In this document: positions 1 to 64,000 of the stretch, piece after piece | How the letters are laid out: each line of letters starts with the position of its first letter | Numbering within the stretch: the first letter of the stretch is position 1 | Assembly: GCF_002723935.1 (NCBI RefSeq) | Contig: NZ_BEWM01000002.1 | Coordinates: 62,001 to 126,000 of the forward strand | DNA length: 64,000 nt | Direction of reading: 5' to 3' | Source of the DNA: Gluconobacter cerinus | GTDB lineage: Bacteria; Pseudomonadota; Alphaproteobacteria; Acetobacterales; Acetobacteraceae | The notes under the pieces: generated by a model | Database searches by the model: none | What the model was told of the DNA's origin: nothing | What the model saw: the letters and a program-made list of their open reading frames with translations, nothing else | Translations under genes and position numbers: made by a program

Positions 1-290
1 TTCACCAAAGCAAGCTCACGGCCCACATACGGGCCTTCTTCCGTCAGATCACACACAGCATGAACAGGGATCAGACGCTTGAGCTGCGCCTTGATCTGCT
101 CGATGACCTGCGGCGTCCCCGACGTCAGAACCGTGATGCGTGACAGGCTGCGCTCGGCATCCACCAGCGCCACCGTCAGACTCTCGATATTGTAGCCACG
201 GCCGGAAAACAGACCCACCACACGGGCCAGCGCGCCACTCTCGTTCTCAATCAGAACCGAGATGACCGAATTCTGGATTGTCTCCGTCAT
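1..290 (-). CDS. ilvN: Acetolactate synthase small (regulatory) subunit, 3' end outside window
   Basis: This is the regulatory subunit of acetolactate synthase, the first step of branched-chain amino acid synthesis. It binds valine and activates the large subunit. The visible N-terminal ~96 residues start MTETIQNSVISVLIENESGA and contain the ACT-domain core (GLFSGRGYNIESLTV, then a DLTEEGPYVGRELALV stretch), which is diagnostic of IlvN/IlvH. The gene runs off the left edge, so only the start is present. Its ATG shares one base with the ilvB stop (TGATG), so translation is probably coupled to ilvB and subunit supply matched. Family assignment is secure; the C-terminal domain cannot be judged. 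Confidence 0.95.
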   Translation of the reverse strand, partial: MTETIQNSVISVLIENESGALARVVGLFSGRGYNIESLTVALVDAERSLSRITVLTSGTPQVIEQIKAQLKRLIPVHAVCDLTEEGPYVGRELALV

Positions 291-2086
291 CAGACCAACA
301 TCATCCCTTCTTCGGTCAGACCTGCGGCTGCGGAATCCTGATCCGGGCCAAGCAGCATCTGGTTGTGAGCCGCACCCGATGGAATCATCGGATAGCAGTT
401 TTCATTTTCCGCCACGCAGATATCCGCGATGACAGGGCCGTCATGCTCCAGCATCCGACGGATGACATCGTCCAGCTCACCCACGCAGGTCGCACGCATC
501 CCGGTTGCCTGGAACGCTTCCGCCAGCTTCACAAAGTCTGGCAGCGCCTCGCTGTAAGACTGGGAATAGCGTGACCCATGCAGCAGCTCCTGCCACTGGC
601 GCACCATGCCCATATACTGGTTGTTCAGGATGAAGATCTTCACCGGCAGACGATACTGCGCGATCGTCCCCAGTTCCTGAATGTTCATCAGGGTCGAGGC
701 TTCACCCGCGATATCAATCACCAGCGCATCCGGATGCGCAACCTGTGCGCCCACAGCAGCTGGCAAACCATAACCCATCGTACCCAGACCACCAGACGTC
801 AGCCAGCGGTTCGGCTTGGCGAACTGGAAGTGCTGGGCCGCCCACATCTGATGCTGCCCCACCTCGGTGGACACAAACGTGTCGCGCCCGGTTTCCATCG
901 CCATTTCATACAGGCGACGAACGGCATGCTGCGGACGGATCACCGCAGACGGCGTCATGTCCTGCGTGAAGCCGAAGCCATCCACGCTGCGCCAGGACGC
1001 AATCTGGTTCCACCATGTGCTCAGATCCGGTGCCGGCGTATCGTCCCATGCGTCCAGCAGCGCCTGAAGCGTATCGCGAACATCACCTTCCAGACGCACA
1101 TCCACGCGGATGATCTTGTTGATCTGGCTCGGATCAATATCCGCATGAACCTTGAACGAATTCGGCGAAAACGCGTCTACACGGCCCGTCACGCGATCAT
1201 CAAAACGCGCACCCAGAGCGATCAGCAGATCACAGCCATGCGTGGCCATGTTCGCCTCAACAGACCCGTGCATGCCGAGCATACCAAGGAACTGCGGATC
1301 AGGAGACGGAAACGCACCCAGCCCCATCAGCGTAGACGTGACCGGAAAACCCGTCTTGCGCGCCAGACGACGCAGCAGTTCAGACGCTTCCGGACCAGAG
1401 TTGATGATGCCGCCACCCGTGTAGAACAGCGGGCGCTTGGCCGTCTTCATAGCCTGGACCGTGCGGGCAATCGCCTCGGCATCCGGCCCACCCTGACGAC
1501 GGAAACGCTTCAGCCGGGACATGGCAGGCGCCGTCAGCGGAGCCTGACCAACCGTGATGTCCTTGGGCAGATCAACCAGCACAGGCCCCGGACGACCGGA
1601 ACGCGCCACCTCGAAAGCTTCACGCACCGTTTGCGCCAGAGCGCCCGGCGTCCGCACCAGATAGTTGTGCTTCGTGGCCGGGCGGGTAATGCCCGTCGTG
1701 TCCGCTTCCTGGAACGCATCATTGCCGATCAGCTTCGTCGGCACCTGACCGGTCAGGCAGACCAGCGGAATCGAATCCATCAGCGCATCGACAAGGCCGG
1801 TCACGGCATTGGTTGCGCCCGGGCCGGACGTCACCAGAACAACGCCAACTTTGCCGGTCGAACGCGCATAAGCCTCAGCCGCATGAACGGCAGCCTGCTC
1901 ATGACGGACAAGAATATGGCGGATACGGTCCTGCTTGAAGAGCGCATCGTAGATTGGAAGGACAGCGCCCCCCGGATAGCCAAAGACTACCTCTACGCCC
2001 TGTTCATCGAGAACGCGCAGAAGCACCTCCGCGCCATTCAGCGCCTCGTTGCCTGTTGTTGCGTCTCTTTCAGCAGAAGCCGTCAC
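290..2086 (-). CDS. ilvB: Acetolactate synthase large (catalytic) subunit
   Basis: This thiamine-diphosphate and FAD enzyme condenses pyruvate to acetolactate (or with 2-oxobutyrate) in valine, leucine and isoleucine synthesis. The 598-residue protein has the three-domain ThDP layout. Near residue 40 it has FGYPGGAVLPIYDAL, followed by the catalytic Glu in the RHEQAAVHAAEAYAR segment. Near the C-terminus is the ThDP/Mg segment DIAGEASTLMNIQEL with the following NNQYMGMVRQWQ. The GEAS version of the metal motif is, from memory, common in alphaproteobacterial IlvB. The start is a GTG at 2086, preceded by a strong AGGAGG at 2092-2097. The gene is second in miaA-ilvB-ilvN and overlaps ilvN by one base. 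Confidence 0.96.
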   Translation of the reverse strand: MTASAERDATTGNEALNGAEVLLRVLDEQGVEVVFGYPGGAVLPIYDALFKQDRIRHILVRHEQAAVHAAEAYARSTGKVGVVLVTSGPGATNAVTGLVDALMDSIPLVCLTGQVPTKLIGNDAFQEADTTGITRPATKHNYLVRTPGALAQTVREAFEVARSGRPGPVLVDLPKDITVGQAPLTAPAMSRLKRFRRQGGPDAEAIARTVQAMKTAKRPLFYTGGGIINSGPEASELLRRLARKTGFPVTSTLMGLGAFPSPDPQFLGMLGMHGSVEANMATHGCDLLIALGARFDDRVTGRVDAFSPNSFKVHADIDPSQINKIIRVDVRLEGDVRDTLQALLDAWDDTPAPDLSTWWNQIASWRSVDGFGFTQDMTPSAVIRPQHAVRRLYEMAMETGRDTFVSTEVGQHQMWAAQHFQFAKPNRWLTSGGLGTMGYGLPAAVGAQVAHPDALVIDIAGEASTLMNIQELGTIAQYRLPVKIFILNNQYMGMVRQWQELLHGSRYSQSYSEALPDFVKLAEAFQATGMRATCVGELDDVIRRMLEHDGPVIADICVAENENCYPMIPSGAAHNQMLLGPDQDSAAAGLTEEGMMLV

Positions 2087-2091
2087 CGTAT

Positions 2092-2098
2092 CCTCCTA
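2092..2098 (-). promoter_or_regulatory. ilvB ribosome binding site containing the miaA stop codon
   Basis: On the minus strand the miaA stop TAG (2098-2096) is the first part of TAGGAGG, which is the Shine-Dalgarno sequence for the ilvB GTG at 2086. A ribosome ending miaA therefore sits on the ilvB initiation region. This supports the start choice for ilvB and suggests coupling of the two genes. Confidence 0.75.
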
Positions 2099-3103
2099 AG
2101 GGGTATGAGGCGCGGGATTTAGGACAGTTCTGTAGGATTCGTCAACTCGCTCAGATATAAAATTCTCAATTTTTTCGTGTTCTGTTTTCGATTCTTGCGC
2201 AAATGGGGTGTATCTACGAAACGAAACCATCGAATTGCCATCTAATCCCAAGGCATGATGCCGAAACCACGTCGCCTGTCGGCGCGTATATCGTCCGGTC
2301 GCCAGAACAGCAGCCTGTCGCGCAGCCTCGATCGTCACGTCACCCTGCAACACCGCAGCAAGCTCAGGAACCCCATGCGCGCGCATGGCTGGCAATACAG
2401 AATCCAGACCCCGTGCAACAAGTTGACGCACTTCATCCAGTGCCCCCGCCTCCAGCATCTGGCTGAAGCGGGCATCAAGAGACGCCCGCAATTCCTCCCG
2501 TGGCGGATCAAGAAGAACAGAAACAAATCGGCAGGGAGCCGCTGGCAGACCGGGTTGAGCCCGCCACCAGACAAGACCATGCCCCGTCCCACGCCAGACT
2601 TCCCATGCTCTGGAGATACGCTGCGTATCATTCGGGCGCAGCTTGGAGGCAGTTTCCGGGTCTACCTCCAACAGCTTCTCATGCAGAGCTGCCGGGCCAA
2701 TGTCCTGCGCCAGTGTTCGGGCTTCCTGTCGCGCACTATCCCCCGGGTCAGGCACTTCCACGAGACCATCTGTAAGAGCGCGGAGATACATGCCCGTACC
2801 GCCACACAGAATTGGCAGACGCCCAGCCCTCCAGGCCGCATCCATTTCGGTCAGAGCCTGCTCGCGCCACCAGGCCACACTTCCCGGCGTCGCTGCATCC
2901 AGAACGCCATACAGCCGGTGCGGAACAGTCGCCTCATCCGCGGCATCGGGGCGCGCTGTGAGAATATGAAGATCGCGGTAAACCTGCATGGAATCAGCAT
3001 TGATCACTGTTCCATTGAAGGTCCGCGCAAGATCAAGAGCCAGAGCAGACTTGCCGGAGCACGTCGGGCCAGCCACAATGATTGCTGTCTTTGGGGCGTT
3101 CAT
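2096..3103 (-). CDS. miaA: tRNA dimethylallyltransferase
   Basis: MiaA transfers a dimethylallyl group to N6 of A37 in tRNAs that read UNN codons. The 335-residue protein opens with the P-loop GPTCSGKS (about residues 12-19). It then has the family stretch VINADSMQVYRDLHILTARP, the substrate-site sequence HRLYGVLDA, and CGGTGMYLRALTDGL near residue 100. These are all characteristic of MiaA. Length is slightly above the usual ~300-316 because of a C-terminal tail. It is the first gene of the operon with ilvB and ilvN. serB starts on the opposite strand 42 bp away, so the region around 3104-3145 must hold divergent signals. Confidence 0.96.
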   Translation of the reverse strand: MNAPKTAIIVAGPTCSGKSALALDLARTFNGTVINADSMQVYRDLHILTARPDAADEATVPHRLYGVLDAATPGSVAWWREQALTEMDAAWRAGRLPILCGGTGMYLRALTDGLVEVPDPGDSARQEARTLAQDIGPAALHEKLLEVDPETASKLRPNDTQRISRAWEVWRGTGHGLVWWRAQPGLPAAPCRFVSVLLDPPREELRASLDARFSQMLEAGALDEVRQLVARGLDSVLPAMRAHGVPELAAVLQGDVTIEAARQAAVLATGRYTRRQATWFRHHALGLDGNSMVSFRRYTPFAQESKTEHEKIENFISERVDESYRTVLNPAPHTP

Positions 3104-3145
3104 TCCCCTGTTCCTGCCACACGCGCTGGATCGTTACGAGAGCTT

Positions 3146-4039
3146 ATGTCCCTTCCTTCCGTTCTGACACTCATTGCCGACCGCAAGGCTGGCCCCCTCA
3201 AACCAGAAGCCATCGACGTCGCCCGCTCTCTGGTGAAAGGCAAAGCCCCTATCGTTCTGTCTGAAGGGGAAGCCGTCGATATTCCATGCCCTACACCTGG
3301 GCCCGGCGCCGCAAGCGCCGCAACAATCCGCGCAACGCTGGCCCCCTATCAGGTCGACACACTGCTGCTAAAAACCCGTGGCCGCCGCAAAGCTGTTCTC
3401 GTTGCAGACATGGACAGCACTATCGTGACGGGAGAAACGCTGGATGAAATGGCGGCAGCTCTTGGTGTAGGCGAGCAGGTTGCAGCCATCACCCGAGCCT
3501 CCATGAATGGAGAGATCGACTTCGAAACGTCCATTGAACAACGCGTTGCTCTGCTCGCAGGAAAATCAGCATCTGTTCTGGAAGATGTCTGGCAGAATGT
3601 AACCCTGACGGATGGCGCAAAAGAGCTCGTGCAGACCATGCGCAAGCACAACGCACGCACGGCTCTGGTGTCAGGTGGCTTCACATGGTTCACACAACGT
3701 GTGGCAGAGCTATGTGGCTTCGACGAAAATTACGGAAACATTCTTGAAATCACCGATGGCAAGATGACCGGAAAGCTAGGCGGCCCGGTTCTGGGGCCCG
3801 ATGCAAAGCTGACTCATCTGGAAGCCCTGACAACTGAGCGGGGTGTTCAGCTTCGTGCTGCGCTCACAACCGGTGACGGTGCGAACGATATTCCAATGCT
3901 GGCCAGCGCCGGGCTAGGCCTAGCCTTCCACGCAAAACCGAACGTGAAGAAGGTGATTGGCACGCAGATCAATTTTTCAGGTCTGCGTGCACATCTATTC
4001 GCTCAGGGATACCGCGCCGCCGATTTCGTCACTGACTGA
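3146..4039 (+). CDS. serB: Phosphoserine phosphatase
   Basis: SerB is a HAD-superfamily phosphatase that makes serine from phosphoserine in the last step of serine synthesis. The catalytic HAD motif I is DMDSTIVTGE, with the nucleophile and acid as the two Asp residues. Motif II is ALVSGGFTWF, and motif IV is TTGDGANDIPML. The C-terminal AGLGLAFHAKP is also typical of SerB. The reading frame stays open far upstream of the gene. The start at 3146 (MSLPSVLTLIADRK) is chosen because it gives a 297-residue protein of family length and lies just outside miaA; the upstream extension is antisense to miaA. The Shine-Dalgarno sequence is weak. The gene is divergent from miaA. Confidence 0.95.
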   Translation: MSLPSVLTLIADRKAGPLKPEAIDVARSLVKGKAPIVLSEGEAVDIPCPTPGPGAASAATIRATLAPYQVDTLLLKTRGRRKAVLVADMDSTIVTGETLDEMAAALGVGEQVAAITRASMNGEIDFETSIEQRVALLAGKSASVLEDVWQNVTLTDGAKELVQTMRKHNARTALVSGGFTWFTQRVAELCGFDENYGNILEITDGKMTGKLGGPVLGPDAKLTHLEALTTERGVQLRAALTTGDGANDIPMLASAGLGLAFHAKPNVKKVIGTQINFSGLRAHLFAQGYRAADFVTD

Positions 4040-4068
4040 CGAAAAGGCCGCGCCCTTATACTCCCGCC

Positions 4069-4713
4069 TCAGTACCCCCAGGTATAAGGCGGGACACCAC
4101 CGTAATAAGCTGGCGCTCCATAATATCCCTGCGGAACGGCATACCCGCCAGCAGGAACACCCCCCTGATATCCACCAGGGTAGTATCCGCCGGGATAGGA
4201 ATTGGCCGCACCTTCGATCGCCATGCCGGCTGCGACACCAAGGGCAGCACCAACGCCCCAGCCGCCCCAGCCCCAGCCGCCGCCCCAGCCCGGCGTACCC
4301 CAGCCGTAACCGAACCAACCCGGGCCGCCCCAGCCATTCCATCCACCCCAACCGGGCGTGCCCCAACCTACGAAGCGCGGGCCACCCCATCCACCGCCCC
4401 AGCCACCATAGCCAGGACGGAAGCCCCAACCGGGGCCTCCACGATAGCCGTAACCACCACCCGGACCACCGCGGAAGCCACCCATGCCAGGCCCGCCACG
4501 GAATCCACCTCCTGGGCCACCACCGTAACCGCCACCACCACGAAATCCGCCCATCCCGCCACCTCCGGGACCACCGCGGCCTCCACCTCCACCATGGAAG
4601 CCACCGCCACCACCGCCCGGACCGCCGCCACGCTGCGCCATGGCCGAGAACGGTGCAGAACCAATCAATGCGGCCAGCACCAAGGCTCCAGCAGATTTTT
4701 TCGTGATGTTCAT
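4069..4713 (-). CDS. Secreted glycine/tryptophan-rich low-complexity protein
   Basis: The function is unknown. The start at 4713 is supported by AAGGAG eight bases upstream. It gives 214 residues with a clear signal peptide (MNITKKSAGALVLAALIGSA, then cleavage after AMA). The mature part is almost entirely Gly, Trp, Tyr and Pro. It has long GGG runs, RGGPG units and repeated WGTPGWGG blocks, then a short more hydrophobic stretch (GAALGVAAGMAIEGAA), and ends in a Tyr/Gly-rich tail. A longer frame to 4803 exists but would hide the signal peptide. The composition suggests an envelope-associated or extracellular protein. Base composition is strongly GC-biased by the Gly codons, so this alone is not a sign of transfer. 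Confidence 0.75.
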   Translation of the reverse strand: MNITKKSAGALVLAALIGSAPFSAMAQRGGGPGGGGGGFHGGGGGRGGPGGGGMGGFRGGGGYGGGPGGGFRGGPGMGGFRGGPGGGYGYRGGPGWGFRPGYGGWGGGWGGPRFVGWGTPGWGGWNGWGGPGWFGYGWGTPGWGGGWGWGGWGVGAALGVAAGMAIEGAANSYPGGYYPGGYQGGVPAGGYAVPQGYYGAPAYYGGVPPYTWGY

Positions 4714-4770
4714 GGCTTGTCTCCTTGGAAATAGCCGCTTTTCAACTTTCCATATCGTCAGAACTCTGGT

Positions 4771-4793
4771 CCCTGAAAAGGGCTCTTTCAGGG
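4771..4793. repeat. 8-bp inverted repeat hairpin between the DUF721 and Gly-rich genes
   Basis: CCCTGAAA (4771-4778) and TTTCAGGG (4786-4793) form a perfect 8-bp stem with a 7-nt loop. It lies downstream of the DciA-like stop and upstream of the Gly-rich gene. No T-run follows on the minus strand, so it may be a processing hairpin or a weak terminator. Confidence 0.4.
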
Positions 4794-4806
4794 CATGAAA
4801 CAAGTC

Positions 4807-4820
4807 GTTTCACGTGAAAC
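4807..4820. promoter_or_regulatory. parS: parS centromere site (intergenic)
   Basis: The sequence GTTTCACGTGAAAC is a perfect 14-bp palindrome identical to the core of the widely conserved chromosomal parS site bound by ParB. It sits between the DciA-like gene and the Gly-rich gene, about 28 kb from parAB. Two other copies lie in mnmE and rsmG. The exact match and the presence of parAB in the window make the call strong. Confidence 0.88.
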
Positions 4821-4827
4821 ACTTCTG

Positions 4828-5346
4828 TCACCGACGCCTGCGGCCACCCCGTGCTCCGATATGGCCACCAAGGCGTTGCAGGGCATCCCGCAACTCGTCA
4901 TCCTCAATCTCAGGAACATCAACCTGAACGGGCTTGGGCCTTGGTGGCTTGGGCCTCTCAAATGCTGTCATGTCCTGAACAATCTTCAACCGAAGAATGA
5001 GATGCTCGCCCCGCAGACCACAGGCTGTATTGATCCGTTCAATGATCTGAGGTGCGAGATGCTGCAATTCCATGGCAATCGGCCCCGAACACGCCAGCGT
5101 CAGAGACCCTGCCGACAGTCGGCGCGGCTCGGTCACACGAGACAGACGTGGACCAATAAAATCTTCCCAGTCCATGGAAAGCCGAACCAAAAGCGGAGAC
5201 TTCTTCTTGAACGCCGACTTGGTAATTCCCGGCACCAGAGCGCCGATCTGCCGCGCTCCTCCACGCTTGGGAATCCATGCGGGCTTTTGGTCCATTCCCG
5301 CTGCCCGACCACGAAGGTTCTTGTCCGGACCGTGATCCTTCGTCAT
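4828..5346 (-). CDS. DUF721 protein, DciA-like replicative helicase loader
   Basis: Proteins with the DUF721 domain include DciA, which loads the replicative helicase DnaB in bacteria that lack DnaC. The 172-residue product has a basic N-terminus. The domain follows: GALVPGITKSAFKKKSPLL, the conserved W of LSMDWEDFIGPRLSRVTEPRRL, then GSLTLACSGPIAMELQHLAPQIIERIN, the standard DUF721 core. An acidic linker and Arg-rich tail end the protein. The start at 5346 is chosen for the GGAGAGG upstream; a longer frame to 5397 would run into mutY. It is divergent from mutY with 10 bp between starts. Domain membership is clear; the DciA role is inferred from the family and supported by the origin-proximal location. 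Confidence 0.85.
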   Translation of the reverse strand: MTKDHGPDKNLRGRAAGMDQKPAWIPKRGGARQIGALVPGITKSAFKKKSPLLVRLSMDWEDFIGPRLSRVTEPRRLSAGSLTLACSGPIAMELQHLAPQIIERINTACGLRGEHLILRLKIVQDMTAFERPKPPRPKPVQVDVPEIEDDELRDALQRLGGHIGARGGRRRR

Positions 5347-5356
5347 ATCCCTCTCC

Positions 5357-6418
5357 GTGACTCCTGATGCTTCCGACCTGCTCCGCTGGTACGACACTCA
5401 CCGCCGCACCCTTCCCTGGCGCAGCCTCCCGGGGCAGCGGCCTAACCCCTATGCCGTCTGGCTGAGCGAAATCATGCTTCAGCAGACGACCGTAAAGGCT
5501 GTCATAGCCTATTACGAACGCTTTCTCACGCATTACCCGACCGTGCAGGATCTGGCCGCAGCCCCACAGGAAGACGTTCTCTATCTTTGGGCCGGGCTCG
5601 GCTACTACGCCCGCGCTCGTAATCTCCACGCCTGCGCCAAACGCGTTGCAGAACTCGGGCAATTCCCGGACACAGTCGAAGACCTCCTGAAGCTTCCAGG
5701 CATCGGCGCTTATACCGCGCGCGCCATCGCCGCAATTGCCTTCGGCCGCCCCGTCGTACCGGTCGATGGAAATGTCGAGCGCGTGACATCACGCCTTTTT
5801 GCCATAGAAAACCCTCTCCCCGCCTCGCGCCTGCTTTTGGCCAAACAGGCAGCGCTCCTCAACCAGTCCGCAGAAGCACAGGATCATCCATCAGACTTTG
5901 CCCAAGCCCTGTTCGATCTTGGGGCCACAATCTGCACACCCCGCAACCCATCTTGTCTGACATGCCCCTGGCGTCCATCCTGCCTTGGCCATGCCAGAGG
6001 AATAGCGTCCACACTTCCTCGCAAAGCGCCCAAACAGGCACGTCCCACGCGTTACGGCGTGCACTTTATCCTTCTGGATACAAGCGAAAGGGTTTTGATG
6101 AGAACCCGGCCTGAAAAAGGTCTTCTCGGCGGCATGGACGAATTTCCGGGGACAGAGTGGCACGAGGCCCCCTGGACTGAAGCTGATGCCATGCACCATG
6201 CCCCGACACTTGGGCCATGGTCTTTACGGGGAGACGTCACTCATGTCTTTACCCATTTCACACTTAAGCTCATGGTTTACGCAAAGACCCTCCCTGCGGG
6301 ACATAATGCAGGGATCGACCCATCCTTTGGCGCGTTTCGGTCAACAACACGCGCAGCATTGCCAGGCGTTATGAAGAAATGCCTGGCCCTTGCAGTTACT
6401 GATATGGAGAAAAAATGA
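5357..6418 (+). CDS. mutY: A/G-specific adenine glycosylase
   Basis: MutY removes adenine mispaired with 8-oxoguanine in base excision repair. The 353-residue protein has the helix-hairpin-helix glycosylase domain: WLSEIMLQQTTVKAV near residue 36 and LPGIGAYTARAIAAIAFG near residue 115, followed by the catalytic Asp in VPVDGNVERV. The 4Fe-4S cluster ligands are in CTPRNPSCLTCPWRPSC (C-X6-C-X2-C-X5-C). The C-terminal half is the NUDIX-like domain that recognises 8-oxoG. The start is a GTG at 5357 with no clear Shine-Dalgarno. The last bases overlap the start of the next gene (ATGA), so the two are probably co-translated. Confidence 0.95.
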   Translation: MTPDASDLLRWYDTHRRTLPWRSLPGQRPNPYAVWLSEIMLQQTTVKAVIAYYERFLTHYPTVQDLAAAPQEDVLYLWAGLGYYARARNLHACAKRVAELGQFPDTVEDLLKLPGIGAYTARAIAAIAFGRPVVPVDGNVERVTSRLFAIENPLPASRLLLAKQAALLNQSAEAQDHPSDFAQALFDLGATICTPRNPSCLTCPWRPSCLGHARGIASTLPRKAPKQARPTRYGVHFILLDTSERVLMRTRPEKGLLGGMDEFPGTEWHEAPWTEADAMHHAPTLGPWSLRGDVTHVFTHFTLKLMVYAKTLPAGHNAGIDPSFGAFRSTTRAALPGVMKKCLALAVTDMEKK

Positions 6419-7038
6419 GCCAGACTTTTCCCAAAACCCAGTTGTGGTTCATGGACTGGCACAGCCGCGTTCTGGATCATGACCCGATCAGCGACTATTT
6501 TTCTCCGACTCCCTTCCAGCCTGGCGTCTATCCTGGCATGTCGGCCCTGATTGCGCTTCCCCTCAACCTTCCTTGTGACATTACGTTTACCAAGCGCGTT
6601 TCAATGCCCCGCCCGCTGCCCGTATTTGAAGCCCATGATGCTGAAAACGGGCTGCTATTTTTTCAGTTAAAAGGGCACGACAAATTTCTGAAAAGCGCCC
6701 CCGTACCGGGAAAGGGCGAGATCACCACCGACGCCTCTATTCCAAAAAACTGGGAGCGCTTTCTCCCCATGACGGAAGACTTCATGCGTGGCCTGTCCAC
6801 TCTTCTAACCCCTCAATCTGCCAGCCTGATTGATGTAGCCACCGGGAAAGTACTTCCGCCCATCAAACCCGGCACAGGGTTTCTGTGGTCCTTGGGAGAA
6901 ACGCCTCTTCCCCTCGCTGGCAACATCCAGAATATTGAACAGATCGGACGGCTCCCCGCACGACACGAAGCCGAAATTTCGTTTATTCGAAACGATGATC
7001 AGCCTCCCGTCCGAGTTCATGTCAGACGACCCAGCTGA
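6415..7038 (+). CDS. Hypothetical protein coupled to mutY
   Basis: I do not recognise this 207-residue protein. It has no signal peptide, membrane segment or known catalytic motif that I can see. It is a soluble, Pro-rich protein beginning MSQTFPKTQLWFMDWHSRVL. Its ATG overlaps the mutY stop (ATGA), which argues that it is a real, co-translated gene. Codon use resembles its neighbours. Its context suggests at most a link to mutY expression; no function is proposed. Confidence 0.7.
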   Translation: MSQTFPKTQLWFMDWHSRVLDHDPISDYFSPTPFQPGVYPGMSALIALPLNLPCDITFTKRVSMPRPLPVFEAHDAENGLLFFQLKGHDKFLKSAPVPGKGEITTDASIPKNWERFLPMTEDFMRGLSTLLTPQSASLIDVATGKVLPPIKPGTGFLWSLGETPLPLAGNIQNIEQIGRLPARHEAEISFIRNDDQPPVRVHVRRPS

Positions 7039-7148
7039 CACATCAGGACACGGAATTCACGATTGTCGTGAAGGCAGTTGATTTCCAGACCTTTCATGCC
7101 TGAACCTGCGTTGCTTTTCCTGAAAACCTCTCAGGGAAAGCTGCGACA

Positions 7149-8330
7149 ATGCCTCAAACACCGTCCTCTGACCTCAAACATCTTCTCCCCTCCGAATTGG
7201 ATACGGGAACAGTCAAACAGGGTCAGATTACTTTTGGAAACTGGCGCGGAGACGCTGACGTTCCTGAAGCACAGCCTCCACACGTTCTCCCACCATCCGA
7301 GCGTATCGGGTTCGCAGTCATGGGACTGGGACGGCTGACCCTCGGGGAAATTCTTCCTGCCTTCCTTCAAGGTCGGCTGGCCAAACCTGTAGCGCTCATT
7401 TCCGGTCGCAGGGAAAAAGCCAGATCCGCAGGACATGCTTACGGGATCGGGGAAGATTCACTTTTCACCTATGATGAAATTCACAAACTGGCAGACAGGC
7501 CCGACATTCAGGCCGTGTATGTCGTAACCCCCAACGCATTGCATGCCGGTCAAGTGGAAGCACTTGCCGCCGCGGGCAAACACGTCCTGTGCGAGAAACC
7601 CATGGCCAACTCAAGCGCAGACGCCAAACGCATGATTGAAGCCTGCCATGCTGCAGGCGTTAAGCTCATGGTTGCCTATCGCTGCCAGTATGAACCCTTC
7701 AATCAGCTTGTCAGAAAACTGGTTCAAAGCGGCGAATTGGGACGACCCAAACTTGTAGAAGCCATCAATACCCAGATGCAGGGAAACGCCGATCAATGGC
7801 GCCTCAAACCCGAACTCGCTGGCGGAGGAGCCCTTCCGGATATCGGTCTCTATTGTCTCAACGGGACACGCTCTGTGCTTGGAGAAGAGCCTGAAAGTCT
7901 GTTCGCACAGATGGTCAGCCCTCCTGATGATCCACGCTACAAAAATTTGGACGAAACATTTTCATTCATGCTCCGCTTCCCGTCCGGTGTAATTGCCAAC
8001 TGCGCCACCAGCTACGGTGCACACGAAAGCAAAGACCTGCGCATCCACCTGGAAAAAGGATGGATTTCTTTGGAAAACGCATTTGCCTATACGGGGCATC
8101 GCCTGCGCATTGGACGACGTCAGGGTGACCATAAAATCGTCAGCGAATGGCACATCCCGGCCGAGAACCAGTTTACTCTGGAAATCGACCATTTTGCCGA
8201 ATGCATTCTCCAGAACCAGCCTCCCCGAACGTCTGGCGAAGAGGGGCTGCGAGATCAGAAACTGATGGAAGCGCTCTATCAGTCCGCCAGAACAGGTCAG
8301 ATGATCCACCTGCCTAAAGACGCGTTGTAA
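7149..8330 (+). CDS. Gfo/Idh/MocA family NAD(P)-dependent oxidoreductase
   Basis: This is a sugar or polyol oxidoreductase resembling the glucose-fructose oxidoreductase group. The 393-residue protein has a ~50-residue N-terminal extension. The Rossmann fold follows: IGFAVMGLGRLTLGEILPAF, then AVYVVTPNALHAGQVEALAAAGKHVLCEKPMANSS. The latter holds the EKP motif whose Lys is catalytic in this family. GGGALPDIGLYCLNGTRSVLG in the C-terminal domain carries the conserved Asp and the GLYC region seen in GFOR-like enzymes. There is no Tat or Sec signal, so it should be cytoplasmic, unlike periplasmic Zymomonas GFOR. The substrate cannot be told from the sequence. Confidence 0.88.
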   Translation: MPQTPSSDLKHLLPSELDTGTVKQGQITFGNWRGDADVPEAQPPHVLPPSERIGFAVMGLGRLTLGEILPAFLQGRLAKPVALISGRREKARSAGHAYGIGEDSLFTYDEIHKLADRPDIQAVYVVTPNALHAGQVEALAAAGKHVLCEKPMANSSADAKRMIEACHAAGVKLMVAYRCQYEPFNQLVRKLVQSGELGRPKLVEAINTQMQGNADQWRLKPELAGGGALPDIGLYCLNGTRSVLGEEPESLFAQMVSPPDDPRYKNLDETFSFMLRFPSGVIANCATSYGAHESKDLRIHLEKGWISLENAFAYTGHRLRIGRRQGDHKIVSEWHIPAENQFTLEIDHFAECILQNQPPRTSGEEGLRDQKLMEALYQSARTGQMIHLPKDAL

Positions 8331-8413
8331 ACGCCCTCCTCAACCTATCTCGTGCAGGCCACACTTCGCATGCAATGGAACCCCACACCGCCCAGACAGT
8401 TAGGATCTTTGCT

Positions 8414-8797
8414 ATGCTTAAACTCTCTTCTCCCCTCTCCGTACCAGCCGCCCTTTTCCTCGCAGCATTCAGCCTTGCAGGCTGCGTGTCCGAACCTCTG
8501 AGCCCGCAGGAGCAGCAACTCGCTTCAGCAGGGTTTGTCAGGCATCCGGCCAATTCCCCGTCCCGCCGGGCCGAACTTCAACTCATGCCCCAGCATGTCT
8601 TCCTGACCCGCACCACACCAGAAGGCCTGCGCTATATCTACGCAGACCGTGACATCTGCGACTGCGCCTATATCGGCACGCAGGAAGCCTTCGAAAAATA
8701 TGCGGCACAGCAACCCCATGGCGTACCAACCCTCGGTAACGCTACCCCGCCGACGGCAAACCCACCGGCACCAAACCTGCCCGCAACAGGCAAATAA
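8414..8797 (+). CDS. Small lipoprotein of unknown function
   Basis: A 127-residue protein starting MLKLSSPLSVPAALFLAAFS, followed by the lipobox LAGC with the lipidated Cys at residue 24. The mature part has a paired-Cys segment (ADRDICDCAYIG) and a Pro/Ala-rich tail. The start at 8414 is preferred over 8375 because it places the lipobox at a normal distance and has GGA upstream. The role is not known; it is expected to sit in the outer or inner membrane. Confidence 0.7.
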   Translation: MLKLSSPLSVPAALFLAAFSLAGCVSEPLSPQEQQLASAGFVRHPANSPSRRAELQLMPQHVFLTRTTPEGLRYIYADRDICDCAYIGTQEAFEKYAAQQPHGVPTLGNATPPTANPPAPNLPATGK

Positions 8798-8825
8798 CTG
8801 ACCTCGTCCCCGAGGCGCGTGCACC

Positions 8826-9509
8826 ATGACCTTCACCGTCGGGCACTATCTTGCTGAACGCCTTACCCAGATTGGGCTGAAGCACCATTTCGCAGTGACG
8901 GGCGACGACAATCTCGTTTTGCTGGATCAAATGCTGGCTCATGGCGGCATGAAGCAGATTTACAGCTGCAATGAGCTGAATTGCAGCTTGTCCGCAGAAG
9001 GCTATGCCCGTGTTAATGGTGCAGCTGCGGCGATCATGACGCTCGGGGTTGGAGCAACTTCCGCCCTGAACGTCATAGGCGAAGCCTACGCTGAAAGCCT
9101 GCCTGTCATCCTGATTTCAGGAATATCAAACACAAATGACGAAGGGGCGGATCGCGTTTTACCCAGTCAGATTGCCATAATCGGCCGCATCACCGTAGCC
9201 GCAGAGAAACTCACTTCGGCTGAAACAGCCCCGGGGCAAATAGATCACGTTCTCCGAGCAGCTCTACGCGAGAAAAAACCAGCCTATCTGGAAATTCCAT
9301 GTCATATCGCAGGCCAGCCCTGCGTGAGACCCAGTCCGGTTTCCGCCGTGACATCAGATTGTTATCAGTCTGGAATACCTGAACGCTGCAACAGAGGAAC
9401 GTCTCTGCCGTCTTAGAGCGCCCCCTGAAAATTATCATTCCTGTTGGCAGCAAGCTTCAAACAAGCGAAGCGCTCCAAGAAACAGTCGACAGCACAACCA
9501 AAGACATGT
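8826..9509 (+). pseudogene. Decayed pyruvate decarboxylase (ThDP enzyme), truncated and frameshifted
   Basis: The first ~170 codons read as bacterial pyruvate decarboxylase: [20 protein letters not shown], the cofactor-site Glu in [22 protein letters not shown], and later [20 protein letters not shown]. The protein is 196 residues against ~560 for the family. A segment around residue 115 is shortened, and the tandem catalytic His pair expected there is missing. After about 9365 the homology continues in other frames: [13 protein letters not shown] at 9367 in frame +1, and KIIIPVGSKLQTSEALQ from 9428 in frame +2. It then stops; the C-terminal two thirds, with the ThDP/Mg motif, are absent. This fits an old inactivated gene rather than a sequencing slip. 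Confidence 0.82.
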
Positions 9510-9648
9510 TGTTTCTGGGCCGAGTATCGCTCCAAACGGGGTCTCAACGCGTGAGTAACCCTTGACCCCATCGGGAAGAGCTAATCTGCCTCCCCATTCA
9601 AAACGACACCCGATAGAGCTGTTTTCAGAGCGTCCGGGCATTCGGCAT

Positions 9649-10089
9649 TTAATCTGAAGGCAGGATCTTTATGTCTTCAACGCCACCAATAAACACCTGT
9701 GTCTGGTAGTAAGTGCTGCCAATCGTGCCATCTGCCTTTAGCCGGCCGATTAAAACCCTTTTGGCCAGACCTGAAGCCTGAACATGACGATGCATGAAAT
9801 ATTGCTCTGCGGTCTGGGATGTTCCCTGTAGCAGGTCGTTTACCGTGCTTTCGTGAATGGCGATGATAAGCGTCTTCGGATCCCGATAGTTATCAGCGGA
9901 ATCCAGATAGACCATATTATTCTGCCGCCCGACGCGCTGGACAGTCATCTCGAATTTTCCAACAACGCCCGTCGGGTCTGCCGCTGCCGCTGCGATCGCT
10001 TTTTCGGGCGTATACGCTTCGGGTGAACATGCAGCCAGACTGATACCCACGACACCAAGAGCAATGGTCTTTTGAAAAAGCGCTATCAC
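9649..10089 (-). CDS. Small lipoprotein of unknown function
   Basis: A 146-residue protein with a lipobox, starting (V)IALFQKTIALGVVGIS with LAAC and the lipidated Cys at about residue 21. The GTG at 10089 is chosen because GGAGAG lies just upstream and the lipobox position is then normal; an upstream ATG at 10119 gives a longer leader. The mature part has no motif I recognise. It may be expressed independently, since the genes on both sides are 130 bp or more away. Confidence 0.7.
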   Translation of the reverse strand: MIALFQKTIALGVVGISLAACSPEAYTPEKAIAAAAADPTGVVGKFEMTVQRVGRQNNMVYLDSADNYRDPKTLIIAIHESTVNDLLQGTSQTAEQYFMHRHVQASGLAKRVLIGRLKADGTIGSTYYQTQVFIGGVEDIKILPSD

Positions 10090-10221
10090 TGTCCACTCTC
10101 CATCATCAAGCACAGTCAAAATAACCGTATCTTTTCGTAACAGAACGTAGACTAACCGCTCCGGTGATTAGGCCAAGGCCTTATCCAACGAAATTTCTAC
10201 GGCTTCTAACCTGCCAAGCTT

Positions 10222-11286
10222 TTAGAGAAGACGTGCGAATTTCATGAACAGAAACGTCACACTCATGAAAACGAAGCAGACAAAACCAGCTTCAATGGTC
10301 CCCCAGGCTCCCTGAGCCAGAAACATTCCGCCGGTATTCATTCCGAAGAATCCCGTTACGAACGTAGCAGGAAGCATCAAGGTTGTGCCGACCGACACGA
10401 TATAAAGCCGTCGGTTGGTTTCTTCCGCCTGATTTGACCCCAGTTCGTCCTGCAAAGACCGGGCACGATCTTGAAGCGCGATAAGGTCGTCCAAGGCTGC
10501 ATGCACCTGGCGCTCTGCCCGATCCCGGAGTTCATCCTCTGCCCAATCCGGAAGATCCAGATCTTCGTCTTTCAGCACGCGATCAATTGGGGTCACAACA
10601 CGACGCAGCTCCGTCGCCCGACGCCGCACTTTACCAACAATACCACCCAGATGACCCAGATCGGAACGATGCTCGATCAGTAGAAGAGCATCTTCCGCGC
10701 GATCCAGGTCGTCATCAAGCTGGCCGAGCTGACGCCGCACTGTCCCTGTGAACTCCCGAAGGGCACGATCAATAATTCCTGCCGGCGTCGGAGGAATATG
10801 GTCGGCTTTCAAAGACCGGTAAGCGGCTCCAAGAACCGGGATCGGATTGCGCCGGGTTGTAATCAGAAGATCGGGTCGCATTGCAAAGCGCCATGCACAG
10901 ATCTCCCGGTCATCTTCAGACAAGGCATCATCAAAAGCAGGTAGCGCGCCCCAGATCAGATCATCGGCCGCTTCAAGTGCGATCCCGTATTCCGTTTCTG
11001 CCAGCATCCCGCACACATCTTCAGGCAAATCGGGTAAATGCGCGACGAAAGACCGTGCGGAGCTGTGGACCGTATCGAAATGAAGCCAGAACCAACCCTG
11101 GGACGTTAGTTCATGGCCCGGCGTCAGAAGGTCTTCAACCTCTTCCTGACCCAAAGGTCGCAGGTCTTGTCCGGGTACAGCATGAACAGCCCAGACCAGC
11201 CCGTTCGCGAACGCAGGCTTCCCCGTCTCCTGATACGCAGGATCGATCACCGTGAAAGGAAAATTGTAGGTGGAGTTCTCTGACAC
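10222..11286 (-). CDS. CorA-family divalent metal ion transporter
   Basis: A membrane transporter of the CorA/ZntB family for Mg2+ or other divalent ions. The 354-residue protein has a large soluble N-terminal domain ending in a long charged coiled-coil (RAERQVHAALDDLIALQDRARSLQDEL). Two C-terminal membrane segments follow, with the signature GMN at the end of the first (VTGFFGMNTGG). The second is FVCFVFMSVTFLFMKFARLL. The GTG start at 11286 is supported by AGGAGG 10 bases upstream; a longer frame to 11391 lacks such support. Whether it is a Mg2+ importer or a Zn2+ exporter cannot be decided here. Confidence 0.88.
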   Translation of the reverse strand: MSENSTYNFPFTVIDPAYQETGKPAFANGLVWAVHAVPGQDLRPLGQEEVEDLLTPGHELTSQGWFWLHFDTVHSSARSFVAHLPDLPEDVCGMLAETEYGIALEAADDLIWGALPAFDDALSEDDREICAWRFAMRPDLLITTRRNPIPVLGAAYRSLKADHIPPTPAGIIDRALREFTGTVRRQLGQLDDDLDRAEDALLLIEHRSDLGHLGGIVGKVRRRATELRRVVTPIDRVLKDEDLDLPDWAEDELRDRAERQVHAALDDLIALQDRARSLQDELGSNQAEETNRRLYIVSVGTTLMLPATFVTGFFGMNTGGMFLAQGAWGTIEAGFVCFVFMSVTFLFMKFARLL

Positions 11287-11481
11287 GGCATCCTCCTGTT
11301 CTTCAGGGGGTATTCTGGACCTTCGTCGGCACTCAACAGCACGACAGAGGGTGATCTGCCGTTCTCTGACATGGCCGCACAGCAGACGCAATATGCTCTT
11401 TATGGCAACTGTTACGCTGGCCGGGAGTTAACAGATTATTCCTGGAAGAGCCAGCTCTTCACCATCAAAGGAAATATAATC

Positions 11482-11835
11482 ATGTCCATTCGCCTCAAAG
11501 CTTCCCTGCTTGCCACCGCTGTTCTGATGGCTGCCCCTGCGGTCTCGTCAACAGCATTCGCGCAGGCCATCAGCAGCCCCAGCAACGACCAGACGCAGAC
11601 GGCCAATACCGCCGCGCAGAAGGCCCAGAACTCCACCATTGATCAGCCGGCGAACCACCTTCCGACCAATCCCCGGACCATTACGGAACAGCCGGACCAG
11701 CCAGCTCCTGCGGCTCCACACGCCATGTCCAACACGTCCAAGCAAGGCAAGACAGAATACAAGAGCCATCTGAAGCGGACGAAGCAGTCTCACCTGACGG
11801 TCAAGACGAAGCCTGACACCGCACAGCCGAACTGA
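11482..11835 (+). CDS. Small secreted protein
   Basis: A 117-residue protein with a Sec signal peptide (MSIRLKASLLATAVLMAAPA, then cleavage near AFA). The mature region is Gln/Asn/Thr-rich and ends in a basic stretch. It has no recognisable domain. The start at 11482 is chosen for AAAGGAA upstream and for the signal peptide; the longer frame from 11371 has none. A strong hairpin follows the gene at 11856-11878, so it is probably monocistronic. Confidence 0.65.
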   Translation: MSIRLKASLLATAVLMAAPAVSSTAFAQAISSPSNDQTQTANTAAQKAQNSTIDQPANHLPTNPRTITEQPDQPAPAAPHAMSNTSKQGKTEYKSHLKRTKQSHLTVKTKPDTAQPN

Positions 11836-11855
11836 CACAGACCAGATGCGACGGA

Positions 11856-11878
11856 GCCACACTTTGCGTGGCTCCGCC
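11856..11878 (+). terminator. Hairpin, likely terminator of the small secreted protein gene
   Basis: GGAGCCAC and GTGGCTCC form a perfect 8-bp stem around ACTTTGC, about 20 bp after the stop. The T-run is absent, so efficiency is uncertain. It also separates this gene from ahcY. Confidence 0.5.
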
Positions 11879-11925
11879 AAATCTCTATACCTGCTGCCAT
11901 CCAAGACGGGCAGTAAGGGCCAATC

Positions 11926-13221
11926 ATGACCACGCAGGACTACAAGGTACACGACATCTCCCTGGCAGACTGGGGCCGCAAGGAAATTTCCATCGCTGAA
12001 GGCGAAATGCCCGGCCTGATGGCTCTCCGCGAAGAGTACAAGGACACCCAGCCGCTCAAGGGCGCCCGTATCGCTGGCTGCCTCCACATGACCATCCAGA
12101 CCGCCGTGCTGATCGAGACGCTGACGGCTCTCGGCGCAACGGTCCGCTGGTCGTCCTGCAACATCTTCTCCACGCAGGATCACGCAGCAGCTGCCATCGC
12201 TGCAGCTGGTATTCCCGTCTTCGCCTGGAAGGGCCTGACGGAAGAAGAATTCAACTGGTGCATCGAGCAGACCATCACGGGTCCGGACGGCTGGACGCCG
12301 AACATGATCCTCGATGACGGCGGCGACCTCACGGTCATGATGCACGAGCAGTTCCCGGAACTCCTGAAGGACGTCCGCGGCCTGTCCGAAGAAACGACGA
12401 CGGGTGTCCATCGTCTCTGGCAGATGGCCAAGGCTGGCACGCTGAAGGTTCCGGCCATCAACGTGAACGACAGCGTCACGAAGTCCAAGTTCGACAACCT
12501 GTATGGCTGCCGCGAGAGCCTGGTGGACGCTATCCGCCGTGGCACAGACGTCATGATGGCCGGCAAGGTTGCCGTGGTTGCCGGTTATGGCGACGTGGGC
12601 AAGGGTTCCGCTGCTTCCCTGCGTAACGCAGGCTGCCGCGTTCTCGTGACCGAAGTCGACCCGATCTGCGCCCTTCAGGCCGCCATGGAAGGCTATGAAG
12701 TCGTCACCATGGAAAACGCGGCCCCGCGCGGCGACATCTTCGTCACCTGCACGGGCAATGTGGACATCATCACGATCGACCACATGCGCGAAATGAAGGA
12801 CCGTGCGATCGTCTGCAACATCGGTCACTTCGACAGCGAAATCCAGGTTGAAGCCCTGCGCAACTATCGCTGGAACAACATCAAGCCGCAGGTTGACGAA
12901 GTCGAGCTGGCCGAAGGCCGCCGCATCATCCTGCTCTCCGAAGGCCGTCTCGTGAACCTTGGCAACGCCACGGGTCACCCGTCCTTCGTGATGTCCGCTT
13001 CCTTCACCAACCAGACGCTGGCCCAGATCGAACTCTGGACCGCCAAGCCGGGCCAGTACGAGGTGAAGGTTTACACCCTGCCAAAGGCTCTGGACGAAAA
13101 GGTCGCTGCCCTGCACCTCGCAAAGGTCGGCGCCGAACTCTCCAAGATGTCCACGAAGCAGGCTGATTACATTGGCGTTCCGGTTGCCGGTCCGTTCAAG
13201 CACGAAGAATATCGTTACTGA
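11926..13221 (+). CDS. ahcY: Adenosylhomocysteinase
   Basis: AhcY hydrolyses S-adenosylhomocysteine to homocysteine and adenosine, clearing the product inhibitor of methyltransferases. The 431-residue protein has the substrate-domain hallmark [21 protein letters not shown]. It also has [21 protein letters not shown], with the Lys and Asp that contact substrate and NAD, and the Rossmann motif [19 protein letters not shown]. The C-terminus ends in HEEYRY, whose Lys/Tyr tail closes the neighbouring subunit's cofactor site. The ATG at 11926 has AAGGG seven bases upstream. No riboswitch fold is evident in the 90-bp leader. The gene is strongly codon-biased towards C/G third positions, as expected for high expression. 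Confidence 0.97.
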
Positions 13222-13292
13222 GCGGAACAGGTGACATGGGGTAGGCGTTGTCTACCCCGACACCTTTTTTCAAACCGTCAGGAGTATTTCCT

Positions 13293-13691
13293 ATGGGTCT
13301 TTTCAGCACGATCATGTCCAAGATTTTCGGGCATGCAGAAGCAGCCACGCCAACCTCCGGCACGGCTGATGCACAGGCTTCCGCTGGCGCTCCGGCTGCC
13401 GCAGCCCCAGCGACGCCTGCAACTCCAGCCGCACCAGTAGATGTGGATGCCGTTCTTTCGGATCTGGCATCCAAGGCTGGCCAGCCGCTGAACTACAAGA
13501 CCTCGATTGTGGATCTTCTGAAGCTGCTCGGCCTCGACAGTTCCCTGGAATCACGCAAGCAGCTTGCAGGCGAACTGCACTACACGGGCAGCACGGATGA
13601 CTCAGCAACGATGAACGTCTGGCTCATCAAGCAGGTCTATGCCGAGCTGGCCAAGAACGGTGGTAAGGTTCCTGAAGGCTGGGCTCACTAA
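13293..13691 (+). CDS. DUF3597 domain protein
   Basis: This 132-residue protein belongs to the DUF3597 family of unknown function. It starts MGLFSTIMSKIFGHA and has an Ala/Pro/Thr-rich linker. The conserved C-terminal domain is VDVDAVLSDLASKAGQPLNY, then KTSIVDLLKLLGLDSSLESRKQLAGEL, ending KNGGKVPEGWAH. There is no signal peptide, so a cytoplasmic location is likely. The ATG at 13293 has CAGGAG eight bases upstream. A strong terminator follows. Confidence 0.85.
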   Translation: MGLFSTIMSKIFGHAEAATPTSGTADAQASAGAPAAAAPATPATPAAPVDVDAVLSDLASKAGQPLNYKTSIVDLLKLLGLDSSLESRKQLAGELHYTGSTDDSATMNVWLIKQVYAELAKNGGKVPEGWAH

Positions 13692-13717
13692 GCCTTTCCA
13701 ACAGGATCAGTTACGAA

Positions 13718-13749
13718 AAAGCCTGGATGTTCTCATCCGGGCTTTTTTT
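13718..13749 (+). terminator. Rho-independent terminator after the DUF3597 gene
   Basis: A 12-bp stem (AAAGCCTGGATG / CATCCGGGCTTT, one G-T pair) with the tetraloop TTCT is followed by a T-run at 13743-13749. It lies 27 bp after the DUF3597 stop. Confidence 0.9.
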
Positions 13750-13754
13750 ATTTT

Positions 13755-14942
13755 TCACTGCGTAGAAAAAAGAATGGGCCGCGAAGGGGACAGTGTTAAG
13801 GCAGACGTCTCAATATCAGGCGCCCTCCCCTGACGCAGCTCTGCCAGAGACTGGTGGAAAACCCTGATCCTGACATCCCGTGAGCCATCTGCGTGACGCC
13901 AGCGTTCGAACGCCAGAACGGTATTTGGGGCCGTAGAATCCGGTTGATCGGGGAAAGACCAGTCGAGCCCGAACAGGGCCATCATCGCAGCCAGATTGGT
14001 ATCGTGGCCGGCCAGAACAAGCACCTTCGTGGAAGACGATATCCCGGGGATAGACCGAACTGGGCGATCAGACAAAAACGCACGAATACTCTCCGCCATC
14101 ACCCCGTTTCTGGCGCGGGCATATTCGGGCAGACGCCTCAGAAGATGATTTTCCGCTTCATGGGCGGGCATAACAGCTTCCAGAACGTGCGGCGCATCTT
14201 TGTCAGCCACCTTGAAGTCAGCCAGAGACAAACCTTCTGCATAAGTCAGCAACAGACTTTCTGCAGCCATGCCTCCCGTTACGAAGCCGCCCTGAAGATG
14301 TGGCGCTCCTTTTTTCCACTCTATCTTCGTCGCGCCTAAAAAGCATTGAGGCGACGAATTACTCTCCGAGCATGCATCCGGCGCCATGAGCGATTGAACG
14401 GCTTTCAGAGCGTTATGAGAGGCCGGTTCAGACAATGTCTTCGTGGCGGCTGCAAATTCTTGCTCCAAAACTCCACGATCAATCTGGCTGGCCTGACTTC
14501 CAAGCGCATTAAAAACCGGATCGACACCTGTCGTCGCCCAATGGGCCTTTATGGCGCATTCTGGGGCTATTTCTTTGGCCCAGACGTCCCCCGTCTGTCG
14601 CGTCCGATGATCAGCCGTATCAGCCCAGACAACAGTCTCCTTCTCCAGGATCTGACACGTCTTGGCGCCCTGAAACAGAGCGCTTGCGCTATAGTTTCTC
14701 TGAACAGCCTGCACCATCGCTGCCAACGCTGCGGCACCGTGCTGTGTCATTTCTCCAGGCGCTACAGACCATACCTGCCAGGTATGACCCGTCCGATGCT
14801 GCATTTCCTGCGGTGAAAGTGTCGGACTGCGGATCCCGTGTCGGCCGAGAAAAACGATTTTTTCGAGAACATCTGGCTGCGCCTGAGAGGCACAGCCCCC
14901 CAAGGCAAACAGAATAGCAAGCGAAGACAGTCCCCGCATCAT
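13755..14942 (-). CDS. Histidine acid phosphatase (phytase/glucose-1-phosphatase-like) lipoprotein
   Basis: A secreted phosphomonoesterase of the branch-2 histidine phosphatase family. After a lipoprotein signal (MMRGLSSLAILFALGG, lipidated Cys) come the catalytic motif RHGIRSP, with its phosphate-accepting His, and near residue 320 the AGHDTN motif that supplies the proton donor. The length of 395 residues fits AppA/Agp-type enzymes. Cys residues are spaced as in exported members. Its start overlaps the end of the TonB receptor gene (14939-14942), so the two are co-translated. This suggests the enzyme releases phosphate from an organophosphate that the receptor imports or detects. The substrate cannot be named from the sequence. 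Confidence 0.88.
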   Translation of the reverse strand: MMRGLSSLAILFALGGCASQAQPDVLEKIVFLGRHGIRSPTLSPQEMQHRTGHTWQVWSVAPGEMTQHGAAALAAMVQAVQRNYSASALFQGAKTCQILEKETVVWADTADHRTRQTGDVWAKEIAPECAIKAHWATTGVDPVFNALGSQASQIDRGVLEQEFAAATKTLSEPASHNALKAVQSLMAPDACSESNSSPQCFLGATKIEWKKGAPHLQGGFVTGGMAAESLLLTYAEGLSLADFKVADKDAPHVLEAVMPAHEAENHLLRRLPEYARARNGVMAESIRAFLSDRPVRSIPGISSSTKVLVLAGHDTNLAAMMALFGLDWSFPDQPDSTAPNTVLAFERWRHADGSRDVRIRVFHQSLAELRQGRAPDIETSALTLSPSRPILFSTQ

Positions 14943-17185
14943 GGCATCGTTGCAGTCATGTTAAAGAACACACTCCGGCCAGCAATACGCCAGAACAGTG
15001 GGGCATCGCCATAAGACTGATTACCCGCAAAGTCGCTGATGGCGCGGTTGTTGAACAGGTTGGCAATTTTGATGCTTGGGGTCACGTTACTGAAAAATGA
15101 GCCAATATGATGAATGCGCCAGCCCATGGCGAGATCCGCCGTCACCGTGCTTCCAATTTTGTACTGATTTTTGAAGACCGTATTGTCTGCATCATCAGTC
15201 GTGCTGTCCAAGCCCCAATGCGTTCCGGCATATTTCCCCATGATTGAGAAATAGGGCCCGTGCTCACTCTCATAGAGCAGCCCGAAAGACGCCAAAGCGT
15301 TTGGACTTTTAGCAACGCGAACATTGCTGTGCTTATATTTTGCGTCATTGACGCTGTAATTCCCATAAAGGGAAAAACCGTAACCAATGACATATTGCCC
15401 TTCGAGTTCAATTCCTCGGTAAACTGCACCACCGCTATTCACATATGTCGATGTCGTACCGATATTGGGAACCTGAATCTGCGCAGAGGCAATATAATTC
15501 GAGAAATTGATGTAATATCCATCCAGAGAAAGCATCCAGTTGCGGCCATGATATACCGATCCCACCTGATAATTCATGGTGGTTTCAGGCTTTACATTTC
15601 CAACGGAACTAACCTGAAAAACAGACAGTGGTGGCGCGAGAAAGCCGCGTGCGACCTGAGCATAAGCACTCCAGTTTTTCATAATACGTTGATTAATCGC
15701 AATGGATGGCTGCCATGATCCATAGCTTTGCGTGTCTTTCAGTGGGAGCTTTGTCCCCTTATTAATGCCTGCATCATAATCTCTTTTGAATATGGAATAT
15801 TTTACACCCGGCTTAATTGTTGCTCCTGCCCACGGATGAAAATTAAGCTCCAGATAAGGTTGAATTGTCGTGTTCAGGTCTGAAATATCATAGCTATATG
15901 CTGAACCATTTTTACCAAGAACCGGAACAGAATTCTGGCTTAGATCAATGGCATATGTGTAGCGGCGATCTTTCTGAACATCAGCCCAAACCCCCAAAAG
16001 AATATCACCGTAAGACGTATGCCCCTTCAGACGAAGGGTATCGCCATATGTCCGGTAAGCTGCATCTGCATATTTTCCAGGAATATCGTTTTTATAAGTC
16101 GCCACCTTTTTCCCGGCGGCATTATAAAATGTCACACCGTTTGCTGCGGTATCACCCTGACTTGCGTCTGTGCTTTCAGAATAATCATGCTCAAAACCAC
16201 TGGTGTAAATCTGATTTTCTAATGTGAGCCAGGACAGAAGCTTTGTTTTAAGGGAGATATAATCAAAATCAGATGTATAAACGCTTGGTTGATATCCATA
16301 ATAACACTGCTTCGACGGGTCATTGCATAACCCGTAGTTCTTTCCATATTTTTTATAATCGTCCAGCGTGGCGCCTTGGGTCGTGTACTGCCATTCCTTG
16401 TTATACGTCGTTTCAATCGTAAGTGTTGTTTCTGGCGCCAGATCGATAACATCCTTGAACATCAGGTTGCTGCGACGCTCAGAAGAATTGGTCAGATAAC
16501 CATTGGTTTCCTCGTGCTGCATATCGATAAAAGCACGGCCCATTCTGGTTTTGCCTGTATCGAATTCAATACCACCTGCGCGAGTATTGAAACTACCGTA
16601 TGTCCCATAAAGCGTTGTCCCCATCCGTGCTGCTGGGTTTTTAGACGTAAATCCCATGGTTCCGCCGAACGTCGCATTTCCTATCGTTGACGCTGTGCCA
16701 GGCCCACGATCAATCTGCGCCTCCCCCAGAAAGTGAGAGATAAACAGTGAGGACGTCGTATGGCCCATATCGGAAGCATTTCCGAAAGGAATGCCGTCGA
16801 ATGTCATATTATATTGGCCGTCCTGAAAACCACGCAGACTCATGGTTTCAGCTTTTCCCATTCCCGGCCCATTCGGGTTCTGAGAAAATACGCTTGGTTG
16901 GAATTGAATAATATCATCAACGCTGGCGAGCGGAATAATATTATTTGCCAAAAAACCCGACTGAATTTTTGATGTCGGCTGCGTAATGTCTAGTGGTACC
17001 GTTGCGGGAGCGATACGTGCAGCATGACCAAGAACTGTGAGCTTTTCGATCTTCGGCTTTTCTTTGGATGCATCCTTTTCGGTGTCAGCCTGCTTGAGCT
17101 CTGCCGCGTTGGTCGTTGAACCAAAAAATATCGCCGCAGCCATAACGCCTGTCTGCAGGACGATTTTTTTTCTGGTACTGATCAT
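14939..17185 (-). CDS. TonB-dependent outer-membrane receptor
   Basis: A 748-residue TonB-dependent receptor. It has a signal peptide (first ~28 residues), a TonB-box-like segment (EKLTVLG) near residue 48, and a plug domain. The plug includes SLRGFQDGQYNMTFDGIPFG and RGPGTASTIGNATFGG. A long beta-barrel with alternating aromatic strands follows. Ligand cannot be told by sequence alone. It is co-translated with a secreted histidine phosphatase, so phosphate-ester scavenging is a reasonable guess. A 43-bp palindrome lies in the 149-bp gap upstream and may control it. Confidence 0.93.
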   Translation of the reverse strand: MISTRKKIVLQTGVMAAAIFFGSTTNAAELKQADTEKDASKEKPKIEKLTVLGHAARIAPATVPLDITQPTSKIQSGFLANNIIPLASVDDIIQFQPSVFSQNPNGPGMGKAETMSLRGFQDGQYNMTFDGIPFGNASDMGHTTSSLFISHFLGEAQIDRGPGTASTIGNATFGGTMGFTSKNPAARMGTTLYGTYGSFNTRAGGIEFDTGKTRMGRAFIDMQHEETNGYLTNSSERRSNLMFKDVIDLAPETTLTIETTYNKEWQYTTQGATLDDYKKYGKNYGLCNDPSKQCYYGYQPSVYTSDFDYISLKTKLLSWLTLENQIYTSGFEHDYSESTDASQGDTAANGVTFYNAAGKKVATYKNDIPGKYADAAYRTYGDTLRLKGHTSYGDILLGVWADVQKDRRYTYAIDLSQNSVPVLGKNGSAYSYDISDLNTTIQPYLELNFHPWAGATIKPGVKYSIFKRDYDAGINKGTKLPLKDTQSYGSWQPSIAINQRIMKNWSAYAQVARGFLAPPLSVFQVSSVGNVKPETTMNYQVGSVYHGRNWMLSLDGYYINFSNYIASAQIQVPNIGTTSTYVNSGGAVYRGIELEGQYVIGYGFSLYGNYSVNDAKYKHSNVRVAKSPNALASFGLLYESEHGPYFSIMGKYAGTHWGLDSTTDDADNTVFKNQYKIGSTVTADLAMGWRIHHIGSFFSNVTPSIKIANLFNNRAISDFAGNQSYGDAPLFWRIAGRSVFFNMTATMP

Positions 17186-17283
17186 TGGAATTGCGCGCTC
17201 CCGTGGAATAGAGAACGCTCATTACTGTTACTACCCAGCGCTGAGAACAGGAATTACCATCCTGTAATATAAACTTCATACGG

Positions 17284-17326
17284 AATACCAAAATCTGTCA
17301 TAAATATTATGAAACATTTTGGTATT
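17284..17326. repeat. 43-bp imperfect palindrome upstream of the TonB receptor
   Basis: AATACCAAAAT (17284-17294) is the exact reverse complement of ATTTTGGTATT (17316-17326). Inside it, TCATAA (17298-17303) is the exact reverse complement of TTATGA (17307-17312), with a 3-nt centre. Only the CTG/AAC triplets do not pair. It lies 9 bp after the L,D-transpeptidase stop and ~100 bp before the receptor start, with no T-run on either side. It could be an operator, a cruciform, or a two-way transcription stop. Confidence 0.8.
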
Positions 17327-17334
17327 GGAATGTA

Positions 17335-18315
17335 TCAGGGTAACGGCCGCTTGTCCGCGATGGGATCAATCTTCGGCTCCGTCAATGGGCCGGAATCCAC
17401 TACAACAACCAGATCTCCTGCGATCGGGGTCGCCTCCCGGTCCTTGGGCAGGAGTGCCGCAAAGCGTGGATCATAGCTGGCCGCCTGTTCGTAAAGCGCA
17501 TCTATTAGACCATAATGATCCATGAAGCGGTTCATCGTCGCTGGAATTCGGATACACCCTTCAGACGCAGAGTGACCAAGTCTCCACTCGAGAAACTGTG
17601 GGTCCGTAGCGTGAATTTCCAGCCGGATCTGCCCGGTTTCATGTTTTGGGAGCCAGCCCTTCATTGCCGTCTGCCATCCCATATCCCAAACACGAGATCC
17701 TTTGGCACCAATCCCGCGGATACCATATTTGTTTTTTGTGCCTTCAGCGCGATAGCCCAAGCGGTCGGCTGAATTTTGGAAAACGCCTGTCGGAGTAATG
17801 TAATAGTATTTCCGGCCTGTTGTTCCTGTTGAAACAGGAGTGCCTCCCAGCGATACCCAAGGTTCGTCTGGTAACGCCAGAACAAAATCAAGATGTTGGA
17901 TACGCTCATTCCGATCCACAACCATAATCAGTTGAGGCCGTGACACAGGCTGATTGGCCTTTGCAACTTCAGCCTGAGCAAGAGAAACAAAAGCCTCCCG
18001 ACGGTCCTGCTTATAAGTCGTAAAACCCTTCACGGTCTTTGCCATCATTTTCACGAGGCGCGCAGCTTCCTTGTGGGCCTCTGCATTGCTGACGACAGGA
18101 AGTGGCGGAATCTGAACCGCAGGAACCACCGGCGTAGCATCTGTCACGGGATTACTGGCGGGCGGAGGAACAGAAACGTCTCCACCTGGTGCACTCGATG
18201 CCGGAGGAGTTGGATCCGCATGTGCGCACGCCGACAACAAAGGACCGCCACCACATAATGCGGTTGTCACGACAAAAAGTCTGGCAGAGCGATACAATGT
18301 GGAAACAGGCCGCAT
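17335..18315 (-). CDS. L,D-transpeptidase (YkuD family) lipoprotein
   Basis: L,D-transpeptidases form 3-3 peptidoglycan cross-links or attach proteins to the wall. The protein has a lipoprotein signal starting MRPVSTLYRSARLFVVTT with the lipidated Cys at residue 30. A Pro-rich linker and a helical segment follow. The YkuD domain is KYYYITPTGVFQ, then EIHATDP, and HSASEGCIRIP with the catalytic Cys254 (H-X-SXGC-[IV]R signature). The start at 18315 is preferred because it gives a normal lipobox; an in-frame TTG at 18348 would add 11 residues. It is monocistronic by position. Confidence 0.88.
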   Translation of the reverse strand: MRPVSTLYRSARLFVVTTALCGGGPLLSACAHADPTPPASSAPGGDVSVPPPASNPVTDATPVVPAVQIPPLPVVSNAEAHKEAARLVKMMAKTVKGFTTYKQDRREAFVSLAQAEVAKANQPVSRPQLIMVVDRNERIQHLDFVLALPDEPWVSLGGTPVSTGTTGRKYYYITPTGVFQNSADRLGYRAEGTKNKYGIRGIGAKGSRVWDMGWQTAMKGWLPKHETGQIRLEIHATDPQFLEWRLGHSASEGCIRIPATMNRFMDHYGLIDALYEQAASYDPRFAALLPKDREATPIAGDLVVVVDSGPLTEPKIDPIADKRPLP

Positions 18316-18425
18316 GGACAGGATTACCCTCGGTTCATAATGGTTCAATGAACGCGGGGGATCGGCAGAACCGTCCAGCGTTCAGCGGGAGACGCGACGC
18401 CTTAACGCGCCATCTCCCCAAAAAG

Positions 18426-19523
18426 TCACAGGTCGAGCAACAGGCGTCTTGGATCTTCAACAAGCTGCTTCACTCTAACAAGAAAACTGACCGCTTCCCG
18501 ACCATCAACAATTCGATGATCGTAGGAAAGTGCGACATACATCATCGGTCTGACAACAATCTGACCATCCCGCACAACGGGTCGATCCTGAATGGCATGC
18601 ATCCCCAGAATACCCGATTGCGGAGTATTCAGAATCGGCGTGGACAGAAGTGAGCCGAAAATGCCTCCGTTCGTTATGGAAAACGTTCCAGAAGAAAGCT
18701 CATCAAGCTTGAGAGACCCAACTCTCGCACGCTTTCCATAATCAGCAATCCGACGCTCCAATTCGGCGAAGCTCATCTGATCGGCTTCATGCAGAACCGG
18801 GACAACAAGCCCCCGTTCCGTGCCAACAGCAATGCCCAGATTGACGAAATCGCGATAGACAATCTCGTCGCCCTCGATCTGAGCATTAAGTGCCGGGTAA
18901 TCCTTCAGCGCTCCAACAACAGCCCGGGCGAAAAATGACATAAAGCCCAACCGGGCACCGTCATGCTTTTTTTCAAACTCATCACGATATTCTGCCCGCA
19001 AGGCTTTTGCCGCTGACATATCGATTTCATTGAACGTCGTGAGAATGGCAGCCGTATTCTGAGCTACTTTTAGATTCCGTGCGATAGTCTGACGAAGGCG
19101 TGACATGGGAACACGACGCTCGCGACCATCATCCTGCCTTTGCGCTGAAGGAATTGGTGCTTTGGCCGGTGCAGCAACGGGTTCCGGCTTCGGAGCAGCA
19201 GCAGGCAAAGGTTCGGGGGCAGGCGTGGAAACAGGCTCAGGCTTTACTGCTTCGACAGGAGCAACGGGAGCGACAGTCGGCGCTTCAGCCGTTTCGTCCA
19301 CTTCTCCCAGAAGCCCCCCTATTTCCACCTCTGTGCCAACCGCGATGCAATTCTCAAGACGCCCGGCGGACGGGGCCGTCACCTCAACGCTGACCTTGTC
19401 TGTCTCAAGTTCGAGAATTGTTTCATCGTGCTGAACATAGTCGCCAGACTGCTTCAGCCACCGCGCGACGATTGCGGTCGTCAGGCTTTCCCCTAGCGCC
19501 GGTACCCGGATTTCGACCGCCAT
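18426..19523 (-). CDS. odhB: Dihydrolipoamide succinyltransferase (E2 of 2-oxoglutarate dehydrogenase)
   Basis: This is the E2 component of the 2-oxoglutarate dehydrogenase complex. The 365-residue protein has one lipoyl domain (about residues 1-78, lipoyl Lys in [11 protein letters not shown]). Next comes a ~50-residue Pro/Ala/Glu linker, and then directly the catalytic domain from [17 protein letters not shown] to the active-site SYDHRIVDG (H-X3-DG). I see no peripheral subunit-binding domain between linker and catalytic domain. The protein is about 40 residues shorter than typical SucB. The ATG at 19523 has AAGGAG five bases upstream; the GTG at 19529 lies within that site and is rejected. 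E1 and E3 genes are not adjacent. Confidence 0.9.
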
Positions 19524-19697
19524 CGTCACTCCTTACTTGCACAAACATCCCGATCAAGGGATGGATCTCTATAAAATTCCCGTTCCGTCGGACATACGAC
19601 AGGATCACAAAAACAGGATAGTGCATCTTGCGGCCAAACGGGAGTCAGGAACTATCCCTATGCCGGGACTTTGAAAAGAAGAGCAAAGGACACCGTC

Positions 19698-20348
19698 ATG
19701 CCCCTTCCCTCGGATTATCCCGAATTTCTTGCATCCGATCATCTTTCTGGAAGGACGCGCGACATTCTCGTCACGCGCCTTGAGGACGACCGGTTACAGG
19801 CGCCACGCGTCCTTTCCCCAAAAGCCTTTGCAGTTCTTGAGGCCATCCTCCCGGTTCTGCTTCCTCAGGAAGATATTCTGGGAAACAGTCCCCTTAATCT
19901 GGCCGTCCGCATAGATACCGCCCTTGCCGGACCACGCGACGGCTGGCGGTTTGCAGAACTTCCTCCAGACGTCACGGCATGGGAGCAGGCATTACTGACT
20001 CTGGATGATCTCGCCCAAGCTCAGCACAGCATGCCGTTCCCGGCGCTTAATGCTTCAGAGATTGGTCAGACGCTCGACGAACTCGCGGAAGGACGCCACG
20101 GCATAAACGCGGCTAACCGCCTGACGCCTGAGCAGATGCAAAAGTGGTCATTCGATCTCCGGGCAGACGCGATTGAATGCTTCCTCGCCGATGCTCGTGT
20201 TCAGGATGCGCTGGGAATTTCCGCCAACCTCAACGGTGGGGATGGTGTGTTCCAAGGGTTTCAGACTGTTGATGCCAATGAGCGGGAATCCTTCGAACCT
20301 TCACCCAAATTCCCTTCAGCCAAACCGAGAGACAAGACCTTTCCATGA
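19698..20348 (+). CDS. Gluconate 2-dehydrogenase subunit 3-like small subunit
   Basis: Small subunits of this family partner with GMC-type flavoprotein dehydrogenases. The 216-residue protein has the family features: a helical N-terminal part with LSPKAFAVLEAILPVLLPQEDI and later LTPEQMQKWSFDLRADAIECFLADARVQDALGIS. No twin-arginine signal peptide is visible, although classical members carry one to export the enzyme. The start at 19698 has AAAGGA upstream; an upstream frame to 19671 adds RR but no hydrophobic core. The stop overlaps the next start (ATGA at 20345), so both subunits are co-translated. Confidence 0.72.
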   Translation: MPLPSDYPEFLASDHLSGRTRDILVTRLEDDRLQAPRVLSPKAFAVLEAILPVLLPQEDILGNSPLNLAVRIDTALAGPRDGWRFAELPPDVTAWEQALLTLDDLAQAQHSMPFPALNASEIGQTLDELAEGRHGINAANRLTPEQMQKWSFDLRADAIECFLADARVQDALGISANLNGGDGVFQGFQTVDANERESFEPSPKFPSAKPRDKTFP

Positions 20349-21874
20349 AGACCTATGCCGAAACAGAGATTCTGGACGTCATTGTCATCGGGAGTGGCGC
20401 AGGTGGCGCTCCTCTTGCCGCTCGTCTGGCCCAGGCCGGAAAAAGTGTCCTGGTCCTAGAAGCGGGCCCGAGCTTTTCACCCTCCCGTTATACATCTGAC
20501 GAGATCGAGGCGCGCGAAATCTACTGGCTGCATGAACGTCTGTCTGGTGGCCGCAATCCTCAACCTTTCGGTGGAAATAATAGTGGCACTGGCGTGGGCG
20601 GCTCCCTGCTGCATTATGGTGCTTTTCTACCCCGCCCTCATGCTGGCGATTTTCGGCTTCATACTGAAACCGGCCGCAGTGTGGATTGGCCCTTTTCTTA
20701 TGAAGAACTCCTCCCCTACATAGAAGAGGTTGAAGCCTTCATTGGTGTCTCGGGTCCATCCAACTATCCATGGGATCCTACCCGGCGTTATGCCTACGCC
20801 CCTCCACCAGCCAATCCGGCTGCGATGAAGATGCGGGAAGCTTGCGACGCCGTTGGTATTCGTCATGCTGATGGACCAACGGCTCTCATTACGCGCGATT
20901 TCAACCAGCCTCATTTTGGAACTCGTAAAGCGTGTGCAAATTGCGGCGCATGTCATCAGGGCTGCCGCAACGGGGCCAAGTCGGGCGCAGACAATACGTG
21001 GCTTCCCCTTGCTGTCGCGCATGGTGCTGAAATTCGCTCTGGATGCCACGTCCATACAATCGAGACGAACCAGGCTGGGCGCGTCACCGGCGTCGTCTAT
21101 ACCCGAAACGGTGAAAACGTCCGCCAACGCTGTGAGCGCCTTGTTCTGTCTGCTGGTGCTGTCGAAACGGCAAGACTGCTGCTTCACAACGAACTGGCAA
21201 ACAGCTCCGGACAGGTCGGTGAAAACTACATGACCCATATCTCGACGCAGATCTGGGGAGAAATTGATGAGGAAGTACGCCCAAACCGGGGTTATCCGTC
21301 CCTCACAATCACAGAAGACATGATGCGCCCCAAAGATGCTGATTTTGCGGGGGGCTATCTGATCCAGTCTCTCGGAATGATGCCGATCACCTGGGCCTCC
21401 AACATTGCACGCGGGTCAAAGCGTCGTGGAGCAGATCTCGTAAGAACATTAGCCGGGTACAACCGCAGTATCGGCATGGGGATCCATGGTGACTGCATGC
21501 CCAGCCCCGAAAACCGGGTCGTTCTGTCAGATGAAAAAGATGCTCTAGGTCTGCCAAAGCCACTCATTACCCACAGCTACGGCCCGAACGAACTGGCAAT
21601 GCACGCTCATGCATCGCGTCTGTTAACGCGCATGTGGGAAGCCATCGGAGCCAAGGATCTACGTCTTCTTGATCGGGCAGCCCATATGATGGGAACGGCA
21701 CGGATGGGGACGGAGTCCGGCTCTGCTGTCGTCACCCCATACGGCCAGAGTTTTGATATCGACAACCTCTGGATCAGTGATCATTCAACCTTTCCCAGTG
21801 CCACGGCAGCCAATCCGGCCCTGACCATTATGGCCCTGTCCTTGCGCACCGCAGATGCCATGCTGAAAAACTGA
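20345..21874 (+). CDS. GMC-family FAD-dependent oxidoreductase, large subunit
   Basis: A glucose-methanol-choline oxidoreductase. The 509-residue protein has the FAD-binding VIVIGSGAGGAPLAARLAQAG and the GGNNSGTGVGGS segment. Its Cys-rich ACANCGACHQGCRNGAK segment resembles the [3Fe-4S]-type cluster region of the gluconate/2-keto-gluconate/sorbose dehydrogenase group. The C-terminal GMC motif is DHSTFPSATAANPALTIMAL. It likely oxidises a sugar, polyol or sugar acid. No cytochrome c subunit gene follows, and neither subunit has an export signal. Its electron acceptor and cell location are therefore unclear. The substrate cannot be named. Confidence 0.88.
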   Translation: MKTYAETEILDVIVIGSGAGGAPLAARLAQAGKSVLVLEAGPSFSPSRYTSDEIEAREIYWLHERLSGGRNPQPFGGNNSGTGVGGSLLHYGAFLPRPHAGDFRLHTETGRSVDWPFSYEELLPYIEEVEAFIGVSGPSNYPWDPTRRYAYAPPPANPAAMKMREACDAVGIRHADGPTALITRDFNQPHFGTRKACANCGACHQGCRNGAKSGADNTWLPLAVAHGAEIRSGCHVHTIETNQAGRVTGVVYTRNGENVRQRCERLVLSAGAVETARLLLHNELANSSGQVGENYMTHISTQIWGEIDEEVRPNRGYPSLTITEDMMRPKDADFAGGYLIQSLGMMPITWASNIARGSKRRGADLVRTLAGYNRSIGMGIHGDCMPSPENRVVLSDEKDALGLPKPLITHSYGPNELAMHAHASRLLTRMWEAIGAKDLRLLDRAAHMMGTARMGTESGSAVVTPYGQSFDIDNLWISDHSTFPSATAANPALTIMALSLRTADAMLKN

Positions 21875-21909
21875 TTTATATCAAAGTGCCACCCCGGAAC
21901 GCACGAGGC

Positions 21910-21939
21910 TTGACACCCCTTTGTGCGCTCCGGTAATTC
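21910..21939 (+). promoter_or_regulatory. Candidate sigma-70 promoter of rho
   Basis: TTGACA (21910-21915), an 18-bp spacer, and TAATTC (21934-21939) lie 190 bp upstream of the rho start. The long leader would fit rho autoregulation by premature termination, known in other bacteria; no other good -35/-10 pair is seen in this gap. Confidence 0.5.
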
Positions 21940-22128
21940 GAGCGTGACTTCTTGGTGGCTATCAGCTGCCCGGTCTCCTTTCCTAACCGGATGATGCCCG
22001 TTTGCGATGCCCGGCCCTTCATGGGTGCCAGACATCCCGAACCACTGCTTCCGATCCAGTTCTTGCATCAGGCAGGCACATCCTCCCCCATTAAGGTCTG
22101 CCCAAAGGGCACATAAGGCGCGTCTTTC

Positions 22129-23430
22129 ATGCATCTCGCCGAACTCAAGAAAAAATCTCCGGCCGATCTGCTGGCTTATGCAGAGGAACTGGAGATCGAG
22201 AACGTCTCGTCCATGCGCAAGCAGGACATCATGTTTGCCATCCTCAAGACCCTTGCCGAGCGCGATCAGGCGATCTACGGCGAAGGAACGCTGGAAATCC
22301 TGCCAGACGGTTTTGGATTCCTGCGCAGCCCGGAAGCAAATTACCTTCCTGGCCCTGACGACATCTATATTTCCCCAACTCAGGTTCGTCGCTTCGGCCT
22401 CCGCCCTGGCGATACCGTCGAAGGTCAGATCCGTGCGCCTCGCGACGGAGAGCGTTACTTCGCTCTGCTGAAGGTCAACACCATCAACTTCGAAGACCCG
22501 GACGTTGTCCGGACTCGTATCAACTTTGACAATCTGACGCCGCTCTACCCTGAGCGCCGCCTGAAGATGGAAGTTGAGCAGTCCGAGCCAGCCGCCAGCG
22601 AGTCTTCTCCGCGTAGCAAGGGCAAAAAGGACCAGCGCGACTACACCCCGCGTGTAATCGATCTGGTGACGCCAATCGGCATGGGCCAGCGCGCCCTGAT
22701 CGTTGCTCCGCCCCGTACGGGTAAGACCGTGATGCTCCAGAGCATCGCTGCGTCCATTTCGGCTAACCACCCTGAAGTCTTCCTGATCGTTCTTCTGATT
22801 GATGAGCGTCCGGAAGAAGTGACGGACATGGCGCGCTCGGTGCGTGGTGAAGTCGTGTCTTCCACCTTCGACGAACCGGCAACACGCCACGTTCAGGTGA
22901 CGGAAATGGTTCTCGAAAAGGCCAAGCGCCTTGTCGAGCACAAGCGCGACGTGGTCATCCTGCTGGATTCCATTACGCGTCTTGCCCGCGCCTACAACAC
23001 CGTCGTTCCTTCATCGGGTAAGGTGCTGACAGGTGGTGTGGACGCAAACGCCCTGCAGCGCCCCAAGCGCTTCTTCGGTGCGGCCCGTAACATTGAAGAA
23101 GGTGGATCACTCACCATCATCGCAACAGCCCTGATCGATACGGGCTCGCGCATGGACGAAGTGATCTTCGAAGAGTTCAAGGGCACTGGTAACGCCGAAC
23201 TCATCCTGGATCGCAAGCTTGCAGACAAGCGTACCTTCCCGGCCATCGACATCACCAAGTCTGGCACACGTAAGGAAGAGCTTCTTGTTGAGCGCGGTGA
23301 GCTTTCCAAGATGTGGGTCCTGCGTCGCATCCTTGCTCCGATGGGCACGATGGATGCCATGGACTTCCTGCTGGACAAGCTCAAGTACAGCAAGTCCAAT
23401 CAGGACTTCTTCGATGCGATGAACAACTGA
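22129..23430 (+). CDS. rho: Transcription termination factor Rho
   Basis: Rho is a hexameric RNA helicase that ends transcription of untranslated RNA. The 433-residue protein has the N-terminal helix bundle and the RNA-binding cold-shock-like domain ([21 protein letters not shown]). The ATPase domain has the Walker A motif APPRTGKT, Walker [17 protein letters not shown], and the secondary RNA-binding Q- and R-loops near [20 protein letters not shown]. The whole length matches alphaproteobacterial Rho. A 250-bp leader with a candidate promoter precedes it, and a strong terminator follows. Confidence 0.98.
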
Positions 23431-23448
23431 TCCTGTTGTTTACGTCAC

Positions 23449-23478
23449 AAAAAAGGGGAGCCATGGCTCCCCTTTTTT
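23449..23478. terminator. Bidirectional rho-independent terminator between rho and the methyltransferase gene
   Basis: GGGGAGCCATGGCTCCCC (23455-23472) is a perfect 18-bp palindrome flanked by A6 and T6, so it can end transcription of both convergent genes. Confidence 0.93.
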
Positions 23479-23489
23479 ATTGGGCTTTC

Positions 23490-23975
23490 TCACTCACCCT
23501 TTTCGAGATTGAGGAGAATTCTCTTGTCTACAACACCATTCAGGCCCGAATAACCTCCTAGACCCTTCGTTCCCACAACACGATGACACGGGATCAGAAC
23601 AGGGATCGGATTCGCGCCCATTGCTCCCCCTATGGACCGGGCTGATCCACCCGCCTGAGCCGCAATCTGGGCGTATGTCCGGGTCTCTCCGTAGGGGATT
23701 TCAAGGATTGCCTGCCAGACCTTCTGGCGATACGGCGTGCCATATGGAGAAAATGGCAGACTGGAAAAATCTACCTTTTCGCCATCGAAATACTGTTCGA
23801 GCAGATCCCGAACTTTTACGAGGAGCGGAGTTTCCTCCTGATCGCGTCCCCATCCCCAGTCGAGAGCGACAATACGCCCTTCGTCTTCACTGATGGTGAG
23901 GGCTCCAAGAGGAGAATAACAGGATAGCTGTGGCATACAGCTAGGCTGCCTGATGCCTTGGAAAGCGTCAATCAT
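23490..23975 (-). CDS. ogt: Methylated-DNA-[protein]-cysteine S-methyltransferase
   Basis: This suicide enzyme moves a methyl group from O6-methylguanine to its own Cys. The 161-residue protein has the active-site PCHRVVG (Cys acceptor) in the segment ANPIPVLIPCHRVVGTKGLG. It also has the DNA-binding YRQKVWQAILEIPYGETRTYAQIAAQAG. The start at 23975 has AGGGA just upstream; ATG 23936 is an alternative. It faces rho, with a shared terminator. Family is certain; the exact name (ogt or ada-type) is from domain layout alone. Confidence 0.92.
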   Translation of the reverse strand: MIDAFQGIRQPSCMPQLSCYSPLGALTISEDEGRIVALDWGWGRDQEETPLLVKVRDLLEQYFDGEKVDFSSLPFSPYGTPYRQKVWQAILEIPYGETRTYAQIAAQAGGSARSIGGAMGANPIPVLIPCHRVVGTKGLGGYSGLNGVVDKRILLNLEKGE

Positions 23976-24398
23976 GCTTCCCTAAAAGAGTCCCGATCAA
24001 AAAAACGTATGCATGCTCTGCATATTCCGGGAAGCCGATATTCTCAAATAACATATGGAACTATTTTCGTATTCTTTCCTGAAATACTCTGCAATCTGTT
24101 GGGAAATAGCCATTCGTGTGTCAAAACTGCGACAGGATCGCTCAGATACAGGTCATTAGTTTTTGAGAACAATTCTCATCTAGTTGTTTTTCGATTTTTG
24201 TCAGCATAACGCTCACGGAAACGTCAGAAGCTCAGTTTTCTATAAACAATAAGATAAGGAGTAGTAAGTTCTCGTGATGCTGGTTTTCCAGGCAACTTCA
24301 AAAACTGATGATTCCTTACCTGTAAGGCATCCATCAGGACTTGAGCGGTCCGGAATATCAGCAGTAAGAACAGTCTTTGCAAAAAGGACAGTCGGATC
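23976..24398. other. 423-bp gap upstream of adhA, with a Fur-like inverted repeat
   Basis: This AT-richer segment lies between the methyltransferase and adhA. It should contain the adhA promoter and leader. One recognisable element is an inverted repeat, TGAGAA CAA TTCTCA, at 24164-24178. A second AAGGAG lies at 24256, and a 46-codon frame at 24277-24417 overlaps the start of adhA but lacks a well-placed Shine-Dalgarno. No convincing gene is seen here, and no -10/-35 pair stands out. Confidence 0.5.
24164..24178. promoter_or_regulatory. 15-bp inverted repeat, possible regulator site upstream of adhA
   Basis: TGAGAA CAA TTCTCA is a perfect 6-bp inverted repeat with a 3-nt centre. Its spacing and shape resemble Fur-type operators but the match is partial, and it lies 220 bp from the adhA start. 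A role is possible only. Confidence 0.3.
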
Positions 24399-26663
24399 AT
24401 GGTTTCTGGTCTACTGACGCCGATCAACGTTACGAAGAAGCGCCTTCTGGGCTGCGCGGCCGCACTGGCATTCTGCGCAGCTTCCCCTCTTGCCCTCGCT
24501 GAGGACACCGGTACCGCCATCACCAACGCCGACCAGCATCCAGGAGACTGGATGAGCTATGGTCGGACCTACTCCGAGCAGCGCTATAGCCCCCTGGACC
24601 AGATCACCAAGGACAATGCCGGCAATCTGAAGCTGGCATGGCACTATGACCTGGATACCAACCGTGGGCAGGAAGGTACGCCGCTGATCATCGATGGCGT
24701 CATGTATGCCACGACCAACTGGAGCAAGATGAAAGCTCTGGATGCAGCAACAGGCAAGCTGCTCTGGTCCTATGATCCAAAAGTTCCCGGCAACATTGCT
24801 GACCGTGGCTGCTGCGATACGGTCAACCGTGGCGCGGCTTACTGGAACGGCAAGGTCTATTTTGGCACGTTCGACGGTCGTCTGATCGCTCTGGACGCCA
24901 AGACTGGCAAGCTGGTCTGGAGCGTTTATACCGTTCCCAAGGAAGCACAGCTCGGTCATCAGCGCTCTTACACGCTTGATGGCGCGCCGCGTATTGCCAA
25001 GGGCAAGGTCATCGTCGGTAACGGTGGCGCAGAATTTGGCGCCCGTGGCTTCGTGACAGCGTATGATGCTGAAACGGGTAAGGTGGACTGGCGCTTCTTC
25101 ACTGTTCCAAACCCCGACAACAAGCCGGACGGCGCAGCTTCTGACGATGTGCTGATGTCCAAGGCTTACCCGACATGGGGCAAGGGCGGCGCATGGAAGC
25201 AGCAGGGCGGCGGCGGTACCGTCTGGGATTCGCTGATCTATGACCCGGTCACAGATCTCGTTTACCTGGGCGTCGGTAACGGCTCACCATGGAACTACAA
25301 GTTCCGGTCTGAAGGAAAAGGAAACAACCTCTTCCTCGGCAGCATCGTGGCCATCAATCCTGATACCGGCAAATACGTCTGGCATTTCCAGGAAACGCCG
25401 ATGGACCAGTGGGATTACACCTCGGTTCAGCAGATCATGGCGCTCGACATGCCGATCAATGGCGAAATGCGCCATGTGCTCGTTCATGCGCCAAAGAACG
25501 GCTTTTTCTATATCCTCGATGCCAAGACCGGTAAGTTCATTTCCGGCAAGCCTTACACCTACGAGAACTGGGCCAATGGTCTGGACCCTGTAACGGGCCG
25601 TCCGAACTATAACCCCGACGCTCTGTGGACGCTGAACGGCAAGCCCTGGTACGGCATTCCGGGCGATCTGGGTGGCCATAACTTTGCTGCCATGGCTTAC
25701 AGCCCGCAGACGAAGCTGGTTTACATCCCGGCTCAGCAGGTTCCGTTCGTCTATGACCCGCAGAAGGGTGGCTTCAAGGCTCACCACGATAGCTGGAACC
25801 TTGGTCTGGACATGAACAAGATCGGCCTGCTGGATGACAACGATCCGCAGCACAAGGCTGACAAAGCCCAGTTCCTGAAAGATCTGAAGGGCTGGATCGT
25901 GGCCTGGGATCCGCAGAAGCAGCAGGCAGCGTTCACGGTTGACCACAAGGGTCCGTGGAATGGTGGCCTTCTCGCCACAGCTGGCGGCGTTCTGTTCCAG
26001 GGTCTCGCGACCGGTGAATTCCATGCTTACGACGCTACGACAGGCAAGGATCTGTTCAAGTTCCCAGCCCAGAGCGCCATCATTGCTCCTCCGGTGACCT
26101 ACACGGCTCACGGCAAGCAGTATGTTGCAGTTGAAGTGGGTTGGGGCGGTATCTATCCGTTCTTCCTCGGTGGCGTAGCTCGCACCTCCGGCTGGACCGT
26201 CAACCACTCACGGATCATCGCCTTCGCTCTTGATGGCAACGACAAGCTGCCTGCCAAGAACGAGCTTGGATTTGTTCCGGTGAAGCCGCCTGAGAAGTGG
26301 GATGAAGCCAAGACCAAGGACGGCTACTTCCAGTTCCAGACCTATTGCGCAGCCTGCCACGGCGACAACAGCATCTCTGGCGGCGTTCTGCCTGACCTGC
26401 GTTGGTCCGGTGCGATCCGCGGGCCTGAGAAGTTCTACAAGCTCGTCGGCAAGGGTGCTCTGACGGCCTACGGTATGGATCGTTTCGACACGTCCATGTC
26501 TCCGGCTGAAATCGAAGACATCCGCAACTTCATCGTAAAGCGCGCCAACGAGTCCTACGCAGACGAAGTCAAGGCCCGAGAGAATGAGGCAGGCGTCCCG
26601 AACGGCGAATTCCTCAACGTCCCTCAGGGTCCGGTTGCGCCTGCAACGCCGGACCATCCGTGA
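24399..26663 (+). CDS. adhA: PQQ-dependent membrane alcohol dehydrogenase, subunit I (quinohaemoprotein)
   Basis: AdhA oxidises ethanol and other alcohols in the periplasm and passes electrons via haem c to AdhB and ubiquinone. The 754-residue protein has a signal peptide (about residues 1-35, ending LALA). An eight-bladed PQQ propeller follows, with the adjacent Cys138-Cys139 in RGCCDTVNRG that contacts PQQ, and repeated W-motifs such as GTLVWSVY-type strands. A C-terminal cytochrome c domain has CAACH at residues 650-654. Length and motifs match acetic acid bacterial AdhA. AAGGA lies 11 bases upstream of the ATG. adhB follows after 34 bp, so they form one transcription unit. Confidence 0.97.
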   Translation: MVSGLLTPINVTKKRLLGCAAALAFCAASPLALAEDTGTAITNADQHPGDWMSYGRTYSEQRYSPLDQITKDNAGNLKLAWHYDLDTNRGQEGTPLIIDGVMYATTNWSKMKALDAATGKLLWSYDPKVPGNIADRGCCDTVNRGAAYWNGKVYFGTFDGRLIALDAKTGKLVWSVYTVPKEAQLGHQRSYTLDGAPRIAKGKVIVGNGGAEFGARGFVTAYDAETGKVDWRFFTVPNPDNKPDGAASDDVLMSKAYPTWGKGGAWKQQGGGGTVWDSLIYDPVTDLVYLGVGNGSPWNYKFRSEGKGNNLFLGSIVAINPDTGKYVWHFQETPMDQWDYTSVQQIMALDMPINGEMRHVLVHAPKNGFFYILDAKTGKFISGKPYTYENWANGLDPVTGRPNYNPDALWTLNGKPWYGIPGDLGGHNFAAMAYSPQTKLVYIPAQQVPFVYDPQKGGFKAHHDSWNLGLDMNKIGLLDDNDPQHKADKAQFLKDLKGWIVAWDPQKQQAAFTVDHKGPWNGGLLATAGGVLFQGLATGEFHAYDATTGKDLFKFPAQSAIIAPPVTYTAHGKQYVAVEVGWGGIYPFFLGGVARTSGWTVNHSRIIAFALDGNDKLPAKNELGFVPVKPPEKWDEAKTKDGYFQFQTYCAACHGDNSISGGVLPDLRWSGAIRGPEKFYKLVGKGALTAYGMDRFDTSMSPAEIEDIRNFIVKRANESYADEVKARENEAGVPNGEFLNVPQGPVAPATPDHP

Positions 26664-26697
26664 CGGGAAACCGTCACGCTGAAAGGAATGACGTGAC

Positions 26698-28134
26698 ATG
26701 CTCAAGGCATTAACTCGGGACAGACTGGTATCTGAGATGAAACAGGGATGGAAATTCGCGGCCGCAGTCGGCCTTATGGCAGTGTCTTTTGGCGCTGCCC
26801 AAGCCCAGGACGCTGATGACGCCCTGATTCAGCGCGGTGCCTACGTGGCCCGCCTGTCTGACTGCGTTGCCTGTCATACAAGCCTGCACGGTCAGCCTTT
26901 TGCTGGTGGTCTGGAGATCAAGAGCCCGATCGGGACGATCTACTCCACCAACATCACGCCTGACCCGACATACGGTATTGGCAGCTACACACTGGAAGAC
27001 TTCACCAAGGCGATCCGCAAGGGTATCCGCAAGGACGGCGCGACGGTTTATCCGGCCATGCCGTATCCTGAGTTTGCCCGCCTGTCTGACGACGACATCA
27101 AGGCCATGTATGCCTTCTTCATGCATGGCGTGAAGCCGGTCGCCCTTCAGAACAAGCAGCCGGACATCTCTTGGCCGATGAACATGCGCTGGCCGCTGGC
27201 CATCTGGCGCGCCATGTTCGTGCCGACCGTTACACCGGGTCTGGACAAGAGCATCTCCGATCCGGAAGTGGCTCGCGGCGAGTATCTGGTGAACGGCCCG
27301 GGCCATTGCGGCGAGTGTCATACACCTCGTGGCATGGCCATGCAGGTTAAGGGTTACACGGCCAAGGACGGCAATGCTTACCTGTCCGGTGGTGCCCCCA
27401 TCGACAACTGGATTGCACCAAGCCTGCGCAGCAACAGCGACACAGGTCTGGGCCGCTGGTCTGAAGACGATATTGCTGAATTCCTGAAGAGCGGCCGTAT
27501 CGACCATTCCGCCGTCTTCGGTGGCATGGCTGACGTGGTGGCCTACAGCACGCAGCATTGGACTGATGACGATCTGCACGCCACAGCCAAGTACCTGAAG
27601 AGCATGCCTGCCGTGCCTGAAGGTAAGAACCTTGGTCAGGACGATGGCAAGGCAACAGCCCTGCTGGAAGCTGGTGGCAAGGGTGATGCGGGCGCAGAGG
27701 TTTATCTGCATAACTGCGCCATCTGCCATATGAATGACGGTACAGGCGTCAACCGTATGTTCCCGCCTCTGGCTGGCAATCCGGTTGTCATCACCGACAA
27801 TGCAACGTCGATGGCTAACATCGTGACCTTCGGCGGCATTCTGCCTCCGACGAACACAGCACCATCTGCTGTTGCCATGCCGGGCTTCCGCGATCATCTG
27901 TCTGACCAGCAGATCGCTGATGCCGTTAACTTCATGCGCAAGAGCTGGGGCAACCAGGCTCCAGGCACACTGTCTGCTGCAGACATCCGCAAGCTGCGTA
28001 CAACAGGTGCTCCGGTTTCCACAGCAGGCTGGAACGTGTCATCCAGAGGCTGGATGGCTTACATGCCACAGCCTTACGGCGAAGGCTGGACCTTCTCCCC
28101 GCAGACGCATACGGGTGTGGACGAGGCTCAATAA
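26698..28134 (+). CDS. adhB: Alcohol dehydrogenase cytochrome c subunit II (triheme)
   Basis: AdhB is the membrane-bound triheme cytochrome c that accepts electrons from AdhA and reduces ubiquinone. The 478-residue protein has a signal peptide (residues 1-~36, ending AAQA). Three haem c sites are at CVACH (Cys56), CGECH (Cys204) and CAICH (Cys340). Met-containing loops follow each as axial ligands, for example MNRMFPPLAG-like regions and the PMGM-type stretches. The sequence is very close to Gluconobacter AdhB from memory. It is co-transcribed with adhA and followed by a strong terminator. Confidence 0.97.
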   Translation: MLKALTRDRLVSEMKQGWKFAAAVGLMAVSFGAAQAQDADDALIQRGAYVARLSDCVACHTSLHGQPFAGGLEIKSPIGTIYSTNITPDPTYGIGSYTLEDFTKAIRKGIRKDGATVYPAMPYPEFARLSDDDIKAMYAFFMHGVKPVALQNKQPDISWPMNMRWPLAIWRAMFVPTVTPGLDKSISDPEVARGEYLVNGPGHCGECHTPRGMAMQVKGYTAKDGNAYLSGGAPIDNWIAPSLRSNSDTGLGRWSEDDIAEFLKSGRIDHSAVFGGMADVVAYSTQHWTDDDLHATAKYLKSMPAVPEGKNLGQDDGKATALLEAGGKGDAGAEVYLHNCAICHMNDGTGVNRMFPPLAGNPVVITDNATSMANIVTFGGILPPTNTAPSAVAMPGFRDHLSDQQIADAVNFMRKSWGNQAPGTLSAADIRKLRTTGAPVSTAGWNVSSRGWMAYMPQPYGEGWTFSPQTHTGVDEAQ

Positions 28135-28162
28135 GCCTCTTCTGACCCTGTCGGTCTGACAG

Positions 28163-28198
28163 AAACGGGCGGTCCGGAAACGGACCGCCCGTTTTCTT
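28163..28198 (+). terminator. Rho-independent terminator of adhAB
   Basis: A perfect 12-bp GC-rich stem (ACGGGCGGTCCG / CGGACCGCCCGT) with a GAAA tetraloop and a T-rich tail lies 30 bp after the adhB stop. Confidence 0.95.
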
Positions 28199-28247
28199 TT
28201 GTGCAGGCCGATTTCACATGACGACGTCCTGCATTACATAAAGGGGC

Positions 28248-29543
28248 ATGAACCCCTTTTCCTCCTCGGACCCCCAGGTCATTTTTGCTCTGGCCACAGG
28301 CGCAGGTCGCGCAGCGATCGCCATCATGCGCGCCAGCGGACCGGGAAGCGCCTCTGTTCTCCAAAGCCTGTGCGGGTCCCTGCCCGAACCTCGGCGTGCC
28401 AGCCTCCGAAGCCTTCGCCATCAGGGCGAGGTGATGGATCATGCTGTAGTGCTTTGGCTGCCAGGGCCAAAATCGTACACCGGAGAAGATGGGTTCGAGC
28501 TACACCTGCATGCAGGTCCGGCCGTTATTGCGTGTGTCGCTGACGCCCTGACGGATCTAGGCGCCCGCCCTGCAGAGCCGGGAGAATTCACAAAGCGCGC
28601 CGTGCAGAAGGGCCGACTGGATCTCCTGCAAGCAGAAGCCATCGCAGACCTCGTCGATTCCGAGACTGAAAGCCAGCGCAAACAGGCCCTACAACAAGCC
28701 GATGGGGCGCTAAGCCGCCTTTATGATGGATGGGCTCAACGATTAAGGCTTGTTCTGGCCCATCAGGAAGCTCTGATCGACTTTCCCGATGAAGACCTTC
28801 CCCCCGAGGTGGAACACACTCTTCTGGCCGAGATGTTAGCTCTACATAACGAGATGTCCGCTCATCTTCAGGACAACCGTGGAGAACTGATGCGTCAGGG
28901 TCTGACGGTCGTGATCGCAGGCTCGCCAAACGTCGGAAAATCAAGCCTTCTCAATGTGTTATCTGGATATGACGCAGCTATTGTCACTCACCGCGCAGGA
29001 ACAACACGGGATGCCATTGCGGTAGACTGGGTTCTGGATGGCGTTCGTCTTCGTCTGATCGACACCGCCGGGCTGCGGGAAACTGAAGATGAGATTGAGG
29101 CGGAAGGTATTCGCCGGGCACTGTTTCACGTGAAACAGGCAGACGTTATTCTGCACCTCATTGGGCCGGATGAAGCAGCCGATGCTTTGTCTTCCGATGA
29201 AATTGCAGTCCGAGCAAAAATCGACATCGCGCCAGCGCCCCCGAACATGCTAGGCATCAGCACCCAGACGGGTGAAGGTTTGTCAGAACTGCGAGCCTTC
29301 CTGACCCAACGGGTCTCAGCGATGACGGCCAATGCCGGAGCGCCACCTTTGACCCGTGCTCGCCACCGTGCAGGCATTCAGGAAGCTGTTACGCACCTGG
29401 ATCTCGCCCGAGGTGCCACGTGGCCCGAGTTGCGCGGAGAAGAGTTACGCCTGTCCATGCAGGCTCTGGGACGTCTGACAGGACGTGTTGATGTTGAATC
29501 CCTGCTCGATGCAATTTTCGGGCAGTTCTGTATCGGGAAGTAA
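28248..29543 (+). CDS. mnmE: tRNA modification GTPase MnmE
   Basis: MnmE works with MnmG to modify U34 of tRNAs. The 431-residue protein has the N-terminal formyl-THF-binding domain ([20 protein letters not shown], and [13 protein letters not shown]). The GTPase domain has G1 [10 protein letters not shown]2 [13 protein letters not shown], and G3 DTAGLRET. It ends in FCIGK, which carries the conserved C-terminal Cys of MnmE. A parS site (29122-29137) is embedded in the codons for LFHVKQ. It is first of mnmE-mnmG-rsmG-parA-parB. Confidence 0.96.
29122..29137. promoter_or_regulatory. parS: parS centromere site inside mnmE
   Basis: TGTTTCACGTGAAACA is a perfect 16-bp match to the classical parS sequence, extended to 18 bp of palindrome with flanking C/G. 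It sits in codons for LFHVKQ of MnmE, 2.8 kb upstream of parA. Confidence 0.95.
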
Positions 29544-29546
29544 GTT

Positions 29547-31403
29547 TTGAGCGATTTCGATGTCATCGTGATCGGCGGCGGCCATGCTGGTTGTGAAGCA
29601 GCCGCAGCGTCAGCACGCTTTGGGGCCAAGACGCTCCTGCTGACGCACAAGCTCGAAACCATCGGGGCTATGTCTTGCAACCCTGCCATCGGCGGCATCG
29701 GCAAGGGACATCTCGTGCGTGAGATTGATGCACTGGATGGACTGATGGGCAAAGCCGCTGATCGCGCTGGCATCCATTTCAAGCTGCTCAATCGCTCCAA
29801 AGGACCGGCTGTGCATGGTCCTCGCGCGCAGGCAGATCGCTCCCTTTACAGAACGGCAATTCAAACCCTTCTGGCAGAAACACCCAACCTGACCATCGTG
29901 GCAGGTGCGGTTGGAGATCTGATTGAAGAGAACGGAAATATTCGTGGTGTGATCTGCGAAGACGGTCGGTCCTTCCGGTGTGGCGCCGTGGTGCTCACGA
30001 CAGGCACGTTCCTGCGCGGGGTCATCCACGTCGGCCATGAACAGCAGCTTGCGGGGCGCATCGGTGAAGCGCCCGCCACCAAGCTGGGAGAACGACTGGA
30101 AGCTCTAAAGCTTCGTATGGGGCGCCTCAAGACTGGCACACCACCACGCATTGCCCGCAACAGCATTGACTGGGAGAGCCTGCCTGAAGATCGGGGTGAT
30201 GAAGTTCCAGAGCCGTTCAGCCCTCTAACGAGCAGCATCACGAACGCCCAGGTCTCATGCCGGATCAGCCAGACCACACCGGAAACGCACCGGATCATCA
30301 ACGAAAACCTGCACCGTTCAGCCATGTATGGTGGCGCGATTGCAGGCCGTGGCCCACGATATTGCCCATCGATTGAGGACAAGGTTGTCCGTTTCGCAGA
30401 GCGGTCTTCCCATCAGGTTTTTCTTGAGCCCGAAGCGCTCCCTGGAAATCCCGGGGGTGACCTTGTTTACCCGAACGGGATCAGCACCAGCCTTCCCGCT
30501 GATGTTCAGGCCCTCATGATCGCATCGATGCCGGGGCTGGAAAAAGCGCGGATCGTCACAGCCGGATACGCTGTGGAGTATGATTACGTCGATCCGCGAG
30601 AACTGATGCCCTCACTTCAGTTGCGCAGCCTGCCTGGCCTTTACCTTGCGGGGCAGATCAACGGCACAACAGGCTATGAAGAAGCCGGCGCTCAGGGCCT
30701 TCTCGCTGGCCTGAATGCCGCCCGCGCGACCGCCGGAAACGATCCGCTCATTCTGGATCGGAGCGATGCTTATCTGGGTGTCATGATCGACGACCTGACA
30801 TTGCACGGCATCAGCGAGCCCTACCGCATGTTCACGTCCCGGGCCGAGTATCGCCTAAGCCTTCGGGCTGACAATGCAGACCTGAGACTTACGCCAAAAG
30901 GCATGGACGCTGGCTGCGTTCTCTCTGAACGCGCTGAAGCCTTTACCGACATGAAAACCCAGATTGACGCAGCCATGGCACTGGCAGCATCGACGACCTT
31001 CCTGCCCCAAGCCCTCAAGGACGTGGGGTTTGAGGTCTCTCTAGATGGGCGACGTCGGAGCGTTCTGGACGTTCTTGCCAGCAACGGCGACCATTCGAAG
31101 GTGTTGGATCTGGCGCCATGGTTTGGTGCCCTGCCTCTCCGTATCCGCCGCCATGTGGAAACGGAAGCTCGCTACGGCGGCTATCTCCAGCGGCAGGATC
31201 GCGAGATCAAGCAGCTCGCATCCGAAAGCGCCATCGCCCTTCCGGACAATCTGGACTACAACGCTATCGGCGGTCTGAGCAGTGAGATGCGTGAGCGTTT
31301 TACTCAGGCACGACCAACCAGCTTTGCAGCTGCGCAACGTGTGCGAGGTGTAACCCCCGCTGCGCTGGTTGCCCTGCTGGCCCATGTAAGGACCCTGTCA
31401 TGA
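29547..31403 (+). CDS. mnmG: tRNA uridine-5-carboxymethylaminomethyl synthesis enzyme MnmG
   Basis: MnmG (GidA) is an FAD protein that, with MnmE, installs the cmnm5 group at U34. The 618-residue protein opens with the dinucleotide fold [22 protein letters not shown]. It also has the conserved [20 protein letters not shown] and [12 protein letters not shown], and ends in the tRNA-binding helical domain. It starts at a TTG (29547), with GGGAAG upstream in the end of mnmE. It is followed by rsmG with a 4-bp overlap. Confidence 0.97.
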
Positions 31404-31981
31404 CCACCGTTTCACGTGAAACGCAGGAGAAACTGGAACGCTTCGCAGACCTACTCGTGCAATGGAATGCGAAGATCAATCTGGTCAGCCCAAAAGATCT
31501 AGGCCAATTGTGGCCACGCCATATCCAGGACAGTCTGCAACTTGCAGACATGATTCCTGCTGGTGCAACCATTACTGATCTGGGCTCAGGCGGAGGCTTT
31601 CCTGGCCTTATTCTGGCAATCGCAACAGATAATCCTGTGACGTTGATTGAGTCCGATCAGCGGAAATGTGCCTTCCTCCGAGAAGCTGCTCGCATCTGCG
31701 GAGCCAAAGTCACGGTCATTCCAAAGCGAATTGAAGCGGCAACCCCGCCAGAAGCCGACATCATTACCGCCCGTGCGCTGGCCCCGCTGGTCAAACTGCT
31801 CGGATGGGCGCGTCCTTTGCTGAAAGAAAACGGATTTTGTCTGTTTCTCAAAGGCATAAAGGCGCAGGATGAGTTGACCGAGGCAAGCCGTGACTGGCAC
31901 ATGACATCTACCATTCTTCCCAGCCGCACCGACCCCGGCGGAGCCATTATCAAGGTCAGTGATTTCAAGCGTGTCGTCTAA
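31400..31981 (+). CDS. rsmG: 16S rRNA (guanine527-N7)-methyltransferase RsmG
   Basis: RsmG (GidB) methylates G527 of 16S rRNA. The 193-residue protein has the N-terminal helix with KFADLL-type residues ([18 protein letters not shown]) and the SAM-binding motif [15 protein letters not shown]. The start at 31400 overlaps mnmG (ATGA). Its first codons, encoding TVSRET, are formed by a parS site. Length and motif are normal. Loss of rsmG gives low-level streptomycin resistance in other bacteria. Confidence 0.96.
31408..31423. promoter_or_regulatory. parS: parS centromere site at the start of rsmG
   Basis: CGTTTCACGTGAAACG is a perfect 16-bp palindrome holding the parS core. It overlaps codons 3-8 of rsmG (TVSRET), 550 bp upstream of parA. 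Confidence 0.93.
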
Positions 31982-32771
31982 TTCCGTATCCCCCACCACC
32001 CGCATCATTGCCGTCACCAACCAGAAGGGCGGTGTTGGCAAAACCACGACCACAATCAACCTAGCTGCTGCGCTGGCACGGAAACAGCGCGTCCTGCTCG
32101 TTGATCTGGACCCTCAAGGCAATGCCTCGACCGGGTTGGGCATTGAGTATGATCAGCGGAATATTGGCACGTATGCCGCCCTGATGCAGGAAGCGGAGCC
32201 TCAGGCTCTCGCACAGCCGACAGAATTCGAAAATCTTTCGATTATCACCGCCAATAATGAGCTGGCTGGTGCTGAACTTGAGATGATCGCAGATGAGCGT
32301 CGTGAATATCGTCTAAGGGATGCTCTGCGCTCCCTTGAAGGCGACTACGATACCATCCTGATCGATTGCCCGCCCAGCCTTGGCCTTCTCACGCTCAATG
32401 CCCTCGTCGCTGCAGACAGCGTTCTCGTGCCGCTACAGTGTGAGTTCTTTGCGCTGGAAGGGATCAGTCAGCTCGTTCGAACCATTGACCGTGTGCGGCG
32501 CGCTTTCAATGCAGATCTGCATCTCGAAGGCATTGTGCTGACCATGTACGATCGGCGGAACAACCTTTCAGAACTCGTCGCACAAGATGCGCGGGGTTTC
32601 TTCGGTGAGCAGGTTCTTGAAACGCTGATTCCCAGAAATATTCGTATTTCCGAAGCCCAAAGCCATGGCAGCCCCGTGCTGAATTATGATGCACGCTCCA
32701 CAGGTGCAGTCGCCTATGTGGCACTGGCGGACGAACTTCTGAAGCGAACCGAGAACAGGACAAAGGCGTAA
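31959..32771 (+). CDS. parA: Chromosome partitioning ATPase ParA
   Basis: ParA is a DNA-binding ATPase that moves ParB-parS complexes during segregation. The 270-residue protein has the deviant Walker [13 protein letters not shown], Walker [20 protein letters not shown], and the conserved [13 protein letters not shown]. The start is uncertain: GTG 31959 is listed; GTG 31971 would give MSSNSVSP. Either overlaps the end of rsmG. It is followed by parB after 6 bp. Confidence 0.96.
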
Positions 32772-32777
32772 GCTGCG

Positions 32778-33656
32778 ATGGCCAAAAAGGACACTTCTCC
32801 GCGCCTCGGTCGTGGTCTTGCCGCCCTTCTGGGCGATCAGGCTCCCCAACTGGCCCGTGCTACGCGCGCCAATGCGCCTGTTCAGCAGCATACGTCCCTG
32901 CCCGTTGACGTGCTGGAGCCCAGCCCCTTTCAGCCCCGTCAGGACATGAACCCTGAGCGACTGGAAGAACTGGCCAATTCCATTCGGTCCCGCGGCGTTC
33001 TGCAGCCCCTCCTCGTTCGACCAGACCCGACCAACCCTGAGCGATACCAGATCATCGCTGGCGAGCGACGGTGGCGCGCCTCTCAGCTTGCTGGGCTGCA
33101 TAGTGTCCCAGTGCATGTACGCCAACTGGATGACACGGATGCCATGGCAGCCGCGCTTGTGGAAAACCTTCAGCGCGCCGACCTGAACCCGATTGAAGAA
33201 GCTGAAGGCCTTCAGCGGCTCATCACAGATTATACCCTGACGCAGGAAGAACTGGCCGGCGCCGTCGGAAAATCCCGACCTCATATCACCAATACCATGC
33301 GCTTGCTGAACCTGCCGCCAGAGATCCGGGCCCATGTTCGCCGCGGTGAACTCTCCGCCGGACATGCCCGTGCCCTTCTGAGCCATCCGGACCCGCTAGC
33401 TGCGGCCAAAACTGTTTTGGAAAAAGGGCTGAATGTCCGCCAGACAGAAGCTCTTGTTGCTGAAAAATCAGAGAAGAAAGCCGTTCAGAAAAAGCGCCGG
33501 GACGCAGAAATTGTCCAGATTGAAGAAGATCTGGCTCTTCGGCTGGGACTTAAAGTCCACATCGATTACGATGGAAAAAAGGGCGGCTCGCTAAAGATCG
33601 ATTACCGATCTCTTGAACAGTTTGAGAGCCTCATGCGCCTTCTCAACCGGGAATAA
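32778..33656 (+). CDS. parB: Chromosome partitioning protein ParB
   Basis: ParB (Spo0J) is a CTP-dependent clamp that loads at parS. The 292-residue protein has the N-terminal ParA-contact LGRGLAALLGD. The CTP-binding region is GERRWRASQLAGL, with the arginine patch and the NLQRADLNPIEEAEG motif. The helix-turn-helix TQEELAGAVGKSRPHITNTMRLL binds parS. The C-terminal part has the dimer domain. It is the last gene of the five-gene cluster. Three parS sites are visible in the window. Confidence 0.97.
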   Translation: MAKKDTSPRLGRGLAALLGDQAPQLARATRANAPVQQHTSLPVDVLEPSPFQPRQDMNPERLEELANSIRSRGVLQPLLVRPDPTNPERYQIIAGERRWRASQLAGLHSVPVHVRQLDDTDAMAAALVENLQRADLNPIEEAEGLQRLITDYTLTQEELAGAVGKSRPHITNTMRLLNLPPEIRAHVRRGELSAGHARALLSHPDPLAAAKTVLEKGLNVRQTEALVAEKSEKKAVQKKRRDAEIVQIEEDLALRLGLKVHIDYDGKKGGSLKIDYRSLEQFESLMRLLNRE

Positions 33657-33758
33657 GAGGCGGTTATCAAAGGGGGCCATCATTTTTTTTGGATTTTATT
33701 CATTATAATCTGAAAAACCCCTTGCAAGCATTCCCGCTTCCCCTTTATAAGGCGCCTC

Positions 33759-33866
<108 letters not shown>

Positions 33867-34027
33867 CTTACCCTTGAAAATATAATTTTCTAAATTCGGT
33901 TGCTTTCGCTTTTAAAAAGCATTCGCTCGAGCATTTTCACAAAAATTAAAAACAATAGTACCTAAAAGAGCGTTCTTTGGTGCTAATGAAATCTTCCTAT
34001 CGCCATTTTTGACGACAAAAAGATCTC

Positions 34028-34195
34028 ATGGAAAAAGCTTTAAAGAATTTTTGCTCGGCGCTGTTTGCAGTTTTGTTATACAAGCTTCTGCAAGAGTACC
34101 ATCACGCATCCTATATTCTGGCTGCACTCGGCGGTTGCCTGATGCAATGGATTGTTGATGTGACAAGTGCTCGCTTAAAGAAAAAGAATACCTGA
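34028..34195 (+). CDS. Possible small membrane protein (55 aa)
   Basis: A 55-codon frame from ATG 34028 encodes MEKALKNFCSALFAVLLYKL, then a second hydrophobic segment (ASYILAALGGCLMQWIVDV) and a basic tail. It would be a small membrane protein with two hydrophobic segments. The Shine-Dalgarno is weak. It fills the otherwise empty stretch 33852-34223. No function is proposed. Confidence 0.35.
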   Translation: MEKALKNFCSALFAVLLYKLLQEYHHASYILAALGGCLMQWIVDVTSARLKKKNT

Positions 34196-34223
34196 CCAAG
34201 ACCTCTTCAGAGGCATCCCCGGT

Positions 34224-34913
34224 TTATCCCCGAAAATCTGGCAGTTCATTAACAGCCACAACACGCCACAGCCCATTGATACGCTCGATAATCGAAATCG
34301 ATAGATTTTGAATAGTGAAGCGCAGAGCAATATCAGGGTGAATGGCCAGAGCATGTGAAAGTGCCGCCCGGATCGCGCCACCGTGGCTCACAACAACCAT
34401 ATCCTGACCAGCATTTGCGTTAGCAAGATCTTCCAGCCCATGGGAGACGCGCGCACAAACATCCAGCATGCTTTCTCCGCCCGGCGGAAGCTCACTGGCT
34501 GACAAAGACCAGAATGGATTGGGCGGCAGCCTCAGCAGAGAGAGAAACTGATCGTGCGGCGTTCCGTGCCACTCTCCGATAGATTGCTCAATAAATCTTG
34601 GATCAACAGTGACGTCAGCATGTGTAAACGCTCCTGCACAGCGTATCTGTGCAGCAGTGTCACGTGCTCTTTGCAGCGGTGAGGTATACCAGACAGCATC
34701 GGACGGCAGACGTCGAGCCAAAGCAGCGTATCCACCCTGCTGGCTTGCCATCGCATCCCTGCAAAGCGGAACGTCCATCGCGCCATACATGGTCTTTCGC
34801 GCGCTCGCCTCTACAACGGCATGTCTGATCAGCCAGAAGCGGGTAATACCGCGCGGCAGTTCAGGCGTATCAAGAAAGTGTCCATGAGGGACGGCTTGGT
34901 CTGTCTGTGTCAT
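34224..34913 (-). CDS. Histidine phosphatase family protein (phosphoglycerate-mutase-like)
   Basis: A 229-residue branch-1 histidine phosphatase. The catalytic motif is LIRHAVVE near residue 28, where RHG is usual and here reads RHA. The downstream features are YTSPLQRARDTAAQ, the acidic EWHG, and VVSHGGAIRAAL with the second catalytic His. It overlaps the stop of the upstream PLP-type gene (ATGA at 34910-34913), so the two are co-translated. Its substrate is not known; family members act on small phosphorylated compounds, including alpha-ribazole phosphate. Confidence 0.85.
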   Translation of the reverse strand: MTQTDQAVPHGHFLDTPELPRGITRFWLIRHAVVEASARKTMYGAMDVPLCRDAMASQQGGYAALARRLPSDAVWYTSPLQRARDTAAQIRCAGAFTHADVTVDPRFIEQSIGEWHGTPHDQFLSLLRLPPNPFWSLSASELPPGGESMLDVCARVSHGLEDLANANAGQDMVVVSHGGAIRAALSHALAIHPDIALRFTIQNLSISIIERINGLWRVVAVNELPDFRG

Positions 34914-37000
34914 GAGAGAGGCGCGTAACGGGGAACAGGGTTGGCGTCCAGAAGAACGTCCCAGTTTTCCAAAATGAGCTCAAGTTTGGCAAGCACCCGC
35001 TTCGCGTCTGCGCATTCGCGCTGCAAGCGCTGCTTTTCGTCCAGGCCTTCGTGCGATGGCTCTCCTGAGACCAGACGCGCGCCGCCACACAATCTCAAAG
35101 CTCCGGCATGGCCATTCACCAAGGGATGTGGAACCGGAACGGGTTGGCCAAGAACACAGAGAAGTGCTGCCTCGCCCTCCCCTACCCATGGTGAAAGGTC
35201 TGCGTTGAGCCACCGGTGCAACTTACGCGCATCTTCCAGTCCGAGAGGCACATCCGGATTTTTGGGGTCTTCCACCAGAAATGACAGAATGGTCGGCACA
35301 GCGTCCCACCGACCGTCATCAATAGGCTTCCCGACGGGCAGTAACGTGCAGGTAGGACTGGCCTCTACCAGCTTAACAGCCTCAGTCATGAAATCATTGA
35401 GTCTTTGACGGATCAGGGAATCAGAAAGCGAAAAGAGCGCATCCATTTCAGCGAGAGCGGCATGCCAGCGTAGGGCCAGACCAATATTATGACCATTATT
35501 CAACGCGTGCCTGTCAGCCTGCTCAGGCCACTCGTCTCGATTTCCATAAGACTTTAGGCCTTTTGGAAGCGAAAACGCTGGAATCTTTTCCAGGATCACA
35601 TTCGGCAGCAGAAGAGCCCCACAGAATGGCGGTCCCGTAAAGAATTTGGACCCTGTGATCATAACCAGCAGACCATCCCTGACCCATTCGGAAACACGCG
35701 ACGGGCTGAGGCGAGCCTGACAGGCATCTACCACCACACTCAGATGCTCTCCCAACTCAGCCTGCAACTCTGCAACCGTTTCCATATCAGGCGCAGCAAG
35801 ACCCGTTTTTGACTGATCCAGACGATGCAGCAAAACATGTCGGCCAGCTTTCACTTCTCGTCTGGCCAGCTCGCTGCATTCGGCATTGATGTCTTCAAGC
35901 GGACGCGAAGTTCCATCCTCATTCCGGATGGTAACCCCGAACAGTTGTGTGTCTTCAGGGAATCCCTCAATCAGTTCTCCCTTCCCGACTGTCGTGGAGC
36001 ATGCGCTGTCACCCGCGAAATGACGGCCACGCGCAGCAAGGGGCACGCCGCTTCCTGTCTCGTCGGGCGCCAGAAGAATGGAACTGACTGGTCGATCTGT
36101 TCCAGCGGCTACAAGGGCAAGAACAGCAAGTTCGCAATCCGTGCCAGACGCCGACAGAAGAACAGCATCTTCAGGCAAACCGTAGTGGCGCCCGATACCC
36201 GCGCGCGCGCTTCTGACGATGCCTTCCTGCACAAGATCCGGGTCCTGCTTGGACAGAAGCGCGTTCATCATCATGCAACGCGCGAACTCTGCTCCCCCGA
36301 ACCCCCGCTCTGACAAAGAGGAGGCTGTGGAAGAACCGAACGTCACGGCCCAGGGGCGTGGACGATGAGAGCAGGAATACTTGTTCAGGCCAGTTTCGGG
36401 ATCAACGGCCAGCCGGGAATCCCCGCCACCACTCATCAATGTCTCTGCCGGCGCCATAACGTGCCACAGACGCACCAGAACGGGTCTGAGGCGCTTTGCG
36501 TCATCTTCGGTGAACTCAGGCGTATTCGACAGGTGTTTCTTCAGAGCTCCCCAGAGGGACAGAAGCGTTGTGCTGTCCGGAACGTCTCCCGCACAGAGAG
36601 CCAGTTCCTGCGGAAGGGGATTGACCGCGTTCGTATCAAGCGCATGAAAGAGAGCGGCAACACGAGCAGCCGCAAAACTCGCAAGCCGGGCGTCTGCTCC
36701 GTTGTGAAGAAGCCGGAAAAGCTCAACAGCCTGACGAAGGAATGTCGGAGACAGACCCGGCATTCGCAAACAGGGTTCACCCAGCTTCAAACATGCGCGG
36801 CCTGTAACCGAATGCGGTTCAGACAGAAGATTCTCACCGAGTTGAAAAGACTGCTCCAGCGAAATATCAAGCTCGGGCATCAGCCCTGCAGCAACGACCC
36901 TCAGATCCGGACGCTCCAAAACGTCTACAAGCGATCGGGTCAGTATATCAGCCAGCATACCTCTAATCTCCTGCCTAACAGGAATGTCTGGGTAGCTCAT
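34910..37000 (-). CDS. Large PLP-dependent (class V aminotransferase-like) protein with N-terminal extension
   Basis: I do not recognise a named family for this 696-residue protein, but its fold can be read. Residues ~1-190 are a helical, Leu-rich N-terminal region. The rest looks like a fold-type I PLP enzyme. Features are SSTASSLSERGFGGAEFARC, then GLPEDAVLLSASGTDCELAV (the part that would cradle the cofactor phosphate), the cofactor Asp425 in VVVDACQAR, and Lys452 in TGSKFFTGPPFCG as the likely Schiff-base lysine. A charged C-terminal helix follows. It is co-translated with a histidine phosphatase and faces away from the rhamnose genes. The reaction is unknown; class V members include desulfurases and lyases. 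Confidence 0.72.
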   Translation of the reverse strand: MSYPDIPVRQEIRGMLADILTRSLVDVLERPDLRVVAAGLMPELDISLEQSFQLGENLLSEPHSVTGRACLKLGEPCLRMPGLSPTFLRQAVELFRLLHNGADARLASFAAARVAALFHALDTNAVNPLPQELALCAGDVPDSTTLLSLWGALKKHLSNTPEFTEDDAKRLRPVLVRLWHVMAPAETLMSGGGDSRLAVDPETGLNKYSCSHRPRPWAVTFGSSTASSLSERGFGGAEFARCMMMNALLSKQDPDLVQEGIVRSARAGIGRHYGLPEDAVLLSASGTDCELAVLALVAAGTDRPVSSILLAPDETGSGVPLAARGRHFAGDSACSTTVGKGELIEGFPEDTQLFGVTIRNEDGTSRPLEDINAECSELARREVKAGRHVLLHRLDQSKTGLAAPDMETVAELQAELGEHLSVVVDACQARLSPSRVSEWVRDGLLVMITGSKFFTGPPFCGALLLPNVILEKIPAFSLPKGLKSYGNRDEWPEQADRHALNNGHNIGLALRWHAALAEMDALFSLSDSLIRQRLNDFMTEAVKLVEASPTCTLLPVGKPIDDGRWDAVPTILSFLVEDPKNPDVPLGLEDARKLHRWLNADLSPWVGEGEAALLCVLGQPVPVPHPLVNGHAGALRLCGGARLVSGEPSHEGLDEKQRLQRECADAKRVLAKLELILENWDVLLDANPVPRYAPLS

Positions 37001-37146
37001 TAAGGAACTCGGGGCGAGGCCTTAATGGTTACGGGAATTGGTTTCATTAATATTACCATGATCAAAGTTTGCGCCTCTTGTACAACACTGTAAGATACTT
37101 CTTCGTGACGGGGCTGGAGCTCCTACCGTGATGTTAAGAGGTTGAA

Positions 37147-38202
37147 ATGCGGATATTGTTGACAGGCGGTTGCGGCTTCATAGGTTCAGCCGTGGTGCGT
37201 CATATTATCAGAAACACCGAACACAGCGTGCTGAATGTAGACTGCATGACGTATGCAGCTTCTGAAGATACCGTAGCCGAAGTCGCTTCTGATCCGCGTT
37301 ATTCCCACGCACGGGCGAACATCGTAAACGGCGTTGAAATGCAGCGCCTCTTTGAGGAATATCGCCCGGATGCCGTCATGCATCTGGCTGCTGAAAGCCA
37401 TGTAGACCGTTCGATTGATGGTCCTGGCGTTTTCATCCAGACAAATATTGTTGGCACTTATTCTCTTCTTGAAGCTGCCCGGAAATACTGGAGCAGCCTT
37501 GGGAATGATGAGAAAGCGGCTTTCCGTTTCCACCATATTTCAACGGATGAAGTGTTTGGCCACCTTGAGCCAAATGATCCGCCATTTACTGAAACAACCC
37601 CTTACGACCCTCGCAGCCCTTACTCCGCTTCAAAAGCCTCTTCCGATCATCTGGTTCGCGCCTGGTATCACACCTATGGCCTGCCAACTTTCGTCACCAA
37701 CACAACCAACAACTATGGCATCTGGCACTTCCCGGAAAAGCTCATTCCGCTCGTGACCATCAACGCCATTGAAGGTCGCGAATTGCCGGTTTACGGCAAA
37801 GGTGAAAACATCCGCGACTGGCTGTTTGTTGAAGACCACGCTGAAGCCCTCGTCCGCGCTGTCGAAATCGGCGAGCCGGGAGAGACTTACGCTATTGGTG
37901 CCCGTCAGCCCCGGACGAACCTGGAAGTCGTCAAGAAAATCTGCGCTGTTCTGGACGAACTTCTTCCTGACCCGGAAGGCCCGCGTGAACGTCTGATCCG
38001 CTATGTGACAGATCGCCCCGGCCATGACTTCCGTTATGAGATTGATCCGTCCCACGCCGAGAAAGAGCTGGACTGGAAAGCCAAGAACGACTTCGAAACC
38101 GGCATCCGCAAAACGGTTCAGTGGTATCTCGACAACCGTGACTGGTGGGAAGGAATCCGCTCCAAGCGTTACACGGGACAGCGACTGGGAACACGCTCAT
38201 GA
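37147..38202 (+). CDS. rfbB: dTDP-glucose 4,6-dehydratase
   Basis: RfbB converts dTDP-glucose to dTDP-4-keto-6-deoxyglucose in rhamnose synthesis. The 351-residue protein has the NAD-binding [14 protein letters not shown] and the family's [19 protein letters not shown]. The catalytic DE pair is in STDEVFGHL, and the YxxxK active site is in [15 protein letters not shown]. It ends with the start of rfbA (ATGA overlap at 38199). A candidate -35/-10 (TTGCGC, 16 bp, TAAGAT) lies in the 146-bp gap upstream, shared with the divergent PLP-type gene. Confidence 0.96.
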
Positions 38203-39095
38203 GCACGATCGAGACGAAGCCCATGAAGGGCATTATTCTGGCTGGTGGTTCAGGCACACGCCTGTATCCCATGACGCTTGCTTCCTCAAAGCAGCTCCTG
38301 CCGGTCTATGACAAGCCGATGATCTATTATCCTCTTTCCACGCTGATGCTGGCGGGAATCCGGGATATCATGATCATCACGACCCCGCATGACATGCCAC
38401 AGTTTCAGCGCCTTCTAGGCGATGGTTCACAGTTCGGCGTCAACTTTGAATACCGCATCCAGCCTTCCCCGGACGGTCTGGCCCAGGCATTCCTGATCGC
38501 GGAAGACTGGATCCAGGGAGCGCCTTGCGCACTCGCTCTTGGCGACAACCTGATCTTCTCCGAACATCTTGGTGTTCTGCTCCGTGCGGCATCGAACCGT
38601 CCGGAAGGGGCAACCGTGTTCGCCTATCAGGTCCGCGATCCAGAACGTTATGGTGTGGTGTCGTTTGATGAAAGCGGTCGGGCCCTGAAGGTTGAGGAAA
38701 AGCCGTCCGAGCCAGAGTCTCACTGGGCCATCACAGGTCTGTATTTCTATGATCACCGCGTTGTGGATTTTGCCAAAAAGGTAAAGCCTAGCCCTCGTGG
38801 GGAACTGGAAATCACTGACCTTAACCGGATGTATCTTGAAGAGGGAACGTTGCAGGTCGATCGCCTTGGGCGCGGCTGTGCCTGGCTTGACGCCGGCATG
38901 CCGGACAGCCTGATGCAGGCTGGAACCTTTGTTCAGACCATTCAGTCCCGTCAGGGTATGCTGGTTGGCTCACCTGCTGAAGTCGCGTTCCGCAACAAGT
39001 TCATCAACGCTGACCAGCTTCGTGCCCATGCGAAGAAAATGGGCAAGACAGAGCTCGGGCGTCTTCTACTTGAACTCGCGGACCACGCTTCCTGA
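38199..39095 (+). CDS. rfbA: Glucose-1-phosphate thymidylyltransferase
   Basis: RfbA makes dTDP-glucose from glucose-1-phosphate and dTTP, the first step to dTDP-rhamnose. The 298-residue protein has the nucleotidyltransferase motif [20 protein letters not shown] with the [17 protein letters not shown] that follows. The catalytic metal site is in ALGDNLIF and the substrate region in EEKP. The ATG at 38199 is chosen because it overlaps rfbB by 4 bp; the longer frame to 38145 lies inside rfbB. A terminator follows. Confidence 0.96.
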
Positions 39096-39107
39096 AATAA
39101 AAACCCC

Positions 39108-39140
39108 AAACGCTGTCTGATTTTTCAGACAGCGTTTTTT
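39108..39140 (+). terminator. Rho-independent terminator between rfbA and rfbC
   Basis: A 13-bp perfect stem (AAACGCTGTCTGA / TCAGACAGCGTTT), TTTT loop and T-run lies 12 bp after rfbA. It may reduce readthrough into rfbC. Confidence 0.9.
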
Positions 39141-39200
39141 CGGAGGCAATCTCTATTTGGCCTCCAGTTCTCAAACGTCATTTATAAAAAGGAATTTGTT

Positions 39201-39764
39201 ATGAAGGTTGAACGTCTCGCCATTCCCGACGTCATTCTTGTCACGCCGCCGCGTTTTAGTGACAACCGGGGTTTCTTTTCAGAAACTTACAATTTCGATC
39301 GTATGACGGAAGCGGGCATCAACCTTCCTTTTGTTCAGGACAATCAGAGCCTGTCCTGCGAGAAAGGCGTTGTGCGCGGGCTTCACTGCCAGCTTGCCCC
39401 CTATGAGCAGGGAAAGCTGGTTCGTGTAACGCGCGGCGCAATCTGGGATGTTGCTGTAGATGCCCGCACAGGCTCCCCGACCTACGGTCAGTGGGTAGCT
39501 GCAGAGCTGTCTGCTGAAAATTGGTCTCAGCTCTGGGTTCCGCCGGGCTTTCTGCATGGTTTCGTGACTCTCGAAGAGAACACGGAAGTTCAGTACAAAT
39601 GCACATCGCTTTACAGCAAGGTTTCCGAGCGCGCCGTCATCTGGAACTGCCCGGACCTGAACATCGATTGGCCCATCGCCGAAGAAGAGGCTATCCTTTC
39701 CGACAAGGATAAGATCGCTCCGCACTTCTCCGCAGCCAAGGGCTGGTTCTCTTACGAAAAGTGA
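39201..39764 (+). CDS. rfbC: dTDP-4-dehydrorhamnose 3,5-epimerase
   Basis: RfbC epimerises dTDP-4-keto-6-deoxyglucose at C3 and C5. The 187-residue protein is a cupin with FVQDNQSLSCEKGVVRGLHCQ, whose Arg-Gly-Leu-His carries the catalytic His. It also has VRVTRGAIWDVAVDARTGSPTYGQW and VPPGFLHGFVTLEENTEVQYKCT. AAAAGGAA lies just upstream of the ATG. It follows a terminator, so it may have its own promoter; rfbD follows closely. Confidence 0.96.
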   Translation: MKVERLAIPDVILVTPPRFSDNRGFFSETYNFDRMTEAGINLPFVQDNQSLSCEKGVVRGLHCQLAPYEQGKLVRVTRGAIWDVAVDARTGSPTYGQWVAAELSAENWSQLWVPPGFLHGFVTLEENTEVQYKCTSLYSKVSERAVIWNCPDLNIDWPIAEEEAILSDKDKIAPHFSAAKGWFSYEK

Positions 39765-39772
39765 GTCGCATT

Positions 39773-40663
39773 ATGTCCAGCACAGGTCCTATCCTCGTCA
39801 CGGGCGGCAATGGCCAGCTTGCGACGTCTCTTGCGAACATCGGGGGTGATCAGATCATCCGTGTTGGGCGCCCTGAATTCGACTTCGACAAGCCGGAAAC
39901 CATTTCCGCAGCTATCGAAAAATACCGCCCTGAAGCTGTCGTGAATGCAGCTGCCTGGACGGCCGTTGATCTGGCAGAAACGGAAAAAGCTGGAGCCGAA
40001 CGCGCCAACTGCTCCGGCCCCAAGGCGCTCGCGGAAGCCTGCGCAAAGGCCGACATTCCGTTCATCCACGTTTCAACGGACTATGTTTTCTCAGGTGACA
40101 AGGGATCTCCTTACACGGAAGAGGATCCTACCAGCCCTGAAACAGTCTATGGCAGCACAAAGGCTGACGGCGAACAGGCTGTTCTGGCGGCAAACCCAAA
40201 GAGCATCATCCTTCGGACCTCTTGGGTTTACTCCGCGCACGGCAAAAATTTCGTCAAGACCATGATCAATGCTGGCGCCAAAAATCCGGCGCTCAAGGTT
40301 GTTGGCGACCAAAGCGGCAACCCCACCAGTTCTGACGATCTGGCTGACGCTATTCTCGCTATTCTGGCCCTCATCGAGAAAGATGGCTGGAAGCCGGAAT
40401 TTGCTGGCATCTATCATGCCAGCGGCACAGGCGAGACGACGTGGCACGGTCTGGCTGTCGCTGCACTGGAAGAAGCAGAAAAGCATGGTCAATCCATGCC
40501 AACAGTCAGTGCAATCCGGACTGAAGACTGGCCGACCCCGGCCAAGCGTCCACAGGATTCACGGCTGGACTGTTCAAAACTTCATCGTGTGTTTGGCGTT
40601 CGGTTGCCTGAATGGCGTGAAAGCGTCGCACGGACAGTCCACCGCCTTTTCGCTGCGATCTGA
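39773..40663 (+). CDS. rfbD: dTDP-4-dehydrorhamnose reductase
   Basis: RfbD makes dTDP-L-rhamnose with NADPH. The 296-residue SDR protein has GGNGQLATSLANIG at the N-terminus, STDYVFSGDKGSPYTEEDP, and the active-site YxxxK in VYGSTKADGEQAVL. It ends in the typical RPQDSRLDCSKL. The start at 39773 is preferred; GTG 39761 would overlap the rfbC stop and extend the N-terminus by 4 residues. It completes the rhamnose pathway. Confidence 0.95.
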   Translation: MSSTGPILVTGGNGQLATSLANIGGDQIIRVGRPEFDFDKPETISAAIEKYRPEAVVNAAAWTAVDLAETEKAGAERANCSGPKALAEACAKADIPFIHVSTDYVFSGDKGSPYTEEDPTSPETVYGSTKADGEQAVLAANPKSIILRTSWVYSAHGKNFVKTMINAGAKNPALKVVGDQSGNPTSSDDLADAILAILALIEKDGWKPEFAGIYHASGTGETTWHGLAVAALEEAEKHGQSMPTVSAIRTEDWPTPAKRPQDSRLDCSKLHRVFGVRLPEWRESVARTVHRLFAAI

Positions 40664-40669
40664 AAAAAT

Positions 40670-40699
40670 GGGTCATCCAGCAATTACGCAGGATGACCC
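40670..40699. repeat. 9-bp inverted repeat after rfbD
   Basis: GGGTCATCC (40670-40678) and GGATGACCC (40691-40699) pair perfectly with a 12-nt loop. The A6 just before it means it is a T-tailed terminator only for minus-strand transcription; on the plus strand it lacks a T-run. It may limit antisense entry or act as an RNA processing site. Confidence 0.5.
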
Positions 40700-40739
40700 T
40701 CCTGCCCTGCTTCCCTGACCCGTCTTAACCAAGGATATT

Positions 40740-41750
40740 ATGTCTTCTCCCCACTCCGGCATTCGCCGCTGGAACCCACAAATGATACGGGGAGGAGCAA
40801 GCCAGACCGCCGACAGGACAGACCGTGTCGCCATTCTACTGTCCTTGCATAACGGCGAAACCTATCTCAACGCACAACTCGACAGCATTCTCGCCCAGAC
40901 CCATACCGATTGGGTCCTTTACTGGCGTGATGACGGATCAACTGATGCATCCCGTGTGATCATGCTCTCATTTGAAGAGCATCGCGGACACGGGCGTTGC
41001 GTCGAAATTACATCCGTCATGGGCAATATGGGCGTGACGGGGTCTTATCTGCATCTTCTGGATTCCATTCCTCCAACGCCATTCGTAGCGTTCGCGGACC
41101 AGGATGACGTCTGGCAGCCTCAAAAGCTGGAATGGGCGCTGGAATGGCTCCAGAAACAGCCGCTCGACGTGCCAGCATTATACTGTGCCCGTCAGTATCT
41201 GACAGATTCTTCGCTCAACGTGTTCAGTAAGTCGGCGTCCCTCAGCAGAGCCCCTGACTTTGCATCCGCTCTGACGCAAAACATCGCAACCGGGCATACG
41301 GTTGTTATCAACGCGGCGACATATGAGCTTTTATATGAGCGACTGCCTCCGCCCTTCATCCTGCATGACTGGTGGGCTTATCTCGTTACGATGGCCTCTG
41401 GCGGTAAAGTCTTTTTTGATGAGCGGTGTGTCAGCTACTATCGCCAGCACGCGCGCAATACCGTCGGGGCAAAACGCTCGCTTCTCAGCCGCGGCTTAAG
41501 TGCTCTCAGACGCGGACCCGGCGTCTTCATGACGATCTTTGAGTCCAATGTTCAGCATCTGCTCCATGAGCCAGATATCCTGACAGAAGACGCACAGACC
41601 CTTCTGTCAGAACTGGCCGGAGCCCGGACGTTAAGAGCCAGAATCAAAATCCTCTGGAAGCGAAGAGAGCTTCAACGCCAGACACGTTGTGAGACCGCTA
41701 TTTTCCGTCTCTGGTTTCTTCTCGCGGTCCGACAGCCGTCTCAAGGCTGA
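40740..41750 (+). CDS. Family 2 glycosyltransferase
   Basis: A GT-A fold glycosyltransferase, probably acting in surface polysaccharide synthesis, perhaps transferring rhamnose. The 336-residue protein has the nucleotide-sugar motif WRDDGSTDASR, the catalytic ADQDDVWQPQKLEWAL region (DQDD with the metal-binding Asp), and a C-terminal amphipathic tail. AAGGATATT precedes the ATG. It follows the rhamnose genes on the same strand, which supports this substrate but does not prove it. Confidence 0.85.
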   Translation: MSSPHSGIRRWNPQMIRGGASQTADRTDRVAILLSLHNGETYLNAQLDSILAQTHTDWVLYWRDDGSTDASRVIMLSFEEHRGHGRCVEITSVMGNMGVTGSYLHLLDSIPPTPFVAFADQDDVWQPQKLEWALEWLQKQPLDVPALYCARQYLTDSSLNVFSKSASLSRAPDFASALTQNIATGHTVVINAATYELLYERLPPPFILHDWWAYLVTMASGGKVFFDERCVSYYRQHARNTVGAKRSLLSRGLSALRRGPGVFMTIFESNVQHLLHEPDILTEDAQTLLSELAGARTLRARIKILWKRRELQRQTRCETAIFRLWFLLAVRQPSQG

Positions 41751-42184
41751 ATATGTAGCTCGCGCCGCATGGCGTCTATGAAGGCCCCGTCATGCTCAAG
41801 ACTGAATGGGCGTGCAGACGCATAATCATAAGCGATACTGGCTGCCTTGATGCGTAGGTCCTCAGGTTCTGAGGCATACCGCGGAACTATATGCGTATGA
41901 AGAGACGGTGCCAGATTACACCATGTTTCGTAATTGATGCGATTTGAGGCGGTAAGAGCCAGAAGAGCATCCCCGACAGCGGCGACATCCAGAAGATATT
42001 GAATCCGCTCCTCACCTTTCAGGTCATTCAGGGAAGGCACAACAGGATCGGCGAGGAGTTGGCAATATCCTGCAAGAGGCTGCGTCTCACCAATAACAAG
42101 CCAGCCAGATTTCATACGCCCAATGACAAACGGGTTGCTGCCACTTCGCGCGGCAACAACCCGTTTTGCAATAACATCCAACAT
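41741..42184 (-). CDS. HIT-family hydrolase
   Basis: A 147-residue histidine triad protein with HTHIVPRY near residue 95 (H-X-H-X-X-P-R pattern, a partial HIT motif). Members hydrolyse dinucleoside polyphosphates or nucleotide conjugates. The third His of the triad is not visible, so activity is uncertain. AAGGGAAA precedes the ATG. It overlaps the tail of the convergent glycosyltransferase gene by 10 bp. Confidence 0.75.
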   Translation of the reverse strand: MLDVIAKRVVAARSGSNPFVIGRMKSGWLVIGETQPLAGYCQLLADPVVPSLNDLKGEERIQYLLDVAAVGDALLALTASNRINYETWCNLAPSLHTHIVPRYASEPEDLRIKAASIAYDYASARPFSLEHDGAFIDAMRRELHIQP

Positions 42185-42213
42185 GCATGTTTCCCTTCAA
42201 AAAGGGAAAGCTA

Positions 42214-43701
42214 TCATGCCGCGGAACGTGCGTCCTCTTCATCCTCTTCCGGCACAATACGCTTGTTGTCGCGAGTGGGCCGGAAACGGTTTTCCACCAG
42301 AGCGTCTTCAATATCTTCGAGAGAGGCACCGGATGTTTCTGGGACGAAGAAAAAGACAAAAATGACCGAAGCCAGATTGACGAGGGCATAAAACCACATC
42401 GTCCATGTCAGACCAATTCCCTCTGCCATCGTAAGAGCCGTGCTGGTGACGAGCAGGTCAGCCCCCCACAGGGTAGCGGCATGCAGGGAGGTCGCCTGTC
42501 CGCGCATGGACAGCGGGAACATTTCAGCACCCAGCAGCCAGCCACAGACCTGAATGCCACCCGAGTTGAACATCATGAACAGCAGCAGGAACGCGACGAT
42601 CAGATATGATCCTGCACTACCTGCGGCAGGGTGCAGCATGAACATGATACCCAGACCAACCAGCGAGAGTGCTGCCCCTGGCCCCATGATCAACATCAAA
42701 CGACGCCGGCCAATCCTGTCCACAAAGAGACAGCCCAGAATGGTCATGATGCAATAAACGATCGCAACACCAAGCGATGCCCAGAGCGCTGACGAAGCTC
42801 CGAAACCAGCATCATTCAAAAATGTCGGGGCGTAGTAGATCATCATCTCCAGGCCACCACACTGGGTAAAGAATGCTACACCCAGTGCTGCGACGAGAGC
42901 CGGTCGAACCCAAGGCTGGAAAAGACCATGCCACCCCCGGTTCTCCTGCTTGATGCCCTCTGCATTCTCACGAATGGCCTCAACTTCTTTGCGAACTGCC
43001 CTTTTTGTGGTGCGGATACGGCTAAGGTGAAGAATGGCATTCTTCATGCCTTCATTCTCAGCAGACCAGCGCGGGCTTTTTGGCATGAAGAACATGGATA
43101 CAAAGACAAGGAAAGCCGGTATCGCGGCAATCCCCACCATAGGGCGCCAGCCCCAGTTCGTGCGCTGTGTAAGACCGATGATATTGGCAATCAGAATACC
43201 GAGGCCGATCGCCACGTTGAACATCGTCACAAGGCTTCCCCGCCGTTCCTGGGGGGCCAGCTCCGAAATATACATCGGCACAACCTGTGTGGAACCACCG
43301 ACGGCAAGTCCAAGCACAAATCGTGCAGCAATGAGGCTCCATACATCCGGAGAGAAAGCGCACGCTGTCGCGCCAAGAACAAAGACACCACTCACGAGAC
43401 ACGTTGTGGTGCGCCGTCCGAATTTTTCTGAGAGAGACCCGGCCACGAAGGCGCCGAATACTGCTCCAAGAAGAATAGCAGAAGCGACACTTTCTTTCAT
43501 TGTAGAGTTCAGATGAAAATCATCGCCAATCAAAGGCAATGTGCCGGAGATGATGCCTGTGTCGTAGCCGTAGAGGCCACCGCAGATTGCAGCAACCATG
43601 GCTGCAAGCATCAGGATCAATTTCGCGTTCGGGGAGACCTCAACCTGTGAGAGGTCTATCTTTTCACGAGCAGGTCGAGATGTTTTTGTATCATTTGGCA
43701 T
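42214..43701 (-). CDS. Sugar/proton symporter (MFS sugar porter family)
   Basis: A sugar porter with 12 predicted membrane helices. Motifs include GLYGYDTGIISGTLPLI after helix 1, SEKFGRRTTTCLVSG, and RFVLGLAVGGSTQVVPMYISELAPQERRG in the middle of the N-half. The loop motif PKSPRW (PESPR-like) and a C-terminal FVPETSGASLEDIE complete the signature. These are diagnostic of the SP family (XylE/GalP type). The protein (495 residues) starts at ATG 43701; the frame extends upstream to 43722. The sugar is not predictable; the C-terminal tail is charged. Confidence 0.92.
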   Translation of the reverse strand: MPNDTKTSRPAREKIDLSQVEVSPNAKLILMLAAMVAAICGGLYGYDTGIISGTLPLIGDDFHLNSTMKESVASAILLGAVFGAFVAGSLSEKFGRRTTTCLVSGVFVLGATACAFSPDVWSLIAARFVLGLAVGGSTQVVPMYISELAPQERRGSLVTMFNVAIGLGILIANIIGLTQRTNWGWRPMVGIAAIPAFLVFVSMFFMPKSPRWSAENEGMKNAILHLSRIRTTKRAVRKEVEAIRENAEGIKQENRGWHGLFQPWVRPALVAALGVAFFTQCGGLEMMIYYAPTFLNDAGFGASSALWASLGVAIVYCIMTILGCLFVDRIGRRRLMLIMGPGAALSLVGLGIMFMLHPAAGSAGSYLIVAFLLLFMMFNSGGIQVCGWLLGAEMFPLSMRGQATSLHAATLWGADLLVTSTALTMAEGIGLTWTMWFYALVNLASVIFVFFFVPETSGASLEDIEDALVENRFRPTRDNKRIVPEEDEEDARSAA

Positions 43702-43838
43702 AATGACATTAACATATCGCAATCTATTCAGTTTTTCCGCATTTTTCTATTTTTTTGAAAATTAAGTGAACTTCCACTTATTGTGGCCACGAAAATCAGA
43801 ATTCTATATGAATATCAGGACTGCTCCGGAGACCTTCT

Positions 43839-43967
43839 ATGCTGACGCCCACACCCGATACCACCCGTGATGTGCCCTATATTTCTGGTAGAATCCTGAT
43901 CATCATGCACATCTGTATCGTTGCTTTCATCGTGTTCGTGCACTGGTTCGCCGGATCCCTTAATTAG
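43839..43967 (+). CDS. Possible small membrane protein (42 aa)
   Basis: A 42-codon frame from ATG 43839 has a Shine-Dalgarno (CCGGAGA) eight bases upstream. It encodes a short polar N-terminus and one long hydrophobic helix (ISGRILIIMHICIVAFIVFV), ending HWFAGSLN. It would be a single-pass membrane protein. It overlaps the end of znuB on the other strand by 8 bp. It is unrecognised; a small subunit of a membrane complex is a possibility. Confidence 0.5.
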   Translation: MLTPTPDTTRDVPYISGRILIIMHICIVAFIVFVHWFAGSLN

Positions 43968-44766
43968 TCCGCAGCCTCGTCCAGAGGTTCGCCAATCCAT
44001 AAAAAATCCCTGCTCCCAACCCAATCCAGAATGGAATGGGGATATCCGTTATCCAGGACAGCATCAGACCACCCCAGGACAGGACAAGAGCGAGCAATAC
44101 GGAAACCAGTAGTCCCATCGCCGGGCATAGCCCTAGCCTCAATGCCGTAGCCGCCGGGCCAATCATGAGACTGAAGGCCAGCAATGCTCCGGAGACTTCG
44201 GCACATGCTGAACAGGCCAAAGCTGCTACAGCCATAAATCCAAGGGACGTCAGGCGCACAGGAACACCACGTGCACGCGCCACTTCTGGCGTCAGGCTCG
44301 AAAACAGAAGCGGCCGTCCAAGAAAAACCAGCCCCAACAGACAGAGGGCCGTCACTCCAGCCAGAATGAACAGCGTTGGAGTGTCAATTCCGAGCACATC
44401 CCCAAATAGCAGTGTCGTCGCCATGCTGGAGGCTCCGTTGGCCTCATGCAGGAACCAGGTGCCCAGGCCAAGGCTGGCAGCAAGCACAAGGCCGATCGTA
44501 CTGTCTCTCTGAGGGGGAATTTTACCGCGTCCCTCACCTTCGCTTCCTATGGCAAGGCCTGCCAGAAGGCTGAAAGCAATCATTCCAAAGAGAGGCGAAA
44601 CGCCAAGCCAGACTGCCCCTGCGGCTCCACTGAAGCCAATGTGGGACAGTGCATGGGCTGCAAAAGCCTGTCGCCGCAGGCTCAGAAACCATCCCACAGT
44701 TCCTGCGAGAACAGAGACGAGCGTGCATCCCAGAAATGCATGCCGCATGAATTCAAATTCGAACAT
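43960..44766 (-). CDS. znuB: Zinc ABC transporter permease
   Basis: ZnuB is the membrane subunit of the high-affinity zinc importer. The protein has about 8 predicted membrane helices. Its family signature is AAHALSHIGFSGAAGAVWLG, with GDVLGIDTPTLFIL further on, as in ZnuB/MntB permeases. The start at 44766 overlaps the end of znuC by about 14 bp; the frame extends to 44778. Metal choice (Zn over Mn) is inferred from the Zur-box upstream of the operon. Confidence 0.88.
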   Translation of the reverse strand: MFEFEFMRHAFLGCTLVSVLAGTVGWFLSLRRQAFAAHALSHIGFSGAAGAVWLGVSPLFGMIAFSLLAGLAIGSEGEGRGKIPPQRDSTIGLVLAASLGLGTWFLHEANGASSMATTLLFGDVLGIDTPTLFILAGVTALCLLGLVFLGRPLLFSSLTPEVARARGVPVRLTSLGFMAVAALACSACAEVSGALLAFSLMIGPAATALRLGLCPAMGLLVSVLLALVLSWGGLMLSWITDIPIPFWIGLGAGIFYGLANLWTRLRTN

Positions 44767-45421
44767 GCAACTCGCCATTTTCCAGAGCCAGAACGCGCGT
44801 TACTTTTCCTTCCAGCGCAGCAGTTTCATGAGATGTCATAAGGATTGAAACGCCAAGGGTCTGGGTGAGTGATACCAGCAGGGCAACAATCTGCTGCTGT
44901 GCGTCGTGATCCAGAGCGGCAAGGGGTTCGTCCAGAAGGAGCAGACCCGGTTGACCGGCAAGTGCCTGTGCCAGACAGACACGCTGTCGCTCTCCCCCTG
45001 ACAGATGTCCCAGAGGCCGTTTTGAGAAAGAGAGTGCTCCAGTCAGGGCAAGAAGCCTCTCGGCCTCCCTTTTTCTTTGACCAAAACGAACAGGCACACC
45101 CCAGCGCGCACCGTCCATGGCAGCCATCACATGACTGATCGCCGGGATCATGAGAGCCGCATCGCTCAAACCCTGCGGCATATATCCAATGCGTTCACAG
45201 GCCATTCCGGGTGGGAGACCGTCAATCAGGATCTGTCCTTTCTCAGGCCTTACAAGATCCAGACAAGCCCGCAGAACAGTCGATTTTCCTGCACCATTTC
45301 GTCCTGACAGAAGCGTAATGCCTTCAAGAGGCACGGTCAGGGAAACCTGATTTAAAACACGTGTCTGGCCTGCACAGAGGGTAATATTCTCAAGAACAAG
45401 GTTATCGGGACTGGCCATCAA
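44753..45421 (-). CDS. znuC: Zinc ABC transporter ATP-binding protein
   Basis: ZnuC is the ATPase of the zinc importer. The 222-residue protein has Walker A GRNGAGKST, the Q-loop near MPQGLSD, ABC signature LSGGERQRVCLAQAL, Walker B LLLLDEPLAALD, and the switch His in MTSHE. It overlaps znuA and znuB, so all three are co-translated. The start may be Met1 or Met2. Confidence 0.9.
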   Translation of the reverse strand: MMASPDNLVLENITLCAGQTRVLNQVSLTVPLEGITLLSGRNGAGKSTVLRACLDLVRPEKGQILIDGLPPGMACERIGYMPQGLSDAALMIPAISHVMAAMDGARWGVPVRFGQRKREAERLLALTGALSFSKRPLGHLSGGERQRVCLAQALAGQPGLLLLDEPLAALDHDAQQQIVALLVSLTQTLGVSILMTSHETAALEGKVTRVLALENGELHVRI

Positions 45422-46256
45422 GTGCCTGCTGAACGGACTGAAGGATCGACGAGACCCAGTCTTGCCATTGCTGGCTGACAGGGAGCGTCTCTCCTATCAT
45501 AACCAGCGGCAGACCGCTGCCCCTGGCCCGCTCTACCATACGGTCAATCTGTGGAGACCTGACGGCAGGATTGACGATCAGAAATCTGATCTGTCTGCTG
45601 TCGATTGCAGTTTCCAGTTGGGCCACATCACGCGGCGACGGTTCGCTATGATGCATGACCGACAGGGCGAACCCGGGGTCAATGATCCTGAGTCCCATCG
45701 TCTGGATCAGATCAGCTCCCACCGGTTCCATGACACCGATAATAGTCCCGTCGTGTTTCTGCCTGATGGCTGCTGTCTGGCCAGACAGAGCATCAACCTG
45801 AGTCAGAAAGCTCGTTAGGCGGCTACGAATATCCGTCTGATCCAAGCCCCGCGCTATAAACGCGTCCGCCACGGCTGAGGCCACTTTACGCACGGCGTTC
45901 AGATCGAGGAACAGATGCGGATTATCCCCTGCGCGCCATCCCGCTTCTTCTGCTGCAATAATCCGTGTTGCTGATGAAGGAGAAAAATGGACTGCCCAGT
46001 CATCGTAGGTCGCGCCATTCAAAACGATGACGCTGGCATGAGCCATGTTCCGCGCCATGGATGGCGTTGGCGTCAATTCATGGGGATCGATGCCCGGAGT
46101 TGAAATTAAAGACTGTGTCTGGACGGCCGGTCCACCAATCTGCGCTGCAATATTACACCAGGCTGCCTCGACGCAGACCACAGGCAGTGGAGCAGCATAC
46201 GCAAAAGGCGCAGTCAGAAGCGAACCAGCCAGAAACAGGGTTCGGACACAGCGCAT
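45402..46256 (-). CDS. znuA: Zinc ABC transporter substrate-binding protein
   Basis: ZnuA is the periplasmic zinc-binding protein. The 284-residue protein has a signal peptide (first ~21 residues). Cluster A-I features include GIDPHELTPTPSMARNMAHASVIVLNG and GDNPHLFLDLNAVRKVASAVAD with metal-ligand His residues, and later the EPVGADLIQTMGLRI block. There is no long His-rich loop, so it is a short form. It is first in the operon, 32 bp downstream of a Zur-type box. Confidence 0.88.
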   Translation of the reverse strand: MRCVRTLFLAGSLLTAPFAYAAPLPVVCVEAAWCNIAAQIGGPAVQTQSLISTPGIDPHELTPTPSMARNMAHASVIVLNGATYDDWAVHFSPSSATRIIAAEEAGWRAGDNPHLFLDLNAVRKVASAVADAFIARGLDQTDIRSRLTSFLTQVDALSGQTAAIRQKHDGTIIGVMEPVGADLIQTMGLRIIDPGFALSVMHHSEPSPRDVAQLETAIDSRQIRFLIVNPAVRSPQIDRMVERARGSGLPLVMIGETLPVSQQWQDWVSSILQSVQQALDGQSR

Positions 46257-46283
46257 GAGTTTCCCCGGACGGATGGAAAGGAA

Positions 46284-46305
46284 AAACGTTATAAGATAAC
46301 ATTCT
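46284..46305 (-). promoter_or_regulatory. Zur-box operator upstream of znuA
   Basis: GTTAT AAG ATAAC (46288-46300) is a perfect inverted repeat inside the longer AAACGTTATAAGATAACATTC. It closely resembles the zinc uptake regulator box of other proteobacteria (GTTATANNATAAC type). It lies 32 bp before the znuA start and supports zinc-starvation control. Confidence 0.75.
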
Positions 46306-46313
46306 TCCTTTGG

Positions 46314-46730
46314 CTATCCTCGGGACGGCGGCCTTACGTAAAGTTCGGTTGCTGCGGCAAGAACCTTACGCTGATACGCCATATTCAATGGCACGGTCCG
46401 TGAATGGTAATCTCCAATGGCGCGCATGAGATTCCCGTGTTCATTATCCAGAGCGGTGCGAAGGATCATCGCAGCGGCAGCAACATTGAAACAAGGCTCA
46501 AGGGCCAGTCGCGTTGCAATCTGGGCAGGGCTTTGGTGCAGCATGGATGAAATAGGAAGGATCCACCGCGAATTGATCTGCATGAGACCAATATCCACTG
46601 ATCCATCCTTATTCTGGCTAACCTTGCCCATCACTCCACCTTCAACCCGCTGAATGGCAGGAAGAACACGGGGAGGAATACGATAATGCAAAGCCGAAGC
46701 AAGCATACAGGCTAGGAAACCAGCGGCCAT
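46314..46730 (-). CDS. Lytic transglycosylase (SLT domain) protein
   Basis: A small peptidoglycan-cleaving enzyme of the SLT family. After a signal-like start (MAAGFLACMLASALHYRIPP) the 138-residue protein has the catalytic Glu in AIQRVEGGVMG and the DIGLMQINSRWI that follows, both SLT hallmarks. Length resembles IagB/VirB1-type small transglycosylases. The start is close to the upstream gap, and the gene lies next to the zinc operon without clear coupling. Confidence 0.8.
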   Translation of the reverse strand: MAAGFLACMLASALHYRIPPRVLPAIQRVEGGVMGKVSQNKDGSVDIGLMQINSRWILPISSMLHQSPAQIATRLALEPCFNVAAAAMILRTALDNEHGNLMRAIGDYHSRTVPLNMAYQRKVLAAATELYVRPPSRG

Positions 46731-46829
46731 GAAACCCTGTCATCTTTATTAAAGAAGCTCATAGTCTAGCATCCCCTGACCCTACCTGCCATCCTGACAC
46801 AACAAGCCGAAAGAATAAGAGCAACAGGA

Positions 46830-47315
46830 ATGAATACACAGGACACTTCCGCAACCCTGACCTTGGATGCTCTGTCCATACCCTATCAGCGTCGCATTTA
46901 TGACTATGATCCATCCGCTGGGAAACTAGGTATCGCCGCCGCCAAAGCTCTGGGTCTTTCCCCAGATCATGTTCTCAAGACCCTGATGGTGCAGATTGAC
47001 GGGCGCCCTGCCTGTGTTGTCCTGCCTGCCGATCGCGAGTTGGATTTCACACGGGTCGCAGCAGCATTTGGGGGAAGAAAAGCCAAAATGCTCTCTCGCC
47101 CGGAGGCAGAACAGCGGACAGGGTACAAGATTGGCGGTGTCAGCCCATTCGGCCAGCGCAGTATTGTACCAACAGCTTTTGATCAGAGTGCAATGGATGG
47201 CCCCCCTGTCGTCATCAATGGTGGCGACCGAGGCCTTCTTCTGGAACTTGGACCTCAGGATGCTCTCATAGCGACGAACGGTCTGGTCGCAGACCTCGTT
47301 CGCCCGTTGCCCTGA
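46830..47315 (+). CDS. ybaK: Cys-tRNA(Pro)/Cys-tRNA(Cys) deacylase (YbaK family)
   Basis: YbaK hydrolyses Cys mischarged on tRNA-Pro. The 161-residue protein has the conserved LGLSPDHVLKTLMVQIDG with the functional Lys, VLPADRELDFTRVAAAFGGRKAKM, and GYKIGGVSPFGQ. These are the standard YbaK residues. It starts at ATG 46830 and ends 120 bp before the tRNA-Ala gene on the opposite strand. Confidence 0.93.
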   Translation: MNTQDTSATLTLDALSIPYQRRIYDYDPSAGKLGIAAAKALGLSPDHVLKTLMVQIDGRPACVVLPADRELDFTRVAAAFGGRKAKMLSRPEAEQRTGYKIGGVSPFGQRSIVPTAFDQSAMDGPPVVINGGDRGLLLELGPQDALIATNGLVADLVRPLP

Positions 47316-47434
47316 ATTTGGACACAGACCTGACCCTTCATATTGAAAGGACAAGGTCTGGGCCAGCGACACGGGCTTCGTGTGTAAAGACACAAAAATC
47401 GTAGAGCAGAAGTTTCAGATTTTTTGGGAGAAAC

Positions 47435-47510
47435 TGGTGGAGCCAATCGGGATCGAACCGACGACCTCCTGAATGCCATTCAGGCGCTCTCCCAACTGAG
47501 CTATGGCCCC
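47435..47510 (-). tRNA. tRNA-Ala (anticodon GGC)
   Basis: A 76-nt tRNA on the minus strand. The acceptor stem starts GGGGCCA and ends TGGCTCC-ACCA. The D arm has AGCTCAGTTGGGAGAGC. The anticodon arm CCTGA-ATGGCAT-TCAGG gives anticodon GGC (reads GCC). The T arm has GGTTCGATCC. CCA is encoded. Confidence 0.96.
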
Positions 47511-47601
47511 ACGTGTTTCATCTACAGCCCCTTTGGGGTGGAGCCGGATGAGCGCGGTATATAAGGATGTTTTCATCGTGACAAGCCATAAAAACACTTT
47601 T

Positions 47602-48213
47602 TCAGGCTAGAATCACGTTCTCCTGACGCAGCTTCTCAAGAAGCGAAAGCCGTGGAAGTCCAAGGATAGCATCCTGATCGCCCGAAATTTTGGAAAACAG
47701 CTGAATACCCAAGCCTTCCAGCCGATAAGCCCCTACGCAGGACAGTATCCTGTCCCCCTCTTCTCTTAGATAGAGCTCCAGAAATTCATCGGAAAAGGGG
47801 CGCATCGTCATTTGAGGAATAGCGAGTGTCTCCCAGATTTTCTGTGTGCCCCGATACAGAACGACAGCCGTCTGAAGGATATGCGTGCGGTTTCGAAGGC
47901 ATTTAAGATGCGTCTTCGCCTCATTGAGATCCTGCGGCTTCGCAAAGGCTGTTCCGTCCAGATCGAGGATCTGGTCAGCCGCGATAATCAGACTGGTGTC
48001 CGGCGATACGTCGGCCGCAAGCCTCGCTTTGGCATCCGCGAGAGCCAAAGCCGTGTCTCCCAGAGATTTTCCTTCACTTTCACACTGCTGGCGCAAGGCC
48101 TCTTCATCCAGATCTACCGGTCGAACCTGAATGATCAGACCACTCTCTTCCAGAAGTACTCGCCGGGCACTCGAGCCACTTGCGAGGATTATGGAATTAT
48201 TGAGCAAGGTCAT
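47602..48213 (-). CDS. maf: Maf-family nucleotide pyrophosphatase
   Basis: Maf proteins remove non-canonical or modified nucleoside triphosphates. The 203-residue protein has the N-terminal ILASGSSARRVLLEESGL, LALADAKARLAA, the catalytic AADQILDLDGTAFAKP and the C-terminal ILGLPRLSLLEKL. The start at 48213 has GGAG ten bases upstream; an upstream GTG (48246) is an alternative. maf next to hemE at the origin is a well-known alphaproteobacterial arrangement. The intergenic segment 48214-48566 is the proposed origin. Confidence 0.92.
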   Translation of the reverse strand: MTLLNNSIILASGSSARRVLLEESGLIIQVRPVDLDEEALRQQCESEGKSLGDTALALADAKARLAADVSPDTSLIIAADQILDLDGTAFAKPQDLNEAKTHLKCLRNRTHILQTAVVLYRGTQKIWETLAIPQMTMRPFSDEFLELYLREEGDRILSCVGAYRLEGLGIQLFSKISGDQDAILGLPRLSLLEKLRQENVILA

Positions 48214-48248
48214 AAGATGCGACTCCAAACTATCGACGGCGAGCACGA

Positions 48249-48496
48249 GTACCAGTACTGCGTATGACCCGGTGAAAAGATTGTGTCAGTACTGGGGTAC
48301 ATGGGGACAGTACTTGAAGTTTGCGGGAAGGTACCGAGTACCGTGGATTGTTGGGTACGCCCCCAAATTTTGGGGGTTGTACACAGGGGGTCTGTGAGCA
48401 AATCGGGATAGAATCCTGCACCCCCTTGTCCACTGCGGGTTTTGCAGTTGTACACAGTGTGAGTAAGACGGGGTACATTTTTAGAGAGCCGGGTAC
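48249..48496. repeat. Dense GTAC motif array within oriC
   Basis: GTAC occurs 12 times in 248 bp (48249, 48255, 48289, 48297, 48310, 48331, 48338, 48355, 48379, 48450, 48473, 48493), against about one expected by chance. They fall in recurrent forms: CAGTACT (48253, 48287, 48308), GAGTACC (48247, 48336) and GGGTAC (48295, 48353, 48471, 48491). Two of them are the centres of the TTGTACACA DnaA-like boxes. Confidence 0.85.
48360..48376. repeat. 17-bp palindrome in oriC
   Basis: CCCCCAAA and TTTGGGGG form a perfect 8-bp inverted repeat around a single T. It abuts a TTGTACACA DnaA-like box on its right side. Confidence 0.8.
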
Positions 48497-48566
48497 CCCG
48501 GTATCCACAGGGATCATCCTATCCTCCAGGATTTCTTTCTTATTTCTTTCATGGTTAGTGAGCGGC

Positions 48567-49616
48567 ATGAATTCGGAAAACGCACCCCTCTCCCCATCCT
48601 CGAAACCGCTCCTGAGAGCTCTCAAGGGTGAAGCTGTCTGGCCCCCGCCGGTCTGGCTCATGCGGCAGGCAGGGCGTTACCTTCCCGAATTTCGTGCCAT
48701 GCGTGACAAAGCTGACTTCCTGACGCGCTGCATGACTCCGGACATGGCTGAAGAACTCACCCTTCAGCCGATCCGCAGGTATGGAATGGACGGAGCAATC
48801 CTGTTCTCGGACATTCTCATCCTGCCCTGGGCAATGGGTCAGTCCCTTGAATTCATTGATGGTCGGGGCCCGGTTCTTGGCGCCATCCGTTCTCAGGCAG
48901 ATCTGGAAAAACTTGATCCCAAGCGTGTACAGGACGCCACGGCACCTGTTCGGGAAACACTCTCGCGACTGAGTAAATCACTCCCAGATGTCACGACATT
49001 GCTCGGCTTTGCCGGCAGCCCATTTACGGTCGCCTGTTACATGGTTGAGGGCGGTGGATCGCGGGATTTCGCCAATACCCGCAAAATGATGCAAACTGAT
49101 CCAGCGCTGTTTGATCGTCTGATTGAAACCCTGACGATCAGCACAGCGGAGATGCTTTGCGGTCAAATTGAAGCGGGCGGTGAAGCTGTCATGCTCTTTG
49201 ATTCCTGGGCTGGAATTCTCCCTCCCAACGCATTTCGTCGCTATGTGATTGAACCTACCCGGCAGATCGTGCGTCATATCCAGGAGAAGCATCCGAATAC
49301 GCCGATTATCGGTTTCCCGCGCCTGGGAGGAATCATGATACGCGAATACGCAGAAAAGACGGGGGTCAATACGCTGGCGCTCGATACAGTGGCCGATCCG
49401 GCGCAGATTGCGGAGCTGGTACCAAACGTGACGCTGCAAGGGAATATGGACCCGATGGTCCTGTTTTCTGGCGGTGAGGCCATGGTGCGTGAAGCTCAGG
49501 GGATCCGGGACGCGCTTCGTGGGCGTTCGCATGTTTTCAACCTGGGACACGGCGTTATGCAGCACACACCGCCTGAAAACGTCGGTGCCCTCGTTGAGGC
49601 GGTGCGCGCGATATGA
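48567..49616 (+). CDS. hemE: Uroporphyrinogen decarboxylase
   Basis: HemE decarboxylates uroporphyrinogen III in haem synthesis. The 349-residue protein starts MNSENAPLSPSSKPLLRALK. It has the signature PPVWLMRQAGRYLPEFRAMR, then FSDILILPWAMGQ with the catalytic Asp, and GFAGSPFTVACYMVEGGGS. The start at 48567 is set by homology and by the oriC segment upstream; the frame extends to 48321 only within the proposed origin. hemE, a HAD gene and hemJ form a coupled cluster; the haem need is plausible given the cytochrome-rich oxidative metabolism. Confidence 0.96.
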   Translation: MNSENAPLSPSSKPLLRALKGEAVWPPPVWLMRQAGRYLPEFRAMRDKADFLTRCMTPDMAEELTLQPIRRYGMDGAILFSDILILPWAMGQSLEFIDGRGPVLGAIRSQADLEKLDPKRVQDATAPVRETLSRLSKSLPDVTTLLGFAGSPFTVACYMVEGGGSRDFANTRKMMQTDPALFDRLIETLTISTAEMLCGQIEAGGEAVMLFDSWAGILPPNAFRRYVIEPTRQIVRHIQEKHPNTPIIGFPRLGGIMIREYAEKTGVNTLALDTVADPAQIAELVPNVTLQGNMDPMVLFSGGEAMVREAQGIRDALRGRSHVFNLGHGVMQHTPPENVGALVEAVRAI

Positions 49617-50317
49617 CCACGGCTCTGGATGCAGCAGGCCAGCTGAAACTGGTCATCTTCGACTGTGACGGTGTACTCGTGGACAGTGAGCGTGCGTCCT
49701 GCCGGGCCACAGCAGAGTTCGCTCGGTCCCTGGGTCTTAAGATTTCAGACGATGAGGCTCATGACCGGTTTTCAGGTAAGGCACTCTCTCAGGTCGTAAA
49801 GGAACTGGAGCACGAAACAGGACGTGCTCTACCTGAAAATACGGCACTCAAAATGAGGGAAAATCTTGTACGTCTGATGCAGAAAATGGCAGAACCTGTA
49901 GAGGGTGCGCCAGAAATGCTGCATGGAATACGTGGTTTACAACTGCCGTTTCGTGTTGGTTCGAACTCGTCTGTCGTTGAGATGGATGCCAAGTTTGAAC
50001 GGACACAGATGACTATATTTTTCCCGGAAAACCGGGTCCATTCAGCGAATGACATGGATGAACCGAAGCCATCTCCTGGGGTTTATCTGTACGCTGCAAA
50101 AGCAGAAGGTGTTCTGCCAGAAAACTGTGTTGTGATTGAGGATAGTGACACGGGTGCTGAAGCCGCCCGGCGTGCTGGTATGAGTTGTGTGCTTCTTCGT
50201 TCGGAAGACCTTCCTCTTCCGGCATTTTGGCCAACGCCAGGCTTCGTCAGGATCGGTCATCTCTCCGAACTGGTACCGCTGCTTCGCAAGACACTTCAAA
50301 GCCAGAAAGACAACTGA
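49613..50317 (+). CDS. HAD-superfamily hydrolase
   Basis: A 234-residue HAD subfamily IA phosphatase. Motif I is IFDCDGVLVDSE, motif II is VGSNSS, motif III Lys is in DEPKPSPGVYLYAA, and motif IV is VIEDSDTGAEAARRAGM. It resembles beta-phosphoglucomutase/YieH-type phosphatases. It overlaps the stop of hemE (ATGA) and the start of hemJ (TGATG), so it is co-translated with haem genes. A direct role in haem synthesis is not known. Confidence 0.9.
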   Translation: MTTALDAAGQLKLVIFDCDGVLVDSERASCRATAEFARSLGLKISDDEAHDRFSGKALSQVVKELEHETGRALPENTALKMRENLVRLMQKMAEPVEGAPEMLHGIRGLQLPFRVGSNSSVVEMDAKFERTQMTIFFPENRVHSANDMDEPKPSPGVYLYAAKAEGVLPENCVVIEDSDTGAEAARRAGMSCVLLRSEDLPLPAFWPTPGFVRIGHLSELVPLLRKTLQSQKDN

Positions 50318-50760
50318 TGGACTTTGTTGTTGATCACCTGAGCTGGTTCCTGTCCCTCCATATCATGGCCTTCACGGCCTGGATGGCGGGGACATTCTAT
50401 CTGCCACGCCTCTACGTGTACCATACCCAGACAACGCCTGGTACTGCGGAGAGCGAACGTTTCAAAATCATGGAACGCAAGCTTCTCCGTCAGATCATGA
50501 CGCCTGCGATGATTGTTACCGTGCTCGTGGGGGGTATGATGTCGTCGGTGCCGGGTCTGGTGGACTGGAACAGCGGCTGGTGGTGGACAAAAGTGATCTG
50601 CGTTCTCGGCCTCATGGGGTTTCATGGGGCGTGCAGCAAATGGCGTCGTCTGTTCGCAGAAGACCGTAATCCGCATTCCGAGAAATATTACCGGATCGCA
50701 AACGAGGTACCGACCATTCTCATGGTGATCATTGTCATCATGATCATGGTTCGGCCCTGA
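50317..50760 (+). CDS. hemJ: Protoporphyrinogen oxidase HemJ
   Basis: HemJ is the membrane protoporphyrinogen IX oxidase used by many Alphaproteobacteria. The 147-residue protein has four predicted membrane helices. The conserved His lies in LSLHIMAFTAWMAGTFYLPRLYVYH, and WWWTKVICVLGLMGFHGACSKWRRLF follows. The start at 50317 overlaps the HAD stop. Its place after hemE supports the haem assignment. Confidence 0.92.
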   Translation: MDFVVDHLSWFLSLHIMAFTAWMAGTFYLPRLYVYHTQTTPGTAESERFKIMERKLLRQIMTPAMIVTVLVGGMMSSVPGLVDWNSGWWWTKVICVLGLMGFHGACSKWRRLFAEDRNPHSEKYYRIANEVPTILMVIIVIMIMVRP

Positions 50761-50785
50761 GGACGTCGCCTGTAAAAATACGGCC

Positions 50786-51757
50786 TTAGAGAAGGCCGTA
50801 TTTGACGCCAGTCATTTCTTCAGAAATTGCCCAGAGGCGTTTTGCGAGCGTATGGTCTGACGCAGCCTCTGGCAGCCCGGCGTCACCAGGGAGACCGGTT
50901 CTTTCTCCCTTGCCCAGAGGCCCATAATAACCTCCGTCCTGCGCTTCAGGAGACGCCAGAGCATAGAGAAGCGGCCAAGCCCCCTCTTCCACTGTCTGTC
51001 CCATCATATGAAACACAGGGCCGGCGAAGCTTCGGGCAATTTTACGACCCCAGCGACCAACCGGGGTACCATTCCGATCAAGCGAGCCGTTATTGGAGAC
51101 AATATCGCTTGCCGCCCAGCCTGGATGAGCAGCCCGTGAATGAATGGGCCAGGGAGCTTTCTTGGCCCGACGGTCTAGTTCCAGAGCAAAGAGCAGATTT
51201 GAAAGTTTACTCTGCCGGTAACGTGCCACCGGATTGTAGCGGTGCCGCGCATTCAGATCACCAAACGGAATTTTACCCTTCAGGGCAGCAAGGGACGCGA
51301 CAGTCATGATTGTCGCATTGCCCGCGGCTAATAGAGGGAGCAGCCGTCCGGTCAGAGCAAAATGACCAAGGTGGTTGGTACCAAACTGAAGTTCAAACCC
51401 GTCTTTTGTGGTGAGCCGGGATGCAGGGCCCATGATGCCAGCATTATTGGCAAGAAGCTGAATGGGGCGTCCCTGCTCGCGCAAAGCGGTGGCAAAAGCT
51501 GAAATAGAGGCCAGTGAGGCAAGATCCAGCACTTCAAAGCGGCCCTGCACACTTGGAACACGTTCATACAGACGGTTAAGAGCCGCCCTGCCCTTCTCCA
51601 GGTTACGCCCACTCAAAATGATGGAAGCGCCACGCTCAGCCAGCCCACAGGCAATTTCGAAACCCAGGCCGCCTGTGGAGCCCGTAATGAGCGCAGTCTG
51701 ACCATCCAGACGATTCAGATTATCAAGAGACCAGCTGGTCTGGGAAAGACGGGTCAT
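50786..51757 (-). CDS. Short-chain dehydrogenase/reductase
   Basis: A 323-residue SDR of the retinol-dehydrogenase/protochlorophyllide-reductase-like group. NAD(P) site TGSTGGLGFEIACGLAERGA, NNAG in LANNAGIMGP, and the YxxxK active site in YRQSKLSNLLFALEL are present; the catalytic Ser is in TVASLAALKG. The substrate is unknown. It overlaps the DedA stop (TGATG). Confidence 0.9.
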   Translation of the reverse strand: MTRLSQTSWSLDNLNRLDGQTALITGSTGGLGFEIACGLAERGASIILSGRNLEKGRAALNRLYERVPSVQGRFEVLDLASLASISAFATALREQGRPIQLLANNAGIMGPASRLTTKDGFELQFGTNHLGHFALTGRLLPLLAAGNATIMTVASLAALKGKIPFGDLNARHRYNPVARYRQSKLSNLLFALELDRRAKKAPWPIHSRAAHPGWAASDIVSNNGSLDRNGTPVGRWGRKIARSFAGPVFHMMGQTVEEGAWPLLYALASPEAQDGGYYGPLGKGERTGLPGDAGLPEAASDHTLAKRLWAISEEMTGVKYGLL

Positions 51758-52368
51758 CAGTGTTGTCCTTTTTCGTGGGCTCCGGCGGCTGAGCGCTTTT
51801 CATCTTCTTCAGCCTGTTTCATGGCTTCTTCAGTCAGTCGTTTCTCGTTCTTTTTGAGAAAGAGAAACGCTCCTCCCAGACAACAGGCTCCTACGACGGC
51901 CAGAGCAATTCCAACCGGCCCAGTGATCTTTTCGATCTGCTTACCGAGTTCGTAAGTGATGAAGGCATAGCCCCCAGCCCAGAAGAGACCGCCCAGCGCG
52001 TTGAAAAAAAGAAACGAATGCCAGGGCATTCGGTTTGCTCCAGCCAGAAGAGCAACGAACACACGCAGAACAGCGACAAAGCGTCCAAGGAAGACAACAA
52101 CCCCGCCGTGTTTGCGAAAAAGATAGCGGCCGAGCATCAGGCGCTCGTCAGTCAAGCCGACCTTCTTGCCGTGTTTCTTCAGGATGCTGTAGCCAAAATG
52201 GTGGCCAAGCAGATACCCGAAATTATCGCCCATGATGGCGCCTGTCACAGCGGCAAGGGCAATCCATCGAATCTCGAGATGATGCGTACTTCCTGCATAG
52301 AGGGACGCAGCGATGATGATGCTTTCCGCTGGCAGTGGCAGGCCCATGCTTTCCAGCATGACTGTCAC
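51757..52368 (-). CDS. DedA-family membrane protein
   Basis: DedA/SNARE-associated family proteins act in lipid flipping and membrane homeostasis. The listed 203-residue form starts at GTG 52368 (MTVMLESMGLPLPAESIII) and holds GDNFGYLLGHHFG, RYLFRKHGGVVVFLGRFVAVLR and further membrane segments, and a charged C-terminal tail. The frame stays open upstream to 52488, and residues encoded before the GTG (LTQFLDHLLQEYGYGVIG) look like the normal DedA N-terminus. No ATG, GTG or TTG lies in that part, so the true start may be CTG at 52431 (AGGA lies upstream). It is coupled to the SDR gene. Confidence 0.82.
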   Translation of the reverse strand: MTVMLESMGLPLPAESIIIAASLYAGSTHHLEIRWIALAAVTGAIMGDNFGYLLGHHFGYSILKKHGKKVGLTDERLMLGRYLFRKHGGVVVFLGRFVAVLRVFVALLAGANRMPWHSFLFFNALGGLFWAGGYAFITYELGKQIEKITGPVGIALAVVGACCLGGAFLFLKKNEKRLTEEAMKQAEEDEKRSAAGAHEKGQH

Positions 52369-52508
52369 GCCGATAACGCCGTAGCCATATTCCTGGAGCA
52401 GGTGATCGAGAAATTGCGTGAGATGAAACAGTGTCGTGATCCTGTGCGAATATGGCGGAAGGCAAAACCGCCAGCTACGATATTAGGACATCAGACACGG
52501 GATGAAAA

Positions 52509-54425
52509 ATGACTGAGCTTTGCCCTCCTCACGTAGCCGGAAACTGGCCCTCCTGGGTTGGCCCTGAACTCGTGGCTGGCCGCACTCTTTCTTTCTCTGA
52601 ACTCAGAACGGTTGAAGACTGGGTATTCTGGCAGGAGACCCGACCAGAAGAGCAAGGCCGCACGGTGATCGTCGGACGACGTCACGATAGAACACTCGTA
52701 GATCTGATCCCGCCAGAGAGAACTGTCGGAACCCGTGTTCACGAATATGGTGGAGGAGCGTGGGATGTCCGCCTGAAAAACGGATATCCGGAAGTTGTTT
52801 TCAGTGACCGAAAGGTCGGCGGCCTGTGGTTCAGCAACAGAGAAGGCACGTTTCAGGCGTTATCTGGCGATCGTGCACCGGAAATGCGTTATGCTGATCT
52901 GACATGGGATACAGCCGGAGACGGTGTTTTCTGCGTTCGTGAAACGCATGACGAAGGTCTGCCAACAGCGGCGCTTGTCCATGTATCACACTCGGGCCAG
53001 GAAACGGTTCTGTTAGAAGGGGCTGATTTCTATGCAGCCCCTCGCCCCTCGTTGGATGGTGCCTCTCTGGCCTGGTTCTCCTGGCAGAATCCGGAAATGC
53101 CGTGGACAGTCACCCGACTATTTGTGGCACCTATTGACCGAACCGGCCTCAAGCTTGGACGAGCCACAGATCTGAGTGGTCAGACACCCTGCAGCATTAT
53201 TGAACCGCGTTGGGGGGTAGATGGTAGCCTCTATGCGACATCAGATGCTCAGGGCTGCTGGACGCCTGTTAAATTCGTGCATGATCAAACGGGATGGAAA
53301 GAGCAGTTTTTCCCAGAGGCTGGAGCTGAGATTGGTCTGCCGCATTGGGTCTTCGGACAAAGAACACTCACGCCACTGCCTGACGGTCAGCTTCTCGCAT
53401 TAGGAATTCGGAAAGGCCTCACTGGCGTTCTGCTCTTTGCAGATGGACATTGGAAAACTGTTCAGATGGGAGCGCCCGTCAACGTTCCCGAACGTCTGTC
53501 GAATGGACAGTTTGCCTGGATTGATGCCCCCGAAAACGCTCCACCTGCTTTGGCTATTGGTGACATTGATGGGAATTTCGAGCGTTTTCGTCCAAGTGTT
53601 GTGCTGCCTGATACGATTACGTCTGACGACATTGCCAAGCCTTCTTTGTTCTCTTTTCCAACCGCGGATGGATCGAAGGCATATGCGCTCTTCTATAAAC
53701 CTGCGAGCAGCACGTCGCATCTAGAAGAAAGTGAAAAACCGCCTTTGGTTGTTATGGCTCATGGCGGTCCAACAGGGCGTGCCAATTCAGGCTTTGCTTT
53801 CAAAGTGCAATGGTGGACCTCCCGCGGTTTCGCTGTTCTTGATGTCAATTACCGCGGTTCAACAGGGTTTGGTCGCAAATATCGGGAGGCCCTAAACGAA
53901 CAATGGGGTGTTGCAGATGTTGAGGATTGCCTGGCTGGTGTTCAGTCTCTGACTGAACAAGGGCTAGTTGATCCAGCGCGCTGCGTTATTCGCGGAAGCA
54001 GTGCGGGAGGCCTGACTGTTCTGTCAGCGCTGGCACAGTCTGATCTCTTTGCGGCAGGCGCCTCTCTTTATGGCGTTACCGATCTAAGGGCCTTGGCAGC
54101 AGAGACGCATAAATTCGAAGCACGCTATCTGGATGGTTTGATTGGGCCTTATCCCGAAAAGGAAGCTGTGTATCTGGAACGTTCTCCTCTCACACATGCG
54201 GAGAAAATTTCCGTTCCTGTCCTGTTCCTGCATGGCGGTGCTGACAAGGTAGTGCCTCTCGCACAGGCTGAAGCCATGAGAACAAAACTGGCACAGTCTG
54301 ATCTCCATGTTTACCCGGACGAAGGTCATGGTTTTAGAGCCCGTGAAGTTGTCGAAGATGCTCTTGAGAGAGAGCTGAGATTTTACCGAACTGTTTTTGC
54401 CACATCCGCTGATCCGGCCATATGA
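52509..54425 (+). CDS. S9-family serine peptidase (prolyl oligopeptidase-like)
   Basis: A 638-residue peptidase with an N-terminal beta-propeller-like region and a C-terminal alpha/beta hydrolase domain. The catalytic triad reads as Ser498 in RGSSAGGLTV, Asp579 in LHGGADKVVP, and His607 in DEGHGFRA. It has PLVVMAHGGPTGRANSGF before the nucleophile and no signal peptide. Acylaminoacyl-peptidase or dipeptidyl-peptidase is the likely type; the substrate is unknown. Confidence 0.9.
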   Translation: MTELCPPHVAGNWPSWVGPELVAGRTLSFSELRTVEDWVFWQETRPEEQGRTVIVGRRHDRTLVDLIPPERTVGTRVHEYGGGAWDVRLKNGYPEVVFSDRKVGGLWFSNREGTFQALSGDRAPEMRYADLTWDTAGDGVFCVRETHDEGLPTAALVHVSHSGQETVLLEGADFYAAPRPSLDGASLAWFSWQNPEMPWTVTRLFVAPIDRTGLKLGRATDLSGQTPCSIIEPRWGVDGSLYATSDAQGCWTPVKFVHDQTGWKEQFFPEAGAEIGLPHWVFGQRTLTPLPDGQLLALGIRKGLTGVLLFADGHWKTVQMGAPVNVPERLSNGQFAWIDAPENAPPALAIGDIDGNFERFRPSVVLPDTITSDDIAKPSLFSFPTADGSKAYALFYKPASSTSHLEESEKPPLVVMAHGGPTGRANSGFAFKVQWWTSRGFAVLDVNYRGSTGFGRKYREALNEQWGVADVEDCLAGVQSLTEQGLVDPARCVIRGSSAGGLTVLSALAQSDLFAAGASLYGVTDLRALAAETHKFEARYLDGLIGPYPEKEAVYLERSPLTHAEKISVPVLFLHGGADKVVPLAQAEAMRTKLAQSDLHVYPDEGHGFRAREVVEDALERELRFYRTVFATSADPAI

Positions 54426-54670
54426 GTAAAGAAATCAAAATAGAAGACTTTATAAAAATTCGATTTTATTCCGGAATGGTATGTTTGAATGTTTTGAATA
54501 AGAAATATTCAATTGGAACAAATGAAATTGTTTGGTCGAGGGCAGCGCAAATATGCATGCCCTGCCCTTGCGTTTGATCCCGGCACAGGAGAGACTCAGC
54601 TTAACCGGTTGCGCATTTATCTGTTGGATGCGCAACCTGACATCCAAGAAATCATCTCATCGGACCTTCT
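54426..54670. other. 245-bp gap with two hairpins upstream of the aldo/keto reductase
   Basis: This AT-rich stretch holds AGGGCAG (54539-54545) paired with CTGCCCT (54562-54568), and a perfect 10-bp stem GGTTGCGCAT (54607-54616) / ATGCGCAACC (54628-54637) with an 11-nt loop, 33 bp before the next start. No convincing ORF. It may be a structured leader or small RNA. Confidence 0.5.
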
Positions 54671-55717
54671 ATGAAACATCGAAAACTTGGACGCACCGGT
54701 CTTCAGGTCAGTGAAATCTGCCTGGGCACAATGACTTTCGGTCAGCAGAATACGGAAGCCGAAGGGCATGCGCAGCTCGATATGGCGCTCGATCAGGGGA
54801 TCAATTTTATTGATACTGCTGAACTTTATTCAATTCCCCCGCGTGCTGAGACCTATGGCGCGACTGAGACCATTGTCGGAAGTTGGCTAAAAGCTCGCGG
54901 CGGCCGTGACAAACTTGTCATTGCGAGCAAAGTTGTTGGACGCAGTTCTTCACCGTGGTTTCGGCCCGGCGGTGAGGAAGCCCGTTTGACGCCAAAGCAG
55001 ATTCATTATGCAGTTGAAGGCTCTTTGCGACGTCTGCAGACGGACTATCTTGATATTTATCAGCTTCACTGGCCAGACCGTAAAATCGGGTTGTTTGGTG
55101 AAGGCGGCACGACATTTCGGGATGTGTCGGCAGCCAATGAAGTTCCGATTGCTGAAACTCTTGGCGCATTAGGTGATCTGGTCGCACAAGGTAAGATCCG
55201 TCATGTCGGTGTTTCAAATGAAACAGCGTGGGGTGTCTCACAATTCCTTGCGGCTTCGCAGAATGGCCTTCCGCGCTTGGCATCCATTCAGAACGCCTAC
55301 AATCTCATTAACCGGACGTTCGAAATCGGTCTGGCAGAGATGTGCCTGCGGGAAGATGTCGGGCTTCTGGCCTACTCTCCGCTGGCTCAGGGATATTTGA
55401 CAGGGAAATACCTGAACGGAGCGCGCCCTGCGGGCGCACGCACTACGCTCTTTAACCGTGGTCAGCGTTACGAGAAGCCCGGTGTGGATGTTGCCATTGA
55501 GGCCTATCACGCATTGGCCCGTGAGGAAGGACTGGATCCAGTTCAGTTGGCTGTGGCTTTTGTGACGTCGCGTCCGTTCGTGACATCCAATATCATTGGG
55601 GCCACCAGCACGGATCAGCTTCAGACAATTCTGGGTTCAACCCGTCTACAGATCACGCCTGAACTGGAAGCCAAGATCAACGCCATTCACCAGGTGCATT
55701 CAAACCCCGCTCCCTGA
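54671..55717 (+). CDS. Aldo/keto reductase (Tas-like)
   Basis: A 348-residue aldo/keto reductase. The catalytic Asp and Tyr lie in INFIDTAELY, the Lys in KLVIASKVV, and the His in YQLHWPDR. Other family features are LGTMTFGQQ near the N-terminus and the long insertion of the Tas/YajO group before the C-terminal cofactor-phosphate segment (IIGATSTDQL). It is NADPH-dependent by family. Upstream is a leader with two hairpins. Confidence 0.9.
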   Translation: MKHRKLGRTGLQVSEICLGTMTFGQQNTEAEGHAQLDMALDQGINFIDTAELYSIPPRAETYGATETIVGSWLKARGGRDKLVIASKVVGRSSSPWFRPGGEEARLTPKQIHYAVEGSLRRLQTDYLDIYQLHWPDRKIGLFGEGGTTFRDVSAANEVPIAETLGALGDLVAQGKIRHVGVSNETAWGVSQFLAASQNGLPRLASIQNAYNLINRTFEIGLAEMCLREDVGLLAYSPLAQGYLTGKYLNGARPAGARTTLFNRGQRYEKPGVDVAIEAYHALAREEGLDPVQLAVAFVTSRPFVTSNIIGATSTDQLQTILGSTRLQITPELEAKINAIHQVHSNPAP

Positions 55718-55755
55718 GTTTCAACGATGCAGGCATGATCTCATGCCTGCGTCTG

Positions 55756-57138
55756 TCAGGGGGCTGTGTGCGGTCCGAGCCGTCCAATGACGCGGAAAGC
55801 TGTCAGAACTGCAAACGTGCCAAAAATAACGACACCCAGAGACTGCCCAACGAGAATACCAATCGGGCCATAAGCTGACCCGAACCACACAAATGGGATG
55901 GTTCCCAGTGTGGCGCGTCCCCAGTTGAAGCCGGTTGAGTAGAAAGGGTGCCCAAGGTTGTTGAACGCCGTATTGGCGACAAATAGCAGCCCGACGAACA
56001 TATAACTCAGGACCAGCCAGCAACAGAACAGGCGTACGATTTCCGCCCCAATGCCCTGAACGTTGAAAAGCTGGAGAATGACATTGTGCCCGGCAGCAAG
56101 AACAAACCAGGTGGTTCCCACACAGAGCGCTGTCAGCTTCAGCGCGGCCATCAGGGCTTCACGCACCCGATCAAATTGTTGGGCACCAAGGTTCTGCGCC
56201 ATGATGGGGCCGACAGAACCTGTCAAAGCAAAAACCAATGAAAACGCAACGGGCACAATGCGGTCGATAGTGGCCTGCCCTGAAACAGCATCCAGTCCAA
56301 ACTGTGCCATGGCGTGAGTTACGAACAGTGCGCCTGTTGGTGTGGCGAGATTGGTTGCAATCGCCGGGACGGCAATGCCGCCAATTTTTCGCATGGCAGG
56401 CTCAAAGGCTTCTTTCTTTGGCCATTCCAGCATGGCGTGCCCCCGAAGGTTCAGGAAGCCGCTTGCTGTGATGGCACATCGCGCCAGAATGGTGCTGATG
56501 GCTGCACCTTCCAGACCGAGATGCAGCACAAAGATCATCAAGGGGTCCAGCAGAGCTGAAACAAGCGCACCTGTCAGGGTAATGCGCATGGACCGTTTGG
56601 CATCACCAACTGCGCGCAACAGAGCTGACAGAGCCATTCCCAGGCACACTAATGGAAGAGCTGGCGATACTATGTGCAGGAAGGTCGCCGCGTTTTCCAA
56701 AGCTGCTCCCTGAGCTCCAAGCAGCCTGAGAAGTGGCGTGGCAAATACCGCCGTGAGCGTGCCCAGAACGGCCGCGATGCCAACCATGACAGCAATGAAA
56801 GCAGATGCGAGACTTCGGGCCTCCGCATGCTGGCGCGCGCCGATCAGACGACCAATGCAGGCGCCAAGTCCAATGGTCATGCCAATGGAGACTGAAATCT
56901 GCAGAAAGCTTAGAGACGTCGCAAAAGCGATGGCGGCCGTCAGGGCAGAATCATGCAGGTGGGAGATGTAGAAGTAGTTCAGAAGATCGACAGCAAAAAC
57001 TGCCATGAGGCCAATGGCCCCGGTTCCAGCCATGGTGATGACATGACGCATGATGCTGCCATGCACGAATCTCGCCGGCTTTATGGGAGAATCGTCAGGA
57101 ATTCTGGGCTTGGATGGGTCATCTGATGGTACTGGCAT
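55756..57138 (-). CDS. MATE family efflux transporter
   Basis: A multidrug and toxin extrusion antiporter with 12 predicted membrane helices. The frame extends upstream to 57306; the ATG 57138 (MPVPSDDPSKPRIPDD) is chosen because the product (460 residues) then has normal length and the upstream part is low-complexity. The core starts near HVITMAGTGAIGLM. Repeated GxxxGR-like motifs such as GLGACIGRLIGARQ and PIMAQNLGAQQFDRV mark the two MATE halves. It is divergent from flgE. Confidence 0.9.
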   Translation of the reverse strand: MPVPSDDPSKPRIPDDSPIKPARFVHGSIMRHVITMAGTGAIGLMAVFAVDLLNYFYISHLHDSALTAAIAFATSLSFLQISVSIGMTIGLGACIGRLIGARQHAEARSLASAFIAVMVGIAAVLGTLTAVFATPLLRLLGAQGAALENAATFLHIVSPALPLVCLGMALSALLRAVGDAKRSMRITLTGALVSALLDPLMIFVLHLGLEGAAISTILARCAITASGFLNLRGHAMLEWPKKEAFEPAMRKIGGIAVPAIATNLATPTGALFVTHAMAQFGLDAVSGQATIDRIVPVAFSLVFALTGSVGPIMAQNLGAQQFDRVREALMAALKLTALCVGTTWFVLAAGHNVILQLFNVQGIGAEIVRLFCCWLVLSYMFVGLLFVANTAFNNLGHPFYSTGFNWGRATLGTIPFVWFGSAYGPIGILVGQSLGVVIFGTFAVLTAFRVIGRLGPHTAP

Positions 57139-57348
57139 GTCGGCATATACTGCCTCGTCCCGTGACAAAGAACCAGTGCCTGAAGTGCTTTGTTGGGAAG
57201 GTTTTCTGTCTGCCAGAAAGGAAAGGGAGCGTGGGAGGAAGGAGGTTTTCTGCGAGTGTAAGGGTTTCGTTAACGCATGGTGTGGAACTGTCAGGTCAGA
57301 TAACACCCGGGCGTGAGGCCCGAAGCCCAGTTTCTGCCGGAGTCCGCC

Positions 57349-58608
57349 ATGTCGATCATCAATTCTCTCAACACGGCTGTCAGTGGCCTCAATTCCCAGT
57401 CACATGCTTTCAGCGATCTCTCCAACAACATCGCGAACAGTCAGACGACAGGATATAAAGCTGCAACAACAAGCTTTGCCGATTATGTGACGAGCAATGA
57501 TCTGGCAAGCGACGGGGAGTCACTGAGCGACAGTGTGGCTGCGACAACCAGGCAGCATACTGACAATCAGGGTATGGTTGTTTCTTCCACAAATACGCTG
57601 GCGCTCGCAATTTCAGGCAACGGATTCTTCAACGTTGTCCAACCCACGGGAAGCACGACATCCAGCACAGCGCCGACGTTCAGCAGCCAGCAGTTTTATA
57701 CGCGAAATGGTGACTTCTCACAAAATAACCAGGGATATCTGGTCAACACCTCGGGTTATTATCTGGAAGGGTATCAGGTGGGTTCAGAGGGTGCTTTGAG
57801 TAGCACTCTATCACCTATCAAAATCTCTGATTCTGTCGCATTTCAGCCGACCAAGAGCACAATTGTTTCTCTGTCTGCTGCAATTGGCAGCACCTCTGGG
57901 GCAGAAGGTACCAATACATCTACGGCAACAGCCTATGACAGTAAGGGAAATGCTCAGGAGGTGAGCCTGAACTGGAAACAGTCTTCCACGGATCCTTTGG
58001 TTTGGACTGTCAGTAATTCAGCAGATTCGAGCAATTCAGCCACAGTGAAATTTAACAGTGATGGTTCTCTGGCATCTGTAAATGGAGCGTCCCAGTCTAC
58101 GGGTTCAGCGGCAACCTTTTCATATACGGGGCTGCCGCAGGATATGACCGTCAACCTGGGAACCATCGGGAGCACGTCCGGTGTGAGCCTGGCAACAGAC
58201 AGCAGTAATTATAGCACCAATCCCACAATGACGACGGACAGCGTCACAAGCGGCACCTTCACGGGTCTGTCTATGCAAAGCGACGGGTCTGTGATGGCGA
58301 CATTTGATAATGGGCTTTCTCAGCTCCTTGCAAAAATACCACTCTCGACGTTCGCAGACCCTAATGGGCTCTCTGCCCAAAACGGACAGGCATATACGGC
58401 AACGGCATCATCTGGTGCACCGACAGTCAATGCAGTAAACACGAATGGGGCAGGGACGCTCAGCACCAGTTCTACTGAAAGCTCAACGACGGATCTGACC
58501 AGCGATCTTACCAAACTTATTGTCGCGCAGCAGGCTTATGGAGCGAATACAAAAATCGTGACCACTGCAAATCAGCTTTTGCAGACCACTTTGGCGATGA
58601 TTCAGTAA
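57349..58608 (+). CDS. flgE: Flagellar hook protein FlgE
   Basis: FlgE forms the flexible hook. The 419-residue protein has the N-terminal rod/hook motif LSNNIANSQTTGYKAATTSFADYV, and ALAISGNGFFNVVQ. The C-terminus has the typical axial QQAYGANTKIVTTANQLLQT. The middle is Ser/Thr-rich. CGGAG lies seven bases upstream of the ATG at 57349; the frame to 57313 is rejected. It is the first of flgE-flgK-flgL. Confidence 0.95.
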   Translation: MSIINSLNTAVSGLNSQSHAFSDLSNNIANSQTTGYKAATTSFADYVTSNDLASDGESLSDSVAATTRQHTDNQGMVVSSTNTLALAISGNGFFNVVQPTGSTTSSTAPTFSSQQFYTRNGDFSQNNQGYLVNTSGYYLEGYQVGSEGALSSTLSPIKISDSVAFQPTKSTIVSLSAAIGSTSGAEGTNTSTATAYDSKGNAQEVSLNWKQSSTDPLVWTVSNSADSSNSATVKFNSDGSLASVNGASQSTGSAATFSYTGLPQDMTVNLGTIGSTSGVSLATDSSNYSTNPTMTTDSVTSGTFTGLSMQSDGSVMATFDNGLSQLLAKIPLSTFADPNGLSAQNGQAYTATASSGAPTVNAVNTNGAGTLSTSSTESSTTDLTSDLTKLIVAQQAYGANTKIVTTANQLLQTTLAMIQ

Positions 58609-58633
58609 GGCCGGGTGAGGGGAACTCTATATC

Positions 58634-60157
58634 ATGGGGCTGACTGATTCACTTTCGATCGCCGTCTCTGGCTTGCAGGCCGTCCAGTATGGCATGTCTA
58701 CGGCTTCCCAGAACGTCGCCAATGCGTCTACTGCAGGTTACATCAAAGAAGTCGCAAACGTTCAGTCTGTCGTAAATGACGGGACGGGTGGCGGCGTAAG
58801 ACGCGCAACGACCAGTCTGGCTACAAACGCACATATCCAGACTGCTTTATATTCCCAGAATTCAGATGTTTCCCAATATACGACAACAAGCAACGCGCTC
58901 TCTGTCGTCACGGCTCTACAAGGTTCAACCTCTGCAGATTCTGGTAGCAGCGGGACACTTTCTGACCAGTTGGGAAATCTTCAGTCAGCCCTTATTTCTT
59001 TGACCAGCTCCGCGTCGAGTTCGACCACCCAAAGCACAGTTCTTTCGGCGGCCAATAGCTTTACCCAGTCGTTGAACACTCTTGCAGACACTGTGCAGGA
59101 GCAACGTCAGAACGCACAGGATGGTGTTGTCTCGTCAGTTTCGGATATCAATACCAACCTGACGACTATTGGCTCTTTGTCTACCAAGATCATGGCTCTT
59201 AAAGGGCAAGGGCTCGATACTGCGGACATTGAAAATCAGCGCTTTACGGCCTTATCATCGCTCTCCAGTGAATTGGGTGTGAGTTGGAAGGTTTCCTCCA
59301 ATGGAGACATGTCCATTACCACGCAAGACGGTGTCACGCTCCCTACACACAATACGTCTTCGGGTTCAGCAGATACCATTTCCAGCACCTGGCCTTTGAC
59401 GACAGCCTCAGCGCAAATTTCAACCAGTATGAGCTATCCGGGTAACTCAGACGCTAATGCGATTCCGGCAATTACGCTGAACGGAAAAGATATTACTGGT
59501 CATCTGACCGGTGGAAGCCTCGGAGCCGATATAACGCTGCGAGATACCACGCTCCCAACGATGCAGGCCCAATTTGACTCTCTAGCCTATACTGTAGCCA
59601 GCCGCTTCGATGCGCAGGGCATGTCTTTATTTACAACATCCAGTGGCAATATTCCCGATGCGTCCCAGACGTCCATTGTGCCTCAGGGAAGCGCTGGTTT
59701 TGCCCAGAATATTCAGGTTTCCCAGTCCTATCAGGACGATCCATCGCTTCTTGTATCTGGTGAGACCGCAAGTAGTAGTGTTGTCCAGAACATTCTGTCT
59801 TATGCGTTTGGAACCACTCAATCAGATGGCACAGGACAGGTAGCCGCCCCTACCAATAATTTAGGTGTGATGGGGAAATTGTCTACCGGCTATAGTGGAA
59901 GTCAAAGTCTTGTGGCTCTTGCGACGTCTTTGACAGCCAACCAGGCTGCGACAGCTAATAACGCAAGTAGCAGTCTGTCTCTTGCACAAACAACGCAGAC
60001 CAATCTCTCTTCAAGCCTGGCAGGAACATCAACTGTCTCTGTCGACACTGAAATGGCAAATATCGTTACATTACAGAACGCCTATTCAGCCAATGCGAAA
60101 GTTATTTCGTCCGTACAGTCCATGTTCACCGCACTTTTAAACGCTGTTGGAAGCTGA
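58634..60157 (+). CDS. flgK: Flagellar hook-associated protein 1 FlgK
   Basis: FlgK joins hook and filament. The 507-residue protein has the N-terminal axial motif ASQNVANASTAGYIKEVANVQSV, a Ser/Thr-rich body, and the C-terminal VSVDTEMANIVTLQNAYSANAKVISSVQSM, which matches FlgK. It follows flgE after 25 bp and is next to flgL. Confidence 0.94.
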   Translation: MGLTDSLSIAVSGLQAVQYGMSTASQNVANASTAGYIKEVANVQSVVNDGTGGGVRRATTSLATNAHIQTALYSQNSDVSQYTTTSNALSVVTALQGSTSADSGSSGTLSDQLGNLQSALISLTSSASSSTTQSTVLSAANSFTQSLNTLADTVQEQRQNAQDGVVSSVSDINTNLTTIGSLSTKIMALKGQGLDTADIENQRFTALSSLSSELGVSWKVSSNGDMSITTQDGVTLPTHNTSSGSADTISSTWPLTTASAQISTSMSYPGNSDANAIPAITLNGKDITGHLTGGSLGADITLRDTTLPTMQAQFDSLAYTVASRFDAQGMSLFTTSSGNIPDASQTSIVPQGSAGFAQNIQVSQSYQDDPSLLVSGETASSSVVQNILSYAFGTTQSDGTGQVAAPTNNLGVMGKLSTGYSGSQSLVALATSLTANQAATANNASSSLSLAQTTQTNLSSSLAGTSTVSVDTEMANIVTLQNAYSANAKVISSVQSMFTALLNAVGS

Positions 60158-60159
60158 TT

Positions 60160-61227
60160 ATGACTGGAATTACGGCATCGTTTGGTTATGGCGGATTATC
60201 GAATCAACAGACGCTAAACTTGGCTTCGTTATCCCAGATAAAAGATAATCTTCAGGAACAAGCTTCTACGGGCGTGAAATCCAGCAACTACGCCCAGCTT
60301 GGAGAAACACGTGCTCAGGCGCTAGCGCTCCAGCCTGCAATCACTCAGGTTTCGTCCTGGAACTCCAACGTGACGATGGCACAAAACAGATTAACGGTCA
60401 CACAGAGTACAGTCAGCCAAATTGCGACAATGGCAGATAATCTGAATGACACTCTTTCAACTCTTGTCGGGAATGTTTCCCCAACGGCTATAAGTTCTGC
60501 CTCCGAACAGGCTAAATCATATTTATCGTCTTTAGGTAATTTGTTGAACACGCAGGAGGGCGGGAGCTATATTTTTTCAGGGCTGCAGTCTTCCACTGCT
60601 CCCGTAAGCACCAGCTTAAGCAGTTCCAGTCTCGCATCTTCTATACAGGAGACTGTAAAAAGCATGGGGAATGGTAGTGCGTCAGATGTTCTGTCAGAGA
60701 CGCTTTCTCTTGCAAAAGACACCAGCCAGAATCAGCCATTTTCCGCTGCACTTTCGACTGACCCGGTTACTGCTGCACAGCAGAAATTAAAAATCACCGT
60801 TGGGACTAATCAAACAGTTTCTGCAGGCATCGTGGCGACAGAGGGAAGTACATCGTCAGAAACGTCAACGGGCTCTCCGATCCGAGATCTCATGCGAAAC
60901 CTGATGGTTGTTGCTTCTCTAAGTTCTGATGACGCAGGGACCGCAGATTACACACAGTTGGTTCAAGGATTACAGACGACGAATACCGGTGTGACAGAAG
61001 GGCTATCCGATATCAGTGGTTCACTTGGAATACAGCAGAACAGCTTGACCAGTCAGAGTGCGATGTTGGCACAAATGAAAGCCGCTCTTACGACCCAGCT
61101 TGGAACGGCGAAGGATGCAGATCTTGCGCAGGTTTCCGTCCAATTGAATGATACCAGCAATCAACTCCAGGCATCATATTCCATTATCGCAAATATGAAG
61201 GGTATGACCCTTGCAAGTTATCTCTGA
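60160..61227 (+). CDS. flgL: Flagellar hook-associated protein 3 FlgL
   Basis: FlgL is the second hook-filament junction protein, with flagellin-like coiled-coil ends. The 355-residue protein starts MTGITASFGYGGLSNQQTLN and has long helical segments at both ends. GSYIFSGLQSST is characteristic of FlgL. It begins 2 bp after flgK. flgK and flgL end the cluster. Confidence 0.9.
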   Translation: MTGITASFGYGGLSNQQTLNLASLSQIKDNLQEQASTGVKSSNYAQLGETRAQALALQPAITQVSSWNSNVTMAQNRLTVTQSTVSQIATMADNLNDTLSTLVGNVSPTAISSASEQAKSYLSSLGNLLNTQEGGSYIFSGLQSSTAPVSTSLSSSSLASSIQETVKSMGNGSASDVLSETLSLAKDTSQNQPFSAALSTDPVTAAQQKLKITVGTNQTVSAGIVATEGSTSSETSTGSPIRDLMRNLMVVASLSSDDAGTADYTQLVQGLQTTNTGVTEGLSDISGSLGIQQNSLTSQSAMLAQMKAALTTQLGTAKDADLAQVSVQLNDTSNQLQASYSIIANMKGMTLASYL

Positions 61228-61288
61228 CGTCTGTTGAAAAATTGACCCTGACGTCGCATATCTTCGTTACTTTCCTAAGAGGAGATTG

Positions 61289-63160
61289 ATGACGATGAGT
61301 GCAACGCAAGGCCAGCCGGAACAGCATGAATTCAGTGCAGAGGTGGGGCGTCTGCTCGATCTTGTCGTGCATGCGCTTTATTCAGATCGAGAAATTTTTC
61401 TGCGTGAACTTGTTGCGAACGCAGCCGACGCAACAGACAAGCGCCGCTTTGAAGGGCTGACGAACTCTGCTCTTGCTCTTCCCGAAAATGCGTCAATTCG
61501 TATTGCCCCGGAAAAAGACAAGAAAGAGTTGGTCATTTCTGACGACGGCGTGGGAATGACACATGATGAACTGGCTCAAAATCTAGGTACAATTGCCCGT
61601 TCAGGCACACGCGCTTTTGGTGAAAAACTGAATGCTGCCAAAGCTGAAGATCGCCCAAGTCTGATTGGTCAGTTTGGTGTTGGGTTCTACGCGGCGTTCA
61701 TGGTTGCCGACAGGGTGGATGTGACGTCCCGCAAGGCTGGGGCAGACGAGGCCTGGACTTGGTCTTCAGACGGGAAGGGCGCTTTTACCCTCACGCCTTC
61801 CACTCGCTCTACGCCTGGCACTGACATTGTTCTGCACATGAAAAGTGATGCGGAAGACTTCCTGGACAGCTGGCGTCTTCGATCAATTATTCGCAAATGG
61901 GCTGACCATATTTCCTGGCCAATCACTCTGCGTGAGGTCAATGAGGATGGAACAGTCGAAGAGAAAGCTGCCAACGAAGGAACAGCTTTGTGGCGCAAGC
62001 CTAAGGCCGAAATTACCCCTGAACAGTACACGGAATTCTACAGGCACATTGCGCGTGCTTTTGATGAACCTTATGCAACAATGCATTGGCATGCAGAAGG
62101 TACGACAGAATTCACAGCCCTTCTGTTTTTACCCAACGCCCGACCATTTGATTTCATGGAGCAGTCTCGGGAAAGCAAGATCCACCTTCATGTTCGCCGC
62201 ATGTTCATCACAGATGAGGCAGATTTGCTTCCCAACTGGATGCGCTTTGTTCAGGGTGTAGTGGATACAGAAGATCTGCCGCTTAATGTGTCTCGTGAGA
62301 TGTTACAGGCGACACCAGTTCTTGCTCGTATCCGCAAGGCGGTCACGAAACGCGTTCTGACGGAGATTAAAACCCGAGCCAAGGACGCAGATGCTGGATT
62401 TAATGCATTCTGGGAAAACTTTGGGGCGGTTCTCAAGGAAGGTTTGTGGGAAGATAGCGAGCACCGTCAGGAAATTGCCGGTTTCGCCCGTTTCCATACA
62501 ACCCATGGTGACGATCTAACGACGCTTGATGACTATATCTCGCGTATGAAGGACGGACAGGACGTTATCTACTTCCTCACAGGTGACAACCTTGACGCTC
62601 TGAAGGCATCTGCACAGCTGGAAGGCTTCCATGCCCGGGGCTTGGAGGTTCTTCTTCTCTCTGATCCAGTAGATGCTTTCTGGCCAGAGCGGCTTCATTC
62701 ATACAACGACAAAACTTTGCGGTCAGTCGTCTACTCTCATGGAGATCTTGAGAAGTTCTCGACAGACAATGAGGAAACAGTCGAGGCAGCTAACGTAGAC
62801 ACCTTGGTTCCTGCGTTGAAAGAGGCTTTGGGCGATGCAGTGAAAGATGTCCGGAGTACGGTTCGCCTGACAAATAGTGCGGTCGTGATTACGTCTGAGG
62901 GAGGCCCGGACTTGGCCATGCAGCGGCTGATGCGCCGATCAGGACAGGCTCTTCCGGAAACGCTCCCAATTCTGGAAATTAACCCTCGTCATCCGTTGAT
63001 TAAAGCCTTGGCTCAGCGCGTTGAAAAGAAGGAAAGCATTCAAGATCTTGCACGCGTGCTGTTGGATCTCGCGCGTGTTCAGGAGGGCGAGCCCCTACCA
63101 GATCCGACTGGGTTTGCTCGGTTGCTTGCAGGTTTGCTTGCCGGAGCTGCTACTATCTAA
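61289..63160 (+). CDS. htpG: Chaperone protein HtpG (Hsp90 family)
   Basis: HtpG is the bacterial Hsp90. The 623-residue protein has the ATP-binding GHKL motifs: [45 protein letters not shown], and [18 protein letters not shown]. It also has the middle domain ([11 protein letters not shown]) and the C-terminal dimer domain. ATG 61289 has AGGAG four bases upstream; ATG 61295 is equally possible. A terminator follows. Confidence 0.96.
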
Positions 63161-63193
63161 TAAATCGCTTTTCGGCGATTTAGGAAGAATAGG

Positions 63194-63225
63194 AAAAAGC
63201 GGAAGATTACTCTTCCGCTTTTTTT
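63194..63225 (+). terminator. Rho-independent terminator of htpG
   Basis: A 13-bp stem (AAAAAGCGGAAGA / TCTTCCGCTTTTT) with TTAC loop and a T-run lies 33 bp after the stop. Confidence 0.92.
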
Positions 63226-63250
63226 GGATCTTGAGGGAACGAACGAAACT

Positions 63251-64000
63251 CTAGCCAGTCAATTTTCTCTGACGGAGTTCTCTGGGCGAAAGACCGAATT
63301 TTTGACGGAAGCGCCTTGAAAAATGAGCCGCATTTCTAAAGCCATGTTTTGTAGCGATTTCGGCAATGGCCATAGATGTGTATTCAGCCGATTGCAGGTC
63401 CTTATAAATTCTCTCCAGCCTCTTGTTTAAAATCCAACCTGAGACAGCACCTGGTTCTCCATCAAAAAGCAAATAAAGCGCTCTGGATGATATACCGTAG
63501 GCACTGGCAATGCTTTTTGGCGTTAAATCAGGCTCTTGTAATCTGCTTTCAATATAAGACCGAATATGTTTTTGACGGTGTTTGCGTCGACCAGCAACGC
63601 TTAACTCCAGATCGAGAGAATCCAGAAGTGTTGTGATCAGAAGGTCTGTCAGGTGTTTGAACAAACGCGTCTGCGTTTGAGAGGGGCTGGCTTCCAAGGC
63701 ACCATCGAGAATTAATTCACAGCAGGTGAGAAGAAAGCGACCGGGGCCTGACTGGATTTCAAAATGGACCACAGGAAGGCCGGATAGGACAGGAAGGTGA
63801 TTGAGCAGACCGCCCTTTGTCACAGATATAAGAATGCTGTCATTAGTCAGAAGATTTTCGTGATCTAAAGCAGGCTTTTCAGAGTGATGGGTTCTGATGA
63901 GCTGTTCACGGTCAATATACAGGTTTCCACCAGCATGTCGTGAGATTGTGAAGAGAGCTCTGTCTTCATTGAAATAGGGGGAAAGGCTCTCAATCGTTTC
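63251..64000 (-). CDS. AraC-family transcriptional regulator, 5' end outside window
   Basis: The C-terminal ~100 residues are an AraC DNA-binding domain: the first helix-turn-helix around LTPKSIASAYGISSRALYLLF, then MAIAEIATKHGFRNAAHFSRRFRQKFGLSPRELR. Upstream the frame stays open to the window edge with plausible coding sequence (ETIESLSPYFNEDRALFTIS), so the N-terminal sensing domain is cut off and the true start lies outside. The effector is unknown. Confidence 0.88.
   Translation of the reverse strand, partial: ETIESLSPYFNEDRALFTISRHAGGNLYIDREQLIRTHHSEKPALDHENLLTNDSILISVTKGGLLNHLPVLSGLPVVHFEIQSGPGRFLLTCCELILDGALEASPSQTQTRLFKHLTDLLITTLLDSLDLELSVAGRRKHRQKHIRSYIESRLQEPDLTPKSIASAYGISSRALYLLFDGEPGAVSGWILNKRLERIYKDLQSAEYTSMAIAEIATKHGFRNAAHFSRRFRQKFGLSPRELRQRKLTG

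Follow-up and report, generated by a model that had tools for sequence, protein, structure and literature searches.

Why should a stretch of non-coding DNA between two genes be filled with copies of one four-letter palindrome? This question is raised by the gap between a maf-like gene and hemE in the window, a 64,000-nucleotide stretch of the Gluconobacter cerinus genome, for which an earlier note had reported twelve GTAC words in 248 bp, about one expected, and the recurring forms CAGTACT, GAGTACC and GGGTAC. We found this description to be accurate. GTAC starts at positions 48249, 48255, 48289, 48297, 48310, 48331, 48338, 48355, 48379, 48450, 48473 and 48493, in the forms CAGTACT (three sites), GAGTACC (two), GGGTAC (four) and TTGTACACA (two), and base composition predicts 1.38 occurrences for the whole 353-bp gap. 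Dinucleotide shuffling of the gap gave a mean of 2.13 (sd 1.30) and a maximum of 9; none of the 20,000 shuffles reached twelve, which rules out chance or composition as the source of the array. The accumulation is a local one: with 77 GTAC words found and 84.6 expected, the full window shows no enrichment, and no other tetramer in it piles up as strongly within 248 bp (40-fold relative to its own window-wide frequency, with 26-fold for the next). An additional GTAC lies at 48156, within maf. Across the whole genome, GTAC triples occur at 30 places, eight of which are in the array. A second, small cluster of five GTAC in 43 bp is located at G000:C1:543684-543726 (G000 denotes this genome; about 1500-1545 in locus L035), flanked by an aat-looking ORF and a small ORF.

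Table 1. Features in and around the maf-hemE gap, in window coordinates
Feature	Position	Strand	Basis or remark
maf-like gene, left neighbour	47602..48213	-	
maf-hemE gap, holding predicted oriC and GTAC array	48214..48566 (353 bp)	.	skew change and conserved alignment
GTAC array, 12 sites	48249..48496 (248 bp)	.	counts and site retention
DnaA-box-like TTGTACACA, GTAC inside	48377..48385	+	2 mismatches to TTATCCACA; conserved in alignment
DnaA-box-like TTGTCCACT	48426..48434	+	2 mismatches; kept in near relatives only (alignment)
DnaA-box-like TTGTACACA, GTAC inside	48448..48456	+	2 mismatches; conserved, partly as CTGTACAC
DnaA-box-like GTATCCACA	48501..48509	+	1 mismatch; 5 bp past the most widely kept GTAC (GGTACCCC)
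T-rich stretch adjoining hemE	48531..48553	.	conserved in alignment
hemE, right neighbour	48567..49616	+	

HemE of the window is 98% identical to that of Gluconobacter sp. Gdi, in keeping with its assignment to Gluconobacter. The array is widely conserved among the Acetobacteraceae. In 66 of 80 named loci of this family, the 500 bp upstream of hemE contain 10-16 GTAC words, compared to 0.2-2.7 per kb elsewhere in the locus, and of all 256 tetramers GTAC is the one in greatest excess in each of the 66 array loci. Upstream of hemE, two deep MAGs show 6-7 copies, and twelve loci (Bombella, Saccharibacter, Parasaccharibacter, L060 and L072) have 0-2 at hemE, four of which were traced to a relocated element. 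Retention of the window's twelve sites in the 66 array loci (eleven Bombella, Saccharibacter, Parasaccharibacter and L060 loci as well as L072, L106 and L114 were excluded) amounts to 0.92 in Gluconobacter, 0.83 in Neokomagataea and Komagataeibacter, 0.75 in Acidomonas, Gluconacetobacter and Novacetimonas, and 0.73 in Acetobacter, as against 0.49 down to 0.08 for tetramers that do not overlap GTAC sites; the GTAC value was reached by none of 5,000 random draws in each of the seven genera. Nine sites (48289, 48297, 48310, 48331, 48338, 48379, 48450, 48473 and 48493) are kept by a fraction of 0.71 or more of the loci in each genus, site 48355 is variable, and sites 48255 and 48249 occur in Gluconobacter only and in few Gluconobacter, respectively. 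Hence, the array is conserved in other Acetobacteraceae, which the earlier note had named as a check of its proposal, and in seven of seven genera the word accumulates at orthologous positions of non-coding DNA, as in known origin clusters of solitary methyltransferases. Since the flanking bases differ even within one origin, so that its sites share the palindrome alone, the common denominator is the GTAC palindrome, as would be the case for a methyltransferase site. Upstream of hemE in two deep MAGs, L106 and L114, two of the positions occupied by GAGTAC in array genera read GAGTC, which belongs to the GANTC words; it looks as though one methylation word had replaced the other.

Judged by nucleotide skew, DnaA-like boxes and relocation, the maf-hemE gap is the chromosomal replication origin. 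In the window, GC skew over 15 kb is -0.048 to the left of the gap and +0.022 to its right, and the cumulative curve is lowest at 46-48 kb. The near-complete genome G005 (two contigs) shows a single change from negative to positive skew among 20 sampled 20-kb stretches, from -0.113 at 948-968 kb to +0.087 at 970-990 kb, and its array core is located at 968.8 kb; skew changes back between 1.96 and 2.14 Mb, and it is on this terminus side that dnaA is found, at base 70 of the 2.16-Mb contig (2163 kb). The skew change is weak in G109, where the element is still at hemE (-0.002 and +0.045, in short stretches). We considered the array as a possible terminus because dnaA is about 0.4-0.5 of a chromosome away from it in the near-complete genomes G005, G012, G109, G053, G161 and G086; the direction of the skew change in G005 rules this out. 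In the array-less genome G105, dnaA is likewise about 0.4-0.5 of a chromosome from the corresponding place, and in the genome of the window it is found at G000:C3:281208-282545.

The relocated elements separate the array from its usual neighbour genes. In four genomes, G382 (B. apis, L065), G072 (B. dulcis, L059), G140 (Saccharibacter, L062) and G394 (a MAG, L072), the element lies 19-26 kb from hemE and is whole, with 10-13 GTAC, the TTGTACAC words and the GGTACCCC block. Skew changes sign across it in all four (-0.076/+0.102, -0.079/+0.067, -0.097/+0.106 and -0.065/+0.085), and in G382, G072 and G140 the stretch towards or around hemE keeps the sign of its own arm, the DNA beyond hemE being little sampled. 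The sign change thus moves with the element, which indicates that the array travels with the origin and, together with the skew in the window and in G005, agrees with its proposed role as an origin element. Lying as it does in the window between two divergently transcribed genes, maf and hemE, the array would also suit a promoter or regulatory region of one of them without any part in the origin, a reading that we reject, and to which we give next to no credence, on the relocated element of Bombella, Saccharibacter and the MAG, with which the skew change goes along. In L255 and L257 (out of L254, L255, L256 and L257), the relocated element adjoins an ORF that resembles, judged by eye, a GMC oxidoreductase.

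According to two publications on Acetobacter genomes (PMC3751514, PMC13209655), oriC is close to dnaA; these predictions may be misplaced. No GTAC cluster was found upstream of dnaA in 30 genomes, where up to 400 bp (fewer bases where the contig begins near dnaA) contain 0-2 GTAC.

Within the gap, the T-rich stretch adjoining hemE is a possible unwinding region, and the DnaA-box-like words (Table 1) raise the question whether the GTAC sites themselves are a degenerate family of DnaA boxes, as the earlier note had suggested. Two of the twelve, both TTGTACACA and two mismatches away from TTATCCACA, do lie inside DnaA-box-like 9-mers (at most two mismatches), and several others adjoin DnaA-like words in the alignment. 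The remaining ten, however, are linked to DnaA boxes at that threshold by adjacency only, their flanks differ, and the DnaA recognition helix of the array species reads GNRDHTTVMHA, which we take to be the canonical one. Moreover, the hemE gap of the array-less G105 (L193) is filled by ordinary boxes: its 600 bp contain no GTAC, and a relaxed pattern matches 14 DnaA boxes there, many of which are plain TTATCCACA on reading. A DnaA-box cluster is therefore not sufficient as sole explanation, and we regard a degenerate box family, the less supported part of the earlier note, as very improbable. CtrA sites have the form TTAA-N7-TTAA. The 353-bp gap contains no TTAA, which speaks against a CtrA-controlled origin with such sites and agrees with the earlier remark that CtrA sites look different; CcrM-type words do not explain the array either, with two GANTC in the gap.

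Which protein, then, could act on these words? The genome of the window encodes two methyltransferases of family PF01555. One is of the CcrM type; the other, P0001, is a solitary enzyme of 276 amino acids that is encoded elsewhere in the genome than the array and carries a TSPPY motif, which suggests m4C as its product. P0001 scores 69.2 bits against the NCBI CcrM model, far below the cut-off of 830. Its neighbourhood, viewed in 34 loci of 33 genomes (its own counted twice) that are mostly nearest relatives and mostly span about 3.8 kb, includes mltA in 34 of 34 and tim44 in 33 of 34 loci. An RsaI-like nuclease, searched for with two phage R.RsaI proteins as queries (E 1e-4), is found beside the enzyme in none of the 34, which leaves it without a cognate restriction gene as neighbour throughout. 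We consider P0001, a solitary and vertically inherited enzyme that probably belongs to the M.RsaI kind of DNA methyltransferases, the best candidate partner of the array. It gives a concrete face to the unknown origin-control protein of the earlier note; a separate reader protein may exist in addition, and none was found. Two further enzymes were dismissed as partners: CcrM, as the CcrM-type gene persists in the array-less genomes G105 and G069, and MethyltransfD12 (PF02086), which is present in 9 of 21 genomes without a match in the genome of the window and is thus no candidate. In the deep genomes G106 and G181 (contigs G106:C1 and G181:C1), the P0001 orthologue is located about 8-9 kb from hemE, which may point to a former linkage of the enzyme gene to the origin; where other genomes have the two genes on one contig, they are far apart.

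Phage homologues provide a clue to the specificity of P0001. At E 1e-25, 11 of 498 matching phage records remain; the best is an unannotated uncultured phage, and the other ten are cyanophage records. The ACG-2014j homologue P0003 is 42% identical to P0001 over 257 amino acids (2% gaps), and in both ACG-2014j and Syn19 the methylase gene overlaps a gene that its depositors annotated as R.RsaI. The two nucleases are 40% identical over 131 amino acids and match a PADLOC type II nuclease model (E 1.6e-11 for Syn19, E 0.0014 for ACG-2014j). One ACG-2014f record and two Paracoccus plasmids contain homologues without an R.RsaI-type neighbour. P0003-like enzymes (E below 1e-30) are encoded in 4 of 385 alphaproteobacterial genomes, all Acetobacteraceae, with G105 among the 385 and without such an enzyme; the PADLOC nuclease family PDLC03550 had no match in 385 alphaproteobacterial genomes, a result that carries no weight as the controls were equally silent. 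M.RsaI makes m4C in GTAC (PMC6256690), and M.PabI, another GTAC methylase, is mentioned in a passage of PMC4357717 as producing m6A. Based on the homologues beside R.RsaI-annotated genes, P0001 most likely puts N4-methylcytosine on GTAC.

Across the family, the array goes with the enzyme in one direction only. An array core (at most one mismatch) was detected in 95 of 397 family genomes, the 95 coming from 18 genera, while 170 of the 397 encode a P0001 orthologue (E below 1e-80); 57 weak ones among the 227 P0001 matches (E 1.5e-58 or weaker) were counted as no orthologue. All 95 core genomes have the enzyme, and 75 enzyme-bearing genomes are without the core. Among 72 further genomes (from 80 of 94 listed, after removal of two without hemE match, one short contig and five that were viewed separately), at least four GTAC within 600 bp of hemE are present in 12 of 32 with the enzyme and in none of 40 without it (Mann-Whitney p 5e-7, a value that ignores kinship), the other 20 enzyme-bearing genomes having at most three. 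Incomplete assemblies in the enzyme-less group may be false negatives, as G044 and G115 are congeners of the enzyme-bearing G142 and G181. As all core genomes have the enzyme and many enzyme genomes are without the array, the enzyme looks needed for the array, judging by these gene and word counts, and not sufficient. A similar difference is seen at a single position, a homologous GTAC before a DnaA box, which is present in 29 of 29 anchored genomes with the enzyme and in 13 of 39 without it (3 of 32 and 1 of 40, respectively, were unanchored). In the enzyme-less G067 this GTAC is shifted by one base and would raise the count to 14 of 39, and 12 of the other 26 enzyme-less genomes read TGCNTCCCC at the homologous place.

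The HemE tree (73 rows, short search; ten named rows of unverified enzyme status excluded) places a clade of 12 genera with neither enzyme nor GTAC at its base. In the acetous clade (18 rows, 99% support), 16 of 18 have at least eight sites, counted at hemE or, where the element has moved, at its new place. The other two, the sister genera G105 and G069 (96%), branch from within the array clade; they are without the enzyme and have 0 and 1 GTAC, respectively. Their genomes are 100% and 98% complete, in three contigs and one contig, and by score a CcrM-type gene is retained in both. This tree implies 14 changes of the enzyme and 5 of the array. Tree-aware pairing gave three supported pairs, with a mean of 2.1 changing the same way and none the opposite way. 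This is not significant, and with only three supported pairs the test is underpowered and significance out of reach. With the enzyme as first trait, there are six pairs, of which 1.3 go the same way and 4.7 show no difference.

These distributions also bear on another explanation, in which the GTAC words are sites of a sequence-specific origin-control protein of the Acetobacteraceae and the methyltransferase merely shares their history or acts elsewhere. Such a protein would account for sites that are conserved in position and not only in sequence, for deep enzyme-bearing genera that often have one site only, and for the single homologous GTAC in those 13 enzyme-less genomes, and OpaA of Caulobacter is an example of a further origin-binding protein in the Alphaproteobacteria (PMC4468827). 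However, flanks that vary within one origin leave only a 4-bp palindrome to be recognized, arrays occur only with the enzyme, enzyme and array are jointly missing in G105 and G069, and the phage homologues adjoin R.RsaI-annotated genes. A binding protein of this kind is therefore unlikely in our view, although clearly less so than a box family.

We consider it probable that the GTAC array at oriC is the target of P0001 and thus the m4C counterpart of Dam and GATC, with both the methylation and the control being what we infer from genome comparison. P0001 would methylate the GTAC words of oriC, probably as m4C, and initiation would leave about a dozen sites of the origin, within or next to DnaA boxes, in the hemimethylated state. 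Hemimethylation could then alter the binding of DnaA, either directly at TTGTACACA or via a reader protein, and this altered binding would last until re-methylation, thereby delaying re-initiation and limiting the origin to one firing per cycle. The logic would be that of Dam and GATC at the E. coli oriC, with another enzyme and another word. A more far-reaching proposal, which we put forward tentatively and hold to be true with perhaps one chance in three, is that the Acetobacteraceae have a licensing mark of their own: m4C on GTAC, set by a domesticated writer of the M.RsaI type at words within (TTGTACACA) or beside DnaA boxes, where hemimethylation itself would switch DnaA without a SeqA-like protein, and where loss of the enzyme would force the origin to be rebuilt from plain boxes, as G105 suggests.

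Comparison with known systems supports placing the array in an existing category. The E. coli oriC contains about 11 GATC, with SeqA as their reader; we know of no SeqA for the GTAC system. The Dam system of Enterobacteria and other Gammaproteobacteria likewise consists of a solitary methyltransferase and a short palindrome that is clustered at the origin and occurs together with the enzyme, as also stated in Blow 2016 (PMC4752239). P0001 differs from Dam in its family (PF01555), its word and its probable product, m4C rather than m6A, and the array differs in that its sites lie partly inside DnaA boxes and that there is no cluster at dnaA. Blow 2016 describes four cases in which the word of a solitary methyltransferase is clustered at the origin, including those of Arthrobacter (TTAA), Nocardia (CTCGAG) and Haloarchaea (m4C; CTAG in the figure legend, CATG in a text line), and GTAC and Acetobacter do not appear in its main text. 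These cases share with ours a conserved non-coding cluster at the origin and a solitary enzyme, in one of them an m4C enzyme, and the GTAC array additionally shows relocation with the origin and joint loss with the enzyme. The likeness to the RsaI system consists in the phage homologues of P0001 that overlap R.RsaI-annotated genes and in the m4C that M.RsaI makes in GTAC; in contrast to that system, P0001 has housekeeping neighbours and no nuclease, and the likeness runs via the phage homologues, not via the sequence of M.RsaI. CcrM, whose word is GANTC, belongs to the same PF01555 family and is represented by its own gene in the genome of the window, but P0001 falls short of its model, and CcrM-type genes remain where the array is gone.

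The array is a real, conserved origin element, which is best read as a member of the known kind of origin clusters with a solitary methyltransferase. What is probably new is the word GTAC, its probable m4C mark and the occurrence in Acetobacteraceae; among the matches listed in our search of the open-access literature, no title dealt with a GTAC or m4C origin system of acetic acid bacteria. If our reading is true, these bacteria would have independently recruited a methyl mark, probably m4C, for origin control, in a family without a described one in the literature searched. Such a system would be open to experiment in harmless bacteria of the food industry, the lineage of G105 and G069, which is without both enzyme and array, would provide a natural control, and the origin would be placed elsewhere than predicted in two published Acetobacter genomes.
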